A DNA stretch of 51,184 nt, taken from contig JALQYK010000062.1 of assembly GCA_023254115.1 (NCBI GenBank), forward strand, positions 1 through 51,184, given 5' to 3'. The position numbers were made by a program, and so were the translations under genes. Source of the DNA: Polynucleobacter sp. GTDB taxonomy: Bacteria; Pseudomonadota; Gammaproteobacteria; Burkholderiales; Burkholderiaceae. Positions 1-51,184 of this stretch are shown here, piece by piece; within the stretch, counting starts at the first letter, position 1; every line of letters begins with the position of its first letter. Under the pieces are notes generated by a model. The model saw only the letters and a list, made by a program, of their open reading frames with translations. It had not been told where the DNA came from and ran no database searches.

Positions 1-140
1 GGAGAGCCTTGTAGTAAAAGGCTCTTCGATTTCAAGAGGTTAGTGGTGAAAATGGTGGTTTAAATTCACTACACATCAACTACACACCAAGCGGTTTTTA
101 GAGGTGTGTAGTAAATAGCAGTTTTAGCAGTAAAAGTAGT
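1..140. repeat. 140-bp direct repeat, left copy
   Basis: These 140 bases are identical, by direct reading, to 51045-51184 at the other end of the window. The repeat is non-coding. It contains an 8-bp stem (AGAGCCTT/AAGGCTCT, about 4-26) that looks like the end of a terminator or processed RNA, and a perfect 10-bp inverted repeat at 79-112. The left copy leads within 17 bases into tRNA-Ile. It may be a true chromosomal direct repeat, part of a duplicated tRNA locus, or the overlap left when a circular or repeat-bounded contig is assembled. Confidence 0.95.
79..112. repeat. perfect 10-bp inverted repeat upstream of tRNA-Ile
   Basis: ACTACACACC at 79-88 is the exact reverse complement of GGTGTGTAGT at 103-112, with a 14-base spacer. 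A related half (CACTACACAT) lies just upstream at about 68-76. No T-run follows, so it is not an obvious terminator. It could be a protein or recombinase binding site or a hairpin in the tRNA leader. The same arm pair recurs in the right-hand repeat. Confidence 0.7.
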
Positions 141-157
141 ACCTAAAAACAGTTTTA

Positions 158-440
158 GGGCCCATAGCTCAGTTGGTTAGAGCAGAGGACTCATAGCGAT
201 AAGTTGTGCCTTATGCGTGGAAACTGCATAAGGGATGGTGTCAAATTCGGTGAAAGCTAAGTCGTAAGATATGCCAACGCCGAGCCAAGCTTAGTAGAAA
301 TACTTTGAAGGTGTAGAGACTGTACGGGTAGGTCGTAAAGACAAGAGACAGTCCAGACTACAAACTGGAAACAGGCAGTGAAAACTGTAGTAGTAAGCAT
401 AATCCTTTGGTCCGCGGTTCAAGTCCGCGAGGGCCCACCA
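158..440 (+). tRNA. ileX: tRNA-Ile(CAU), interrupted by a group I intron
   Basis: The exons join into a full tRNA: acceptor GGGCCC pairs with GGGCCC before ACCA, the D stem is GCUC/GAGC, the anticodon stem GAGGA/UCCUU closes loop CUCAUAA, and the T stem CGCGG/CCGCG carries loop UUCAAGU. CCA is encoded at 438-440. Bases 7 and 66 of the acceptor are A and A, so the stem is effectively 6 bp. A CAU anticodon could mean Met, but the GGGCCC acceptor and overall sequence match the betaproteobacterial minor tRNA-Ile whose C34 becomes lysidine for AUA decoding. The anticodon loop is broken by an intron of about 206 nt, so function depends on splicing. Confidence 0.93.
195..400 (+). ncRNA. group I self-splicing intron (IC3-like) in the tRNA-Ile anticodon loop
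   Basis: Removing 206 nt here restores a canonical anticodon arm. The intron has an internal guide GUG (206-208) able to pair with exon CAU, a perfect 8-bp P2 (CCUUAUGC 209-216, GCAUAAGG 226-233), and core blocks at 236-253, 274-292, 305-321 and 348-355 that closely resemble my recollection of the Azoarcus tRNA-Ile(CAU) intron. P9 is likely ACUACA/UGUAGU after 355. No reading frame for a homing endonuclease fits. Because CAU occurs at both junctions, 192-397 gives the same spliced tRNA. The first register keeps the U.G pair at the 5' site, the second ends the intron in the conserved terminal G. Confidence 0.92.
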
Positions 441-448
441 GTCGTAAC

Positions 449-483
449 AAACCCTCATCAGCAATGATGGGGGTTTTTCTTTT
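449..483 (+). terminator. rho-independent terminator of tRNA-Ile
   Basis: The stem ACCCTCATCA (451-460) pairs with TGATGGGGGT (465-474), with one G.T pair and a GCAA tetraloop. It is followed by a T-rich run to 483. It lies 10 bases after the encoded CCA. A near copy occurs at 50939-50967. Confidence 0.85.
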
Positions 484-557
484 GGGCTCAATGCACAGCT
501 TAATAAAATGCTTAAATTTGGTGTAATATTATTTAACTGAAACTTAAAACAAATCAA

Positions 558-905
558 ATGATACAAACTGATAGCGGTCTTCGCTACGAGGATAAAAAAA
601 TCGGAACAGGATCAGATGCGACTGTCGGTAAATCAGTCGCAATTCATTACACCTGCTGGATAACAGGTTATGGTAAAAATCCCTTGAAAATTGGTGAGAC
701 CTCTCGTTCAGACCCTTTTTGGTTCACAATTGGGGATAAGTTGGTTATTCAGGGTTGGGATGAAGCAGTGAGAGGAATGAAGGTTGGAGGGATCAGAGAG
801 GTCATAGTTCCGCCGCACTTGGCCTATGGTGGAGAAGGCCTTGGTAAAAAAGTACCACCTAATTCTGAATTAATCACTGAAATAGAATTACTCATCATCG
901 GTTAA
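558..905 (+). CDS. FKBP-type peptidyl-prolyl cis-trans isomerase
   Basis: This 115-residue protein is a single FKBP domain that catalyses cis-trans isomerisation of proline peptide bonds. Family signatures are visible: VAIHYTCWITG near the N terminus, FTIGDKLVIQGWDEAVRGMKVGG (split as FTIGDKLVIQGW then DEAVRGMKVGG) in the middle, and PPHLAYGGEG with IPPNSEL-like KVPPNSEL near the end. The length is that of the minimal cytoplasmic FKBP fold and no signal peptide is seen. The ATG at 558 has no strong Shine-Dalgarno sequence. It stands alone on the plus strand between the tRNA terminator and the convergent flagellar operon, so a direct flagellar role is not implied. Confidence 0.93.
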   Translation: MIQTDSGLRYEDKKIGTGSDATVGKSVAIHYTCWITGYGKNPLKIGETSRSDPFWFTIGDKLVIQGWDEAVRGMKVGGIREVIVPPHLAYGGEGLGKKVPPNSELITEIELLIIG

Positions 906-919
906 AAATAGGCGGAAGT

Positions 920-1831
920 CTAAAACATATTGAGTAGTTTTATATATGAGCTCTTATCGGAAATATCTAAATCAACGCCATCTAGATTAATTACAAGTGT
1001 CTCTGGCTTTTCAGCTATAAGAAACAGAAATCTCGAATTAACGTCAAGATTTATTGAATTCAAAGAAACTTCAATATTCTTGACTGTGTAGTCTGAAAAA
1101 ACCAAACAAACTTTTGATGGAGTGGAGTTGCTTAGCTCAATCACCGATGATTCCTTAACTACGGTAAGAACATGAAAGCTCAATTGCAAGTCATTTGCAT
1201 ACGGACAAGTCTCAGCGATTAAAGGAGCAATTCTCTGAAAGTCTTCTTTGGCAATCTGAGATAGATTTACCCGAACCTCTTTAGGTCCTTCTTGAGGTTT
1301 GGAGAAAAATGAATGACCTCCAGAAACTAAGTAAAAAATGTAGACTCCAATACACAAGACAGATGCAAGAATAAAGAAAGCTAATCTGTTGTCAAAGTCA
1401 GGCTTAATTTTTGGTAAATCATCAAGGGTTTGTGGAGTCTCAACAAGACTGTGATGGCTAACAACAAGATTCACATTAAGATTTCTACTTAAAATGTCAT
1501 TGATTAAAGCCTCACCTTTATCTTGTTCTTTGTTCTTATCAATGAGGATAGAGTAATTCTTATCCTCAATGGAGAAACCAATGCTGAATTTTCTTTTGAA
1601 AAGATCATTCTCATGGATGCCTAATTCGGCCGCAACCTTGCGTGCTACTTGATTTTTATGGTGGTAACTATAAAACTTATCTTTTTGACCATTTTCAATT
1701 TGTTCAAGTTGAGCCTCAGTAATACACAGTTTTTTTGCAAGTTCAGAGCGAGAGATATTAAGACTCTCTCTCCTGGACTTGATAAATTCAGCTTCAATTT
1801 CTGGCAGAGTATCAAATGATGGATTTGACAT
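920..1831 (-). CDS. RodZ-like HTH/transmembrane protein (paralogue A)
   Basis: This 303-residue protein starts with a helix-turn-helix of the Xre/RodZ (HTH_25) type at about 14-75 (SRSELAKKLCITEAQLEQIENG). A cytoplasmic linker follows, then one membrane segment near 150-170 (AFFILASVLCIGVYIFYLVSGG split as AFFILASVLCIG, VYIFYLVSGG) and a roughly 130-residue outer domain rich in beta-type sequence. This is the RodZ layout, but it is not clearly RodZ. It is the last gene of the flhB-to-fliA minus-strand operon, 26 bases after the hybrid kinase. A paralogue with the same HTH block (QIENG, FYS, QVARK) lies at 46231-47040. It may tether regulation or cytoskeleton to the membrane, but the function is not known. 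Confidence 0.7.
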   Translation of the reverse strand: MSNPSFDTLPEIEAEFIKSRRESLNISRSELAKKLCITEAQLEQIENGQKDKFYSYHHKNQVARKVAAELGIHENDLFKRKFSIGFSIEDKNYSILIDKNKEQDKGEALINDILSRNLNVNLVVSHHSLVETPQTLDDLPKIKPDFDNRLAFFILASVLCIGVYIFYLVSGGHSFFSKPQEGPKEVRVNLSQIAKEDFQRIAPLIAETCPYANDLQLSFHVLTVVKESSVIELSNSTPSKVCLVFSDYTVKNIEVSLNSINLDVNSRFLFLIAEKPETLVINLDGVDLDISDKSSYIKLLNMF

Positions 1832-1857
1832 AAATTAGCATGAAATTTATTGTTAGA

Positions 1858-4029
1858 TTAACTTCTTATCCAAGTATTAATAACTTGGTGGACCTTATTG
1901 AAATCGGTTGGTTTTTCAATAAAGTCATCCATACCCGCCAAAATACAATCTTCAATATTTTTATCAGAAGAATTTGCTGATAAAGAAATAATTGGTACGC
2001 GCTGAATTTGATTTTCATCTTCATAGAGCCTGATAATCTTGGTTGTTTCAATACCTGATAAGCCAGGCATTTGAACATCCATGATGATCATGTCAAAACG
2101 CTTGTTTCTAGTTATTTCCTTGATTGCAGCCTCGCCATCTGATGCAGTTGTAACACGCAGACCTATTTTTTGTAAGAATTTCTCCATCAATTCAAGAGTT
2201 GTTGCGTGATCATCGACAAGTAAAACTCGCCCATTCATATGCAAGCTTTCAAAATCTATTTTTGCTGGGGACTGCTTGCTGGATAAAGGAGTTAATTTTG
2301 GTGAAGAATTAATTTGGGAAGACTCTTCAATCACATAAGAAAAATCAATATTAAAGTAAAAGCACGATCCAGCCCCTTCTTCAGATCGTAATTCTAATTT
2401 GCTACCGTGGCGCTCAACAATTCTTTTAGAAATCGATAAGCCTAGACCAGTTCCACCATAGTTTCTTAAGATTGATGAATTAGCTTGAGTGAAAGGCTCA
2501 AAAATTAAATTTTGTTCATCTTTTTTAATTCCAATTCCTGTATCAGATACTGAAAATCTAATGACTATGGAATCGTCGTCTCTGGAAATTTCTTCAGCCG
2601 CAATTTCAATAGACCCATGGCTAGTAAATTTAAAACTGTTTTCAATCAAATTGATTAAAACTTGTTGTAGTTGAAACTCGTCACACTTAACTTTTATATC
2701 TGGCGAAATCTCATTAATGAAAAAAATTCGAACGTCATTTTTAGATCTATTTTTAAATAAGAATTTAAGATTTTCAAATAAAAAATCAATGCTATAAAAA
2801 TTCTCATGCAGTATAAATCCTGATTCTGATAGTTTATTAAATTTCAGAATTTCATTAACTAATTTTGTAAGATAAATTGTGGCAGATTTAATTGAATCAT
2901 TATTTTTGACAAGCTCTTCTTTTGTGATTGATGAATCATTAGAGAGTTGGCTAAGTCCAAAAATAACATTGAGTGGGGTTCTTATTTCATGAGAAAGCAA
3001 TGTAATGACATGCCCTTTCTCGGAAAGATTATCTTGTAACTCAATCGTTTTTAGTCGATTAATTACTTCAGCCCTCATTAATCTATTAACAAAGTAGATT
3101 AATGATAAGACCGCTGCAATCATCGTAAATATCGCAGCAGTAAGAACTTTAAGCCTATAGCTTTTCTCAATTAACCAACTTGAAAGAAGATTCTCCTTGC
3201 TAATATAAACTGCCCATGAAAAAGGCGCCATGTCAAATGGTGTCGAGGTGAAAAGAAGATCCCCATTTTTTTTATAATTTACTAACGTTGTGAGATCTGT
3301 AAACTTCACATCTCCTTTGGTAAAGTTTTTATCTAGCCTGCTATCAAATATTGTTTTGTTTGCTTCATCAAATATGAGGGTATTTATCAAAAAAGAATGG
3401 TTAAAATCTTCGCTAAGGTTTAAAAGAATTTTAGGGTTTATTTCCATTAATAGGAATCCCAAACCACTCCTGTTATTTAATTCAATTTCACGTAAAAAGA
3501 CAATTTTCTTAGATTCTTTGTTTGTGTAAACATAAGAGCTTGCTTTATTTTTATTTAATTTAAAGTTTTCAAGAGTAACTTTATCAATTCCAGCTTTGCT
3601 GGCATAGGAAGGATTTTCTGGATGTTCCGCCGGAACTCCTTGAGGGTCAAGTAAAAATAATTCAATATCAATATTATTTAACTCTGGAAACTTCTCATAA
3701 ACTTTTTGAAGGGACACTTTTTTAAGAATGCCACTCTCTTTAGTTAATTGAATCTCAACTTCTTTCTTAATGTTTAAATTCAATTGATCATAACTTTTTA
3801 CCTGTGAGCGGATGGCCTCATCAAATTTTTCCCATTGATAGCTATATTCAAGAGTTTGTAAATTAAATACATCTTGCTCTTTGTTTTCAAGTAATTTAAT
3901 TGCACGAAATATAACAAAAGAAAAAATTAAAAAAATAATAAAAATTGTTAATAAGTGAAATTTATTTTTGAATAAAACTTCTCGCTTAATTTTCTTTGTG
4001 GTTTCTGTTAAATTTTTATCGAAAGGCAT
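1858..4029 (-). CDS. hybrid sensor histidine kinase (HK-REC)
   Basis: This 723-residue kinase has membrane segments at about 24-42 and 295-314 flanking a 250-residue periplasmic sensor region of Cache-like length. HisKA follows with H347 in LLSHEIRTPLN. The HATPase_c domain carries the N box (NLIENSFKFT), G1 box (DTGIGI) and G2 (GGTGLGLSI). A C-terminal receiver from residue 600 has the phospho-acceptor D651 in MIIMDVQMPG. The layout implies His-Asp-His-Asp relay signalling. The HPt gene ends only 3 bases upstream in the same operon, and a NarL-type regulator lies at 10637-11272. It is markedly A+T-rich and Lys/Asn/Ile-rich compared with fli genes. The ligand is unknown, and no CheA relation is seen. 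Confidence 0.93.
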   Translation of the reverse strand: MPFDKNLTETTKKIKREVLFKNKFHLLTIFIIFLIFSFVIFRAIKLLENKEQDVFNLQTLEYSYQWEKFDEAIRSQVKSYDQLNLNIKKEVEIQLTKESGILKKVSLQKVYEKFPELNNIDIELFLLDPQGVPAEHPENPSYASKAGIDKVTLENFKLNKNKASSYVYTNKESKKIVFLREIELNNRSGLGFLLMEINPKILLNLSEDFNHSFLINTLIFDEANKTIFDSRLDKNFTKGDVKFTDLTTLVNYKKNGDLLFTSTPFDMAPFSWAVYISKENLLSSWLIEKSYRLKVLTAAIFTMIAAVLSLIYFVNRLMRAEVINRLKTIELQDNLSEKGHVITLLSHEIRTPLNVIFGLSQLSNDSSITKEELVKNNDSIKSATIYLTKLVNEILKFNKLSESGFILHENFYSIDFLFENLKFLFKNRSKNDVRIFFINEISPDIKVKCDEFQLQQVLINLIENSFKFTSHGSIEIAAEEISRDDDSIVIRFSVSDTGIGIKKDEQNLIFEPFTQANSSILRNYGGTGLGLSISKRIVERHGSKLELRSEEGAGSCFYFNIDFSYVIEESSQINSSPKLTPLSSKQSPAKIDFESLHMNGRVLLVDDHATTLELMEKFLQKIGLRVTTASDGEAAIKEITRNKRFDMIIMDVQMPGLSGIETTKIIRLYEDENQIQRVPIISLSANSSDKNIEDCILAGMDDFIEKPTDFNKVHQVINTWIRS

Positions 4030-4032
4030 TTT

Positions 4033-4422
4033 TTACTCTTTACTCTGGTTATCTTTATAAAATGTGTCTTTGCTTCTATTGAGTATATTCTTGAGACATT
4101 CAATCATCTCTTGTTTATTAATAAAATCTTGCTTGCTAACGGATTGTTCTATTAATTCAATGAGATCATTGAATCCAATCAGCCCAATCATTGATGATGC
4201 CCCTTTAAGGGAGTGACATTCTTGAAGGATGGCAGATGATTTTTCGTTCTCTAGGGCTTTAACTAAAAAATCAACCCGATGATTCTTCTCAAAAAAATCT
4301 ACAACTATCTTGTGATATGAGCTTTTAGATAGTAATAAGCAACAACTCATCACTCGATCTGCATCCCATAATTCACCAGGATCTTTTGTGGGTGATAAAT
4401 TGGGTTTTTTGGTTTGCATCAT
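4033..4422 (-). CDS. HPt-domain phosphotransfer protein
   Basis: This is a 129-residue, wholly cytoplasmic HPt protein. The motif HSLKGASSMIG contains the predicted phospho-histidine H70, set in the helical context typical of Hpt. Such proteins shuttle phosphate from a hybrid kinase receiver to a final response regulator. It lies directly between fliA and the hybrid kinase on the same strand (gaps of 25 and 3 bases), so the kinase at 1858-4029 is the obvious donor. The likely acceptor in this window is the LuxR-type regulator at 10637-11272. The start has two adjacent Met codons. Confidence 0.88.
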   Translation of the reverse strand: MMQTKKPNLSPTKDPGELWDADRVMSCCLLLSKSSYHKIVVDFFEKNHRVDFLVKALENEKSSAILQECHSLKGASSMIGLIGFNDLIELIEQSVSKQDFINKQEMIECLKNILNRSKDTFYKDNQSKE

Positions 4423-4447
4423 TTATAGGCTTAGATAGAATGGTTAA

Positions 4448-5197
4448 CTACGTATTGCTTGATAAGCCTGTCCATTTCTGATTTCTTAAAACACCACGCA
4501 TGCGAGCTATTGCTTGGCTATGAATTTGAGAGACTCTTGATTCTGAAATTTCTAAAACGACACCAATTTCTTTCAAGTTCAATTCTTGCTCGTAATAGAG
4601 ACCCATTAATAACTTTTCTCTCTCTGGAAGATTTTCAATCGCTTTGATAACTGCTGCACGAAATCCATGATTTATAAGAGCTTGTAATGGATCGCTGGAG
4701 GTATCAGAATAAAATCTATCCAGAAAATGATCGCTATCTTCTCCACCACCCCCATTAAAATCGTCAAAGTAGACTAACTGGTGGCCTGCGCCCTCAGAAA
4801 GCATCTTTTGATACTCTTTAAGTGATACCTTCAGCTTTTTAGCAGTTTCAATCTCAGTTGGATGTCTAGAATACTCTTGTTGTAATTCATTGAGTACCAA
4901 CTCAATTTTTTTCATGTTTTTACGCGTTCCGCGTGGCATCCAATCATTTTCCCTCAATTGATCTAGCATTGCCCCACGGATTCTTTGAACGGCATAGGTT
5001 TCAAACTGAGCTTGAACTGTTTCCTCGTATTTAGATAAAGCATCCAGTAAACCAATCATCCCCGCTTGTATTAGATCATCTACTTCGATATTAGGGGGTA
5101 GCTTAGCTTTCAGTTGATGAGCTAATTTTTTGACCATTGGGGTGTGTTTGGTCAATACCTCTTCTTTGATTGTGCGCCCCTTTGAGTCGTACATCAC
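4448..5197 (-). CDS. fliA: flagellar sigma factor FliA (sigma-28)
   Basis: FliA directs RNA polymerase to late flagellar promoters and is held by FlgM until hook completion. The 249-residue protein has region 2 (DDLIQAGMIGLLDALSKYE, then FETYAVQRIRGAMLDQLRE and DWMPRGTR), region 3, and a C-terminal region 4 helix-turn-helix (LNLKEIGVVLEISESRVSQI). The length and the RxxRGAMLDxLR signature are diagnostic. The start overlaps the flhG stop by 4 bases, indicating translational coupling. Its gene sits at the end of the flhBAFG set, as is common in beta- and gammaproteobacteria. Matching promoters are seen before flgM, fliC and others in this window. Confidence 0.97.
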   Translation of the reverse strand: MMYDSKGRTIKEEVLTKHTPMVKKLAHQLKAKLPPNIEVDDLIQAGMIGLLDALSKYEETVQAQFETYAVQRIRGAMLDQLRENDWMPRGTRKNMKKIELVLNELQQEYSRHPTEIETAKKLKVSLKEYQKMLSEGAGHQLVYFDDFNGGGGEDSDHFLDRFYSDTSSDPLQALINHGFRAAVIKAIENLPEREKLLMGLYYEQELNLKEIGVVLEISESRVSQIHSQAIARMRGVLRNQKWTGLSSNT

Positions 5198-6042
5198 TGA
5201 ACCTCTACGCGTTGATGGTTCTCGGGGGCTGATACATAAGATTTTCTTGCTACGGTTGGTTCTTTGAGTATGTTGCTGGCTATTTCCTTAAAGATATCAA
5301 CTGACGGTGAATCCGGAAAAGTCTCAAATATTGATTTACCAATTTTGCTCGCTTTTGCCAGGTCATCATCGTGGATGATATTGCCCAATGGGACTATGGA
5401 TATCGACAAATGATTACTCGCCGTGATTGAAATATTTCTTTGAATTAACTGAGATTCTTCTTTATCGTTACCAGTGACGACTATGTTTACTTTCAGTTCT
5501 GAAATCTTCGTGCTTAATTTCTTGAGAAGTGTGTAAGCCTTTTTGATTGAATTTTCTTGATTGTTTACTAAAACAATCACTTGCCCACCAGTTATTTCCT
5601 CTAGGTGTTCTGTAATTTCATCATTTATATCAATATCAATGAATGAAATTGTGGATTTCTCAGTGTTTTCTTCAATCAAGCTCAGTATTTCATTTAAGGG
5701 CCTGATTTGGTTTTCTGAAACTTCTGAAGTTCTAAAAACTTTAGTAATCCCAATCCTATTAGCACTACCATTAATTGATGGAGTTGTTAAAGACAGATAA
5801 TTATTTATTTTAGTTTGTGAGTTTATTGGCTTATTTTTTAAGATTGAGCTAATGCCATCTGAATTCCTGTTGGCATCAATTAAGTTCACCGACTCACCGC
5901 TATTAAGAATAGCAGCGCTTATATTCAATAAAATTGAATTTCTATCAATAGGATTAAGTGCTGAAAGAACTATAAAGCTCTTATTGCCTCGATTACCCAG
6001 TAGAGTCCTAAGACCTTCTGCTTGGTCTTTAAGATTTAACAT
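5194..6042 (-). CDS. flhG: FlhG (FleN/MinD-like) flagellar number regulator, degenerate P-loop
   Basis: The N terminus DQAEGLRTLL is the conserved FlhG activator segment that stimulates FlhF GTPase, and position after flhF and before fliA fits flhG. The 282 residues retain the MinD-like strand/helix rhythm (VNLIDANRNSDGISSILK, ISFIDIDIND). However, the deviant Walker A KGGxGK[ST] is replaced by SALNPIDRNSILLN, with no signature lysines. Betaproteobacterial FlhG proteins are often divergent here, but this one looks unlikely to bind ATP in the usual way. It overlaps flhF by 14 bases and fliA by 4. It could still restrain FlhF through the N-terminal motif. Confidence 0.85.
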   Translation of the reverse strand: MLNLKDQAEGLRTLLGNRGNKSFIVLSALNPIDRNSILLNISAAILNSGESVNLIDANRNSDGISSILKNKPINSQTKINNYLSLTTPSINGSANRIGITKVFRTSEVSENQIRPLNEILSLIEENTEKSTISFIDIDINDEITEHLEEITGGQVIVLVNNQENSIKKAYTLLKKLSTKISELKVNIVVTGNDKEESQLIQRNISITASNHLSISIVPLGNIIHDDDLAKASKIGKSIFETFPDSPSVDIFKEIASNILKEPTVARKSYVSAPENHQRVEVQ

Positions 6043-7246
6043 AAGCAGATTCTTTTTGGGTTAGTACCTGTTGGCTTGTTGATGCTATAGCAGGCAACTC
6101 CACTTCTTCATAAAGAGTTGCACTGGTAAATTTATTCACCACAAAAGCCTGATTAATTAGTTCGCTCGGATTTACTGCACTTATATCTTCAGGTACTCTT
6201 TGACCGGTACTGAGATAGTAAAGTCTTAGTTTTTGCCTAATGATCACGTCTATAGCATTTCCAAGATTTACTGCTTCATCAATCTTGGTTAATACGCACC
6301 CGTTAAGTCCTGAACCACTGTATGCACTGACCACCTCATACAATGTTTCAATGTTAGTTGTTGCGTTGACGCAAAGTAAACGTTTGAGAGCTACATCTGT
6401 CGCAGAAAGCATGGCAATCTGCTCACTGACCTTTTGATCTCTTTGACTCATGCCAACGGTATCAATAAGAACCATGTGTTTTGATTTAAGTTGGTTCAGA
6501 GCAAGATTTAAGTCAGCTTCGTCCTTGACTGAGTGAACCATGACGCCAAGAATCTTTCCATAAATACGTAATTGCTCCTCGGCACCAATTCTGTATCCAT
6601 CTGTTGTGATCAGTGCTAAATTACTTGAGCCATGGCGCATCACATAACGAGCTGCAATTTTGGCCGTGGTGGTTGTCTTGCCAACACCTGTTGGACCAAC
6701 CAGGGCATAAACTCCACCCTGATCTAAAAATTCATCTTCATTTGGTAATGTGGATATATTTCTCACTAAGCAGTTTTTCATCCACTCAAGTGTTTGGTAT
6801 TTATCAAGCTCCAGTGGAGATTTTTCTATGAGATATCGAGAGAGACTGGCGCTAAATCCAAGACCAAAGAGTTCTCTAAGTAATTCTGATTTAATGGGAT
6901 TCTGTTCTTGGAGCTTGCCCCAAGATAACTCGGAAATTTGAGCTTGCAGTGAATCTCTTATCGACCTAATTTCCCCCATGAAGTCACTCATATCAAATGT
7001 GGGGGCAGAGGTGGTATTGATAATGATCGGAGCTTGTTGCTTAGGAAAGACGGTCTTATTGATTGGCTGTATTTCTGGATCATGCCTATGAACCACATCT
7101 TTAAAGTCATTTTCGCTACAGGCCAGTATTTCGATGCCTTCCTCAATACTTCTATTGGAAAGAATCATTGCATTGGGCCCTAATGCATTTCTGACATGAT
7201 CCAGCGTTTCCCCACTAGTTGATCCTATGAATCGTTGAACTTTCAT
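6029..7246 (-). CDS. flhF: flagellar biosynthesis SRP-type GTPase FlhF
   Basis: FlhF is an SRP-family GTPase that marks the site of flagellar assembly, typically a pole. The 405-residue protein begins with the family signature MKVQRFIGST and a variable basic/acidic B region. The NG domain has P-loop GPTGVGKTTTTAKIA at about 184-198, then DGYRIGAEEQL, the G3 motif VLIDTVGMSQRDQ and G4-like LTKIDEA. The start overlaps the flhA stop by 4 bases and its end overlaps flhG by 14, so translation is coupled. With FlhG it predicts a controlled, probably polar, flagellum. Confidence 0.97.
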   Translation of the reverse strand: MKVQRFIGSTSGETLDHVRNALGPNAMILSNRSIEEGIEILACSENDFKDVVHRHDPEIQPINKTVFPKQQAPIIINTTSAPTFDMSDFMGEIRSIRDSLQAQISELSWGKLQEQNPIKSELLRELFGLGFSASLSRYLIEKSPLELDKYQTLEWMKNCLVRNISTLPNEDEFLDQGGVYALVGPTGVGKTTTTAKIAARYVMRHGSSNLALITTDGYRIGAEEQLRIYGKILGVMVHSVKDEADLNLALNQLKSKHMVLIDTVGMSQRDQKVSEQIAMLSATDVALKRLLCVNATTNIETLYEVVSAYSGSGLNGCVLTKIDEAVNLGNAIDVIIRQKLRLYYLSTGQRVPEDISAVNPSELINQAFVVNKFTSATLYEEVELPAIASTSQQVLTQKESAYVKS

Positions 7247-9312
7247 CCTAGTGCTCCTATGAGATTTGTTACTCTAATATTTCTTGTGCTTGGTAGTTCT
7301 GAGTGAGATAAAACTTTCAGTTGTGGCAACTTACGTCTTAAAAATTGAGATAGCATGCTTCTCATAGGCCCCGGTACCAAAAGTATCGGTGTGAGCCCAA
7401 GGTCTTCTTGCATTCTCGTTGCCTTAGTTGTCTCGTTAGTGAGAGTTTCAGCCAAGCCTGGCTCAATAGCGCTCTCATCTGAATTATTGATAACAGCCTG
7501 TAATAATAGTTTTTCAAGCTGAGTATCCAAAGTCATGACTGGAATTTCTTGAGATCCAGGGGAGATTTGATTGACGATAGCTCTACCAATGGCGATTCGT
7601 ACGACTGATGTTAAATAAATTGGATCTTGAGACTTACTAATATTTTCTGAAATGCTCTCAATAATTGTGTAGATATCCCGGATGTGAACACCTTCTTCAA
7701 GGAGGTTCTGCAGTACTTTTTGTAATGTTGTTAGAGGAATAACTTTTGGAACTAAATCTTCGATAAATTTCGACGATTCTTTTCCGATATGTTCTACCAA
7801 AGTTTGTACTTCTTGACGACCAAGTAACTCTGCAGCATGGGAAGACATGATGTGGTTAAGGTGTGTTGCAATAACTGTTCCAGCATCAACCACTGTATAA
7901 CCTAGTGATTGAGCGTGTTCTTGAAGATTGGCATCAATCCATGTGGCATCAAGTCCAAATGCTGGATCTTTTGTTGGAGTTCCCGGTAAAGTGCCTGTGA
8001 CCATGCCTGGATTGATGGCCATGAATTGATTCGCATTTGATTCACCAAAACCGACCTCAACACCTTTGAGTGTGATTCTGTATGCATTTGGACGAAGTTC
8101 AAGGTTATCTCTGATATGGACAGTGGGTGGAAGAAAACCTATTTCCTGCGCAAACTTTTTACGTATGCCCTTGATGCGTCTTAATAATTCCCCATTTTGA
8201 TTTTTATCAACCAGGTTAATGAGGCGATAACCAACTTCTAAGCCCAAAACATGCAAGGGTGATACATCTTTCCAACTTGCCTCTTCCATTTCAATAGGAG
8301 GAGCAATGACCACTTCATTAGATTGTGCCTCGGCCAATTTTGCTTTTCTTGAAAGGTTGTAGCCTAGACCAGCAATGATTCCGGAGAATAATAAGAATGC
8401 TAGGTTTGGCATTCCAGGAATGAGTCCTAAGCTTCCAATAATGATGGCGGTGATGTAAAGAACTTCTGGCCTCATAAACACTTGATTAGATAACTGACTT
8501 CCAATATCTTGATCACTAGCAACTCTTGAAACCACAGCACCAGCTGCTAGAGAAATAATCAAAGAAGGTATTTGAGCCACCAATCCATCACCAATGGCAA
8601 GTAAAAGATATGTATCGATTGCTTTTGAGAATCCCAAGTTATGTTGAAGCATTCCAATGGCAACGCCACCAATGATGTTAATGACTGTGATGATGATGCC
8701 CGCTACTGCATCGCCTCGCACATACTTGCTGGCACCGTCCATGGCGCCATAGAATTCAGCCTCTTGACCAACTTCAGTTCTTCTCTTTCTGGCCTCTGCT
8801 TCGCCAATCATGCCGGCATTTAAATCAGCATCAATCGCCATTTGCTTACCTGGCATAGCATCTAATGCAAATCTAGCGCCAACTTCAGCAATACGACCAG
8901 CACCTTTTGTGATGACCACAAAGTTGATGATGGTCAAAATGATAAAAACAATGGCTCCAACTAAATAATCACCAGCAATCAAAAAGTTACCAAAAGATTC
9001 AATGACCTTTCCCGCGGCTCCTGGTCCGGTATGACCATCACTCAATACGACTCGTGTTGAAGCAACGTTTAGTGCTAGTCTCAAAATTGTTGTAACCAAC
9101 AACACCGTTGGGAACACCATGAAGTCAAGTGGTCTAACCGTATAGAGAGCTGTCAATAAAACAATGATTGATAGGGCAATATTAAAAGTGAAAAGTACAT
9201 CCAAAATGAATGGTGGTACTGGTAAAACCATCATACCCAAAATCAGAACAACAATGATTGGGGCGGCTAGGCTCTTGCCTTTTATGTTTTTGAGTAATTC
9301 ACTGAAGTTCAT
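7243..9312 (-). CDS. flhA: flagellar type III export gate protein FlhA
   Basis: FlhA forms the nonameric export gate ring and uses proton motive force for export. The 689-residue protein has the usual length. The N-terminal half has about eight membrane helices with the signature RLALNVASTR and the conserved cytoplasmic loop GAMDGASKYVRGDAVAG. The C-terminal half from about 350 is the cytoplasmic substrate-docking domain. A 4-base overlap links it to flhB upstream and another to flhF downstream. Expression should follow flhB. Confidence 0.98.
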   Translation of the reverse strand: MNFSELLKNIKGKSLAAPIIVVLILGMMVLPVPPFILDVLFTFNIALSIIVLLTALYTVRPLDFMVFPTVLLVTTILRLALNVASTRVVLSDGHTGPGAAGKVIESFGNFLIAGDYLVGAIVFIILTIINFVVITKGAGRIAEVGARFALDAMPGKQMAIDADLNAGMIGEAEARKRRTEVGQEAEFYGAMDGASKYVRGDAVAGIIITVINIIGGVAIGMLQHNLGFSKAIDTYLLLAIGDGLVAQIPSLIISLAAGAVVSRVASDQDIGSQLSNQVFMRPEVLYITAIIIGSLGLIPGMPNLAFLLFSGIIAGLGYNLSRKAKLAEAQSNEVVIAPPIEMEEASWKDVSPLHVLGLEVGYRLINLVDKNQNGELLRRIKGIRKKFAQEIGFLPPTVHIRDNLELRPNAYRITLKGVEVGFGESNANQFMAINPGMVTGTLPGTPTKDPAFGLDATWIDANLQEHAQSLGYTVVDAGTVIATHLNHIMSSHAAELLGRQEVQTLVEHIGKESSKFIEDLVPKVIPLTTLQKVLQNLLEEGVHIRDIYTIIESISENISKSQDPIYLTSVVRIAIGRAIVNQISPGSQEIPVMTLDTQLEKLLLQAVINNSDESAIEPGLAETLTNETTKATRMQEDLGLTPILLVPGPMRSMLSQFLRRKLPQLKVLSHSELPSTRNIRVTNLIGALG

Positions 9313-10493
9313 GCAGGGCTCATCACTCTAGTTTTTTTATTAAGATCAGGACTGGAAGGCGCTTCTAAAATATCTAGGCCTGCTGGTATGGCAATTTGAC
9401 TTGGTTTTTGCGGTTGTATGCCGCCTTGTTTTTGATAAATGCGAAGCTGAAAAACATAGGCAAGTACTTGTGCAACTGCAGTGAATAAAGCGCTAGGTAT
9501 TTCTTGGTCCAGCTCAGCATGCTTGTAGAGCGCACGAGCTAATGGAGGCACTTCCACAATTTCAATATTATTTTGTTTTGCCAATTCACGAATCTTCAAA
9601 GCAACCTCACCTTGACCCTTTGCCAAAATGATGGGGGCTTTGTTTGAATTTTCTGGGTATTGCAAAGCAACTGAATAGTGTGTCGGGTTGGTAATGACGA
9701 CATCGGCGCTTGGTACTTTAGACATCATTCTGCGACGTGACATCTCTCTTTGTTGCGCTCTTATTTTTGCTTTTATTTCTGGGTTACCTTCAGTTTCCTT
9801 TGATTCATCTCTCAGCTCTTGCCGAGACATTTTCAATTTGTCTGTGTATCTATAAATTTGATATGGAACATCGATCATGCTGATGACAGATAGTGAAACC
9901 ACCATGAACGTCAGGCACCATAAAATAATGTATCCCTGTTGCGAGCTACTTTCTTGAATACTTTTTGTTAGTAAAGAATGAATGCTATCAAGCTGCGAAT
10001 TAACCAGCAACCAAGAAGCAAATCCAATAAAGGCCGTTTTTAAAATTGCTTTTAGTAATTCAACCAAAGAGTTGATTGAAAAAATATTACTGATTCCTTG
10101 AATGGGATTGAGTTTTTCAAAGTTTGGAATTAGTTTCTCTGCCGAGAATGTCCAGCCACCAATTAACAAAGGTGCACCGACTGCAGCCAGGAAAATTATT
10201 CCTAGTAGTGGAAGGAAAACGATACCTAGCTCAAATAAAAAGCTTTGGTAACTTAAAAATAATTCTGCTGAATTTAATTCTTTGATACTGGCAAAACTTA
10301 AGGTTTGGCTCATGCCAGTTTGAAGATTTTTTACTAGGCTGCCACCAATTAACCAGATGGAGATAGTGCCTGCTAGCAAAATGAAGAATGTTGAAAATTC
10401 TGTCGAGCGAGGAACGTCGCCAGACTCGCGTGCTTTTTCTAATCGTCGGGGGGATGCCGACTCGGTTTTTTCTAAATCACTTTCTTCAGCCAA
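9309..10493 (-). CDS. flhB: flagellar type III export switch protein FlhB
   Basis: FlhB is the membrane export component that switches substrate class from hook to filament. The 394-residue protein has four membrane helices in the first 210 residues. Its cytoplasmic tail carries the autocleavage motif NPTHY at 269-273. The tail after the helices contains basic KIRAQQREMSRRRM. It is the first gene of the flhB-flhA-flhF-flhG-fliA minus-strand run and has a 143-base upstream region before the regulator gene. A second, tail-only FlhB homologue is encoded at 34436-34741. Confidence 0.98.
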   Translation of the reverse strand: MAEESDLEKTESASPRRLEKARESGDVPRSTEFSTFFILLAGTISIWLIGGSLVKNLQTGMSQTLSFASIKELNSAELFLSYQSFLFELGIVFLPLLGIIFLAAVGAPLLIGGWTFSAEKLIPNFEKLNPIQGISNIFSINSLVELLKAILKTAFIGFASWLLVNSQLDSIHSLLTKSIQESSSQQGYIILWCLTFMVVSLSVISMIDVPYQIYRYTDKLKMSRQELRDESKETEGNPEIKAKIRAQQREMSRRRMMSKVPSADVVITNPTHYSVALQYPENSNKAPIILAKGQGEVALKIRELAKQNNIEIVEVPPLARALYKHAELDQEIPSALFTAVAQVLAYVFQLRIYQKQGGIQPQKPSQIAIPAGLDILEAPSSPDLNKKTRVMSPA

Positions 10494-10599
10494 AATCTTC
10501 TCCTAGCTGAGTTCACTCAAATATTCTTCAACTCAGACTATGTTGATATTATTCAGGAACTTAGCGTATGGAATGATGTGAAAAGCTTTGTTTATTGAC

Positions 10600-10632
10600 C
10601 GCTATTTGAGGCATGCCCAAATGTTGCTATTT
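10600..10632 (-). promoter_or_regulatory. possible FlhDC-type half-sites upstream of flhB
   Basis: Read on the minus strand, AAATAGCG (10607-10600) and AAATAGCA (10632-10625) occur 25 bases apart upstream of flhB. The enterobacterial FlhD4C2 box contains AAATA(A/G)CG half-sites, and flhB is a classic FlhDC target, so a master-regulator site is plausible. The two copies are direct rather than inverted, which departs from the published arrangement. Confidence 0.3.
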
Positions 10633-10636
10633 AAGC

Positions 10637-11272
10637 TTAATCAACGATCTTATTTTTAATGGCAAATAAGATTAATTCAGAGTTATTTTGGAGGTTTAAT
10701 TTTGCCAAAAGACGGCTTCTGTACATGCTGACGGTTTTAACGGATAAGTTCAGTTTTTCAGCAATCTTGGTCACGGTTAAGCTTGATGCTAAGAGCTGAA
10801 GTGTCTGCAATTCTCTTGTAGATAAATTATTGATCCCGTCTTTACTGCCGCCATCTTGATAACTTTGTGACATCAACTGGGAAACTGCTGAATTAATGTA
10901 GTTTTTACCGTCTAAAACCATTTCGACAGCGGTCAAGTAATCTTCAAGTGGTTGAGATTTATTGATATACCCTGATGCGCCTGCTTTGATTGCTTTGAGT
11001 GCATAAAGTTGTTCAGGATGTGTTGAAACAACTAAAATAGAGATCTTTGGGTAATATTTTTTAATATTCTTAATGAAATCAATGCCGTTATGCTCTGGAA
11101 ATGAAATGTCCATCAGCAAAATATCCGGCGGATTCTTTTCACAAATCTCTAATATGCCAGCCGGATTCGACCCTTCAGCCATAGCTTCGAGATCAGGAAT
11201 TGTATTGATCAGAGCTTTTAAGCTTTGTCTGATGATCACGTGATCATCGATAATTACAGCTTTTCTATTCAT
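10637..11272 (-). CDS. NarL/FixJ-family response regulator
   Basis: This 211-residue regulator has an N-terminal receiver with acidic pair D9/D10, phospho-acceptor D55 in ILLMDIS, and the conserved switch region ending in INKSQPL. A LuxR-type helix-turn-helix covers about 145-205 (LSTRELQTLQLLASSLTVTK then IAEKLNLSVKTV). It probably accepts phosphate from the HPt protein at 4033-4422. The gene lies alone between flhB and flgN on the minus strand, and its upstream region holds an 8-bp inverted repeat and a tandem 9-bp repeat that could be operators. The targets are unknown. A flagellar or surface-lifestyle role is inferred from position only. Confidence 0.92.
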   Translation of the reverse strand: MNRKAVIIDDHVIIRQSLKALINTIPDLEAMAEGSNPAGILEICEKNPPDILLMDISFPEHNGIDFIKNIKKYYPKISILVVSTHPEQLYALKAIKAGASGYINKSQPLEDYLTAVEMVLDGKNYINSAVSQLMSQSYQDGGSKDGINNLSTRELQTLQLLASSLTVTKIAEKLNLSVKTVSMYRSRLLAKLNLQNNSELILFAIKNKIVD

Positions 11273-11295
11273 TTTTGGCTATTTATTTATTATGT

Positions 11296-11316
11296 AATTT
11301 ATCGAACAGATAAATT
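11296..11316. promoter_or_regulatory. inverted repeat upstream of the response regulator
   Basis: AATTTATC (11296-11303) and GATAAATT (11309-11316) form a perfect 8-bp inverted repeat with a 5-base spacer, 24 bases before the start codon. The size and symmetry suit a dimeric regulator operator, possibly autoregulatory. Confidence 0.35.
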
Positions 11317-11357
11317 TATTAGCTTATAGGCTAACACACTTACAAATTAAAGTTCAG

Positions 11358-11376
11358 TTTTCCTACATTTTCCTAC
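11358..11376. repeat. tandem TTTTCCTAC repeat upstream of the response regulator
   Basis: TTTTCCTAC occurs at 11358-11366 and again at 11368-11376, a 10-base period that places both copies on the same helical face. It lies between the flgN stop and the response-regulator start. It is a candidate binding site, with no direct proof. Confidence 0.45.
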
Positions 11377-11405
11377 GATAAAATCTTACTGCATCAATTT
11401 TTAAA

Positions 11406-11879
11406 TCAATAACCCGTGATTTTGTTGAAGTTCGATGAATTTAGACTTTGTCCAGATGATCCATACAGCCCATCTGATTCACTTTGACCTAGTAATATTG
11501 CGATTGCACGCTGATTTTTTGAGCTCAATTGGTGAATAATCAGGCCGTTTGTGCGATTTATTTGCTGAGAATCAGTCAATACCTGATTAAGTTTCGACCA
11601 AATATTATGTAAAAGCTCATTTTTTTGGGAGAGTACCCACTTCTCAAACTCAGCTTCTTTCAAATCAATATCAGCTGAAGATAGTTTTTTCCAACGAATA
11701 TCCCTGGTTAGTAAGCATTCGCTTATTAACTGAGATTTCTCAGTTGAAATATTCTCTAATTGAGTTAAATCATTGTTTATTAATGATTTTTCTTCTTTTT
11801 GAAGAATTAAGAAGAGCTTTTCAGAGAGCTCTAACTCAACTTTTAAATGATCTAATATGACAGATATTGGATCATTCAT
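11406..11879 (-). CDS. flgN: flagellar export chaperone FlgN
   Basis: FlgN is the cytoplasmic chaperone of the hook-filament junction proteins FlgK and FlgL. The 157-residue product is mostly alpha-helical (LKVELELSEKLFLILQKEEK, then LTQLENISTEKSQLISE) and ends in a flexible Ser/Asn/Gly-rich tail, as is usual. Sequence conservation in this family is low, so the call rests on helical pattern, size and its place 7 bases downstream of flgM. It is probably transcribed with flgM from the sigma-28-like promoter at 12237-12263. Confidence 0.88.
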   Translation of the reverse strand: MNDPISVILDHLKVELELSEKLFLILQKEEKSLINNDLTQLENISTEKSQLISECLLTRDIRWKKLSSADIDLKEAEFEKWVLSQKNELLHNIWSKLNQVLTDSQQINRTNGLIIHQLSSKNQRAIAILLGQSESDGLYGSSGQSLNSSNFNKITGY

Positions 11880-11886
11880 AAAAAGC

Positions 11887-12201
11887 TTAAGCTTTGTAAG
11901 ATTGGGTCTGAATCAAGTCTTTCACAGTTGAGATTAAGCCATCTGCTACTAATTCAGCATTTACCTTGAATTGCCCATTAGAAATTGCGGCTTTAATTTC
12001 AGAAACTTTTGTTGTGTCAAATACCGCATCTGCACCATTGATATTGCTCACTTTTTTGGCATTGGATGAAATATTAACGCTGGCCTCTGGCCCAATTGGT
12101 GTTGAATTTACAGGAGATGAGCTTACAGAATCAGCCTTCTTCTTTTCAGAAGAAACTAATTTAGAATCAACAACTTGGGTGTTAATTTGGTTAATTTTCA
12201 T
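11887..12201 (-). CDS. flgM: anti-sigma-28 factor FlgM
   Basis: FlgM binds FliA and blocks late gene expression until it is exported through the finished hook. The 104-residue protein has a start typical of the family (MKINQINT), a Ser/Pro-rich disordered centre and a helical sigma-binding C terminus (KVSEIKAAISNGQFKVNAEL then VADGLISTVKDLI). A GGAG ribosome site precedes the ATG. A sigma-28-like promoter ends 36 bases upstream, giving the expected feedback loop. flgN follows in the same transcript. Confidence 0.95.
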   Translation of the reverse strand: MKINQINTQVVDSKLVSSEKKKADSVSSSPVNSTPIGPEASVNISSNAKKVSNINGADAVFDTTKVSEIKAAISNGQFKVNAELVADGLISTVKDLIQTQSYKA

Positions 12202-12236
12202 CTTATCTCCAACTATTTAAACTATGTCTTGAGTTA

Positions 12237-12263
12237 TTAACGACTTGTTTAGCTAAAGATTGA
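12237..12263 (-). promoter_or_regulatory. sigma-28-like promoter of flgMN
   Basis: On the minus strand TCAATCTT (12263-12256), an 11-base gap, then GTCGTTAA (12244-12237). Against the enterobacterial consensus TAAAGTTT-N11-GCCGATAA the -10 matches 6 of 8 and the -35 5 of 8. The -10 is identical to the one before the zinc-ribbon/TPR operon and sits the same 36 bases from the ATG. Confidence 0.6.
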
Positions 12264-12297
12264 GCTATTTTTATCAATAAAACGAAGACATTTTCAT

Positions 12298-13002
12298 TTA
12301 TTTCACTATTTCAGCAAACCCTTGAGTTTTGGCAATTGCGGTAACAACTTGTCCAGAATTCAGTTTAATTTTCACAAACTGCCCAACGCTGGCATTTCCG
12401 AGGGCTTTTCCATCACTCATTATTTTGAAACCGCTTCCTTGAACAAGCACTTTTACAGCTTGACCATTGGAAATCACTGATTGGTTGGAAAAGTGCCGAG
12501 TCAAAATAGGGGTGTTTTCTCCAACAATTTCAACGACACCTCGTCCAACAGCTTGCCGCAAATCAAAAACTGCGTCCATTGGAATATTGTCCGGAAAGTC
12601 TTGGGCACCAACAAGATCATCTGCTTTAAGGATTTCTCCATATGGGATTTGGCGCTTAGCAAGAAAATAAGTTTTTTTCTGCTGGACATTTGCGGATAAA
12701 AATATCGTCCATCCATTGGTTTGAAGGCATTTCACCCCAACTCGAATATTTCCGTTGATGGATGAAGGGCCACCAGGAACTGAAATATCTAATTTATTGC
12801 AAGGAGATAAATTTAGTTCAGATTCAGGGGGGAAGACCTTGATTGATGAATTGTTTGGACCACCAAATTTTTGTTGTAAATGAGATGTAACCTTGCTCAT
12901 AAGTGCATCAACATTCTGGTTTTGAGCAAAGCTGAGCATAGGCATTCCTGAAAACACAAGGAAAACCCAGAGAAAATGAACCATCAAAGATTTTTTATCC
13001 AC
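12298..13002 (-). CDS. flgA: P-ring assembly chaperone FlgA
   Basis: FlgA is a periplasmic chaperone for FlgI polymerisation into the P ring. The 234 residues begin with a Sec signal peptide (hydrophobic core VHFLWVFLVFSGMPMLSFA, cleavage near FAQ). The C-terminal SAF domain from about 110 contains KRQIPYGEILKADDL, then AVGRGVVEIVGENTPI and GQAVKVLVQGSGFKI. It is divergent from flgB, the normal position. A ribosome site is not obvious before the ATG. A short region of about 170 bases separates it from flgB and would carry both promoters. Confidence 0.95.
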   Translation of the reverse strand: MDKKSLMVHFLWVFLVFSGMPMLSFAQNQNVDALMSKVTSHLQQKFGGPNNSSIKVFPPESELNLSPCNKLDISVPGGPSSINGNIRVGVKCLQTNGWTIFLSANVQQKKTYFLAKRQIPYGEILKADDLVGAQDFPDNIPMDAVFDLRQAVGRGVVEIVGENTPILTRHFSNQSVISNGQAVKVLVQGSGFKIMSDGKALGNASVGQFVKIKLNSGQVVTAIAKTQGFAEIVK

Positions 13003-13021
13003 TGGAATATTTTAGGGTAAA

Positions 13022-13048
13022 TAAATTAGAAGTGGTTGCCAACGATTA
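13022..13048 (+). promoter_or_regulatory. possible sigma-28-like promoter of the flgB operon
   Basis: TAAA (13022-13025), a 15-base gap and AACGATTA (13041-13048). The spacing is exact for TAAA-N15-GCCGATAA and the -10 matches 5 of 8. Class II flg genes are usually FlhDC/sigma-70 controlled, so this may be a secondary promoter. Confidence 0.35.
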
Positions 13049-13171
13049 CCTAAGGTAAACAGAAAACTCATCTCTCTTCGAGCTTTTGCTGGCAAAAAAT
13101 CTAAATATGATTCAAGTTATATAAATTTCTGCCGTAAGAGGCGGTCGATCAACTTGGAGCAATTAACAGTT

Positions 13172-13570
13172 ATGTCTGATATGCAATTGAGCCCAATTAA
13201 CTTCTATGAGCAGGTTTTAAGCCTCAGAGCTCAGAGACAGCAATTGCTTGCGTCAAATATTGCTAATGCTGATACGCCCAATTATAAGGCGGTCGATATA
13301 GATTTTAATAGCGCCATGCAGGCTGCGCTTCAACAAGCAAATCCTGCCGAATTGAAGCTCACAAGCTCAAATCATCTACCAAATACGGGAACAATAGGCA
13401 CTGCAGAGATTAAAGAAAGAGCCAGTAAACAAAATAGTCTTGACGGTAACACCGTTGAGATGGATGTTGAGAGAGCGCAGTTTACTGAGAATGCTTTGCA
13501 GTATGAGGCAGCGATTACCTTGATTAATAATCATTTTAAAAATATTGCATCAGTCATCCAAAATAACTAA
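13172..13570 (+). CDS. flgB: flagellar proximal rod protein FlgB
   Basis: FlgB builds the proximal rod in the periplasm and is exported without a signal peptide. The core signature [20 protein letters not shown] is clear near the N terminus, and the C-terminal helix ([20 protein letters not shown]) is typical of rod/hook axial proteins. A GGAG lies 12 bases before the ATG at 13172, giving 132 residues. An in-frame TTG at 13154 would add six residues and has an AAGAGG some distance upstream. The family length supports the ATG. It is the first gene of flgBCDEFGHIJ. Confidence 0.95.
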
Positions 13571-13581
13571 GGAAATTCATT

Positions 13582-13986
13582 ATGTCTTTACTCAATGTTT
13601 TTGATATTGCTGGCTCTGCGATGACTGCACAAGCTCTTCGCTTGAACACTGTTGCGAGTAACTTAGCAAATGCGGACAGTGCAACCGGTCCTGATGGCAA
13701 GCCCTATAAAGCATTGCAAGTTGAATTTTCTGCGGCTCCAATAAAAGATGGTCAAGGTGTTGGTGTCAAGGTTGAGAAGGTTATTGAAGATACAGCAGAA
13801 CCAAAACTGATGTATATGCCAAGCCACCCACAAGCTAATCCTGCTGGATACGTTGCAATGCCAAACGTCAATCCGGTTGAAGAAATGGTGAACATGCTTT
13901 CAGCATCAAGATCCTATCAAAACAACGTTGATGTTATGAATGCAGCTAAATCCATGACATTAAAAACACTCACCATTGGCCAATAA
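13582..13986 (+). CDS. flgC: flagellar proximal rod protein FlgC
   Basis: FlgC is a proximal rod subunit. The 134 residues match the family length. The N-terminal axial motif [20 protein letters not shown] and the C-terminal [20 protein letters not shown] form the paired helices of rod/hook proteins. It starts 11 bases after flgB with an AAGGAAATT ribosome site and is followed after 8 bases by flgD. Confidence 0.97.
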
Positions 13987-13994
13987 GGATTCAT

Positions 13995-14648
13995 ATGGCA
14001 ATCACACCTATTAACAATAGCTCAGCGGCAGGCGTATCAGCTGGGACGGCATCAAGCGTGAAATCAACCAAAGATGATTTCATGAAGTTGTTGGTCACCC
14101 AAATGAAATATCAAGATCCAATGAACCCAATGGATAACGCTCAGATGACCAGTCAAATTGCTCAACTGAACACGGTAGAGGGTATCAATCAATTGAACGC
14201 GACAGTCAGCAGCCTACAAGCTAGTTTGATGGCAACGCAATCAATGCAATCAGCTTCTTTGATTGGTAAGACTATTCTTGCGGACGGCAATTCAATCAGC
14301 TTATTAAATGGCTCTGCCAACTTATCAATGAGATTAGAGGGTGCAGCTGAGAGCGTTGTTGTTGATGTGATCAATTCAAGTGGCCGAATCATTAAAACTG
14401 CGGATTTAGGCACTAATGCTGCTGGTATTAAAAGCTTTACATGGGATGGCTCAACGAATGAGGGCGGTACTGCTCCAAATGGCCAATATACCTTCCAAGT
14501 TAATGCGAAAAAACTTAATCAAACTGTTGCAGTAACACCATTAACTCAAGCCACTGTCAGCGGCGTGGAATTGACTTCCGCTGGCCCACAACTTTCATTA
14601 AATAACGGCACAAATATTGCAATGAGCACTATTCGTGGTGTTCGTTAA
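13995..14648 (+). CDS. flgD: flagellar hook cap protein FlgD
   Basis: FlgD forms the temporary cap that guides FlgE polymerisation. The 217-residue protein has the conserved N-terminal export/cap region KDDFMKLLVTQMKYQDPMNP followed by a Gln/Ser-rich helix and a C-terminal FLG-Ig/tudor-like beta region (FTWDGSTNEGGTAPNGQYTF). It lies between flgC and flgE in the standard order. The start at ATG 13995 is preceded by AAGGA. Confidence 0.97.
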   Translation: MAITPINNSSAAGVSAGTASSVKSTKDDFMKLLVTQMKYQDPMNPMDNAQMTSQIAQLNTVEGINQLNATVSSLQASLMATQSMQSASLIGKTILADGNSISLLNGSANLSMRLEGAAESVVVDVINSSGRIIKTADLGTNAAGIKSFTWDGSTNEGGTAPNGQYTFQVNAKKLNQTVAVTPLTQATVSGVELTSAGPQLSLNNGTNIAMSTIRGVR

Positions 14649-14674
14649 GTACCTATTTTTCTGGAGAATCAAAC

Positions 14675-16135
14675 ATGTTTCAATTGAACCCAACATTACT
14701 AAATACAGCCTCTTTAAATCTTGAAGTGGTTGGTAATAACATCACCAATTCAGGTGTGAGCGGCTACAAGTCGTCTGATTTTGAGTCAGCTTTGGCTGGA
14801 GCTGTGCGAAGCTCTCAAGGTGCTCAGATCAAGGGTGCGAAGATTAATATGTCTCAGGGTTCAATTGTTGCATCTGTGAGCCCATTAAGCATGGCTATTA
14901 ATGGCGCTGGTTTTTTCAAAGTTGAAAAAATTGATGGATCATTCACATATACAAGAGATGGATCTTTCCAGATGGATAAAGAGGGATTCATCATTAACGC
15001 TAACGGCGATAAATTGATAGGTTTCCCAGACGCGACAACCAATGCTCAGGGTGTTTTGCAAATTGATACAGCAAAAAATCCTCCTGAACCATCTACATTG
15101 GCAACGATTGATATGAACTTACCTGCTGAAGAGACTCAAATCTCAGCCGCTATCACATTCAACCCAACCAATACGAGCTCATTTAACAACACAACATCGA
15201 GCATTGTTTATGATCAATTAGGTATTGCAAAGGTCATTCAGAGTTACTACCGCTATGAAGAAGATAAGGTCACAACTGCTACCGCAATCTCAGGAGCAAC
15301 AAGCTTAACAGTTGCTAGTGGAACGGGATTTATGCCTGGACAAAGAATCACAGGAACAGGCATCCCTGATAACACATTTATTGCCGATAATTATGTTCGT
15401 GGAAGTACGACCGTTCCAATTACAAATGCAACAACTGCTGCTTTAACTGGCGGAACAGTGACTGCACCAGCACACTGGGAAGCCTATATTTATAGTGATT
15501 CTGAACAAATTGCTCAATTAAGTCTGATGTTTAATGCAGATGGAACATTGAATAAGAATCTTACTCATTCTGAGAGCCCAGTTTTAGATACCACTACTAA
15601 CCTTGCGCTAGGAACTCAACCAACATACGCATGGAATGCAGCGATGGGTCAGTTAACATTTAACGTACCCGCTGGCACTGGTACTTTGATGACTGCATTA
15701 CCGTTTGATTTTTCAAATATCACAAAATATGCTGGTGACTTTACAGCGTCTTCAACTCAAACCGGCGGATATCCTCCAGGCGCACTTTTAGGTATTTCCG
15801 TTGAGCGTGACGGAAAAATTTTGGCTAGATATGGTAACGGTCAGCAGCAAGTTCAAGCTCAAGTTATGTTGGCCAACTTTAAAAATCCTAACGGTCTAGA
15901 AGTTGCTCGTGACAATCAATTCTTATCAACCTTGGCATCTGGTGTTGAAGATGCTGGTGCTCCTGGTCAGTATGGTACAGGTGCTATCGAAGGATCTTCA
16001 GTTGAGCAGTCAAACGTCGACTTGACCGCTGAAATGATCAAATTGATTGCGGCTCAACGTAACTATCAATCAGTTGCTCAATTGATTAAAAAGCAAGACG
16101 AAGTTTTACAAACTGCTATCAACATTGGTCAGTAA
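14675..16135 (+). CDS. flgE: flagellar hook protein FlgE
   Basis: FlgE polymerises into the flagellar hook. The N terminus (LEVVGNNITNSGVSGYKSSD) and the C terminus (NVDLTAEMIKLIAAQRNYQS) are the axial D0 helices. At 486 residues it is longer than the enterobacterial protein. About 65 residues (198-264, bases 15266-15466) look inserted between YYRYEED and HWEAYIY. The inserted part carries ASGTGFMPGQRITGTGIP and TTAALTGGTVT, a repeat-like style often met in phage structural and adhesin proteins. It would lie in the surface-exposed middle domain. A GGAGA ribosome site precedes the ATG. Confidence 0.97.
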   Translation: MFQLNPTLLNTASLNLEVVGNNITNSGVSGYKSSDFESALAGAVRSSQGAQIKGAKINMSQGSIVASVSPLSMAINGAGFFKVEKIDGSFTYTRDGSFQMDKEGFIINANGDKLIGFPDATTNAQGVLQIDTAKNPPEPSTLATIDMNLPAEETQISAAITFNPTNTSSFNNTTSSIVYDQLGIAKVIQSYYRYEEDKVTTATAISGATSLTVASGTGFMPGQRITGTGIPDNTFIADNYVRGSTTVPITNATTAALTGGTVTAPAHWEAYIYSDSEQIAQLSLMFNADGTLNKNLTHSESPVLDTTTNLALGTQPTYAWNAAMGQLTFNVPAGTGTLMTALPFDFSNITKYAGDFTASSTQTGGYPPGALLGISVERDGKILARYGNGQQQVQAQVMLANFKNPNGLEVARDNQFLSTLASGVEDAGAPGQYGTGAIEGSSVEQSNVDLTAEMIKLIAAQRNYQSVAQLIKKQDEVLQTAINIGQ

Positions 16136-16167
16136 GTTAATCAATTATTACAGCATGAGGAATCATT

Positions 16168-16911
16168 TTGGATAAGTTGATCTACACAGCGTTAACTGGT
16201 GCAAAACAGGTCATGGACCAACAGGCAACTGTTGCTAATAACTTGGCCAACGTTTCTACTGCTGGATTTAGAGCTCAAATTGATAGCTATCAAGCTGTTC
16301 CGATTGTTGGTGATGGAGAGCTAAAGACTAGAACTCAAGTTGTTTCTGGAAATACCAGCAGCGATTATTCATATGGTCCGATTCAGAGAACTGGTCGCGA
16401 TTTAGATATCGCTATCAGTGGTCCAGGCTGGTTTGCTGTGATAGATAAAGAAGGTAAAGAAGCTTACACACGCAATGGTGCGATGATGGCTACTAGTACT
16501 GGATTATTGCAAACGCAGCGAGGCTTTAACTTGATGGGCGAGGGTGGCCCAATCACAGTTCCACCAGATTCAACTATCAATATTGCTAAAGATGGTTCTA
16601 TTTCAACCATTATTCCTGGAACAAATCCTGCTATCAATAACGAGCTCGGCAGACTTAAGTTAGTCAATCCTGCTGTTGAAACATTGGTTAGAGGGGATGA
16701 TGGCTTATTCAGAACAAAAGATGGCAATCCGGCTCCAATTGATCAGACGGTGACTGTGGTTGATTCATCCATCGAGGGAAGCAATGTGAACGTTGTGGAT
16801 GCAATGGTTCGCATGATTCATTTGAGTCATCAATATGAAATGCAGATTAATTTATTAAAAAATGCTGAAAACAATGCTGCTAAGGCATCTCAGCTCTTCA
16901 ACTTAAGCTGA
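16168..16911 (+). CDS. flgF: flagellar proximal rod protein FlgF
   Basis: FlgF is a proximal rod subunit. The 247-residue protein starts at TTG (16168) with GAGG seven bases before it; the product [20 protein letters not shown] aligns with FlgF N termini, so the TTG start is well supported. It has the axial motif [14 protein letters not shown], the central [20 protein letters not shown] and the C-terminal [20 protein letters not shown]. It stands between flgE and flgG with short gaps. Confidence 0.96.
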
Positions 16912-16936
16912 ACTAGATAACTTCAAAGGTAAAAAA

Positions 16937-17719
16937 ATGATTCGATCATTATGGATTGCAAAAACAGGTTTAGAGGCACAGCAAACGCAGATGGATGTTA
17001 TTACTAACAACCTATCAAACGTTAATACAACTGGCTTTAAAAAATCACGAGCTGTATTTGAAGACCTTCTCTATCAAAATACTCGTCAACCAGGCGCTGT
17101 ATCTTCTCAGAACACACGGCTACCATCAGGTATGCAATTCGGTACAGGTGTGCGAGCTGTTGCAACTGAGCGCATGCATACCCAAGGAAATCTTCAAACA
17201 ACGGGTAATGCAAAAGATATGGCGATTGAAGGCCAAGGTTTCTTTCAAGTTCTTTTGCCGGATGGTACGACTGGTTACACACGCGCTGGATCATTCCAAG
17301 TGGATAACCAAGGTCAGTTAGTAACGGCGAGTGGATACGTCTTACAGCCTGCCATCACTATTCCAGCAGATGCACAGTCACTGACTGTGAGTGTGGATGG
17401 ACTTGTTAACGTGACATTGCCTGGTGCCGCTGCTCCTACTCAAGTTGGTGCTATTCAGTTAGCCGCATTTATCAATCCAGCCGGTTTGGAAGCAAAAGGC
17501 GGGAATATTTACATTGAAACCAATGCTTCAGGTGCGCCTGCAGTCAACGTTCCGGGTACTAATGGTTTGGGAACAGTTGTTCAGGGTTACATTGAAACAG
17601 CTAACGTTAACGTTGTTGAAGAGATGGTCAATATGATTCAGGCTCAACGTGCATATGAAATTAATAGTAAAGCCGTTACCGCATCTGACCAAATGTTACA
17701 AAAGTTAGCTCAGTTATAA
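16937..17719 (+). CDS. flgG: flagellar distal rod protein FlgG
   Basis: FlgG makes the distal rod. The 260-residue length is typical and the protein is strongly conserved: [20 protein letters not shown], then [25 protein letters not shown], the central [12 protein letters not shown] and C-terminal [20 protein letters not shown]. It follows flgF by 25 bases with an AAAGGTAAAAAA ribosome region and precedes flgH by 14 bases. Confidence 0.98.
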
Positions 17720-17733
17720 AAATAGGTAAATAT

Positions 17734-18399
17734 ATGAAGTATTTGATCCTCATCACCACATGTGCCACAACTCTTATAGGTTGTGCTGGTGTAACGCCAT
17801 CTTCAATTACTTCAACTTCAGCAAGCGTTCGCCCAATGCCTACTGAAAGAGCTTTGCCTATGAGTGGCGCAATCTATAGCGAAAGATCATATCGATCAAT
17901 GTTCGAAGATCGTCGCGCCAGTAAAGTTGGCGATGTCATCACCATCATGATTGCTGAAAAAAGTTCTACTAATAAAGCAAACAACACAAAGTCGGAAAAT
18001 AAAGGATCTGCGGTTAATAGTTTAAGTGCATTGGGCGGCTTGTCTGCTGGTGCAATGAAAAATGCCAACGTCAACGGAGCAGGCGAAAGAACGCTTGAGT
18101 CTACAGACACCGGCAATATTACCAACGCGTTTAATTCATCATTGACTGTGACCGTAGTGGATGTTCTTGAAAGCGGTAACCTTGTTGTTCAGGGTGAAAA
18201 GCAGATTGGTTATGACAGGGGCGCTGACTTTATCCGATTTTCAGGGGTGGTATCGCCACAGTTAATCTCTAAAGGTAACGTTATTTCATCGACTCAAGTT
18301 GCAGATGCTCGTATTGAATACAGAACAAATTCACAAGTGGATCAGTCAGCAATCGCGAGCATGATGAATCGACTTTTTTATAGCATTTTGCCTTTCTAG
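17734..18399 (+). CDS. flgH: flagellar L-ring lipoprotein FlgH
   Basis: FlgH forms the outer-membrane L ring. The 221-residue precursor has a lipoprotein signal with lipobox LIGC, so the mature N terminus is Cys17. Family features include GAIYSERSYRSMFEDRRASK, VGDVITIMIAEKSST, and the C-terminal RFSGVVSPQLISKGN followed by STQVADARIEYR. It lies between flgG and flgI. Confidence 0.97.
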   Translation: MKYLILITTCATTLIGCAGVTPSSITSTSASVRPMPTERALPMSGAIYSERSYRSMFEDRRASKVGDVITIMIAEKSSTNKANNTKSENKGSAVNSLSALGGLSAGAMKNANVNGAGERTLESTDTGNITNAFNSSLTVTVVDVLESGNLVVQGEKQIGYDRGADFIRFSGVVSPQLISKGNVISSTQVADARIEYRTNSQVDQSAIASMMNRLFYSILPF

Positions 18400-18418
18400 A
18401 AGCGCTTAAAAAATCCCT

Positions 18419-19582
18419 ATGTTTATTCAGCAAGCTCAACATCAAATGACAACTTACTTAGATCCAAAAGAATTTGTTAAAAAATATTTCTTTGGACTAG
18501 CGATTTGCTTGGCATTTTTAGCAACCATCATTCATTCTCCTTCAGCCAGTGCTGAGCGAATCAAAGAGTTGGCAAGTATTCAAGGGATTCGTCAAAACCA
18601 ATTGATTGGTTACGGCATTGTTGTTGGTCTTGATGGTACCGGTGACCAAAGCCCAGTGACCGTGCAGGGTATTACCAATATGTTGACTCAAATGGGCATC
18701 AACACTCCGGCAGGAGCAAATTTACAAGCCAAAAACGTAGCAGGTGTTGTAGTAACTGCAAACTTGCCATCTTTCGCGCAGCCTGGACAAACTCTCGACA
18801 TCACCGTTTCATCAGTTGGCGCAGCAAAGAGTTTAAGAGGTGGCACATTGCTCATGACCCCCTTAAAAGGTGCTGATGGTCAAGTCTATGCAATGGCCCA
18901 AGGAAATTTATTGGTCGGTGGCGCTGGTGCAGCTGCTGCTGGCTCAACAACGACAGTCAATCATTTGAGCGCTGGAAGAATCAGTGCAGGCGCTACTGTT
19001 GAGAGAGCCGTCAATATGATGGTTGGTGAAGGTAGTGTGATAACTCTCGAACTGAAAGATTCTGACTTCTCGGTGGCCGCTTTGGTCGTTGCGGAGGTCA
19101 ATAAGAAATTTGGTGATGGCACAGCAAGTGCTAAAAATTCAAGAGTGATTAATGTTCGAGCTCCAGTTGATTATGACCAAAGAGTCTCTTTTTTAGGGGA
19201 GCTTGAGTCTGTCAGAATTCAAGCAAAGCCTCAAGCTGCCAAAGTTGTGTTGAATGCTAGAACAGGTTCAATCGTTATGAATCAGGCGGTAACACTCAAG
19301 CCTTGTGCAATTTCACATGGCAATCTCTCAGTGGTAGTTTCTGCCACAAACGAAGTCAGTCAGCCAGGTGCATTATCTGGTGGGGAGACAGCGGGTGTGA
19401 CAAACGCTCAAGTAAGCATTGAATCTAAACCAGGCTTGGTCGTCTCATTACCGAACTCCGCTTTATTGAGTGATGTTGTGAACGCGTTAAATTCTATTGG
19501 AGCCACCCCTCAAGATTTATTAGCAATATTGCAGGCCATCAAGGTTTCAGGGTCGCTTAATGCAGAGTTAGAGATTATCTAA
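18419..19582 (+). CDS. flgI: flagellar P-ring protein FlgI
   Basis: FlgI assembles the periplasmic P ring around the rod with help from FlgA. The 387-residue precursor has a somewhat long N terminus before a Sec signal (FGLAICLAFLATIIHSPSASA, cut before ERIKEL, shown here as FGLAICLAFLAT and IIHSPSASA). The mature sequence RIKELASIQGIRQNQLIGYG and VGLDGTGDQ are diagnostic. No good ribosome site is visible at ATG 18419, and an alternative Met at 18446 would shorten only the pre-signal part. Its stop overlaps the flgJ start by one base. Confidence 0.97.
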   Translation: MFIQQAQHQMTTYLDPKEFVKKYFFGLAICLAFLATIIHSPSASAERIKELASIQGIRQNQLIGYGIVVGLDGTGDQSPVTVQGITNMLTQMGINTPAGANLQAKNVAGVVVTANLPSFAQPGQTLDITVSSVGAAKSLRGGTLLMTPLKGADGQVYAMAQGNLLVGGAGAAAAGSTTTVNHLSAGRISAGATVERAVNMMVGEGSVITLELKDSDFSVAALVVAEVNKKFGDGTASAKNSRVINVRAPVDYDQRVSFLGELESVRIQAKPQAAKVVLNARTGSIVMNQAVTLKPCAISHGNLSVVVSATNEVSQPGALSGGETAGVTNAQVSIESKPGLVVSLPNSALLSDVVNALNSIGATPQDLLAILQAIKVSGSLNAELEII

Positions 19583-20490
19583 TGACTTCTCCAGTGGGTG
19601 CTGACTTTCAAACTAGCCAATCGATTGCGATTGATGCTAAGAGTTTGGGTAATTTAAAAGCAGCTGCTAAGAAAAACTCACCAGAAGCATTAAATAAAGC
19701 AGCAAAACAATTTGAAGCTCTTTTCTTGAACATGGTTCTTAAGAGCATGCGTGATGCAACCCCAACGGATGTAAATCAAACCAGCACGGACAGAAAACTA
19801 TTTACCAGTATGTTTGACCAGCAAATGAGTCAAGTTATGGCTGAAAGAGGCGTTGGTCTTGCGGACATGATGATCAAGCAACTTCAAAATGCTGCTAGCT
19901 TTAATCAAGCTGATCCAAAATTAAAAGAAATCAAGGAAAAGGGTGCTCCGGAACCAATGCCCTTGAATGTTCCAAAGACATTTGAACTGAATAAACCTTC
20001 GCAATCTGGCTTTAATTTATCTAGCGTAACTGGAAAAGTCAAAGAATTTATTGAGCCATTACTTTCTCAAGCTAAAGAAGCCAGTCAGAAAACTGGATTA
20101 CCTCCCCAGTTCATCTTGGGCCAGGCTGCTTTAGAAAGTGGTTGGGGTAAGCGACAAATATTGAATGCAGATGGGTCTACCAGTCATAACATTTTTGGAA
20201 TTAAAGCTAATTCAAGTTGGAAAGGTAAAACCGCTGAAATATTGACCACAGAATATATCAACGGTAAACCTGAAAAAGTCATGGCCACATTCAAGTCTTA
20301 TGACTCATATGCTGAGGCTTTTTCTGACTATGCCAATTTAGTATCAACAAGTCCAAGATATAAAAATTTGATTGAGAACGGTCAAACTTTATTAGGGTTT
20401 GTTCAAGGTTTAAAAAAGGCTGGGTATGCAACTGACACGGCCTATGCAGAAAAGTTAAGCAACATCATCAAAACTAACTTTAAGACCTAA
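19582..20490 (+). CDS. flgJ: rod-cap/peptidoglycan hydrolase FlgJ
   Basis: FlgJ is the rod cap and locally opens peptidoglycan. Residues 1-110 form the rod-binding domain (NKAAKQFEALFLNMVLKSMR, then MFDQQMSQVMAERGVGLADM). Residues 150-302 are a GH73 glucosaminidase domain with the catalytic Glu E185 in LGQAALESGWG, and later YDSYAEAFSDYANLV. The two-domain form is that of beta- and gammaproteobacteria. It is the last gene of the flgB run, and 101 bases separate it from flgK. Confidence 0.97.
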   Translation: MTSPVGADFQTSQSIAIDAKSLGNLKAAAKKNSPEALNKAAKQFEALFLNMVLKSMRDATPTDVNQTSTDRKLFTSMFDQQMSQVMAERGVGLADMMIKQLQNAASFNQADPKLKEIKEKGAPEPMPLNVPKTFELNKPSQSGFNLSSVTGKVKEFIEPLLSQAKEASQKTGLPPQFILGQAALESGWGKRQILNADGSTSHNIFGIKANSSWKGKTAEILTTEYINGKPEKVMATFKSYDSYAEAFSDYANLVSTSPRYKNLIENGQTLLGFVQGLKKAGYATDTAYAEKLSNIIKTNFKT

Positions 20491-20537
20491 GTAACAAACT
20501 AAAGAAGATTTTAAAAAAATCAATATTTATAAAAGTC

Positions 20538-20564
20538 TCATGTTTTCTATAAATATGTCGTTGT
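20538..20564 (+). promoter_or_regulatory. weak sigma-28-like promoter of flgKL
   Basis: TCATGTTT (20538-20545), an 11-base gap and GTCGTTGT (20557-20564). The first six bases of the -10 equal those of the flgM and TPR-operon sites. It lies 27 bases before the flgK ATG. flgKL are late genes in most species, which fits. Confidence 0.35.
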
Positions 20565-20591
20565 AAGTATACGTAGTACTGAAAGGTGTAA

Positions 20592-22262
20592 ATGGCTGAT
20601 ATTTTATCGATCGCACAAAGTGGATTACATGCCGCACAGGCAGGTATTAACACGACTGGTCAAAATATCGCCAACGTTTCTACCCCTGGATACTCAAGAC
20701 AGGTTGTGGAGCAACAACCTAGTCCATCAGTTCAGTATGGATTGACATCGGTTGGTCAAGGTACAAACGTTACAGGTATTCATCGTATTTATAGTGAATT
20801 TTTAGCAGCGCAGGCGAATACCGCCAGAACAACAAGCAGTAATTTGGCGACACAAAGTGCTGAAATGCAGCCAATTAATAACTTATTGACTGACTCTAGC
20901 TCTGGTTTGTCTACAGCTGTTTTAGACTTTTTCAATAAATTACAAAACTTATCATCTAGGCCTTCTGATACATCAAGCCGTCAGACAGTCATTTCTGCAT
21001 CTCAAAACTTGGTCGCAAGATTTAATGATGCTCAGAAGCAGTTGACCAATGTTAATAGTGGTTTGAATATCCAAATCAAAGACAGCGTTACAAAAATTAA
21101 TGAAGCTGCTTCTCAAATTGCCTCATTAAATCAACAAATCGCCGTTTCACAAACAAGTCGCGGTGGATCAAACATCAACGGATTATTAGATCAGCGTGAT
21201 CAAGTAGTTGCCAACCTAAGTAAACAAGTCAAGCTCACAGTGAACGAGCAAGACGGTAACTACAACGTCATGATTGGCAATGGAGTTCCTTTGGTGCTTG
21301 CATTCAATACGTACAAAATGGAAACGGTCGCTAGTAAAAATGATCCAACTCGTTTAAATGTGAGTTATACGCCAATAGGCGGAGAAGAAGTGGATGTCTC
21401 TGATGCTCTATTGGGTGGTTCTTTGGGTGGAATTTTTGATTTTAGAAAAAATATTCTCAATCCAACCCAAAATACCATTGGGCAAATCATCTTAGCAATT
21501 ACTAGTGACATTAATGCCGTTAATAAAACGGGTCTTAAGGCAAATGGCATGCTGGGTGGAAATATATTTACCCAACCTTCAAGCCTAGCCACTCCTTACA
21601 CAACAAATACGGGCACCGGCGGTATAAGCATTACTATTACCGATACTAATTTACTCACCAATAGTGATTACATCCTAGAGAAAACTGGTGCAGGAGACTC
21701 GTATAGCTTAACTCGAGTTTCTGATGGGGTGGATATTTATTCAAATAGTGCATTAGCAGCAATCACCAATGCTGGATTTTCATTATCAATCAATACAGGT
21801 ACGATCTCTTCAGGTGATCAATTCTTGTTAAGGCCAACGTATTCTGGATCAAGTAGTTATTCAGTGACGGCGACCATTAGTGACATTGCAACAGCAGCGG
21901 CAGGGACTTCAATACAACCCAACCCAGTTGTAGCCCCGGCTCCTGGCGATAATTCAAACGTACTTGCCATGCTCGCCAAACAAACTTCATTGGTTATGAA
22001 CAGTGGTTTAAGTAGTTATCAAGACACATTGGGCGGTTTGATTAGCACTGTAGGAAATAAATCAGCGGAATTAAAAGCCACAAGTGCTTATGCAGATCAG
22101 TGGCAACAGAGCTCAAGTATTGCCATGGAGAACTATTCTGGCATCAATCTTGAAGAAGAAGCTGCTAACTTATTGCGTTATCAACAAGCTTATCAAGCAT
22201 CAGGCACGGTATTACAAATGGCCCGACAAATGTTTGATAGTGTCCTAAATATCATGCGGTAA
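20592..22262 (+). CDS. flgK: hook-filament junction protein FlgK (HAP1)
   Basis: FlgK is the first junction protein between hook and filament and is escorted by FlgN. The 556-residue protein begins with the axial motif LHAAQAGINTTGQNIANVST, PGYSRQ and ends with SGINLEEEAANLLRYQQAYQ ASGTVLQMARQMFDSVL. The length is typical. A GAAAGGTG ribosome site lies before the ATG. It forms a two-gene unit with flgL, 20 bases downstream. Confidence 0.97.
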   Translation: MADILSIAQSGLHAAQAGINTTGQNIANVSTPGYSRQVVEQQPSPSVQYGLTSVGQGTNVTGIHRIYSEFLAAQANTARTTSSNLATQSAEMQPINNLLTDSSSGLSTAVLDFFNKLQNLSSRPSDTSSRQTVISASQNLVARFNDAQKQLTNVNSGLNIQIKDSVTKINEAASQIASLNQQIAVSQTSRGGSNINGLLDQRDQVVANLSKQVKLTVNEQDGNYNVMIGNGVPLVLAFNTYKMETVASKNDPTRLNVSYTPIGGEEVDVSDALLGGSLGGIFDFRKNILNPTQNTIGQIILAITSDINAVNKTGLKANGMLGGNIFTQPSSLATPYTTNTGTGGISITITDTNLLTNSDYILEKTGAGDSYSLTRVSDGVDIYSNSALAAITNAGFSLSINTGTISSGDQFLLRPTYSGSSSYSVTATISDIATAAAGTSIQPNPVVAPAPGDNSNVLAMLAKQTSLVMNSGLSSYQDTLGGLISTVGNKSAELKATSAYADQWQQSSSIAMENYSGINLEEEAANLLRYQQAYQASGTVLQMARQMFDSVLNIMR

Positions 22263-22282
22263 TCAAACCCATTAGGTAACCT

Positions 22283-23176
22283 ATGCGTATCAGTACAAAC
22301 ACAATCTATCAGCTCAGCACAAGCCAAATGACTGCGCTACAAGAGAAAATCTCACAGACTTCTCAGCAAGCGAGCACTGGCAAGAAAGTCATGACTCCTC
22401 AAGATGATCCGGTGGGATCGGCCAAGCTATTAGAGGCAAAGCAAGCAATCACGATGAATGATCAATATTCAGTGAATCGCAATGCCTTGAAATACACCAT
22501 TGGAATTGCTAACGTGGCTTTGAATGGTATTCAAGACACTATGCAGAGTATGAATGAGCAGATCGTCAGTTTAGGAAACGGAACCTTAAATAGCTCTAAT
22601 CGTCAGTCAATTGCTTTAACACTACAGTCTCAATTAGATCATTTGGTGTCTCTATCAAATACCAAGGATGCTGCAGGACATTACATATTTTCTGGTTACA
22701 AATCAGATACTGCTTCTATTAATGCATCGACATATGCTTATAGTGGTGACACTAACAATGCATTGATACAGGTAGACAGTTCAACGCAATTGGGTTTGGG
22801 TGTCAATGCCGACTCAATGTTTTCAAGCGGCTTTCTGGCACAAGTTAAAACAAGTATCACTGCATTAAGTGATGCATCATCGACGGATGCACAAATAGCG
22901 ACAGCTATCAGTGATTTAAAAACAAAATTTACTGCTTCTCAAGTAACGGTGAATGCCGCGCAAGTGACCCTTGGAACATCTGAGAATAGATTAACAAGCA
23001 TGGACTCGATTGGCAGTGAGCGCGCTTTGGCTTATAAAGATGCGGTATCTTCTTTAGAAGATGTTGACTATAACAAGGTCCTATCAGACTTAGCAAGGCA
23101 GCAACTGCAGCTTCAGGTGGCTCAAAAGACATTCACCCAAATTAGTAACTTGAGTATTTTTAATTACATCAAGTAA
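22283..23176 (+). CDS. flgL: hook-filament junction protein FlgL (HAP3)
   Basis: FlgL is the second junction protein, adjoining flagellin. The 297 residues show the flagellin-like N terminus (MRISTNTIYQLSTSQMTALQ, TGKKVMTPQDDPVGSAKLLE) and C-terminal coiled coil (SSLEDVDYNKVLSDLARQQL). It ends 22 bases from the convergent fliR stop. No clear terminator is visible in that gap. Confidence 0.96.
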   Translation: MRISTNTIYQLSTSQMTALQEKISQTSQQASTGKKVMTPQDDPVGSAKLLEAKQAITMNDQYSVNRNALKYTIGIANVALNGIQDTMQSMNEQIVSLGNGTLNSSNRQSIALTLQSQLDHLVSLSNTKDAAGHYIFSGYKSDTASINASTYAYSGDTNNALIQVDSSTQLGLGVNADSMFSSGFLAQVKTSITALSDASSTDAQIATAISDLKTKFTASQVTVNAAQVTLGTSENRLTSMDSIGSERALAYKDAVSSLEDVDYNKVLSDLARQQLQLQVAQKTFTQISNLSIFNYIK

Positions 23177-23198
23177 GTTTGATCACATAGATGAGTGG

Positions 23199-23984
23199 TT
23201 AAGTGGCAAGAGTGGCTGTTGCCTGCCTGATCATTTGAATGCCCATATCAAGTGAATTGATGATCGGGCTACTCCAATATGGCATATTGATAGAAAGCAT
23301 CAAAAAGCCAACGCCAATGGTGATGGGAAATCCAATACCAAAAAGATTCAACTGAGGGGCAGCTTTGGTCAAAATGCCAAGAGCAATATTGGCTATCAAC
23401 AGGGTGGTCACGATCGGTAAAGAGAGTTGTAAGCCAATACTGAAGATATTGGAACCCCAATAAGCAAGATCTCTGAACGCAACTGGAGCTAGAGAAATCT
23501 GATTGATGGGTATTGTTTTAAAGCTATCAAAAAAGGATTCAAGCATGACCAGGTGTAAATTGGTGCTTAAAAAAATCGCTAAGGCTAATAACGATAAGAA
23601 TTGAGAAATAACAATCGTTTGCCCTTGTGTCTGGGGGTTGTAAAAAGTTGCAAATCCCAAACCCATTGATACACCAATTAATTCGCCAGCCATTTCAATG
23701 GCTGCAAATATCACTCGCATCACAAACCCGATTGAAATACCAATCAAAAATTGATTAATCAGAATCAACAACCCATCCATTGATAAAGGGTCTTTTATGA
23801 CAGTTAGTGACATGTCAGGCATGATTAAAATAGTCATGGCAATGGCCAAACCAATGCGTGTTGTGACTGGAAAAGAATTCTGACTAAGCAGTGGGGCGCT
23901 TGAAAAAAGGCCCAGTATTCGGCTAAAAGGCCAAATAAAAGTTGCGACCAAAGTGATCAGTTCTTGACTGCTTATCTGGAACAT
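23199..23984 (-). CDS. fliR: flagellar export gate protein FliR
   Basis: FliR is part of the FliP5Q4R1 export channel in the inner membrane. The 261-residue protein has about six hydrophobic segments, with the family motif FATFYNPQTQGQTIVISQFL in the middle and GIGFPITIGVGFLML near the C terminus. It is the last gene of the fliF-fliR minus-strand run, 29 bases after fliQ. Confidence 0.96.
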   Translation of the reverse strand: MFQISSQELITLVATFIWPFSRILGLFSSAPLLSQNSFPVTTRIGLAIAMTILIMPDMSLTVIKDPLSMDGLLILINQFLIGISIGFVMRVIFAAIEMAGELIGVSMGLGFATFYNPQTQGQTIVISQFLSLLALAIFLSTNLHLVMLESFFDSFKTIPINQISLAPVAFRDLAYWGSNIFSIGLQLSLPIVTTLLIANIALGILTKAAPQLNLFGIGFPITIGVGFLMLSINMPYWSSPIINSLDMGIQMIRQATATLAT

Positions 23985-24013
23985 GGCCTATTCAATCAAT
24001 ATGCCTTTGTGTA

Positions 24014-24283
24014 TTAACCGCCAAAATTGGCAATGTTGGTCAGTACTAGTTTGAAGTAGTCCTCAAAAGATGTCAGCATCCAAGGACCAGCAACCACCAA
24101 TGCGATCAAAATCCCTAAAAGTTTTGGAATAAAAGAAAGGGTTGATTCATTGATTTGAGTGGCTGCTTGAAAAATGCTGACCACCAGACCAATCACCAAA
24201 GCTACTAGCAATAATGGACCAGCTAGCATGATTGTCAAATCAATTGCTTGTCTGCCAAGCATCATTGTGTCTTGTGGATTCAT
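24014..24283 (-). CDS. fliQ: flagellar export gate protein FliQ
   Basis: FliQ is an 89-residue export-channel subunit with two long membrane hairpin helices (LTIMLAGPLLLVALVIGLVV, then GILIALVVAGPWM). The conserved FQAATQINESTLSFIPK lies between them. The length is exactly that of the family. It lies 7 bases after fliP. Confidence 0.97.
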   Translation of the reverse strand: MNPQDTMMLGRQAIDLTIMLAGPLLLVALVIGLVVSIFQAATQINESTLSFIPKLLGILIALVVAGPWMLTSFEDYFKLVLTNIANFGG

Positions 24284-24290
24284 GAGTTTT

Positions 24291-25112
24291 TCAAGAAAAA
24301 CTTTGGGCTAAAGAACCTAACAGTAATTGCCACCCATCTACAAGAACAAAGAGCATTAATTTAAATGGTAGCGACACAATGGATGGTGGAACCATCATCA
24401 TACCCATGGCCATTAATATCGAAGCAACTACCATATCAATGATCAAGAATGGCAGAAATACTGTGAATCCAATTTGAAAAGCAGTTTTTAGTTCACTTGT
24501 TACAAAAGCAGGAACTAATATGGTTAATGGGATATTTGAAACATCAAATACCTCATTCGATTTTGACATTTTTACAAAAAGAGCTAAATCAGCTTCTCTT
24601 GTTTGTTTGGTCATGAATGCTTTAAGAGGTTCAGCCGCTCTATCAATAGCCACTGTAGTAGAAATTTTATTAGCAGCTAAAGGTTCGTAAGCGTTTTTAT
24701 AAATATCATCAATCACTGGGCTCATGATGAAAAAAGTCATGAATAAAGCCAAACCAATCAACACCTGATTTGGAGGTGAGTTTTGGGTGCCTAAAGCAGA
24801 TCGTAGTAATGATAGAACGATGATGATTCTTGTGAAGCTGGTCATCATCAAGATAACTGCTGGTAAAAACGTCAGCGATGTTAATAATATGAGTAGCTGT
24901 AAGGTTAGGCTATACGTTTGTCCACCACCAGCGTTTTTACTAACATTAAGGCCTGGTAATTCTTGAGCTAGGGCTGGTTGAATAAAAAAAGTGAATAATC
25001 CGGCGAATAAAACACTTGAAATTACCAACAATTTCAAACGATTCTGTTTGTATTTGGTCAAAGTTTCAAGAAAAGATGATTTCATCAAAGTGGATAAACA
25101 ATTATTTAACAT
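24291..25112 (-). CDS. fliP: flagellar export gate protein FliP
   Basis: FliP forms most of the export channel. The 273-residue precursor has a cleavable-type hydrophobic start ending in FIQPALAQE, then membrane helices with the signatures [20 protein letters not shown] and [20 protein letters not shown], followed by [15 protein letters not shown]. The reading frame overlaps fliO by 11 bases. A Met at 25085 would remove nine residues before the signal and is an alternative start, with no strong ribosome site at either. Confidence 0.97.
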
Positions 25113-25443
25113 TATTTTTTCTTAGGTAAGTGTCTAACCAAGATTTAGCGTTAAATGGTGCCGGAGCTGGAATCTCATTTTCAGTGCTAACTGTGTCTGT
25201 TGTTTTCGGTAGAGTCGCAATGTGATTAACTTGACCGGCTGCTACTCCAACAAGAATCAATTGCCCAGAAACTTCAATCAAAGCAACTTTCTCTCGTGGA
25301 CCCAGTGAGCTGATGGCTTTTAATTGGATTAAATTTGATTGGCCACCACGAACTGTCTGCAATTTACGTAATAGGTAAGCGCAGCCCCATATGACTAATA
25401 AAACAGCTGCAAGTGCAAAGGTTGTTTGAAATAAAGCGCTCAT
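25102..25443 (-). CDS. fliO: flagellar export assembly protein FliO
   Basis: FliO helps assemble the FliP ring. The 113-residue protein has one N-terminal membrane helix ([19 protein letters not shown]) and a small cytoplasmic beta domain with [18 protein letters not shown] and [14 protein letters not shown]. The family is weakly conserved, and identification uses these motifs plus position between fliN and fliP. It overlaps fliN by 4 bases. Confidence 0.94.
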
Positions 25444-25817
25444 TGACGGCTTAACCTGCGCATACGTTCTGCTGGAGAAATAATATCGGTCAAACGAATG
25501 CCAAACTTATCCTGTATGACCACGATCTCAGCTTTTGCAACAAGAGTGCCGTTGACGTAGACATCTAAGGGCTCAGCCACATTGGTATTGAGCGGTACAA
25601 CTGAACCTTGGGTTAGACGGACTAAATTTTTGATAGGCATTTTTGTGCGGCCTAATTCAACCGTTAACTGAACGGGGATATCTAAAATAAAGTCGATGCT
25701 TTGAGGATTCTCTTCAGAAACATCTCCCATGTTCAAATCTTTAAAAACACTGCTAGAGTCAGCTGGTAACTCTGGGGTAATGTTTCCTGGGGAATCTGGA
25801 TTATTTTCTTCTGCCAT
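25440..25817 (-). CDS. fliN: flagellar motor switch protein FliN
   Basis: FliN forms the lower C ring with FliM and docks the export ATPase complex. The 125-residue protein has a variable acidic N terminus and the SpoA (surface presentation) domain from about 45: LDIPVQLTVELGRTKMPIKN, then VDVYVNGTLVAKAEIVVIQD (first residues LDVYVNG) and KFGIRLTDII. It lies 11 bases after fliM. Confidence 0.97.
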   Translation of the reverse strand: MAEENNPDSPGNITPELPADSSSVFKDLNMGDVSEENPQSIDFILDIPVQLTVELGRTKMPIKNLVRLTQGSVVPLNTNVAEPLDVYVNGTLVAKAEIVVIQDKFGIRLTDIISPAERMRRLSRQ

Positions 25818-25828
25818 ATAAAAACTCT

Positions 25829-26815
25829 TTAAGTGAGATGTGTGAAGGAGTCAAAGTTATGAATAATCTTTTCTACTTGAATGCATAAACGATTATCTTT
25901 TTGACCATAAGTGCACTCAATGATTGGTAAACCTTCTACTTTTAAATTAATGATGTGTGGAAGCTCGGCATACAAAACATCCCCAACTTTTAACTCTAAG
26001 ACTTTTTTTAGGGTGCTTGGGATGTGGCAAAGCTCAGCAACAGGCGTGATTTCTGCGTCCGACATTTGCATTTTTAATGACTCATACCAAACTGACTTAA
26101 CTTCAGAGCTAATGGCATGTGAGTCACTGGAAATGATTTCTCTTGCAGGTTCTAACATAGAGTTTGGTAAACAGAAGCTGATGCGTCCACTGATGTTGCC
26201 AACTTCAACAACAAATGTTGTCACTGTTGTTAAATCAGTTTGCGGCGCGATGTTGGCGAAAGTGGGGTTCATCTCAGTTCGCACAAACACGGGATCAATG
26301 GAATAGTAAGGTTCCCAAGCACTTTGATAATTTAATAGGAGTAGATTGAGAATTCGTTGAATTGTTCTTAATTCTGTTGGGGTAAATTCTCTTGCAATTC
26401 CACCCATTTCAAATCGACCATCACCACCAAAAAAGCTATCAATGAATAAGAATGAAATATCAGGATCAAAGACGCAAAGTCCTAGGCCATTTAAAGGTTT
26501 AAATTGAACTAAATTTAAACAAGAAGGATTAATGACGGATTGTAGGAATTCACCGTATTCAATGACACGGATTGTTCCTGTTGAAATATTTGCTGATCTC
26601 TTTAAGAAGTTATAAAGAGTGATCCTTGCTAAGCGTGTAAAGCTGTCATTGATCATCTCGAGTGTTGGCAGCTTTTGTGCCATATACCTCTGTTTGAGAG
26701 GATCGTACTTAACTACATCAGCCTCATTAAATTGTAATGGTGCCTCTACCTTTGAACTTGAAAGTCCAGTCAGTAGGGTGTCCATTTCATTTTGAGAGAG
26801 AGATTCTTCAGCCAT
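25829..26815 (-). CDS. fliM: flagellar motor switch protein FliM
   Basis: FliM is the C-ring protein that binds CheY-P and sets rotation sense. The 328 residues begin with the CheY-binding-type segment LSQNEMDTLL, followed by the CheC-like middle domain with IEYGEFLQSV and GGDGRFE, and a C-terminal SpoA domain. An intact N-terminal CheY-binding peptide suggests that CheY is encoded elsewhere in the genome, since no chemotaxis gene lies in this window. It is 2 bases from fliL. Confidence 0.97.
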   Translation of the reverse strand: MAEESLSQNEMDTLLTGLSSSKVEAPLQFNEADVVKYDPLKQRYMAQKLPTLEMINDSFTRLARITLYNFLKRSANISTGTIRVIEYGEFLQSVINPSCLNLVQFKPLNGLGLCVFDPDISFLFIDSFFGGDGRFEMGGIAREFTPTELRTIQRILNLLLLNYQSAWEPYYSIDPVFVRTEMNPTFANIAPQTDLTTVTTFVVEVGNISGRISFCLPNSMLEPAREIISSDSHAISSEVKSVWYESLKMQMSDAEITPVAELCHIPSTLKKVLELKVGDVLYAELPHIINLKVEGLPIIECTYGQKDNRLCIQVEKIIHNFDSFTHLT

Positions 26816-26817
26816 GA

Positions 26818-27294
26818 TTATTGAATGATGAAACTCGTCAATGACACATCAAGAATCTCGATCGGTTCTAACTTGTCTGTAAAAGGCTTTTCCGTGATTG
26901 TTTTAAGCTCTTCTAGCAATGCCAGTTTACCTTCTGAGGTAATAACATCCTCTGGCTTTTTACTGGCCAAGATGATTAATGCCCTTGTACGTACTTGAGG
27001 CATATAAAGTTTAATCAGTGCTGAGTCTTCCCCATTTTTCAATTGAAGACTGATAGTCAGTTGAAGATATTGACGACTATCTTTTAAATTAACCGTTAAT
27101 GTATCAATTGGCATATAAACTGGAATAGCCTCGAGAGCATTGGCCTTTGCCTTTGCTTTCTCATCAACTTCAGGTTCACCTTTTAGAAAAAACCAGGCAC
27201 CACCTCCGGCCAAAGCTAACACGACTACTGCAGCAATGATAATGAGAGGCAGTTTTGATTTTTTTTGCCCTTCTTCTACTTTTTCTTCAGCCAT
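26818..27294 (-). CDS. fliL: flagellar basal body-associated protein FliL
   Basis: FliL surrounds the stator and stabilises its engagement. The 158-residue protein has a short Lys/Glu-rich cytoplasmic tail, one membrane helix (LPLIIIAAVVVLALAGGGAW) and a periplasmic stomatin-like domain with YLQLTISLQLKNGED and the C-terminal VSLTSFIIQ. It heads the fliLMNOPQR part of the operon, 26 bases after fliK. Confidence 0.96.
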   Translation of the reverse strand: MAEEKVEEGQKKSKLPLIIIAAVVVLALAGGGAWFFLKGEPEVDEKAKAKANALEAIPVYMPIDTLTVNLKDSRQYLQLTISLQLKNGEDSALIKLYMPQVRTRALIILASKKPEDVITSEGKLALLEELKTITEKPFTDKLEPIEILDVSLTSFIIQ

Positions 27295-27320
27295 GTCTTA
27301 AACCTTCATTATTTTGTTTG

Positions 27321-28691
27321 TTAAACGTATGTATTAATTAAGCCTTGACCCTGAATGGCTGCTGATTCAACCTGATTGCTGATGGCCTCAATGTTCTTAA
27401 TTTGAGTTTCAGTTTTGGCATTTTCTCTATTTTGGCTATAACTTCTTGAGTTAATATCAGCTTGTCCTAGCTGTAATCCACTGCTTTCTAGCATCTTGCC
27501 TAAAGATGGAATCGCATCCTGAATGGCTTGACGAACTTCTGAGCTAGAAACAATGAATTGAACATTGGTTTTATTTTGGTCGGTTTGAATGTTTATCTCA
27601 AGCGGGCCAAGGTTTGGAGGGTTGACCGTGATATTTGCATTCTGTAAAGAATTGGCCACCATCCAAGTGATGCGCTGATTTAAGGCTGGACCCCAATCTG
27701 GACTTGAAACAGGGGCTTTTAATTCAGGTAAATTGACTGAGTCAATTTCTGTAGATCTAAGATTGGTACCGATGTTGTTAATGCTGATATCTTGGTTTGT
27801 TGCATCTAACGCCAAATCAGAGGTAAGCACTCGCTGAGAAATTGCTGCAGCAGTGATTGAATTATTCAGTTTTAAGGAATTATTAGCCTTTAATTCTGTC
27901 AATTGATTTTCTAGATCAAGAAGATTTGAAGCTAATAAATTGTCATTGTTGTTGACTGTTCTGCTGTCTACATTATTTCTAGCATTTTGTAGGATTGCAT
28001 TTCTCAAGTCATTTTCTGACATGACTTCTGAGCCCATAGCTTCAGGAGAGAATCCAGTGGTATTTGTGGTGCTTGTTTGGCTAAGAGTGTTTTGAATGCT
28101 GCTATTCAAGGCTTTGGCATCTGCAATGATTTTTTGCTCAGACAAACTTAAGGCGCTCTCTTGAATATCGGATTTAGGCATCACCTCTTTATTGATGGCA
28201 GAATCAAACCCTGTTGAGCCCAATATTGAATTTTTAGCAATTGCGGTATTTAAAGAGTCTGTTATTGGGTTTTTTTCAATACCTCGAGCTTCTGACACAG
28301 ATTTCATTCCATTAACTTGTGTTTCTGAATCAGAGCTGGTTAAGCGGTCGATGACTTTTGCGGCAAGGTTAATACCACTTATCAGTGATGGAGCCACAGC
28401 CATGCCAGCCATTGCTTCAACTATCTCAGAATTATCAACCTTTTTCTCTTCAGATTCGTTCGCAGCTTTGCTGATTAACTTAGCATCTTGAGATTGAGTT
28501 TCATTAGACTCAGTGCCTTTTGATTCAGATGTCTGAATTGTTGAGGCTTGTTGGTTAAGCTTTTCGGTTTGAGCTGTCAATTGTTGGTCAAAAGTCATGC
28601 CAGAGTTTGACTGTTGGCCATTATTGTCAATCTGATTTAAATCAAACTGCGGACTGCTTGCAATTGTGCTGAGTATGCTTGGAAGATTCAC
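27321..28691 (-). CDS. fliK: flagellar hook-length control protein FliK
   Basis: FliK measures hook length and triggers the FlhB switch. The 456-residue protein has a long Ser/Asn/Gln-rich, low-complexity N-terminal ruler region and a conserved C-terminal Flg_hook domain at about 340-425 (NPPNLGPLEINIQTDQNKTN, VQFIVSSSEVRQAIQDAIPS, LGKMLESSGLQLGQ). It lies between fliJ and fliL in the classic order. A second FliK-like protein is encoded at 34734-35729. Confidence 0.93.
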   Translation of the reverse strand: MNLPSILSTIASSPQFDLNQIDNNGQQSNSGMTFDQQLTAQTEKLNQQASTIQTSESKGTESNETQSQDAKLISKAANESEEKKVDNSEIVEAMAGMAVAPSLISGINLAAKVIDRLTSSDSETQVNGMKSVSEARGIEKNPITDSLNTAIAKNSILGSTGFDSAINKEVMPKSDIQESALSLSEQKIIADAKALNSSIQNTLSQTSTTNTTGFSPEAMGSEVMSENDLRNAILQNARNNVDSRTVNNNDNLLASNLLDLENQLTELKANNSLKLNNSITAAAISQRVLTSDLALDATNQDISINNIGTNLRSTEIDSVNLPELKAPVSSPDWGPALNQRITWMVANSLQNANITVNPPNLGPLEINIQTDQNKTNVQFIVSSSEVRQAIQDAIPSLGKMLESSGLQLGQADINSRSYSQNRENAKTETQIKNIEAISNQVESAAIQGQGLINTYV

Positions 28692-28692
28692 T

Positions 28693-29124
28693 TTAAAACC
28701 CTTTTCTCATAACAGAAAGTTCATCAGAGTTTGCTTGCTCTCTTTGATTTGCTCGAGCCGTTGCTAACTTGATTTGTTTTTTCTGTAATATTTCGTATAT
28801 AAGTCGTTTTTTTTCAATTTCTCTGAAGTCAGCTTGTCTTTGAGTCACGGCATCTTTTGCAAACTGGATGAAGGCTGACTGTTGCACTGCAATTTTTTCA
28901 ATATTGCTTATAAATTGACGAGTATTTCGATATTCCGAAATACTGATGCCACTCAATGCTTTCTGACTAAGATTGTCTTCATATTGATTGGCAAATTGAT
29001 ACAAAGTGTTTGATTTCTCTTTGCTTGACTGCTCATTTTTTAAAGCGCTGGCCAAAGCAATAGACGCCGCTTTTGCTTTCTGATCGGCTAAGTCAATAAG
29101 AAGTTGAATGACACTTGGGTTCAT
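28693..29124 (-). CDS. fliJ: flagellar export chaperone-escort protein FliJ
   Basis: FliJ is the central stalk of the FliI ATPase ring and cycles export chaperones. The 143 residues are almost wholly helical coiled coil, rich in Gln, Lys and Ala (YQFANQYEDNLSQKALSGIS, then KRLIYEILQKKQIKLATARA). Conservation is low, so the call relies on coiled-coil type, size and location between fliI and fliK. Confidence 0.92.
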   Translation of the reverse strand: MNPSVIQLLIDLADQKAKAASIALASALKNEQSSKEKSNTLYQFANQYEDNLSQKALSGISISEYRNTRQFISNIEKIAVQQSAFIQFAKDAVTQRQADFREIEKKRLIYEILQKKQIKLATARANQREQANSDELSVMRKGF

Positions 29125-29157
29125 GGTGCCATTATGTTAGAAACCACCGCTTTTTAA

Positions 29158-30561
29158 TCAAGCGAATAGAGCAGAAAGTTCCCTTAAACTCTCCTCAATA
29201 CCGTGTTTTTCATCAATTCCTTGCTGAAGAAATTGCTCAATGGCAGGGTATTTTTCGATGGCCAAATCTAAAATCGGGTCGTTTCCAGCAACATAAGCAC
29301 CAACGTTGATTAAATCGCGATTTCTTTGGTATTTTGAAATCAAAGCCTTTAATTGACGAGCCTCTTTTTGATGCTCAGCGGTGCTAATGGTGGTCATGCT
29401 TCGGCTGATTGATTGTTCAATATCAATAGCAGGGTAGTGTCCTGAATCTGCTAATTGCCGATTTAGGATGATGTGCCCATCTAAAATTGCTTTTGCCGAG
29501 TCTGCTACTGGGTCTTGTGACTCTTCGCCCTCGGTCAGAATGGTATAAAAAGCCGTGATTGAGCCACTACCACTTTCACCATTACCCGCACGTTCAATTA
29601 AAGACGGTATTTTTGCAAATACTGAGGGCGGATAACCCTTGGTAGCTGGTGGCTCGCCAATGGCCAGGCCGATTTCCCGGGCTGCCATGGCATAACGAGT
29701 CAATGAATCCATGATCAAAAGAACATTTTTCCCTTGATCTCGGAAGTATTCCGCGATGGCAGTTGCATAAAATGCTCCTTGCAAACGCATAATCGCCGAA
29801 TTATCAGCTGGTGCGGCCACGATCACGGATCTAGCCAAACCCTCTTCACCTAATATGTCATCAACAAATTCTTTTACTTCTCGACCTCGTTCACCAATTA
29901 GTGCAACTACTGTGATATCCGCACTTGTATAGCGCGTCATCATACCAATCAGAATACTTTTACCAACCCCTGACCCAGCAATTAAACCCATTCGTTGGCC
30001 CCGGCCAACCGGTAATCCAGCGTTAATAGCGCGTATCCCGGTGTCTAATTTTTCAATAATGGGCGATCGACGCAATGGGTTGATTGGCGGTACATATAAG
30101 GGGGCAGAAGGGTAGCTTTGAATAGCTGGCCCAGCATCCAGAGCTTTTCCAGCGGCATCAATCACCCTTCCAAGAAGCTGAAAACCTACTGGAAGAGATC
30201 TTCCAGATGAGGGTGTGCTTTGCTCCTGCTGCGTTTCATGATCAAAAGAAAGTGGTCTTGGAATGCTATCGGAAGGGATGACATAGGCTCCAGGTTTTAC
30301 GCCTTCAACATTTCCTAGTGGCATCAAAAATAAACGGTCACCATCAAATCCCACGACCTCAGCATCCACACGTGAATCATTCGGAAGAGGCACATAACAA
30401 GGACTTCCAACAGGCAACCTTAATCCAACCGCTTCCATGACCAAGCCTGCAACACGAATCACTTTTCCTTGGGCTTGTAATACTTGAGCATCACTGATGC
30501 GCTCATGACATGATTTAACAAAATCACTAAGCTCTAAGTTTTCTGAGTTTTGATCAAGCAT
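29158..30561 (-). CDS. fliI: flagellar type III export ATPase FliI
   Basis: FliI is the F1-beta-like ATPase that helps unfold and deliver export substrates. In the 467-residue protein the Walker A motif GSGVGKS lies at 196-202, with [13 protein letters not shown] and the Walker B strand [14 protein letters not shown]. The C-terminal region contains [20 protein letters not shown] and [15 protein letters not shown], typical of FliI/YscN. It follows fliH after 2 bases. Confidence 0.98.
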
Positions 30562-30563
30562 GC

Positions 30564-31217
30564 TCAGATTTTATTTTCAGCGGGTTTTTTACCCATGGCG
30601 ATAGCTAGCTTTTGCCATTTTGAATCAATAGAGGCATCTATGCGGTTGCTTCCAGTCTCAATTAAGCAATCTCCTCTTGCAATTTGATCGTTTGACTGAA
30701 TGATCCATCCAGCTTGTTTTAATGCGGGCCCTTGAAATTCTTCAACAAGTAATGCATCTTTGGGATGAAGTGTGATTTTTGCGGGTAACTGGAGGACGGG
30801 TATCAGTTGTAGCGCATGATGAATGACATCATTGATCATTTCTGGCTGAGCCTCTAAAGCTTTACTGACTAGGGCGCGGCCTGCATTGAGCGTTAAGTCA
30901 ACTAATTCTTTTGACATTTCTTCACGAACGTATTGAATCTGTTGAGATAACTTGGCTTGCATGGCAACCAGGAAAGCTATTCTTTCATTGATTTCATTTT
31001 TTGCTTCCTCTAGGCCTTGCGCAAAACCTTCTTCGCGACCTTGAGCAAAGCCTTCAGCCTTGCCTTCTTTTCTTCCTTCAGCAAACTCAGCTTGCCGACC
31101 ATCAATGATTTCTTGGGCTAGCTTTGCAATCGATGGATCGGGATGTCTGAAGCGGTCTTCATTGAGTGAGACAAGCTCCCATCTTTCGTACGCAGTCTCT
31201 ATTTTTTGTTCGGACAT
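30564..31217 (-). CDS. fliH: flagellar export ATPase regulator FliH
   Basis: FliH forms the peripheral stalk that tethers FliI to the C ring. The 217 residues include a run of GxxxG-type repeats at about 45-75 ([20 protein letters not shown]), a well known FliH feature, then a helical and V-ATPase-E-like C-terminal domain ([35 protein letters not shown]). It overlaps fliG by one base. Confidence 0.95.
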
Positions 31218-32212
31218 TAAATGAACTCTTCTTCATCACCTTCAGACATGACAGAAATAGTTCCTGCGCCTAACAAGCCTGTAACAACCGCAAGAATTTC
31301 TCTTTGTTGTTTTTCAACTTCTGATAATTTGACTGGGCCTTTTGCTTCAAGATCTTCGCGTAGAAGATCGCCAGCACGACGTGACATATTGTTAAGAAAC
31401 TTGTCGCGCAGTGCATCTGAAACACCTTTAAGAGCAGTGACCAAGCCTTCCGATGAAATTTGTTGAAGAACAATTTCCATATCACGATCACGAATTTTGA
31501 TGATGTCATCAAAGATGAACATTTCATCTTTGATTTGCTGCGAAAGCTCTTCATCAATGCCCGCAACATATTCCATCACATTGTCACTGACCTCTGTTCC
31601 CAAGAAGTTAAGAATCTCAGCAGCAGGGCGAACACCACCCAAGCCTCTTTGAGAGTCATCCTTCAGCAACAATTTAGACAAAGAAATATTCACTTCTGTC
31701 AGCGCTTCAGGGGGAATACCATCTAAAGTGGCAATTCTTGAAATGACTTCGTTTCGAATTTCAACGGGTAATTCAGTCAGAATTTCTCCAGCTTTTTGTC
31801 GTGTCAAGAAAACCAATATGGTTGAAATGATTTGAGGATGTTCGTTGACAATCAGCTGTGCTGCCTGCTTAGGCGGCATATTTTTAAGTACATCAAGTCC
31901 GGAAGAATAATCTTGTTTATTTAAGATTCTGCCTAGTACAAGACCAGCATCCTCTTCACCAAGAGTTTTCTCTAAAATGTCTTTTAAGAACTCATCATTA
32001 TTAACACCCAATGCAGATTGAGATTTAACGTCTACGCTGAAATCTCTTAGAACTTTTCGCAAATAAGCGTCATTAACACCCTTTAGCTCAGAGATGGCTC
32101 GACTGATGCGCTGCAATTCATCTGCGGTGAGATTCTTAAGAACATCTGCAGCTTTCTCTTCGCCAAGAGCAAGTATCAATACAGCAGATTTTTTTAAGCC
32201 CTCAACGCTCAT
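31217..32212 (-). CDS. fliG: flagellar motor switch protein FliG
   Basis: FliG couples the MS ring to the stator and generates torque. The 331-residue, armadillo-type protein has EHPQIISTILVFLTRQKAGE in the middle domain and the C-terminal torque helix with charged residues (IFDDIIKIRDRDMEIVLQQI, then MSRRAGDLLREDLEAKGPVK). The charged residues that face MotA are present. The start overlaps the fliF stop by 4 bases. Confidence 0.98.
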   Translation of the reverse strand: MSVEGLKKSAVLILALGEEKAADVLKNLTADELQRISRAISELKGVNDAYLRKVLRDFSVDVKSQSALGVNNDEFLKDILEKTLGEEDAGLVLGRILNKQDYSSGLDVLKNMPPKQAAQLIVNEHPQIISTILVFLTRQKAGEILTELPVEIRNEVISRIATLDGIPPEALTEVNISLSKLLLKDDSQRGLGGVRPAAEILNFLGTEVSDNVMEYVAGIDEELSQQIKDEMFIFDDIIKIRDRDMEIVLQQISSEGLVTALKGVSDALRDKFLNNMSRRAGDLLREDLEAKGPVKLSEVEKQQREILAVVTGLLGAGTISVMSEGDEEEFI

Positions 32213-33903
32213 TCGTTAATCCAATCTTTCACTACTGCAGCCACAGCTTTAGGATTTTGAGCGCCAAATTTTTGAACCGCTTTTAGGTCGCTACCAGAGT
32301 TACGGCCAAGCCCAGAGAGATCAGAGGCAATTTTCTTGGCTTCCGCATCAAGTTCCTCATCAACTTCCTCTTCCTCTTCTTCTTCAGCATTGCCAGCGGC
32401 ACCTGTACCGCCAGCCCCATTTGCGAAACCACCTGCACCTGCACCTGCTGCACCAAATGCAAAGCCACCGCCAACAGATGCATTACTCATGCGTGCCATG
32501 AGTGGTTTAAGCACTTTGGTATAAAGTAAGAGCAATACAATGGCGGTTGCAAGGTATTGAAGAACAGTTTTGGCTGTTGCTAAATTCGCATAAGGTTTCC
32601 AAAATGGATCGACTGGAATGTCTACCTTTTCAGCTTGCTTAAATTCGCTGTTGGTCAGATTGATGGTGTCGCCACGGTCTTGGCTGAATCCAACGGCCTC
32701 TTTGATGAGTGCAGTGACTTGCGCTTTTTCATCATCAGTTAATGGTTTCTGGGTAGTTTTACCTTCAGCATCGACAGATGATTTTAAATTCACCACAACT
32801 GCTACCGCTAGGCGTTTGATACCGCCAACAGGCTCTTTGGTGTAGCTGACAACCTTGTCCACTTCATAGTTGACAATATTTTCTCTTTTCGCATTGGTTG
32901 CTGCACCAGCTGGGGCTGCATTAGCATCCTTACCAGCGCCAGCTTGATTACTTGCTGCCCCTGGAATTCCACCTTTTACCGGATCTGAGCTGGTTGATTC
33001 ATTGCTCTTTTGACTGCGAATGGTATTTTTTTCTGGATTGCTATTGGGGCTATATGTTTCGGTTGCTTTTTCTACGGTAGCAAAATTAACCTCGGCTGAT
33101 ACCTGCGCTTTAACGTTCCCTTCACCCAGTAGAGGTGTCAGAATTGCTTCGATGCGTCTGTTGAGATTGTCTTGAATATCTCTGACATACTTTAATTGTG
33201 ACGGATCTAGTTTATTAGGATCGTTGCTATCACTGGTTTTGCCAGATAGTAAGGAGCCATTTTGATCAACGACCGTCACATTTTTGGCAGGTAATTCAGG
33301 AATACTGCTCGATACCAAATGAACAATTGCGTTGACTTGCCCCATATCGAGAGTTCTTCCCGACTGAAGATTGATCATTACTGAAGCAGTAGGGTACTGT
33401 TTTTCTCGAACAAAAACAGATGGTTTAGGGATTGCTAAATGAACGCGGCTGGATGCTACAGATCCAATCGAGTTAATGGTTCTTGCCAATTCACCTTCTT
33501 GAGCTCTTTGATAATTAACTTGCTCAATGAACTGAGAGGTCCCCATTTTTTGGTTTTCCATCAGCTCAAAACCAATGTTTCCCCCTCTTGGCAAACCTTG
33601 TGCGGCTAGTTTCAAGCGAGCGTCATAAACCTGTCCGGATGGCACCAATATGGTGCCGCCATCTTCTGAAAACTTATAAGGAACTGCCATTTGAGCAAGT
33701 GCTGCGACGATAGCGCCACCATCTCGGTCAGAATAATTGGACAAAAGAACTCTGTAATCAGAAGTTTTCATGCTCCACATAAAAATAGCGGCCATGATTC
33801 CAACTGCTAAAGCAATGCCTGCCCCCAAGGCAATATTCAGGCCAAAACTACTCTGAATAAAGTTGCTAAATCCACTGCGTTGTTGATTCTCTTGATCTGG
33901 CAT
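32209..33903 (-). CDS. fliF: flagellar MS-ring protein FliF
   Basis: FliF forms the MS ring, the first structure of the basal body. The 564-residue protein has membrane helices near 22-45 and 435-455. The periplasmic ring-building motifs include RDGGAIVAALAQMAVPYKFS and ARTINSIGSVASSRVHLAIP. The C-terminal FliG-binding tail ends VAAVVKDWINE. Between helix 2 and this tail lies a low-complexity linker with Gly/Ala-rich repeats followed by seven consecutive Glu residues and more acid (bases about 32335-32485). It is first in the fliF-fliR run, divergent from fliE. Confidence 0.97.
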   Translation of the reverse strand: MPDQENQQRSGFSNFIQSSFGLNIALGAGIALAVGIMAAIFMWSMKTSDYRVLLSNYSDRDGGAIVAALAQMAVPYKFSEDGGTILVPSGQVYDARLKLAAQGLPRGGNIGFELMENQKMGTSQFIEQVNYQRAQEGELARTINSIGSVASSRVHLAIPKPSVFVREKQYPTASVMINLQSGRTLDMGQVNAIVHLVSSSIPELPAKNVTVVDQNGSLLSGKTSDSNDPNKLDPSQLKYVRDIQDNLNRRIEAILTPLLGEGNVKAQVSAEVNFATVEKATETYSPNSNPEKNTIRSQKSNESTSSDPVKGGIPGAASNQAGAGKDANAAPAGAATNAKRENIVNYEVDKVVSYTKEPVGGIKRLAVAVVVNLKSSVDAEGKTTQKPLTDDEKAQVTALIKEAVGFSQDRGDTINLTNSEFKQAEKVDIPVDPFWKPYANLATAKTVLQYLATAIVLLLLYTKVLKPLMARMSNASVGGGFAFGAAGAGAGGFANGAGGTGAAGNAEEEEEEEVDEELDAEAKKIASDLSGLGRNSGSDLKAVQKFGAQNPKAVAAVVKDWINE

Positions 33904-33987
33904 CGTTTATTTAATTTAGGGTGAAAAAATGTTACAAATTGACACATAACATTCTCCTACTTGCTAGTCCAGCTATAAGCTTAAATA

Positions 33988-34007
33988 GGGGTGAAAAACC
34001 CCCTTTT
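33988..34007 (+). other. short hairpin in the fliF-fliE intergenic region
   Basis: GGGGT (33988-33992) pairs with ACCCC (33998-34002) around a 5-base loop, followed by CTTTT. It resembles a small rho-independent terminator on the plus strand, but no plus-strand gene precedes it. It may instead shape the leader of fliE or fliF. Confidence 0.35.
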
Positions 34008-34082
34008 ATCAGAGGGTTGACTCAGTTTTGACTTGATATAGTCATCAAATCTTATAAAGGTAATAAAAGGTCTCCATTTATT

Positions 34083-34430
34083 ATGACTTCACCAGTTGGA
34101 AGCTCTCAAATAGAGTCGATTTTGAGCCAGATACGTAACAGTTCTGCTGTTGTAAAGCCACCTGTGGCTAAAACCATGGATGTTGCTAACCCTGCATCAA
34201 CAACAAAAATCGATTTTGCTTCTGCTTTACGTGCTCAATTGGACCAACTTAACAGTCTTGAGCAGAATTCGGTGAATTTGGGCCAACGTTTTGCCCTTGG
34301 TGACACCAAAGTTAATCTGTCGGATGTCATGATCGCCTCTCAAAAAGCCAGTGTTGCGATACAAACCAGTGTTCAGGTGCGTAATAAGGTGGTTGCGGCC
34401 TACCAAAGCATCATGAACATGCAGATTTAA
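34083..34430 (+). CDS. fliE: MS ring-rod adapter protein FliE
   Basis: FliE joins the MS ring to the rod and opens export. The 115-residue protein has the family's variable start and the conserved C-terminal region FALGDTKVNLSDVMIASQKA, SVAIQTSVQVRNKVVAAYQS, IMNMQI. It stands alone on the plus strand, divergent from fliF, and its stop lies 5 bases from the convergent FlhB-tail gene. An AAAGGT ribosome-type stretch lies well upstream, and the ATG is preceded by an AT-rich stretch. Confidence 0.96.
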   Translation: MTSPVGSSQIESILSQIRNSSAVVKPPVAKTMDVANPASTTKIDFASALRAQLDQLNSLEQNSVNLGQRFALGDTKVNLSDVMIASQKASVAIQTSVQVRNKVVAAYQSIMNMQI

Positions 34431-34435
34431 GCTGG

Positions 34436-34741
34436 TCAAGACTCATCTTTTTTTGGCTCAACTTTTTTAGCAGGTACCATGGCTGCGTCAATCTGATAAA
34501 GCCATGCCAATAGTTCTGCCACCACCTTGTACAAACTAGGTGGAATCTCTTTATCTAAATCAATACCCATCAATAAAGCCACCAGCTCTTTTGATTCATG
34601 CACGTAAATGTCGTTGGCTTTTGCTAGCTCAATGATCTGCTCTGCAATTAAGCCTTTTCCTGCTGCAACAACCACAGGTGCTCTGCTACCAGCTTCATAG
34701 GCAATTGCAACAGCCGTGCGGAGATCTTTTGGTTTATTCAT
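34436..34741 (-). CDS. FlhB C-terminal-domain homologue (FlhX-type)
   Basis: The 101-residue product (from Met at 34741) corresponds to the FlhB/YscU cytoplasmic tail after the cleavage site: RTAVAIAYEAGSRAPVVVAA, GKGLIAEQIIELAKANDIYV and IPPSLYKVVAELLAWLYQID. No membrane helices and no NPTH motif are present. Such stand-alone tails are known in several flagellar clusters and can partly replace the cleaved FlhB domain. The Met at 34741 overlaps the upstream FliK-like gene by 8 bases (coupled translation). Starting at 34771 would add ten residues. Its role in export switching is inferred. Confidence 0.85.
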   Translation of the reverse strand: MNKPKDLRTAVAIAYEAGSRAPVVVAAGKGLIAEQIIELAKANDIYVHESKELVALLMGIDLDKEIPPSLYKVVAELLAWLYQIDAAMVPAKKVEPKKDES

Positions 34742-35729
34742 CTTTTTGAATAATGATGCTGCTGACATCATGACCTAAGGCGCTAAGGGTGTTGATCAAC
34801 ACTTGTTGAGAATCTTGTAAACGAGCGACTCCGGAATCTTTACCAATCAGTAACTTCACTTGTGTTTGATTACCAACCATGATCACTGAAGCCTTTACAT
34901 CACCTAAATGAGGTAAGTGAAACTGCATTCTGGTTTGCCATACTTTTTCGGCAGGTTCATTTGATTTATTTGGTGTTCTGGGGGTGTCATCTTTGATTTG
35001 CCAGGTAAAGTGCTGCCCTGGCCAAAGCTCTCCCTGCCAAGTAAAACTTCGTTTTTCTAAAGCATTTAATTGTTGCGGTATGACTGAGTTATTCGTACCA
35101 CCCATGCCATCTTCTTGTGTATCAGTAAAAATGACTGCACGCATCAAACTTTGTTGATTTTGTGGTTCTTGCTTGATTTGATCGGTTGTTCTTTGCCCGA
35201 TCAACCAATCTTTTAAATGGGACTCATAAAAAGTACCGCTCATCTCAACAGCTTTTGATAACTGAGGAGGTAAGTCATCAACGCTTTCTGGGTGTGATAA
35301 AGAGGACTTAAGAAGAGGCCTTGCACCTTTGATGGGGGTGCTGTCATTAGGTATCTGACCCATTAATTGACCTAAAGAACTGAACTTTTGCTCCGGATTT
35401 GGTAGGCGACCACTGACACCAAAACTTAAATTAGGACTTTTGCCAAGTAAAGTTAACTCAAGAGACTCGCCAACCTCTAGGCCAGCAGGTAGCTGCATCT
35501 GAACAGTTGCCGAGTTTTTACCAGTTTCTTTGGATGTTAGTTGAACAACTGCCGTGCCATCAGGCTGAAAGCTCACAATTTGTGCTTTGAAATTTTTGCC
35601 AACCGCTATTTGATCAAGGCGGATAGCAGAGTCAATTCGGGGATCACCGGCTACAGCGCTTGAGCGCGAAATCTCAGTTGCTGAGATAGCCGTTTTATTT
35701 GCCAAAAGATTATTTGGCAGAATAGCCAT
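34734..35729 (-). CDS. second FliK-like hook-length control protein
   Basis: This 331-residue protein shows the FliK-type architecture. The N-terminal half has a small beta-rich module (GKNFKAQIVSFQPDGTAVVQ, LPAGLEVGESLELTLLGKSP) and a Pro/Gln-rich linker. A C-terminal Flg_hook-like domain covers about 245-325 (MQFHLPHLGDVKASVIMVGN, then LQDSQQVLINTLSALGHDVS). It sits directly upstream of the FlhB-tail gene, a pairing that suggests the two act together at the export switch. The canonical fliK is at 27321-28691. It is less conserved than that gene, so the exact role is inferred. Confidence 0.75.
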   Translation of the reverse strand: MAILPNNLLANKTAISATEISRSSAVAGDPRIDSAIRLDQIAVGKNFKAQIVSFQPDGTAVVQLTSKETGKNSATVQMQLPAGLEVGESLELTLLGKSPNLSFGVSGRLPNPEQKFSSLGQLMGQIPNDSTPIKGARPLLKSSLSHPESVDDLPPQLSKAVEMSGTFYESHLKDWLIGQRTTDQIKQEPQNQQSLMRAVIFTDTQEDGMGGTNNSVIPQQLNALEKRSFTWQGELWPGQHFTWQIKDDTPRTPNKSNEPAEKVWQTRMQFHLPHLGDVKASVIMVGNQTQVKLLIGKDSGVARLQDSQQVLINTLSALGHDVSSIIIQKDE

Positions 35730-35744
35730 AAGAAAAACCTTAAG

Positions 35745-36083
35745 TTAGAAATCCCTTGAATTATAAAACCGTTCAATTTTCTTTTGGTTACTGGTATTTC
35801 CGATCAAAGCATCTAGATTTTTCATCCAAGGCTCTGTGATATCACGGATTGCACGATCAGTTCCAAGAATACTTTGTATCAATTTGAACTTTTTTTCAAT
35901 CTGGTCAGAAGAGAGGGGCGCTGATACTTCCTCTGATTTAAGAATGCCGACTTCATTGGTGCATTTTGCGCCTAATTCTTCAAATAAAGACCAATTTTTT
36001 TCACGAGCAGCCACTAACATCTCTTCAGTGATGTTTTGAACATTCTCATACAAAGTGATCACATCATCTTGCGTCAACATCAT
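35745..36083 (-). CDS. fliT: flagellar protein FliT (FliD chaperone)
   Basis: FliT is the export chaperone of the filament cap FliD and, in enterics, an anti-FlhDC factor. The 112-residue helical product starts at the ATG overlapping the fliS stop (ATGA arrangement at 36083-36080). A longer reading into fliS would add about 31 basic residues that do not fit the family. Helices such as VITLYENVQNITEEMLVAAR and a C-terminal IERFYNSR match FliT style. The order fliC-flaG-fliD-fliS-fliT supports the call. Confidence 0.85.
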   Translation of the reverse strand: MMLTQDDVITLYENVQNITEEMLVAAREKNWSLFEELGAKCTNEVGILKSEEVSAPLSSDQIEKKFKLIQSILGTDRAIRDITEPWMKNLDALIGNTSNQKKIERFYNSRDF

Positions 36084-36544
36084 ACGGCCCTCGCAAAATT
36101 TTGGGCGCCTGATTCGTTTGCTGCAGGCTTTCTTTTGATGGGCGACAAGTTCACGCTGGGGTCGATGGTGTTCCATGCTTCCTTGAGCTCATTGATCAAA
36201 TGACGAACCTCTTGAATACGTTTTGTATCGTTCTGAAAATTGGCTAAAGTTAATTGATGAGCCATGTATTGATAAAGCATGTGAAGATTCTCACCTAGCT
36301 TATTGCCAGATTCATACTTAAGGCTGGCATCAAGGCCTAGCAAAATAATATCAATCGCTTTGCTGATTGAAGTGCATTTTTCAGTCAACTTGCCATTTTC
36401 AATATCAAATTCAGCTTGATTCAAGGAAATAACAGCACCTTCAAATAACATACTGATCAATTTATGAGGATCTGCTACCAAGGCATTCGACTCTAAATTA
36501 ATCATTGCGTAGTGTTTTGCCGCATTGTGTGTATATGTGAACAT
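36080..36544 (-). CDS. fliS: flagellin export chaperone FliS
   Basis: FliS binds the flagellin C-terminal helix and prevents early polymerisation. The 154-residue protein has VADPHKLISMLFEGAVISLN near the start and the helical core with ENLHMLYQYMAHQLTLANFQ and VRHLINELKEAWNTI. It is slightly longer than typical because of a basic C-terminal tail. It lies between fliD and fliT. Confidence 0.95.
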   Translation of the reverse strand: MFTYTHNAAKHYAMINLESNALVADPHKLISMLFEGAVISLNQAEFDIENGKLTEKCTSISKAIDIILLGLDASLKYESGNKLGENLHMLYQYMAHQLTLANFQNDTKRIQEVRHLINELKEAWNTIDPSVNLSPIKRKPAANESGAQNFARAV

Positions 36545-36568
36545 GAACTATTGCCTTATATATGACTG

Positions 36569-37945
36569 CTATTGGTTATTTTGTGCGTTGCTCATGGCGT
36601 CAAATTGATTGGTCAAATAGCTTGCCATTGAATTCAGACTTGCTACTGTTTTATCTAATGCCGTGTATTGTTTTTGGTACATTTTTTGCAAATCAGCTAA
36701 ACGTAATTGCTCTTGATCCGCTTTGGCTTGCAATCGACGAATCTCGGTCTGCAGACTTGATTTTCTATTGGTAATGACTCCATCGATACCAGTAGCACTA
36801 GCAAGAACAGTATTGAGCTGATAAGCAAATCCGTGCAATCCTAAGCTGTCAGTTGAAACACCAGTCCCTGAAAATAGTTTTGCTACCTTGTTGAAGTTGG
36901 CGCTAATAGCAGTGTTTAGGGTGGTGCTATCTAAGCTTAATGTGCCGTCAGTTTTAAAATTGATGCCAACTTGGCTTAATCGATTGTAAGAAGTTGCTGA
37001 ATCAACACCAAGGGTACTTGTGATGATGCTTCTGATTTCTCTGCGCAAGCTGTTAATGGCTGAGTCACCATACAATGCAGCACCTTTTTTGGCGGTCGCA
37101 TCATAACTTGAAATATCTTTGAGTGACTTGTCTAAAGCATTAAAAGCCGTGACAAATCCAGAAATCTTTGAAGATAAAGCACTGTTATCTTGGGCAACTG
37201 TAATTGTAGAGTTACCAGTTCCAACAAGATTAATGGTCAGACCTGGAACGAGATCAGTGATGGTATTGCTTGATCTACTGACTGTTGTGCCATTGATAGT
37301 GAGTGATCCAGCAACGGCATCATCACTTGTAAATGCAAGGCCTGTGAAATCATTACCAGCTGATAGAGTAATGGTTGCAGCGGTATCTGTTGTGTTAACA
37401 ATTCGTATTTGATAGTCAGGTGCAACGCTTGTGCCAAGATTGGTCATGGTGGCGCTGACACCACTGATATTGGCGTTATTAATTGCTTCTACCAATCCAG
37501 CAACTGTATAACTTGTTGGGGTAATCGTTGTTCCCGCAATGGTAATGCTACCAGTAGTACCAATTGAAGAATTGATACTTGTGTAGGCTGTGTCACTTAT
37601 GTTGCTTGTAAGTACTTGAGGGGATGCTAATGTGACATTGGTGATTTTGTATTCACCTGCAAGAGCAGTGCCATCATTACTCACTGATAAAACACTGGTG
37701 CTAGAACTGCTAGCAGTTGTTGCTTTGATGGTGCTTGGTGCTACCAATCCAGCAATTGCTGATTGGAATGATGAGATTTGGCTAGAGATACTACCGTAGG
37801 CAGATATCTGAGCATTGTCAGTAGAAATTGATTTGTTGATTGAATTAAGGGGTCCTTTTTCGGCATCCATCAAAGCAGTAACGATCTGGCTTACATTTAA
37901 GCCAGATCCGATACCGCTTGATGAGATAGTTCCCGAAGTGGCCAT
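36569..37945 (-). CDS. fliD: filament cap protein FliD (HAP2)
   Basis: FliD caps the filament and catalyses flagellin insertion. The 458-residue protein begins SSSGIGSGLNVSQIVTALMD, a diagnostic FliD start, and ends with the coiled coil QEQLRLADLQKMYQKQYTAL, DKTVASLNSMASYLTNQFDA. The Ser/Thr-rich centre is the exposed domain. It is 5 bases from flaG. Confidence 0.96.
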   Translation of the reverse strand: MATSGTISSSGIGSGLNVSQIVTALMDAEKGPLNSINKSISTDNAQISAYGSISSQISSFQSAIAGLVAPSTIKATTASSSSTSVLSVSNDGTALAGEYKITNVTLASPQVLTSNISDTAYTSINSSIGTTGSITIAGTTITPTSYTVAGLVEAINNANISGVSATMTNLGTSVAPDYQIRIVNTTDTAATITLSAGNDFTGLAFTSDDAVAGSLTINGTTVSRSSNTITDLVPGLTINLVGTGNSTITVAQDNSALSSKISGFVTAFNALDKSLKDISSYDATAKKGAALYGDSAINSLRREIRSIITSTLGVDSATSYNRLSQVGINFKTDGTLSLDSTTLNTAISANFNKVAKLFSGTGVSTDSLGLHGFAYQLNTVLASATGIDGVITNRKSSLQTEIRRLQAKADQEQLRLADLQKMYQKQYTALDKTVASLNSMASYLTNQFDAMSNAQNNQ

Positions 37946-37950
37946 TTAGT

Positions 37951-38343
37951 TCAAACTTTGTCGCTTACCAATAGTCCCTTGCTCTGTTGATTCTCAATTG
38001 ATTGAGCAATCCTCAAAGAAAGTTCAGATGGGATTTGACGAATGACCGTGTTATTTGAAGAATCAATCACTGTTACGACTGAATCTCCAGAAGTCGGGTC
38101 AATTTGAAAGCTTAAACCGGCAGGTGAGCTTAGCTGTTTATTGATTTTAGAAACAGCTGCCTCGATTTGCTGGGTATTGATTTCAACTTTTTGAACTAGT
38201 GGCTCGCCAGTATTTGAGCCAATAATTTTTGGTGCCGCAATTGGTGCAGTTGTTGCTGCAGGGTTTGGAGCACCGGATACAGTTGCCCCACCACCATTAC
38301 TGTTGGTCATAGGGATTGCTGATGAACTGATTCCAGATATCAT
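37951..38343 (-). CDS. flaG: FlaG family protein
   Basis: FlaG influences filament length in several bacteria. The 130-residue protein has a Gly/Pro/Ala-rich variable start and the conserved C-terminal FlaG domain (LSFQIDPTSGDSVVTVIDSS, IRQIPSELSLRIAQSIENQQ). It lies between the fliC terminator and fliD. A GGAGAG ribosome site precedes the ATG. Confidence 0.94.
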   Translation of the reverse strand: MISGISSSAIPMTNSNGGGATVSGAPNPAATTAPIAAPKIIGSNTGEPLVQKVEINTQQIEAAVSKINKQLSSPAGLSFQIDPTSGDSVVTVIDSSNNTVIRQIPSELSLRIAQSIENQQSKGLLVSDKV

Positions 38344-38398
38344 AAAAAACTCTCCGATATATTAACTAAACTATAACTAAGTCTTAATTTGTAGAAAT

Positions 38399-38432
38399 AA
38401 TGATTAAGAGGGCAAAGCCCCCTTTAATCATT
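38399..38432 (-). terminator. terminator of the flagellin gene
   Basis: A long imperfect stem is formed by AATGATTAA (38399-38407) with TTTAATCATT (38423-38432), plus an inner GGG/CCC part around AAAG. It begins in the fliC stop codon. The minus-strand exit is A/T-rich. It makes fliC largely monocistronic and may also stabilise its mRNA. Confidence 0.7.
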
Positions 38433-39639
38433 ACTTCAACAAAGTTAAAACGTTAGAACCCATTTGGTTAGCTTGCGCTAACATTGCTGTGCCGGCCTGT
38501 TGCAAGATCTGATACTTAGATAACTGTGCAGTCTGGGCAGCGAAGTCTGTGTCCATAATGCGGCTTCTAGCAGCAGAGGTAGTTTCAATCAAGCTTGAAA
38601 GATTGCTTGTTACAAAACCAAGCTTGTTCTGGAAAGCACCATGTGTTGCAGCTTCAGTGTTAACAGCTGTGATTGCTAGATCAATTTGAGTGATTGCAGC
38701 TGCGGAGTTTTCTGATGCAGTTCCCGCCAAAGCTTCTTCCGCACCAAGAGCACTTGTTAAAGCAACTGATTTTAAAGTACCGAGTGCAATAGTACCGCCA
38801 GTTAATGCTGAAAGTGTATAAGTTCCATCAGAGGCAACGTTACCATACACACCACGAACACTTGCTAAAACTGTCGCAGCATTTGAAGTTGCCGCAGTAG
38901 CCGTTATTGAGTTAATTTCGTTTACTAATGTGGCTTTTTCAGCTTCAGTCAAAGTTCCTGTGGTGGCACCAACTGTAATTGCTAGAGCTGCCCCTTCTAC
39001 TGCGTTTCTAACGCTCAGACCAGTTGCACCAGAAACTGCTGCTGCAGCTTCAGCCGCTTTAACCAATTGCGCACCGAGTTTTACGCCAGTATTACCTGCA
39101 CCAATAATATATGTTGTGCCTGCTGCTAAAGTTGCTGCCGCACTCAGAGCTGTGGTTGTAAGTGACACTTGATCAAGTGATGCAGATGTACCTGAGCCAA
39201 TTTGAAAGTTAAAAGTCGATGCGGCAAATGTGTTAACACCATTAAATTTTGTAGAGTTAATAGTACGCGTTACTTCAGCTTTTAAAGAAGCAAATTCAGT
39301 TTGTAGTAATTCAGAATTTGTGATTCCGTTTGCTTGGTTGGCAGATTGGGCAGCTAGCTCGCGCATTCTTCCCAATAAGTTTGATAATGATTCCAAAGCA
39401 CCAGTTGCTGTTTGTGAAAAAGAAATCGCATCGTTGGCGTTTCTGATGGCAACTGTACTGCCTCTAATGACTGAATCCATGTTCTTAGAAATTGAATATC
39501 CAGAAGCATCATCGGCTGCTGAGTTCACGCGCAAACCTGAAGACAATTGTTGGATAGTGTTGTTCAAAGAAGCGGTTGTTCTTGAAAGTTGGTTCTGGGC
39601 TTGTAAAGAAGCCATATTTGTATTGATCACTGCAGCCAT
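38431..39639 (-). CDS. fliC: flagellin FliC
   Basis: FliC is the filament subunit. The 402-residue protein has conserved D0/D1 ends: N-terminal SLQAQNQLSRTTASLNNTIQ, QLSSGLRVNSAADDASGYSI and C-terminal RIMDTDFAAQTAQLSKYQIL, QQAGTAMLAQANQMGSNVLT. The middle (about 170-320) is Ala/Thr/Gly-rich and variable. An AAGGAG ribosome site precedes the ATG. A sigma-28-like promoter lies at 39726-39752 and a hairpin terminator follows the stop. Only this one flagellin gene is present in the window. Confidence 0.98.
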   Translation of the reverse strand: MAAVINTNMASLQAQNQLSRTTASLNNTIQQLSSGLRVNSAADDASGYSISKNMDSVIRGSTVAIRNANDAISFSQTATGALESLSNLLGRMRELAAQSANQANGITNSELLQTEFASLKAEVTRTINSTKFNGVNTFAASTFNFQIGSGTSASLDQVSLTTTALSAAATLAAGTTYIIGAGNTGVKLGAQLVKAAEAAAAVSGATGLSVRNAVEGAALAITVGATTGTLTEAEKATLVNEINSITATAATSNAATVLASVRGVYGNVASDGTYTLSALTGGTIALGTLKSVALTSALGAEEALAGTASENSAAAITQIDLAITAVNTEAATHGAFQNKLGFVTSNLSSLIETTSAARSRIMDTDFAAQTAQLSKYQILQQAGTAMLAQANQMGSNVLTLLK

Positions 39640-39725
39640 GTTGTACTCCTTGAGTTATTGAATATACAAACTACGTATTAAAAAAACTTTGGTCTGTATA
39701 TCAAGTTGGACCATTGTTATATTCA

Positions 39726-39752
39726 TTAACGAGCACGTTTTAAAAAGCTTTA
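39726..39752 (-). promoter_or_regulatory. sigma-28-like promoter of fliC
   Basis: On the minus strand TAAAGCTT (39752-39745), an 11-base gap and CTCGTTAA (39733-39726). The -35 matches TAAAGTTT in 7 of 8 and the -10 matches GCCGATAA in 5 of 8 with the exact family spacing. The start of transcription would be about 80 bases upstream of the ATG. Confidence 0.65.
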
Positions 39753-40514
39753 ACTATTTTTCGACAATCCAGGGACTTCTAGCCCTTGTATTGGTTTTAT
39801 GACTATTAGTGAGCTTATAAGTTGGTGTCACTACTAAATAGAGGCGAGCAATCCTTTTATGAAAACCCTGACTATGAATAAATAAATTCTTTTGTACGCT
39901 CGAAAATCAATACCCCGTTGATTTATAGAGGCTTATATTCCTACATACGGTGTTTGGTACTGATGAGAGATTGTAAGAGGCTGGAAGAGGGTGCTCTTAG
40001 AGCAAATTAATTGCTGTTCCATGTGTTTCATTTGCTTTTATCGGGGCCGCATAAGTCATCAAAGCGCGTTGAGGACTGGGATTAAGCCCCTGAAATCTTT
40101 GTAAGATAAAAAATTGAGAAATTTAGCTCTAAATATTAATTTCCATAAATAACAAGTACTTAAGAGGTTTTGTGGATCCAAGAATGCATGCTATGCATCT
40201 AAGCCCATATAAAAAGTTGGCGCAAAAAAATAGAAAATAATTTTTTTACAAATATTTTTAAATAATCCTAAAGTTTTGAAATTGGGGGCCGTAAACCTTC
40301 TTACCCCCTGAATGTTTAGGAGTGTTTTTAGAGGGTTTTATGTTGAAATTTTGAATATTTCTAACAGGGAGTACTGTGTTTGTAAGACAAACACGGTAGG
40401 ACTAAACCCATTTATTCCGTAGAAAAATACATCTTTTATCTGATTGTTGTCGATGTTGTGACTCATCACAATGGCATCACTTAGTTAAAGAAATAAATTC
40501 AAACGGAGATAACA
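39753..40514 (+). promoter_or_regulatory. long non-coding region and structured leader of flhDC
   Basis: No convincing gene is seen in this stretch. It holds a hairpin with arms GTAA/TTAC extended by GGGG/CCCC (40284-40308), a CsrA-type sequence ACAGGGAGT (40364-40372) and a very stable 12-bp hairpin TACTGTGTTTGT/ACAAACACGGTA with a 3-base loop (40372-40398). The flhD ribosome site CGGAGA (40504-40509) is also GGA-containing. In enterics flhDC has a long leader under CsrA and small-RNA control, so the same is plausible here. No clear sigma-70 promoter was found. Confidence 0.5.
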
Positions 40515-40832
40515 ATGGGTACTGATGTCTTATTAGCCGAAATTAAAGATGCCAATTTGCGCTATCTATTGCTCACTCAGCAAATGATTCGTGATGATGT
40601 AGACACGGCCATGTTCCGTTTAGGTATTAGCAAGAAGATTGCAGATCTGATTTCTGGTTTAAGCACGGCACAAACAATCAAATTAGCTTCTAGTCCTAGC
40701 ATGCTCATGAGATTTAGATTTGATGATGCGACCATCTTGGGCATGTTGACTCATGACACCAAGGATTTATTTCAAGCACAAGCTCACGCAGCCATTTTGT
40801 TAGCGGCTCAACCTGCTGTTGAAATGCATTGA
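40515..40832 (+). CDS. flhD: flagellar master regulator subunit FlhD
   Basis: FlhD pairs with FlhC as FlhD4C2 to activate class II flagellar promoters with sigma-70. The 105-residue protein has the conserved LLAEIKDANLRYLLLTQQMI, RDDVDTAMFRLGIS and FRFDDATILGMLTHDTKD. It is a little shorter than the enteric protein. A CGGAGATAACA ribosome region precedes the ATG, and a long structured upstream region suggests post-transcriptional control. flhC follows after 15 bases. Confidence 0.97.
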   Translation: MGTDVLLAEIKDANLRYLLLTQQMIRDDVDTAMFRLGISKKIADLISGLSTAQTIKLASSPSMLMRFRFDDATILGMLTHDTKDLFQAQAHAAILLAAQPAVEMH

Positions 40833-40847
40833 TACTAAAACTGATAA

Positions 40848-41408
40848 ATGACTAAAAAAACCAAAAGCATACTGAACGAATCCAAGGATATTCAGATTGC
40901 CATTGATCTGATACAGCTTGGCGCCAGACTTCAGTTACTTGAAATGGAAACATCGCTTTCACGCGATCGTTTGATTAGTCTTTACAAAGAGCTTCGTGGC
41001 GAGTCTCCGCCTAAAGGGATGTTACCTTTCTCTTCTGATTGGTTCTTGACGTGGCAGCCGAATATTCACACATCCCTATTTTTAAGTATTTACAAACAAC
41101 TTAAACTTAATTCTGATATTTCTGAAATATCTGCCATCATCAAGGCTTATAAGTTATATCTAGAGCAGTTCCCACCAGAGTTCGGCGATGAACCAGTGCT
41201 GTCATTGACAAGAGCCTGGACACTAAACCGCTTCATGAAATGCGATATGCTAACGACAGCAGTTTGCAAATCTTGCACGGGCGAGTTTATTTCAAGACCT
41301 TTAATGAAGCGCAATTACGTTTGTGGTCTGTGTGATGTACCTTCACGTGCCGGTAAGACCCAGAAATTTATTGACGCCACTAATGCGGCCAGACAAGCCG
41401 CCGCATAA
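40848..41408 (+). CDS. flhC: flagellar master regulator subunit FlhC
   Basis: FlhC is the zinc-binding partner of FlhD and the main DNA-contacting subunit. The 186-residue protein has IQLGARLQLLEMETSLSRDR near the start and four zinc-ligand cysteines C140, C143, C159 and C162 in CKSCTGEF and YVCGLCDV. This matches the spacing of the enteric protein. FlhDC is confined mostly to beta- and gammaproteobacteria, which supports the taxonomic reading. A membrane methyltransferase gene follows after 11 bases. Confidence 0.97.
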   Translation: MTKKTKSILNESKDIQIAIDLIQLGARLQLLEMETSLSRDRLISLYKELRGESPPKGMLPFSSDWFLTWQPNIHTSLFLSIYKQLKLNSDISEISAIIKAYKLYLEQFPPEFGDEPVLSLTRAWTLNRFMKCDMLTTAVCKSCTGEFISRPLMKRNYVCGLCDVPSRAGKTQKFIDATNAARQAAA

Positions 41409-41419
41409 TCATCTCCACC

Positions 41420-42208
41420 GTGAATAGTCGTCAACCAGTTCTTTCTTTCATTAAGAACCGACCACAATTTGCTTCACTTTTCTTATTACTAGCGCTGACG
41501 ATATTTTCCTTTGTCGCTGAGCCATTTTTCAGCACATTGCTATCGGTTGAGCTTAATAAAACTCATCAACTAACTTTCATCGCAATAGCAGCCGCACTCT
41601 TGAGTTATTGGATGGGCTTGCCAAAATGGTGGTGTTGGATCAATGCACTATTTCCAATCATGGTTGGAATATTCCAAAGCTTTAATTGGTCATCTTCCAT
41701 CTTTCTCGTGGGATTTTTGATTCTGGCACTCTTTTACTGGAGCAATTTTTTAACCCGAGTGCCTTATTACCCATCAACAGAGGTTGTTTGGTCGGAAATT
41801 GCAGACCTTTTACCCAGTGATCAAGCTGTTAATGTGCTTGAAATAGGCAGCGGATTTGGTGGTTTTTGTTTATTCATTAAAAAGCAAAAACCCGATGCAA
41901 CCGTTGTGGGAGTTGAGTTGTCGCCAATCATCTGGCTTTATAGCCGGGTACGTCAATTGGCATTGAAAATTGATTGTCAATTTTTGCGTCAAGACTACCG
42001 ACGCATGAATTTTAGTCAACAAGACCTTATTTTTGCCTTTTTGTCGCCAGCGGCAATGCCATCACTCTATTTGCAGGCCAAGAAACAAATGAAAAAGGGC
42101 GCCATATTGGCCAGCTACTGTTTTGAGATTCCTTGTCCTGACAGCGAATCCATTGAGAAAATTGAAATCAGTTACGGAAAAACTCTTCACATATGGAGAC
42201 AAGCCTAA
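41420..42208 (+). CDS. membrane-anchored class I SAM-dependent methyltransferase
   Basis: This 262-residue protein combines three or four membrane helices in residues 17-110 with a C-terminal methyltransferase-like domain. Motif I is NVLEIGSGFGGFC (about 138-150) and the next strand ends in acidic E166 (VVGVELS), as expected for SAM binding. The C-terminal part is short, so the fold may be minimal. The GTG start at 41420 lies 11 bases after flhC, suggesting cotranscription with the master regulator. The substrate is unknown. It could act on lipid, envelope or flagellar components, but nothing in the sequence decides this. Confidence 0.75.
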   Translation: MNSRQPVLSFIKNRPQFASLFLLLALTIFSFVAEPFFSTLLSVELNKTHQLTFIAIAAALLSYWMGLPKWWCWINALFPIMVGIFQSFNWSSSIFLVGFLILALFYWSNFLTRVPYYPSTEVVWSEIADLLPSDQAVNVLEIGSGFGGFCLFIKKQKPDATVVGVELSPIIWLYSRVRQLALKIDCQFLRQDYRRMNFSQQDLIFAFLSPAAMPSLYLQAKKQMKKGAILASYCFEIPCPDSESIEKIEISYGKTLHIWRQA

Positions 42209-42247
42209 TTGATAAGTACTCAAAGTAGTTAAACCTAGGAGGGTTTT

Positions 42248-42658
42248 ATGAAAATTACCGAAATTATGTCTTCACCCCCAATTACTGGCACTTTAGATGA
42301 CTTTTTGAGTGAAGTTAAGGAAATGTTGGCCGTTAACAATACAAAGCATCTTGTGATTATTGAAGAGGGCAAGTTAATGGGTGTTTTGAGTGAGCGTGAT
42401 CTTTTATTGGCGATCAGTCCTTACGTCAATTCAAATGTTTACACCACCAGAGACTTGGCAACACTTAATCAGCGGGTTGGACAGATTTTAGAGAGACACC
42501 CCTTGTATCTTGATGATCAAGCAGAGCTTGAGGATGCAATTGATATGTTTGATAAAAACCATATCAGTTGTATTCCGATTGTTGATGCGGATTTTGTTCC
42601 AGTTGGAGTTGTTACTAAGAGCGACATTATTCGCTTTTATAACAAAAAAAGGGCTTAA
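42248..42658 (+). CDS. CBS-domain pair protein
   Basis: This 136-residue protein consists of two CBS domains forming one Bateman module: ITEIMSSPPITGTLDDFLSE with LMGVLSERDLLLAIS, and VGQILERHPLYLDDQAELED with VPVGVVTKSDIIRFY. Such modules bind adenine nucleotides or second messengers and control partner proteins. A strong AGGAGGG ribosome site precedes the ATG. It lies between the methyltransferase and motA. A link to stator or flagellar control is positional only. Confidence 0.9.
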   Translation: MKITEIMSSPPITGTLDDFLSEVKEMLAVNNTKHLVIIEEGKLMGVLSERDLLLAISPYVNSNVYTTRDLATLNQRVGQILERHPLYLDDQAELEDAIDMFDKNHISCIPIVDADFVPVGVVTKSDIIRFYNKKRA

Positions 42659-42767
42659 GTTAAGGGTGCTGAAGCGCGCTGAACTTTGAGCAAGTAATTA
42701 AAAAAAATTAAAAAATAGTTTTAAACATGAGATTAATTAAATTGACCAAACTTTCTAAAGGCCAACC

Positions 42768-43667
42768 ATGCTAGTAGTTATCGGATTTATTGTGGTTTCC
42801 TTTTCTGTATTTGGCGGATTTGTTATTGCAGGCGGCCATTTGGCAGCGCTATTTCAGCCGGTTGAATTATTGATGATTGGTGGTGCTGCAGCAGGTGCTT
42901 TGGTTGCTGGTAATACCATCAAAGCACTCAAGGCGACTGGTGCAGCAGTACCTACATTGTTTCAAGGTTCCAAGTACAACAAAGAACTTTATTTAGATTT
43001 ACTTTTAGTACTTTATGCGATCTTCACAAAGATTCGTAATGAAGGTATGAAGAATATTGAGGAAGATATTGAGGAGCCTGAAAAGAGCAAAATTTTTCAA
43101 CGCTATCCAAGAATCTTAGCAAGTCATCACCATGTCGAATTTATTTGTGACTATTTACGTCTGATGGTATCTGGAACGATGGACCCATTCCAGATTGAAA
43201 ATTTAATGGATGTTGAAATAGAAACTCATCATCATGAGGGCGAAGTCCCTGTTCATGTGTTCGCAAAGATGGCAGACGCTATGCCAGCCTTTGGTATTGT
43301 TGCCGCGGTTATGGGTGTGGTCCACACCATGGGATCGGTTGGCTTACCGCCTGCAGAACTCGGTATTTTGATTGCTCATGCGCTAGTAGGTACCTTCTTG
43401 GGTATTTTGTTGTCATACGGTTTCGTGGCACCACTGGCCAACTTGTTGGAAAGTAAATTACACGATTCAACCAAATCTTTTGAATGTATGAAAGTTGCTA
43501 TTCTTGCAAATATGAACGGATTCCCGCCTGCTGTGGCAGTTGAGTTTGGCCGAAAAGTTCTATATTCAACAGAGCGACCTGGATTTAAAGAGCTTGAAGA
43601 TCAGGTCAAAGCCACTAAAGTTGATTACGCTGAGAAGCCTAAGGAAGCTGCAAAGGCAGCAGCATAA
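42768..43667 (+). CDS. motA: flagellar motor stator protein MotA
   Basis: MotA with MotB forms the ion-driven stator. The 299-residue protein has the four-helix layout with a large cytoplasmic loop between helices 2 and 3. Typical motifs are GGAAAGALVAGNTIKALKAT, PKILASHHH-like PRILASHHHVEFICDYLRLM and MADAMPAFGIVAAVMGVVHT. The length is typical of the proton-type MotA of beta- and gammaproteobacteria. AAAGG lies before the ATG. Its last base overlaps the motB start. Confidence 0.97.
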   Translation: MLVVIGFIVVSFSVFGGFVIAGGHLAALFQPVELLMIGGAAAGALVAGNTIKALKATGAAVPTLFQGSKYNKELYLDLLLVLYAIFTKIRNEGMKNIEEDIEEPEKSKIFQRYPRILASHHHVEFICDYLRLMVSGTMDPFQIENLMDVEIETHHHEGEVPVHVFAKMADAMPAFGIVAAVMGVVHTMGSVGLPPAELGILIAHALVGTFLGILLSYGFVAPLANLLESKLHDSTKSFECMKVAILANMNGFPPAVAVEFGRKVLYSTERPGFKELEDQVKATKVDYAEKPKEAAKAAA

Positions 43668-44602
43668 TGGCGGGAGCTAATAAAAAACCCATCATTGTTG
43701 TAAAAAGAATCAAGAAGGTTGCTGGTGGTCATCATGGCGGCGCTTGGAAGATTGCTTATGCTGACTTCGTAACTGCGATGATGGCGTTCTTCTTGTTAAT
43801 GTGGTTGCTTAGTAATGCTGATGAAAACAAACTCAAGGGCATTGAAGAGTACTTTAAGCAACCCCTAAAGCTGACTATTTTAGAGATTGGTCAGACCATC
43901 GGAGACTCGTCATCTGTTATTAAAGGCGGCGGTACTGACTTAACGCGTAAAGATGCGCAAATGAACCGCTCAAATGATGACACCAGAACATCTGTAGAGG
44001 TTTTTAAGAAAGAGTTAATGCCTCTTGCTCAAAATCTGGCAGCTGAATCTGAAGCGGTTGATCAGCAAAGACTTGAACAATTGAAAAAACAACTGGATAG
44101 CTTGCTTCAAAATAATGAACGCTTAGCACCATATAGCAAGCAGCTCAATATTGACATTACGACCGAAGGTTTGCGAATACAGATTGTTGATGAAAAAAAT
44201 AGACCGATGTTTCCGTTGGGAAGCTCTCAATTGCAAAGTTATGTCAAAGTTATCTTGAAAGAGTTGGTGCCCGCCATCAACACATTGACTAATCCGATTA
44301 CCATCTCAGGCCACACTGATTCTATTCCTTATCCTAAGGCCAATAAGAGCTACTCTAACTGGGAGTTATCCGCAGACAGGGCTAATTCAGCGAGAAGATC
44401 CTTGATTGAATCTGGGTTAGAGGAGAGTCGAATCATGAAAGTTGTCGGCTTATCATCGGCCATTTTGCAAGATGCTAAGGATCCTCAAAATCCTATCAAT
44501 CGCCGCATCAATATCATTGTGATGAATAAGCGAGCAATTGAATTTGCAAAAAATGAAGTTAACAACAAAGAGGTTTCATCAGTACCATTTGGTAAAAGAT
44601 GA
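43667..44602 (+). CDS. motB: flagellar motor stator protein MotB
   Basis: MotB anchors the stator to peptidoglycan and carries the proton-binding Asp. In the 311-residue protein the start HHGGAWKIAYADFVTAMMAF contains D33 just before the single membrane helix. The plug region follows, and the C-terminal OmpA-like domain has ISGHTDSIPYPKANKSYSNW and ELSADRANSARRSLIESGL. The sequence around the Asp is that of H+-type MotB rather than PomB. It ends before a perfect 14-bp hairpin. Confidence 0.97.
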   Translation: MAGANKKPIIVVKRIKKVAGGHHGGAWKIAYADFVTAMMAFFLLMWLLSNADENKLKGIEEYFKQPLKLTILEIGQTIGDSSSVIKGGGTDLTRKDAQMNRSNDDTRTSVEVFKKELMPLAQNLAAESEAVDQQRLEQLKKQLDSLLQNNERLAPYSKQLNIDITTEGLRIQIVDEKNRPMFPLGSSQLQSYVKVILKELVPAINTLTNPITISGHTDSIPYPKANKSYSNWELSADRANSARRSLIESGLEESRIMKVVGLSSAILQDAKDPQNPINRRINIIVMNKRAIEFAKNEVNNKEVSSVPFGKR

Positions 44603-44616
44603 AAAAATGATTAGGG

Positions 44617-44652
44617 TTGACTGATTCAAAATGAATACTTTGAATCAGTCAA
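44617..44652. terminator. perfect 14-bp hairpin between motB and the bactofilin operon
   Basis: TTGACTGATTCAAA (44617-44630) and TTTGAATCAGTCAA (44639-44652) are exact reverse complements with an 8-base loop. It lies in the convergent gap between motB and the third bactofilin gene. There is no long T-run, so it may be a bidirectional terminator or an mRNA-end stabiliser. Confidence 0.55.
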
Positions 44653-44723
44653 TATCAAAACTCAATATATCGGTAATGTTGAACATTAAGCAAAAGCTTA
44701 ATTAACAAAGAACCTCAAGCAAT

Positions 44724-45176
44724 TTAAGACTTGGTCAATTCACCTTGAATCATCGCACCCCTTTGGATAGTGAGTGATGAGTAATTGATCTTTGCGTTAA
44801 CATTGGCTTGACCGCCAATGGTTAAATCTTGGCAAGTTGCATCCCCGGTGAATGATCCTCTAACTTGGATAGTCGTGGCTTTAATTGAGCCATTTACTTT
44901 TCCACTGCTACCTATCAAAAGATTTTGAACGTTAACGCTTCCACTGAGTGTGCCATCCACATTCAGTGTCCCTTGGAAATTAACATCACCCGTGAACTCA
45001 AAGCCTTCACTGATCACAGAAGGCTTTGTCAACTCTGGCAGGACAGACCTGGCTTGTTGCTCGGTAATTGTATTTTGGTCTTCTTGACCTTGATCTACTG
45101 AATCATTCATATCATTGTTATCCACAGGCATGCCATTCTCATCAGTATCTGATTGATTTGATTTTCGATTAAACAT
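44724..45176 (-). CDS. bactofilin family protein (third of three)
   Basis: Bactofilins are beta-helical cytoskeletal proteins that form filaments without nucleotide. The 150-residue protein has a disordered Asp/Asn/Gln-rich start and a beta-helix core of repeating strands with a G-x-hydrophobic rhythm (FTGDVNFQGTLNVDGTLSGS, VNVQNLLIGSSGKVNGSIKA, GGQANVNAKINYSSLTIQRG). It is the last gene of the three-bactofilin run, 29 bases after the second. It ends facing motB. Confidence 0.88.
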   Translation of the reverse strand: MFNRKSNQSDTDENGMPVDNNDMNDSVDQGQEDQNTITEQQARSVLPELTKPSVISEGFEFTGDVNFQGTLNVDGTLSGSVNVQNLLIGSSGKVNGSIKATTIQVRGSFTGDATCQDLTIGGQANVNAKINYSSLTIQRGAMIQGELTKS

Positions 45177-45205
45177 ATAGGTTCTCTTCTTAACTAAATT
45201 GAAGT

Positions 45206-45538
45206 TTATGTATTAATTTTTGTAAGGCTACCTTGTAGATTGCCGCCTTTTTCAACTTCAATTTCTGAGAACTCAACATTGCCTGTCACTCTGCCTGAAG
45301 AGCGAATAAATAAAGACTTCTTGGCAGAGATATTTTCATAAGCCTCACCACGAATATCGATGATTTCAGCGTTGATATTTCCTTTGAGAACGCCTGTTGG
45401 CCCTATCAAGATCTCTCTGGCGGTTAAGTCACCCTCGATTGTTCCTGAGATTGAGGCAATATCTGGTACTACGAAGTTTCCTTTAAGGGTTACACCCTCA
45501 CCAACAGTTAAACATCCATTTTGATTATCACTTGACAT
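45206..45538 (-). CDS. bactofilin family protein (second of three)
   Basis: This 110-residue protein is nearly all bactofilin core: LTVGEGVTLKGNFVVPDIAS, ISGTIEGDLTAREILIGPTG, VLKGNINAEIIDIRGEAYEN and VTGNVEFSEIEVEKGGNLQG show the repeating short beta strands. The terminal tails are very short, which makes it the most compact of the three. It lies 23 bases after the first bactofilin gene and 29 before the third, so the three are probably cotranscribed and may co-polymerise. Confidence 0.88.
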   Translation of the reverse strand: MSSDNQNGCLTVGEGVTLKGNFVVPDIASISGTIEGDLTAREILIGPTGVLKGNINAEIIDIRGEAYENISAKKSLFIRSSGRVTGNVEFSEIEVEKGGNLQGSLTKINT

Positions 45539-45561
45539 ATATTTCTTTCTTGTACGGTTGA

Positions 45562-46017
45562 TTAACTATTTTTAAAACTGGATTCTTGAATTTTTTTAAT
45601 TAAGCTAGAAGCATGACTAATTTGTTTTTTTGAATCTACTTTTTTAATCATCAAACCAAGCACTTCTGCCCCATGTTCAATGCCTAATTGATTGTATGTA
45701 ATATCACCAACAACAATCGCAGATTCGTGTAGCTCAACTTTTTCGGCGGCGTAAATATTGCCTTCTACCTTGCCAGCAACAAGCACTCTATAAGCTCTGA
45801 TGTCACCGTTGATTTTGCCTGTTACGCCAACTGCAACAGTGATGTTTTCATTTTCACTTTCGTTTGTACATTCAATATTGCCCATCACAGTTCCGTCTAT
45901 GCGAATGGAACCCTCAATTGAGAGGCGTCCGTGGATGGTAGTTGTCTTATCAATGATGGTGTCAAAAGACTCTAGCTCAGGCTTTAACAAACCGTGTTTT
46001 TTATTTGATCCAAACAT
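45562..46017 (-). CDS. bactofilin family protein (first of three)
   Basis: This 151-residue bactofilin has the core IHGRLSIEGSIRIDGTVMGN, then GVTGKINGDIRAYRVLVAGK and VEGNIYAAEKVELHESAIVV, and a basic C-terminal extension (KKVDSKKQISHASSLIKKIQ) that could bind membrane, DNA or a partner. It is the promoter-proximal member and is divergent from the RodZ-like gene at 46231, with about 210 bases between. In Bacillus two bactofilins are needed for motility, which gives the flagellar setting some precedent. Confidence 0.88.
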   Translation of the reverse strand: MFGSNKKHGLLKPELESFDTIIDKTTTIHGRLSIEGSIRIDGTVMGNIECTNESENENITVAVGVTGKINGDIRAYRVLVAGKVEGNIYAAEKVELHESAIVVGDITYNQLGIEHGAEVLGLMIKKVDSKKQISHASSLIKKIQESSFKNS

Positions 46018-46230
46018 GAATGACTCGTGATTATTAAGTATGTTGTCGAGTATAAAGATTGAGAAAAAACTTTTAGGCTATTTTTTTTGTAGGTTTTTGT
46101 CTTACAAGATTTCAAATAAGAAAAACAATGCATACAAAATGTCGCATTTAATTGATTAATACTTTTTTGTCATTAATAATCAACCATCAAACTTAAATTT
46201 TAACTTTTTAACCTATTTGCGGTAACTATT

Positions 46231-47040
46231 TTGTTCAAAAATATTCATACATCAGACGTTGTAGACATACGTGGAGATGTTATTTCATACGCAAGAAAGC
46301 GTCAGCATTACTCTGTGAGTCATATAGTTAATATTTGCTGTATCTCAGAAAAAATGTTGAGCCAAATTGAAAATGGTGGATTGGATTCTTTTTATAGTTT
46401 TGCTATAAAAGTTCAAGTTGCGAGAAAAATCGGAGCTTATCTCAAGTTACGGGATGAAGAATTTTTGGTAGTCAAAGAAGCAACTTTATTTAATGACAAT
46501 GCATTAGAGCAAATTCAGTCAACTGTTCCTGATGTTAAATTGGAGCAAATAGCACGGCAGTTTGAAGGTAATGTGGCTGCGACGCAAGGTGGCAATCAAA
46601 ATCTAAACAATTCAAACAATATCATCAACGAGATTGATAAGATTATTGGGATTTATGAAAAATCTTCTGGGTCAAATGAAAAATTACCATTTAACGAGAT
46701 TTTGATTTCTTCCGTTGACCCTAAGGTATCGACTGAGATCCCTGATGGTAAAAAAGGAAGGCCGGTAGGTTCTCTCATTCTTGCTAGCGCTTTGGGACTA
46801 ACAGTTCTAGTAAGTGGGTATATATATTCTTCAGAACTATATGATTACAGTACTAAAGGATTGACCGCTGCCGGCATCCTCAAAAAAGAGCCAGTGGCTC
46901 TTGTCACTGATGAAGATTCTGACTCAACACCACCGCAGCAGGTAGTACTAGAGCCCGTCAATAATGTTGTTCAGCCAGTCGCACAGCCTGTTGCTCCAGC
47001 AATAACTCAGCCAGTCAATAAAAGTGACGTTGGACGCTAA
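46231..47040 (+). CDS. RodZ-like HTH/transmembrane protein (paralogue B)
   Basis: This 269-residue protein begins with an HTH block at about 14-75 (VSHIVNICCISEKMLSQIEN, then FYSFAIKVQVARKIGAYLKL), followed by a linker, one membrane helix near 180-200 (GSLILASALGLTVLVSGYIY) and a Pro/Val/Gln-rich outer tail (PVNNVVQPVAQPVAP style). The HTH shares QIENG, FYS and QVARK with the protein at 920-1831, while the outer parts differ. The TTG start lacks a good ribosome site. It is divergent from the bactofilin operon, so an HTH-membrane-cytoskeleton pairing like RodZ-MreB is possible but unproven. Confidence 0.68.
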   Translation: MFKNIHTSDVVDIRGDVISYARKRQHYSVSHIVNICCISEKMLSQIENGGLDSFYSFAIKVQVARKIGAYLKLRDEEFLVVKEATLFNDNALEQIQSTVPDVKLEQIARQFEGNVAATQGGNQNLNNSNNIINEIDKIIGIYEKSSGSNEKLPFNEILISSVDPKVSTEIPDGKKGRPVGSLILASALGLTVLVSGYIYSSELYDYSTKGLTAAGILKKEPVALVTDEDSDSTPPQQVVLEPVNNVVQPVAQPVAPAITQPVNKSDVGR

Positions 47041-47100
47041 ATAGTTAAGTAGCTAGAAAGCTAAATACCAAACCTTATTCGTTATTCAGATTCAAGAAGT

Positions 47101-47823
47101 TTATGTCTTATTAATATCCAAAACTATCTCATAGTCTTTGATGGCTTTATCAAAGTTACCAAGGCTGTGAAAGCACAGCCCGCGATTAAAGTAAGCATCG
47201 GCTTCTTTTGGTTTAATTTTTATTGCTTTTGTGTAGTTTTCAGCTGCTTCGGAGTATTGCTTAAGAACCTGCAAGCACATGCCAATATTAAAAATAGTTC
47301 CAAAGTGATTAGATCTAATGGCCAATGATTGGCCGTAACTTTTAAGGGCATCTTCAAATCTGCCTAATTCATAAAAGCAGAGACCCTGATTAAAAAATGC
47401 ATCTGCAAAATTTGGCTTCATGGCGACTGCTGCTCTGGTGCAGGCTAATGCGGCATGGTATTGCTTTAAATAGTAGTAATTGGCTGATATCCGCAGCTGA
47501 ATATAGGGGTCATTGGGTTGAATCTGACCTATTTTTTGATAATAGGCAATCGCTTGATCATGGTTTTTATTAAATTCATAAATAAATGCAGCGCGGAGAA
47601 GGGCGTCTAAATCATAAGGATTTTCCGTTAGCGCCTCTTCGAATTTTTTCAGTGCTTTATCAAACTGATTATCGTTAGCCTCATTGATGCCTTCAATCAC
47701 CAGCGCATTTGCATCAGTAATTTTAACTTTTAAAATTTTGATGTAATTGGCAATTCCATCATCATTGAAGCTTTGGACTATGTCAGCCATTCCATGATTT
47801 TTAAGATCTGTATGGGTAATCAT
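47101..47823 (-). CDS. tetratricopeptide repeat protein
   Basis: This 240-residue, soluble-looking protein contains about five consecutive TPR units from residue 50 on: FDKALKKFEEALTENPYDLD, QAIAYYQKIGQIQPNDPYIQ, FADAFFNQGLCFYELGRFED, YSEAAENYTKAIKIKPKEAD and AYFNRGLCFHSLGNFDKAIK. TPRs mediate protein contacts. No signal peptide is seen. It is the second gene of a minus-strand pair, 17 bases after the zinc-ribbon/TPR membrane protein, and so probably shares the sigma-28-like promoter at 48917-48943. The specific role is unknown. Confidence 0.85.
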   Translation of the reverse strand: MITHTDLKNHGMADIVQSFNDDGIANYIKILKVKITDANALVIEGINEANDNQFDKALKKFEEALTENPYDLDALLRAAFIYEFNKNHDQAIAYYQKIGQIQPNDPYIQLRISANYYYLKQYHAALACTRAAVAMKPNFADAFFNQGLCFYELGRFEDALKSYGQSLAIRSNHFGTIFNIGMCLQVLKQYSEAAENYTKAIKIKPKEADAYFNRGLCFHSLGNFDKAIKDYEIVLDINKT

Positions 47824-47840
47824 GGCAACTAATGAACAGC

Positions 47841-48881
47841 TTAGAGAGTTCTAATTTTCTTTATGGCTGATAAGTAGATGATTCTTAGATTGATGCCGAC
47901 TTTTGATTGTTGAGTGACATTTTCATATTGAATCAACATTCCCTGCTTATCTGGGGCGAATTGATAGCCGATGACAAGCGCATTAACGGCCATTTCTGTT
48001 TGATTCTTATCTGCATAGCACCTGGCTAGTTGACGCCAAGCATAGGTTAGTCTCGGATTGATTGCAATAATTTGTACAAGTGCTTTATGAGCTTCGTCAA
48101 TTAAGTTTTCTTCAAATAATGTATCTACTAGATTGAGATGAATGGCCATGGATGCAGGGTCTGCTTGAATAGCTTGCTTAAATAATTTAATTGCTTGTAA
48201 ATTATTTTTATCCTTTGCTTCCGCAATACCCCGTTGGTTCAATCCCCATGCAACTCCAATATCACCTGGCCTAACATTACTCATGCTAGACATTCTTTGT
48301 GCTGCTATTTCAACTGAATTTAAATCTAATTTTGTCGCTGAAGTCAGCATGCTTGACATGCAAGCTTGCTGATCAACACAATTTTCTGGCAATAATTTTT
48401 TAGCTTGTGCTAATTGTTGTTTTTTCTGAAGAAGTCTTTTTTGCTCTAGTGCTACTGACTCTTCAAAGGCTCTGGTCTCCTCAGCAATCCTCTCGGCCTC
48501 TTCGGCTTCAGCGGCTAATCTTGCCTCTTCCTCTTGGTCTAATAGTGCTTGGGCCTGCGCTTCTTTTTCTTGCTGTAGTTTTAAAACGGCCGCAAGGGCA
48601 GTATTTTGTTTATGCTGATAGACATTCCAGGCAATAAACGATCCGGCCACTAAAGCGATTGAGAGTAGGACCAGCCCAATAATCAATATGAGTTTATGGT
48701 GCTTATTTTTTTTAGGTGGTTCTTCTATTTGAATCTCTTCTTGAGGTTCTTCAACGACTGAGTCCAATGGGGCTGGTTGCTCAACAACCGTGTCAAGTTT
48801 CTCCAAATCGGTTGTAAAGCCGCAGTTAGAGCAAATGATTTCGTTGTTGAGGAGCGCAGTCCCGCATTGCTGACAATTCAT
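47841..48881 (-). CDS. zinc-ribbon, membrane-anchored TPR protein
   Basis: The 346-residue protein has four parts: an N-terminal zinc ribbon (C3, C6, C17, C20 in MNCQQCGTALLNNEIICSNC), an acidic linker, one membrane helix near 65-87 (LILIIGLVLLSIALVAGSFI), then a long Gln/Glu/Ala coiled coil and C-terminal TPR-like repeats (AIKLFKQAIQADPASMAIHL, AHKALVQIIAINPRLTYAWR). The order suggests a cytoplasmic zinc ribbon and periplasmic coiled coil/TPR. A strong sigma-28-like promoter lies 36 bases upstream, tying it to late flagellar expression. I do not recognise a named family. Confidence 0.8.
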   Translation of the reverse strand: MNCQQCGTALLNNEIICSNCGFTTDLEKLDTVVEQPAPLDSVVEEPQEEIQIEEPPKKNKHHKLILIIGLVLLSIALVAGSFIAWNVYQHKQNTALAAVLKLQQEKEAQAQALLDQEEEARLAAEAEEAERIAEETRAFEESVALEQKRLLQKKQQLAQAKKLLPENCVDQQACMSSMLTSATKLDLNSVEIAAQRMSSMSNVRPGDIGVAWGLNQRGIAEAKDKNNLQAIKLFKQAIQADPASMAIHLNLVDTLFEENLIDEAHKALVQIIAINPRLTYAWRQLARCYADKNQTEMAVNALVIGYQFAPDKQGMLIQYENVTQQSKVGINLRIIYLSAIKKIRTL

Positions 48882-48916
48882 GTCGATTTATATCTTTGTT
48901 AAATGTTGTGTATCTA

Positions 48917-48943
48917 TTAACGACTCAATTTATAGACACTTTA
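48917..48943 (-). promoter_or_regulatory. strong sigma-28-like promoter of the zinc-ribbon/TPR operon
   Basis: On the minus strand TAAAGTGT (48943-48936), an 11-base gap and GTCGTTAA (48924-48917). The -35 matches the consensus in 7 of 8 and the -10 in 6 of 8, and the -10 is identical to that of flgM at the same distance (36 bases) from the ATG. It is the best sigma-28-like site found in the window. Confidence 0.65.
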
Positions 48944-49047
48944 ATAAAGGAAATATGTGCATTAAATACAATAACTTAATTAATTATTGATGAATCCTTC
49001 AAATAAGGGGGAAATCACGTTTTGTGAGGATATTAAGAATAAAAAAC

Positions 49048-49074
49048 TAATTATTCCTGGCACCCTGCCGTAAA
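49048..49074 (+). promoter_or_regulatory. sigma-28-like promoter of the FlgO-family pair
   Basis: TAATTATT (49048-49055), an 11-base gap and GCCGTAAA (49067-49074). The -10 matches GCCGATAA in 6 of 8 and the -35 TAAAGTTT in 5 of 8. It lies 50 bases before the ATG at 49125. Confidence 0.5.
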
Positions 49075-49124
49075 CAGTTTGAATTTATGACTTTCACATA
49101 TGCTTTTAAGACAGGGATTTAATT

Positions 49125-49730
49125 ATGAAAATGACCTTTAAAACTCCAATCATGAGTTTGGCCCTTGGGGTTACCCTTTTGGGAGCTATGTTTAGTTTTC
49201 CAGCGCTAGCTGAGACAATCAAAACAAGTACTGGTACCACTGCCAATGTGGCTCCAAATAAAGCCTTTAACGACAAGATGCTTTCCTTGGCTGTTCAACT
49301 AGAGAAAAACCTTGATGTTAATAAGCGTTTCTCGGTGTATGCAGTAACTACTTTTGTCGATCTTGATAAGTTTGCTAGCTCAAATTCAGTTAGTCGTCTG
49401 ATGACAGAGCAGTTAGTTCATGAGTTACAACTGAAGCAGTGGAACATCATTGATTTACGCTTGAGCAAAACCATTGCGATTTCAGATGGCGGAGAGTTCT
49501 CACTATCTCGTGATGCTAGAAAATTAAGAAGTCCACAAGAGGTTTCTGGTGTTGTGAGCGGCACATTCTCAGTTGTTGGTGAAGACATTTTTATCAATGT
49601 CAGAGTCCTCGATTACACAACGGGAGCCATATTGTCTTCAGCCCAGACTCATTTTGACATCAGCTCTGTTGCAGGTCACATGCTTGACCGACGCACTAAC
49701 TTAACCAGAGTAAACATCGTTCCTAATTAA
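49125..49730 (+). CDS. FlgO-family secreted envelope protein
   Basis: This 201-residue protein has a Sec signal peptide (hydrophobic core LALGVTLLGAMFSFPALA, cut before ET). The rest matches the FlgO domain style: RFSVYAVTTFVDLDKFASSN, SVSRLMTEQLVHELQLKQWN, IIDLRLSKTIAISDGGEFSL and VVSGTFSVVGEDIFINVRVL. In Vibrio FlgO is an outer-membrane protein of the H ring around the basal body. No lipobox is seen here. The stop overlaps the start of a second FlgO-like gene, and a sigma-28-like promoter precedes it, supporting a flagellar role. Confidence 0.8.
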   Translation: MKMTFKTPIMSLALGVTLLGAMFSFPALAETIKTSTGTTANVAPNKAFNDKMLSLAVQLEKNLDVNKRFSVYAVTTFVDLDKFASSNSVSRLMTEQLVHELQLKQWNIIDLRLSKTIAISDGGEFSLSRDARKLRSPQEVSGVVSGTFSVVGEDIFINVRVLDYTTGAILSSAQTHFDISSVAGHMLDRRTNLTRVNIVPN

Positions 49731-50350
49731 TGATGTCAACAACAAGAAGATTCTTCCTTACAGGCTTAGCAGCTGGAGCTGGCTCCATTCTCTTATCGGG
49801 GTGTCAGACACCTCGTTTTGGGGTTGAAGATGTTTCGTGTGACACAAAATTAATAACAAAATTAAGCGCCCTTGATCTTTCAAGTCTTTTTTCAGGCATT
49901 GCCGAAGAAATTTGCACTTACTATGGCGGCAGTTGTACCAAGGGTAGTCTTGCTGCGCCTAAAGGTGTTGCGCCAATCATGGTAACTGATTTTGTAGAGC
50001 TTGAATCTCTCCAGTCTGATAAATCTGGCTTGCTCATGGGTGAACTCATGAGAGCCTATCTGATGAAAAATTGTTGCAGAACAGTGATTCAGGCTGAGGT
50101 TGGTAAAGACATTCGAATCAATGACAAGGGTACGGTTTCTTTGACAAGACAGCCGAACCAATTAATGAAGTCTGAGCTAGATGTTAGAGAAATTGTTATT
50201 GGCACGTATCATAACTTTATTGATAAATTGGTGATCAACGTCAAGATCATAGATATTCAGACCCAGGCAATTAAACAATCTGTCGTAAAAGAATTGAAAT
50301 TCAGTTGTAGCAATCGAACCCTTAAAACCCAGGGCGTATTGTTCAAATAA
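49730..50350 (+). CDS. second FlgO-like protein, predicted Tat lipoprotein
   Basis: The 206-residue precursor begins with a twin-arginine signal (TTRRFFLTGLAAGAGSILL) ending in the lipobox LSGC, so a Tat-exported lipoprotein with modified Cys is likely. The body repeats the FlgO layout seen in its neighbour: PIMVTDFVELESLQSDKSGL, MGELMRAYLMKNCCRTVIQA, GTVSLTRQPNQLMKSELDVR and EIVIGTYHNFIDKLVINVKI. It is translationally coupled to the first FlgO gene (TAATG overlap) and they are probably partners in one envelope structure. Several extra cysteines are present. Confidence 0.72.
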   Translation: MMSTTRRFFLTGLAAGAGSILLSGCQTPRFGVEDVSCDTKLITKLSALDLSSLFSGIAEEICTYYGGSCTKGSLAAPKGVAPIMVTDFVELESLQSDKSGLLMGELMRAYLMKNCCRTVIQAEVGKDIRINDKGTVSLTRQPNQLMKSELDVREIVIGTYHNFIDKLVINVKIIDIQTQAIKQSVVKELKFSCSNRTLKTQGVLFK

Positions 50351-50370
50351 TCTTGATAGTGGAGTGTGCC

Positions 50371-50829
50371 GTGAAAGTTTTTGCCGTTTTATTGATCTTT
50401 ATCTCTCAGCTGGCTTTTGCCCAAGGCGATGTTGCAAATTGTACTGATGAGAAAGGCTATACCTACTATCCGAACTTTGGTGGAGTCACGCCTAAAAACA
50501 AAAAAGCTTGGCGAGAAGAGTCAACATCAGGCAAGAAAATTGTGGTTACTAATAATAATGGCCAATATGATCTGATTTATTCAGATACAAAACGCAATCA
50601 AGTTTTCTCGGCACTTCAAGAGGGCGCTAAGATTTCTCTCATCAGCAAAACTCCCAATGAATTTTCTTTGTTGGTTGTTTTCTTGGGTTCTAATGAGATT
50701 TATAGTTTTAGAACAGCTGATGATGGAAAATTTGAATATGTGCACACACTGATTCGTTCAGAAATGATTCCTAAAATCTCTGCTGCCATCGGGGCCTGTC
50801 AGCAAATTAACTTTCAACTAGTTCACTGA
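50371..50829 (+). CDS. small secreted protein of unknown function
   Basis: The GTG at 50371 has a GGAG six bases upstream and gives a 152-residue protein beginning with a clean Sec signal (KVFAVLLIFISQLAFA, cut before QGD). An earlier in-frame TTG at 50353 would add six residues in front of the signal and is less likely. The mature part has two cysteines (one in VANCTDEKGYTYYPN, one in GACQQINF) that might form a disulfide, and no motif I recognise. It follows the FlgO pair by about 20 bases on the same strand, so cotranscription is likely. Confidence 0.75.
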   Translation: MKVFAVLLIFISQLAFAQGDVANCTDEKGYTYYPNFGGVTPKNKKAWREESTSGKKIVVTNNNGQYDLIYSDTKRNQVFSALQEGAKISLISKTPNEFSLLVVFLGSNEIYSFRTADDGKFEYVHTLIRSEMIPKISAAIGACQQINFQLVH

Positions 50830-50938
50830 GATTAGGCTCTTTATAAGAAAAGAGTAGAAAGTCTTAAATGTAGATGGTAATTATCAGTATCAATACCTTG
50901 GCCGATGGCTGAGGTTTAAACAGCTTTCCAGTTATAAC

Positions 50939-50967
50939 GAACCCTCATCAGAAATGATGGGGGTTTA
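50939..50967 (+). terminator. terminator, near copy of the tRNA-Ile terminator
   Basis: The stem ACCCTCATCA (50941-50950) pairs with TGATGGGGGT (50955-50964), with a GAAA loop, followed by a short T-run. It is a near copy of the terminator after tRNA-Ile, and the similarity begins at CCAG (50928-50931), the equivalent of the tRNA 3' end. It ends the right-hand operon or marks a remnant of a second tRNA locus. Confidence 0.75.
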
Positions 50968-51003
50968 ATTTTTTGGTGAGTCTTCTTTTTAAGACATAAT
51001 TCA

Positions 51004-51034
51004 CTTATCACTACTTTTTAAAAGTAGTGATAAG
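51004..51034. repeat. perfect 14-bp inverted repeat
   Basis: CTTATCACTACTTT (51004-51017) and AAAGTAGTGATAAG (51021-51034) are exact reverse complements with a 3-base spacer. It lies just before the right-hand 140-bp repeat. It may be a terminator, a regulator site or a recombination site. No T-run follows on the plus strand. Confidence 0.7.
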
Positions 51035-51044
51035 AAAGAAGCCC

Positions 51045-51184
51045 GGAGAGCCTTGTAGTAAAAGGCTCTTCGATTTCAAGAGGTTAGTGGTGAAAATGGT
51101 GGTTTAAATTCACTACACATCAACTACACACCAAGCGGTTTTTAGAGGTGTGTAGTAAATAGCAGTTTTAGCAGTAAAAGTAGT
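51045..51184. repeat. 140-bp direct repeat, right copy
   Basis: This is identical to 1-140, including the 10-bp inverted repeat (here at 51123-51156). The window ends exactly at the end of the repeat, so what follows is not seen. In the left copy the next feature is the intron-bearing tRNA-Ile. Confidence 0.95.

Follow-up and report, generated by a model that had tools for sequence, protein, structure and literature searches.

The 5' end of contig JALQYK010000062.1 of Polynucleobacter sp. (assembly GCA_023254115.1), analysed here over 51,184 nt (the window), carries a tRNA-Ile(CAU) gene interrupted in its anticodon loop. It raises the question of whether this gene holds a working intron on which the reading of AUA codons depends, as a preliminary description had proposed, and of how an intron without its own endonuclease gene came to lie there. 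ARAGORN in intron mode, with positions 101-500 scanned, reports a single tRNA (CAT) with a 206-nt insert (Table 1); with that mode off, no tRNA is called anywhere in the window. In the covariance comparison called for by the preliminary description, RF00028 aligned end to end at 182-378 with 30 bits (E 6.5e-6, curated cut-off 50); no Rfam family reaches its own cut-off in the window. The group I ancestry of the insert and tRNA-Ile(CAU) as its host gene, both put forward earlier, are supported, and an endonuclease gene is indeed absent, 206 nt leaving no room for one. The host gene is taken as tRNA-Ile(CAU) and not tRNA-Met because the intronless tRNA found downstream of rpoD in relatives is this same gene, and because TilS, which makes lysidine, is present in the window genome; it is also present in all nine other genomes compared. 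The draft assembly of the window genome comprises 1.6 Mb in 118 contigs, at 92.8% completeness.

Table 1. Features of the window at and around the interrupted tRNA-Ile(CAU) gene.
Feature	Positions	Strand	Basis
Left end of integrative element (putative), cut by contig start	1-157	+	likeness to block in relatives
Arm-like sites in left end: ACTACACA; ACTACACACC; inverted GGTGTGTAGTAAAT	68-75; 79-88; 103-116	+	sequence
tRNA-Ile(CAU) gene with 206-nt insert	158-440	+	ARAGORN, intron mode
5' exon, type A register, ending ..GGACTCAT (last base standard U36)	158-194	+	ARAGORN; insertion after CAT in 41 distinct type A introns
Type A (Azoarcus-like) 5' part: guide GUG 206-208, P2, P3 5' strand GGTGTC 237-242, P4-P6	195-321	+	identity comparison
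GAAGGTGTAGAGACT, longest stretch common to types A and B; hybrid junction in or beside it	307-321	+	longest common substring, 41 A x 9 B
Type B 3' part: P3 3' strand GGGTAG 326-331, P7 3' strand 349-353, P8, P9, ending ..GTAAG before CAT	322-397	+	identity comparison
3' exon, type B register (CATAATCC..CCA)	398-440	+	ARAGORN; type B introns end TAAG^CATAATC
Native right flank of tRNA-Ile locus: terminator-like hairpin and FKBP-type isomerase gene (558-905)	441-905	+	flank match; Pfam FKBP_C 6.4e-25

Two introns of one anticodon loop and a mosaic of both

Judged by sequence, the tRNA-Ile(CAU) anticodon loop of Polynucleobacter is host to two different group I introns, here called type A, which is Azoarcus-like and inserted after U36, and type B, inserted after U33, 3 nt upstream of the type A point. 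The window intron was matched in 80 of 186 genomes of the genus (E up to 0.01). Among the full-length genes fetched from these, type A is represented by 41 distinct sequences of 203-222 nt, which start after CAT and end CGG^AATC, and type B by nine of 245-251 nt, which start after ACT and end TAAG^CATAATC; the window intron also fitted the type B expression and was excluded from the nine. As read from the sequences, CAU pairs with the guide GUG in type A, while in type B GACU pairs with GGUU and the CAU of the 3' exon can pair with AUG or GUG just 5' of the guide. P3 is GGUGUC/GGCACC in type A and CUACUC/GGGUAG in type B. Both types reach beyond the genus: of 399 sampled genomes of Burkholderiales, 26 gave type A matches (three of them Polynucleobacter) and 20 type B matches (one being the window genome), weak matches included in both counts. 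Seventeen loci outside the genus were inspected, and comprise eight tRNA-Ile genes with type A (one called tRNA-Pro by ARAGORN), one tRNA-Ile gene with type B (L211), and eight related introns in genes called tRNA-Leu, -Ser or -Phe by ARAGORN; L206 (G568), at its rpoD locus, we take to be the Azoarcus sequence. The open-access literature searched yielded no published name for the type B intron, nothing on Polynucleobacter group I introns and, in narrowly combined searches, nothing on Azoarcus tRNA-Ile or on introns, tRNA genes and islands or transfer together.

The window intron is a mosaic of the two types. Its positions 237-306 are 83-99% identical to the 41 type A sequences, against 63-71% to the nine of type B, whereas for positions 322-397 the identity is 93-100% with type B and 41-78% with type A (97-100% against 50-78% over 322-353, and 93-100% against 41-66% over 354-397). 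Positions 195-236 discriminate poorly by identity (71-98% to A, 76-81% to B), and their type A nature follows from the guide, P2 and the 5' splice site. When the intron was searched against the genus, its nucleotides 1-132 matched many type A genes; its 3' part shares exact runs of 77-91 nt, among the runs listed, with at least seven of the nine type B introns. The closeness to the Azoarcus group IC3 intron of tRNA-Ile(CAU) claimed in the preliminary description therefore holds for the first two thirds, up to about position 321, which have in common with it the host gene, insertion after U36, the guide GUG for CAU, P2 and P4-P6, a layout also seen in type A copies elsewhere in Burkholderiales. 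It fails for the last third, and an intact Azoarcus-type intron is rejected: unlike the Azoarcus-type intron, the window copy has the 3' third of type B, its P3 is broken, and AATCC is not preceded by a terminal G. With type B it shares P7, P8, P9, the 3' end GTAAG and the CAT opening the 3' exon, but it is without the 5' half of that intron, whose intact form has a different length, insertion point, guide and P3.

We consider it probable, with some confidence, that the window intron is a natural hybrid of type A and type B, recombined at the shared motif of 15 nt just before P7, and that the gene is likely a pseudogene. The event would probably have been a recombination between two tRNA-Ile copies, one per intron type, for example a deletion between tandem copies; the product would retain the guide and 5' splice site of type A, the 3' splice site of type B, and P3 strands that do not pair. 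Against this reading it can be held that the hybrid comes from one contig of one draft genome, and that its actual parent introns may not be among the sequences compared. A/B recombination is probably not unique to the window contig, since a junction of A-type P6 with B-type P7 to P9 is also present, as a truncated remnant, in two other genomes (L130 of G181 and L132 of G137). These remnants lie behind the same gene and thus perhaps go back to one inherited event, and they lend weaker support because type B introns outside the genus can carry a similar P6 (L211).

The same observations bear on whether the mosaic could have arisen in the computer, from a population holding intact A and B copies that the assembler joined near the contig start. 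The fragmentation of the draft into 118 contigs and the start of this contig just 157 nt upstream of the tRNA gene, within a repeat family, would allow such a chimera. The longest stretch shared by the 41 A and nine B sequences is only 15 nt, however, which is shorter than the words usually employed in assembly; a comparable junction recurs in the two truncated remnants; and no pure type A or type B copy, and so neither parent, was found elsewhere in the assembly, apart from two RF00028 matches with E 0.2-0.3. An assembly chimera at the shared stretch is thus, in our estimate, quite unlikely. Beside the same gene as one another, in two genomes, lie further type B remnants with the same internal deletion, the P1-P2 region being joined to P9 (L131 2092-2207 and L133 1817-1936).

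Splicing of the probable hybrid and the decoding of AUA

The combination of P3 strands in the window (GGUGUC/GGGUAG) forms two of six pairs, versus six of six in the other 11 of the 12 distinct P3/P7 combinations, which were collected from 127 places, some of them repeats of a single locus (five in the case of the window). Compensatory changes occur in P3 among the 11 fully paired combinations. Duplex energies for equal 11-nt strands are -9.8 kcal/mol for type A, -8.2 for type B and +0.1 for the hybrid. P7 is intact (5/5) in all 12 combinations, with GACTG/CAGTC in the window, and the U.G pair at the 5' splice site with the internal guide can be read from the sequence (CAU 192-194 / GUG 206-208). 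The splice sites themselves are 3 nt out of register, the 5' site being that of type A and the 3' site that of type B. In the register which the preliminary description assumed, that of type A, the 3' exon would start at 401; the insert then ends ..GTAAGCAT before AATCC, so that no terminal G stands ahead of the 3' exon. The G that is available, G397, precedes CAT, in a register other than that of the 5' splice site. On the type B reading the 5' exon would stop at 191 (..GGACT), in line with the nine distinct type B introns, which start after ACT. Splicing after 194 and after 397 would duplicate CAU, and use of these cognate sites would yield ..CU-CAU-CAU-AA.., a tRNA with a 10-nt anticodon loop.

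Because its P3 strands do not pair, the hybrid should not fold an active core. The intron is probably dead, and the window tRNA-Ile(CAU) gene is most likely a pseudogene, although in principle an atypical P3 or the help of a protein cofactor might still let the intron fold. The description of this copy as a small, fast self-splicing ribozyme is not upheld, its P3 strands coming from two introns. To suppose a functional Azoarcus-type group IC3 intron, splicing in vivo, one may point to a tRNA that is well-formed once the 206 nt are removed (ARAGORN), to the P1 guide, P2 and full P7, and to the E value of the RF00028 match; but the unpaired P3, the lack of G before AATCC, the origin of the two splice sites from introns with different insertion points, and a score below the Rfam cut-off, whereas five of five type A loci tested pass it (51.1-62.9 bits), leave such an intron very improbable. 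The Rfam score as a test of function was dropped, since four intact type B loci are also low (32.2-35.6 bits; L103, L099, L130 and L132 were included in this comparison and gave no row), and next to these values the score of the window says by itself nothing on the hybrid.

A dead intron can be tolerated because the window genome has intronless tRNA-Ile(CAU) copies, one complete (C51:529-605) and a second with its first bases missing at a contig end (C61:8863-8932), which is why ARAGORN did not call it. With these copies AUA decoding need not depend on the window gene. The preliminary description had named another intact tRNA-Ile(CAU) gene in the genome among the observations that would count against it; the C51 copy is one, and dependence of this genome on splicing is rejected. 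Of the 62 window ORFs with 100 aa or more, 53 were counted (overlapping and doubtful ones left out); 160 of their 1185 isoleucine codons are AUA, a moderate load. In this draft, tRNA-Lys and tRNA-Tyr are not among the genes that ARAGORN named in the fetched RF00005 stretches.

Among the 186 genomes of the genus, 66 have intron matches only, 82 intronless matches only, 14 both and 24 neither, with an intronless pattern that tolerated one mismatch only; the two kinds of match are nearly mutually exclusive (Fisher p 1.4e-16, uncorrected for kinship). Twenty-four of the 66 intron-only genomes consist of a single contig, are at least 99% complete and have an intron match of E <1e-10, these being matches and not all confirmed complete genes. 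It is plausible from these counts that AUA decoding depends on splicing in the intron-only genomes. Many genomes thus seem reliant on the intron-bearing gene as their only tRNA-Ile(CAU), which makes the in vivo need for self-splicing testable in free-living bacteria, and the exchange of intron halves in the window, breaking one core helix, provides a natural experiment.

A putative integrative element at the tRNA-Ile locus

In Polynucleobacter sp. 30F-ANTBAC (L052), and likewise at loci L137, L139, L141, L144, L146 and L128, a block corresponding to window positions 1-157 comes after an orphan 5' half of tRNA-Ile that ends CTCATAA. The start of the window accordingly resembles the left end of candidate elements that would split tRNA-Ile at CTCATAA and bring a replacement gene. 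A left-end pattern gave 80 matches in 60 of the 186 genus genomes, and none in the window genome, whose contig starts inside the left end. The matches are followed by an intron match in 60 cases, by an intronless gene in nine (8 genomes) and by neither in 11, of which seven lie at contig ends and one (G144) is perhaps due to chance. The pattern holds no intron sequence, but it was built from the left ends of intron-bearing loci and may therefore favour them; at least one intronless left end (L246, G131) escaped it.

The target of these elements would be the tRNA-Ile gene behind rpoD. Intact tRNA-Ile genes lie 71-74 nt after the rpoD motif in 18 of 22 stretches and 824-831 nt after it in three, the remaining stretch being without the motif. 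Orphan 5' halves are found at 71-74 nt in 11 of 15 stretches (279 and 832-833 nt in the others), and are followed after 197-233 nt by a complete gene in 14 of the 15; the fifteenth runs out at a contig end. In relatives the target is thus divided at a single core, with an element end to either side, in the order rpoD, spacer, orphan 5' half and left end, and, in G095, right end directly followed by the 3' half and native flank. The far end of the elements features arm-like ACACACC repeats and CTCATAA, beyond which lies a further left end, the 3' half of the host gene or a type A intron. Behind the right end of G095 (L190 5059) comes sequence 77% identical, over 1676 nt, to the flank of the intact gene in G132, and an integrase gene lies about 3 kb before that right end. 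The full order in this genome is rpoD-5' half | first left end, type A gene, cargo, right end | second left end, type A gene, cargo, integrase, right end | 3' half and native flank, which, on the combined results, reads as two tandem elements, each with its own intron-bearing gene.

Integrase genes were found in or near the elements of G095, G184 and G043, and none (E 1e-8) on the window contig or near the elements of G047, G118 and G105:C8. At L189 5959-6525, a few kb from an element right end, a tyrosine recombinase of 188 aa is encoded which has only the Phage_integrase domain (Pfam). At loci L138, L140, L146, L131, L133 and L135 a gene, or the end of one, stands before a tRNA-Ile 3' half, often with an intron piece between them, like worn element ends. 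The succession of orphan half, left end and intron-bearing gene occurs outside the genus too, in L202, L205, L211, L218 and L219, loci which were found via the intron and so give no information on frequency. The first unit of L218 has the Polynucleobacter left end, from which those of the other four differ.

The window itself would represent the left end of such a tRNA-Ile-targeting element with its complete replacement tRNA-Ile(CAU) gene, probably at the native rpoD/tRNA-Ile locus. Positions 441-898 are 82.6% identical to the sequence flanking tRNA-Ile in P. cosmopolitanus (L081), where that gene is intronless and lies downstream of rpoD. The primary sigma factor RpoD was not found in the window assembly (best match 39% identity), which fits a left neighbour of the contig that is missing from the assembly. 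The partial left end and the gene are present, but there is no cargo or right end between gene and native flank, and no second tRNA-Ile 3' half was found on the contig. Either the rest of the element was lost, perhaps in the event that formed the hybrid, or only the left-end unit entered; the mobility of the window element is inferred.

The intron-bearing gene might, on another account, not belong to an element at all, a unit of about 225 nt (left end and 5' half with its own promoter) having inserted upstream of a native intron-bearing gene. Consistent with this, the window gene adjoins the native right flank directly, the G013 gene lies within about 850 nt of native flank with again no right end between, tandem left-end units stand 225-233 nt apart in G123 and G043, and the T-arm of the window copy matches those of C51 and L081. 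The two complete intron-bearing genes between the native halves of G095 argue against it, and we think such a unit unlikely, preferring a replacement gene carried inside the element.

To the right of the FKBP gene the window continues with a helix-turn-helix protein (920-1831), 70% identical to a protein in P. meluiroseus (L057), and a hybrid histidine kinase with receiver domain (1858-4029). A stretch of flagellar-type genes follows (4448-10493, Pfam), with a sigma-70-family factor (4448-5197, perhaps FliA), an SRP54-type GTPase (6029-7246, perhaps FlhF), an FlhA-type FHIPEP protein (7243-9312) and an FlhB-type protein (9309-10493).

Possible carriage of introns by mobile DNA

For the spread of the intron the preliminary description had left a choice between reverse splicing and vertical descent, and thereby missed a third route, that of an intron-bearing gene carried inside an integrative element. 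The loci described above suggest that intron-bearing tRNA genes travel in mobile DNA that breaks the host's own tRNA gene. Carriage of this kind could spread introns lacking endonucleases, and the replacement tRNA of an integrative element would be a concrete route for them between bacteria.

Both intron insertion points, after U33 and after U36, lie inside the 7-bp crossover core. It is tempting to combine these observations in one reading, in which introns A and B would be kept in the replacement genes as a partial shield from the element's own integrase, with self-splicing restoring the tRNA, while the elements would spread the endonuclease-less introns across Burkholderiales and recombination between tandem copies would make hybrids; taken as a whole, we regard this reading as tentative and rather doubtful. 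In favour of a shield, 60 of 69 readable left-end matches precede an intron, a proportion that the pattern may inflate if it favours intron-bearing loci. An element right end abuts a type A intron at its 5' junction in four genomes among the fetched loci (G105, G143, G045 and G044), with three different right ends, those of G045 and G044 being alike. Type A genes are thus hit, and the role as a shield is weakened. With a narrow pattern, no right end abutting a type B intron was found in the fetched loci. Also against the shield, intronless replacement genes persist in 8 genomes; moreover, 5' halves in rescue context are split again in G043, G123 and G226. With type A genes hit in four genomes and nine of 80 left-end matches having intronless rescue genes, the strict shield hypothesis is not upheld. 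A passenger model requires no shield. By our own patterns, arms and upstream orphan half alike are lacking in nine of 52 distinct type A and 10 of 21 distinct type B contexts, L205 and L211 being counted among contexts without a left end because the script read their upstream half as intact. Protection of genes from integrases by introns becomes, in any case, a testable question in bacteria.

Elements of related design are known. In the Islander paper (PMC4383910), genomic islands supply a tRNA fragment that restores the target. The present loci resemble these islands, as described there, in the tRNA split in its anticodon loop, the displaced fragments at the ends and, in some copies, tyrosine integrases; they differ in that their target is left divided, while some 200 nt inside the left end there is a complete gene, often with an intron. 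For archaea, Sugahara 2012 (PMC3293823) suggests an element as intron vector and proposes that an intron may block later invaders, and the vector idea is also cited in PMC8371274. As in our loci, the archaeal case (PMC3293823) combines the 5' fragment of a tRNA with an inserted element and a tRNA that bears an intron, whereas its introns form a bulge-helix-bulge and are cut by tRNA splicing endonucleases, in place of the two kinds of bacterial group I intron found here.

A phage origin was considered and rejected: of the patterns run on viral contigs, two gave 0 matches and the other a single contig with a type A gene, upstream of which no left end was present within 330 nt. No record covering 80% of the query came up when plasmids were searched with the type A gene and phages with the type B gene. 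Positions 190287-190464 of a 735-kb uncultured phage record (H5, LR756501.1) align with 54% of the type B gene query at 70.7% identity.
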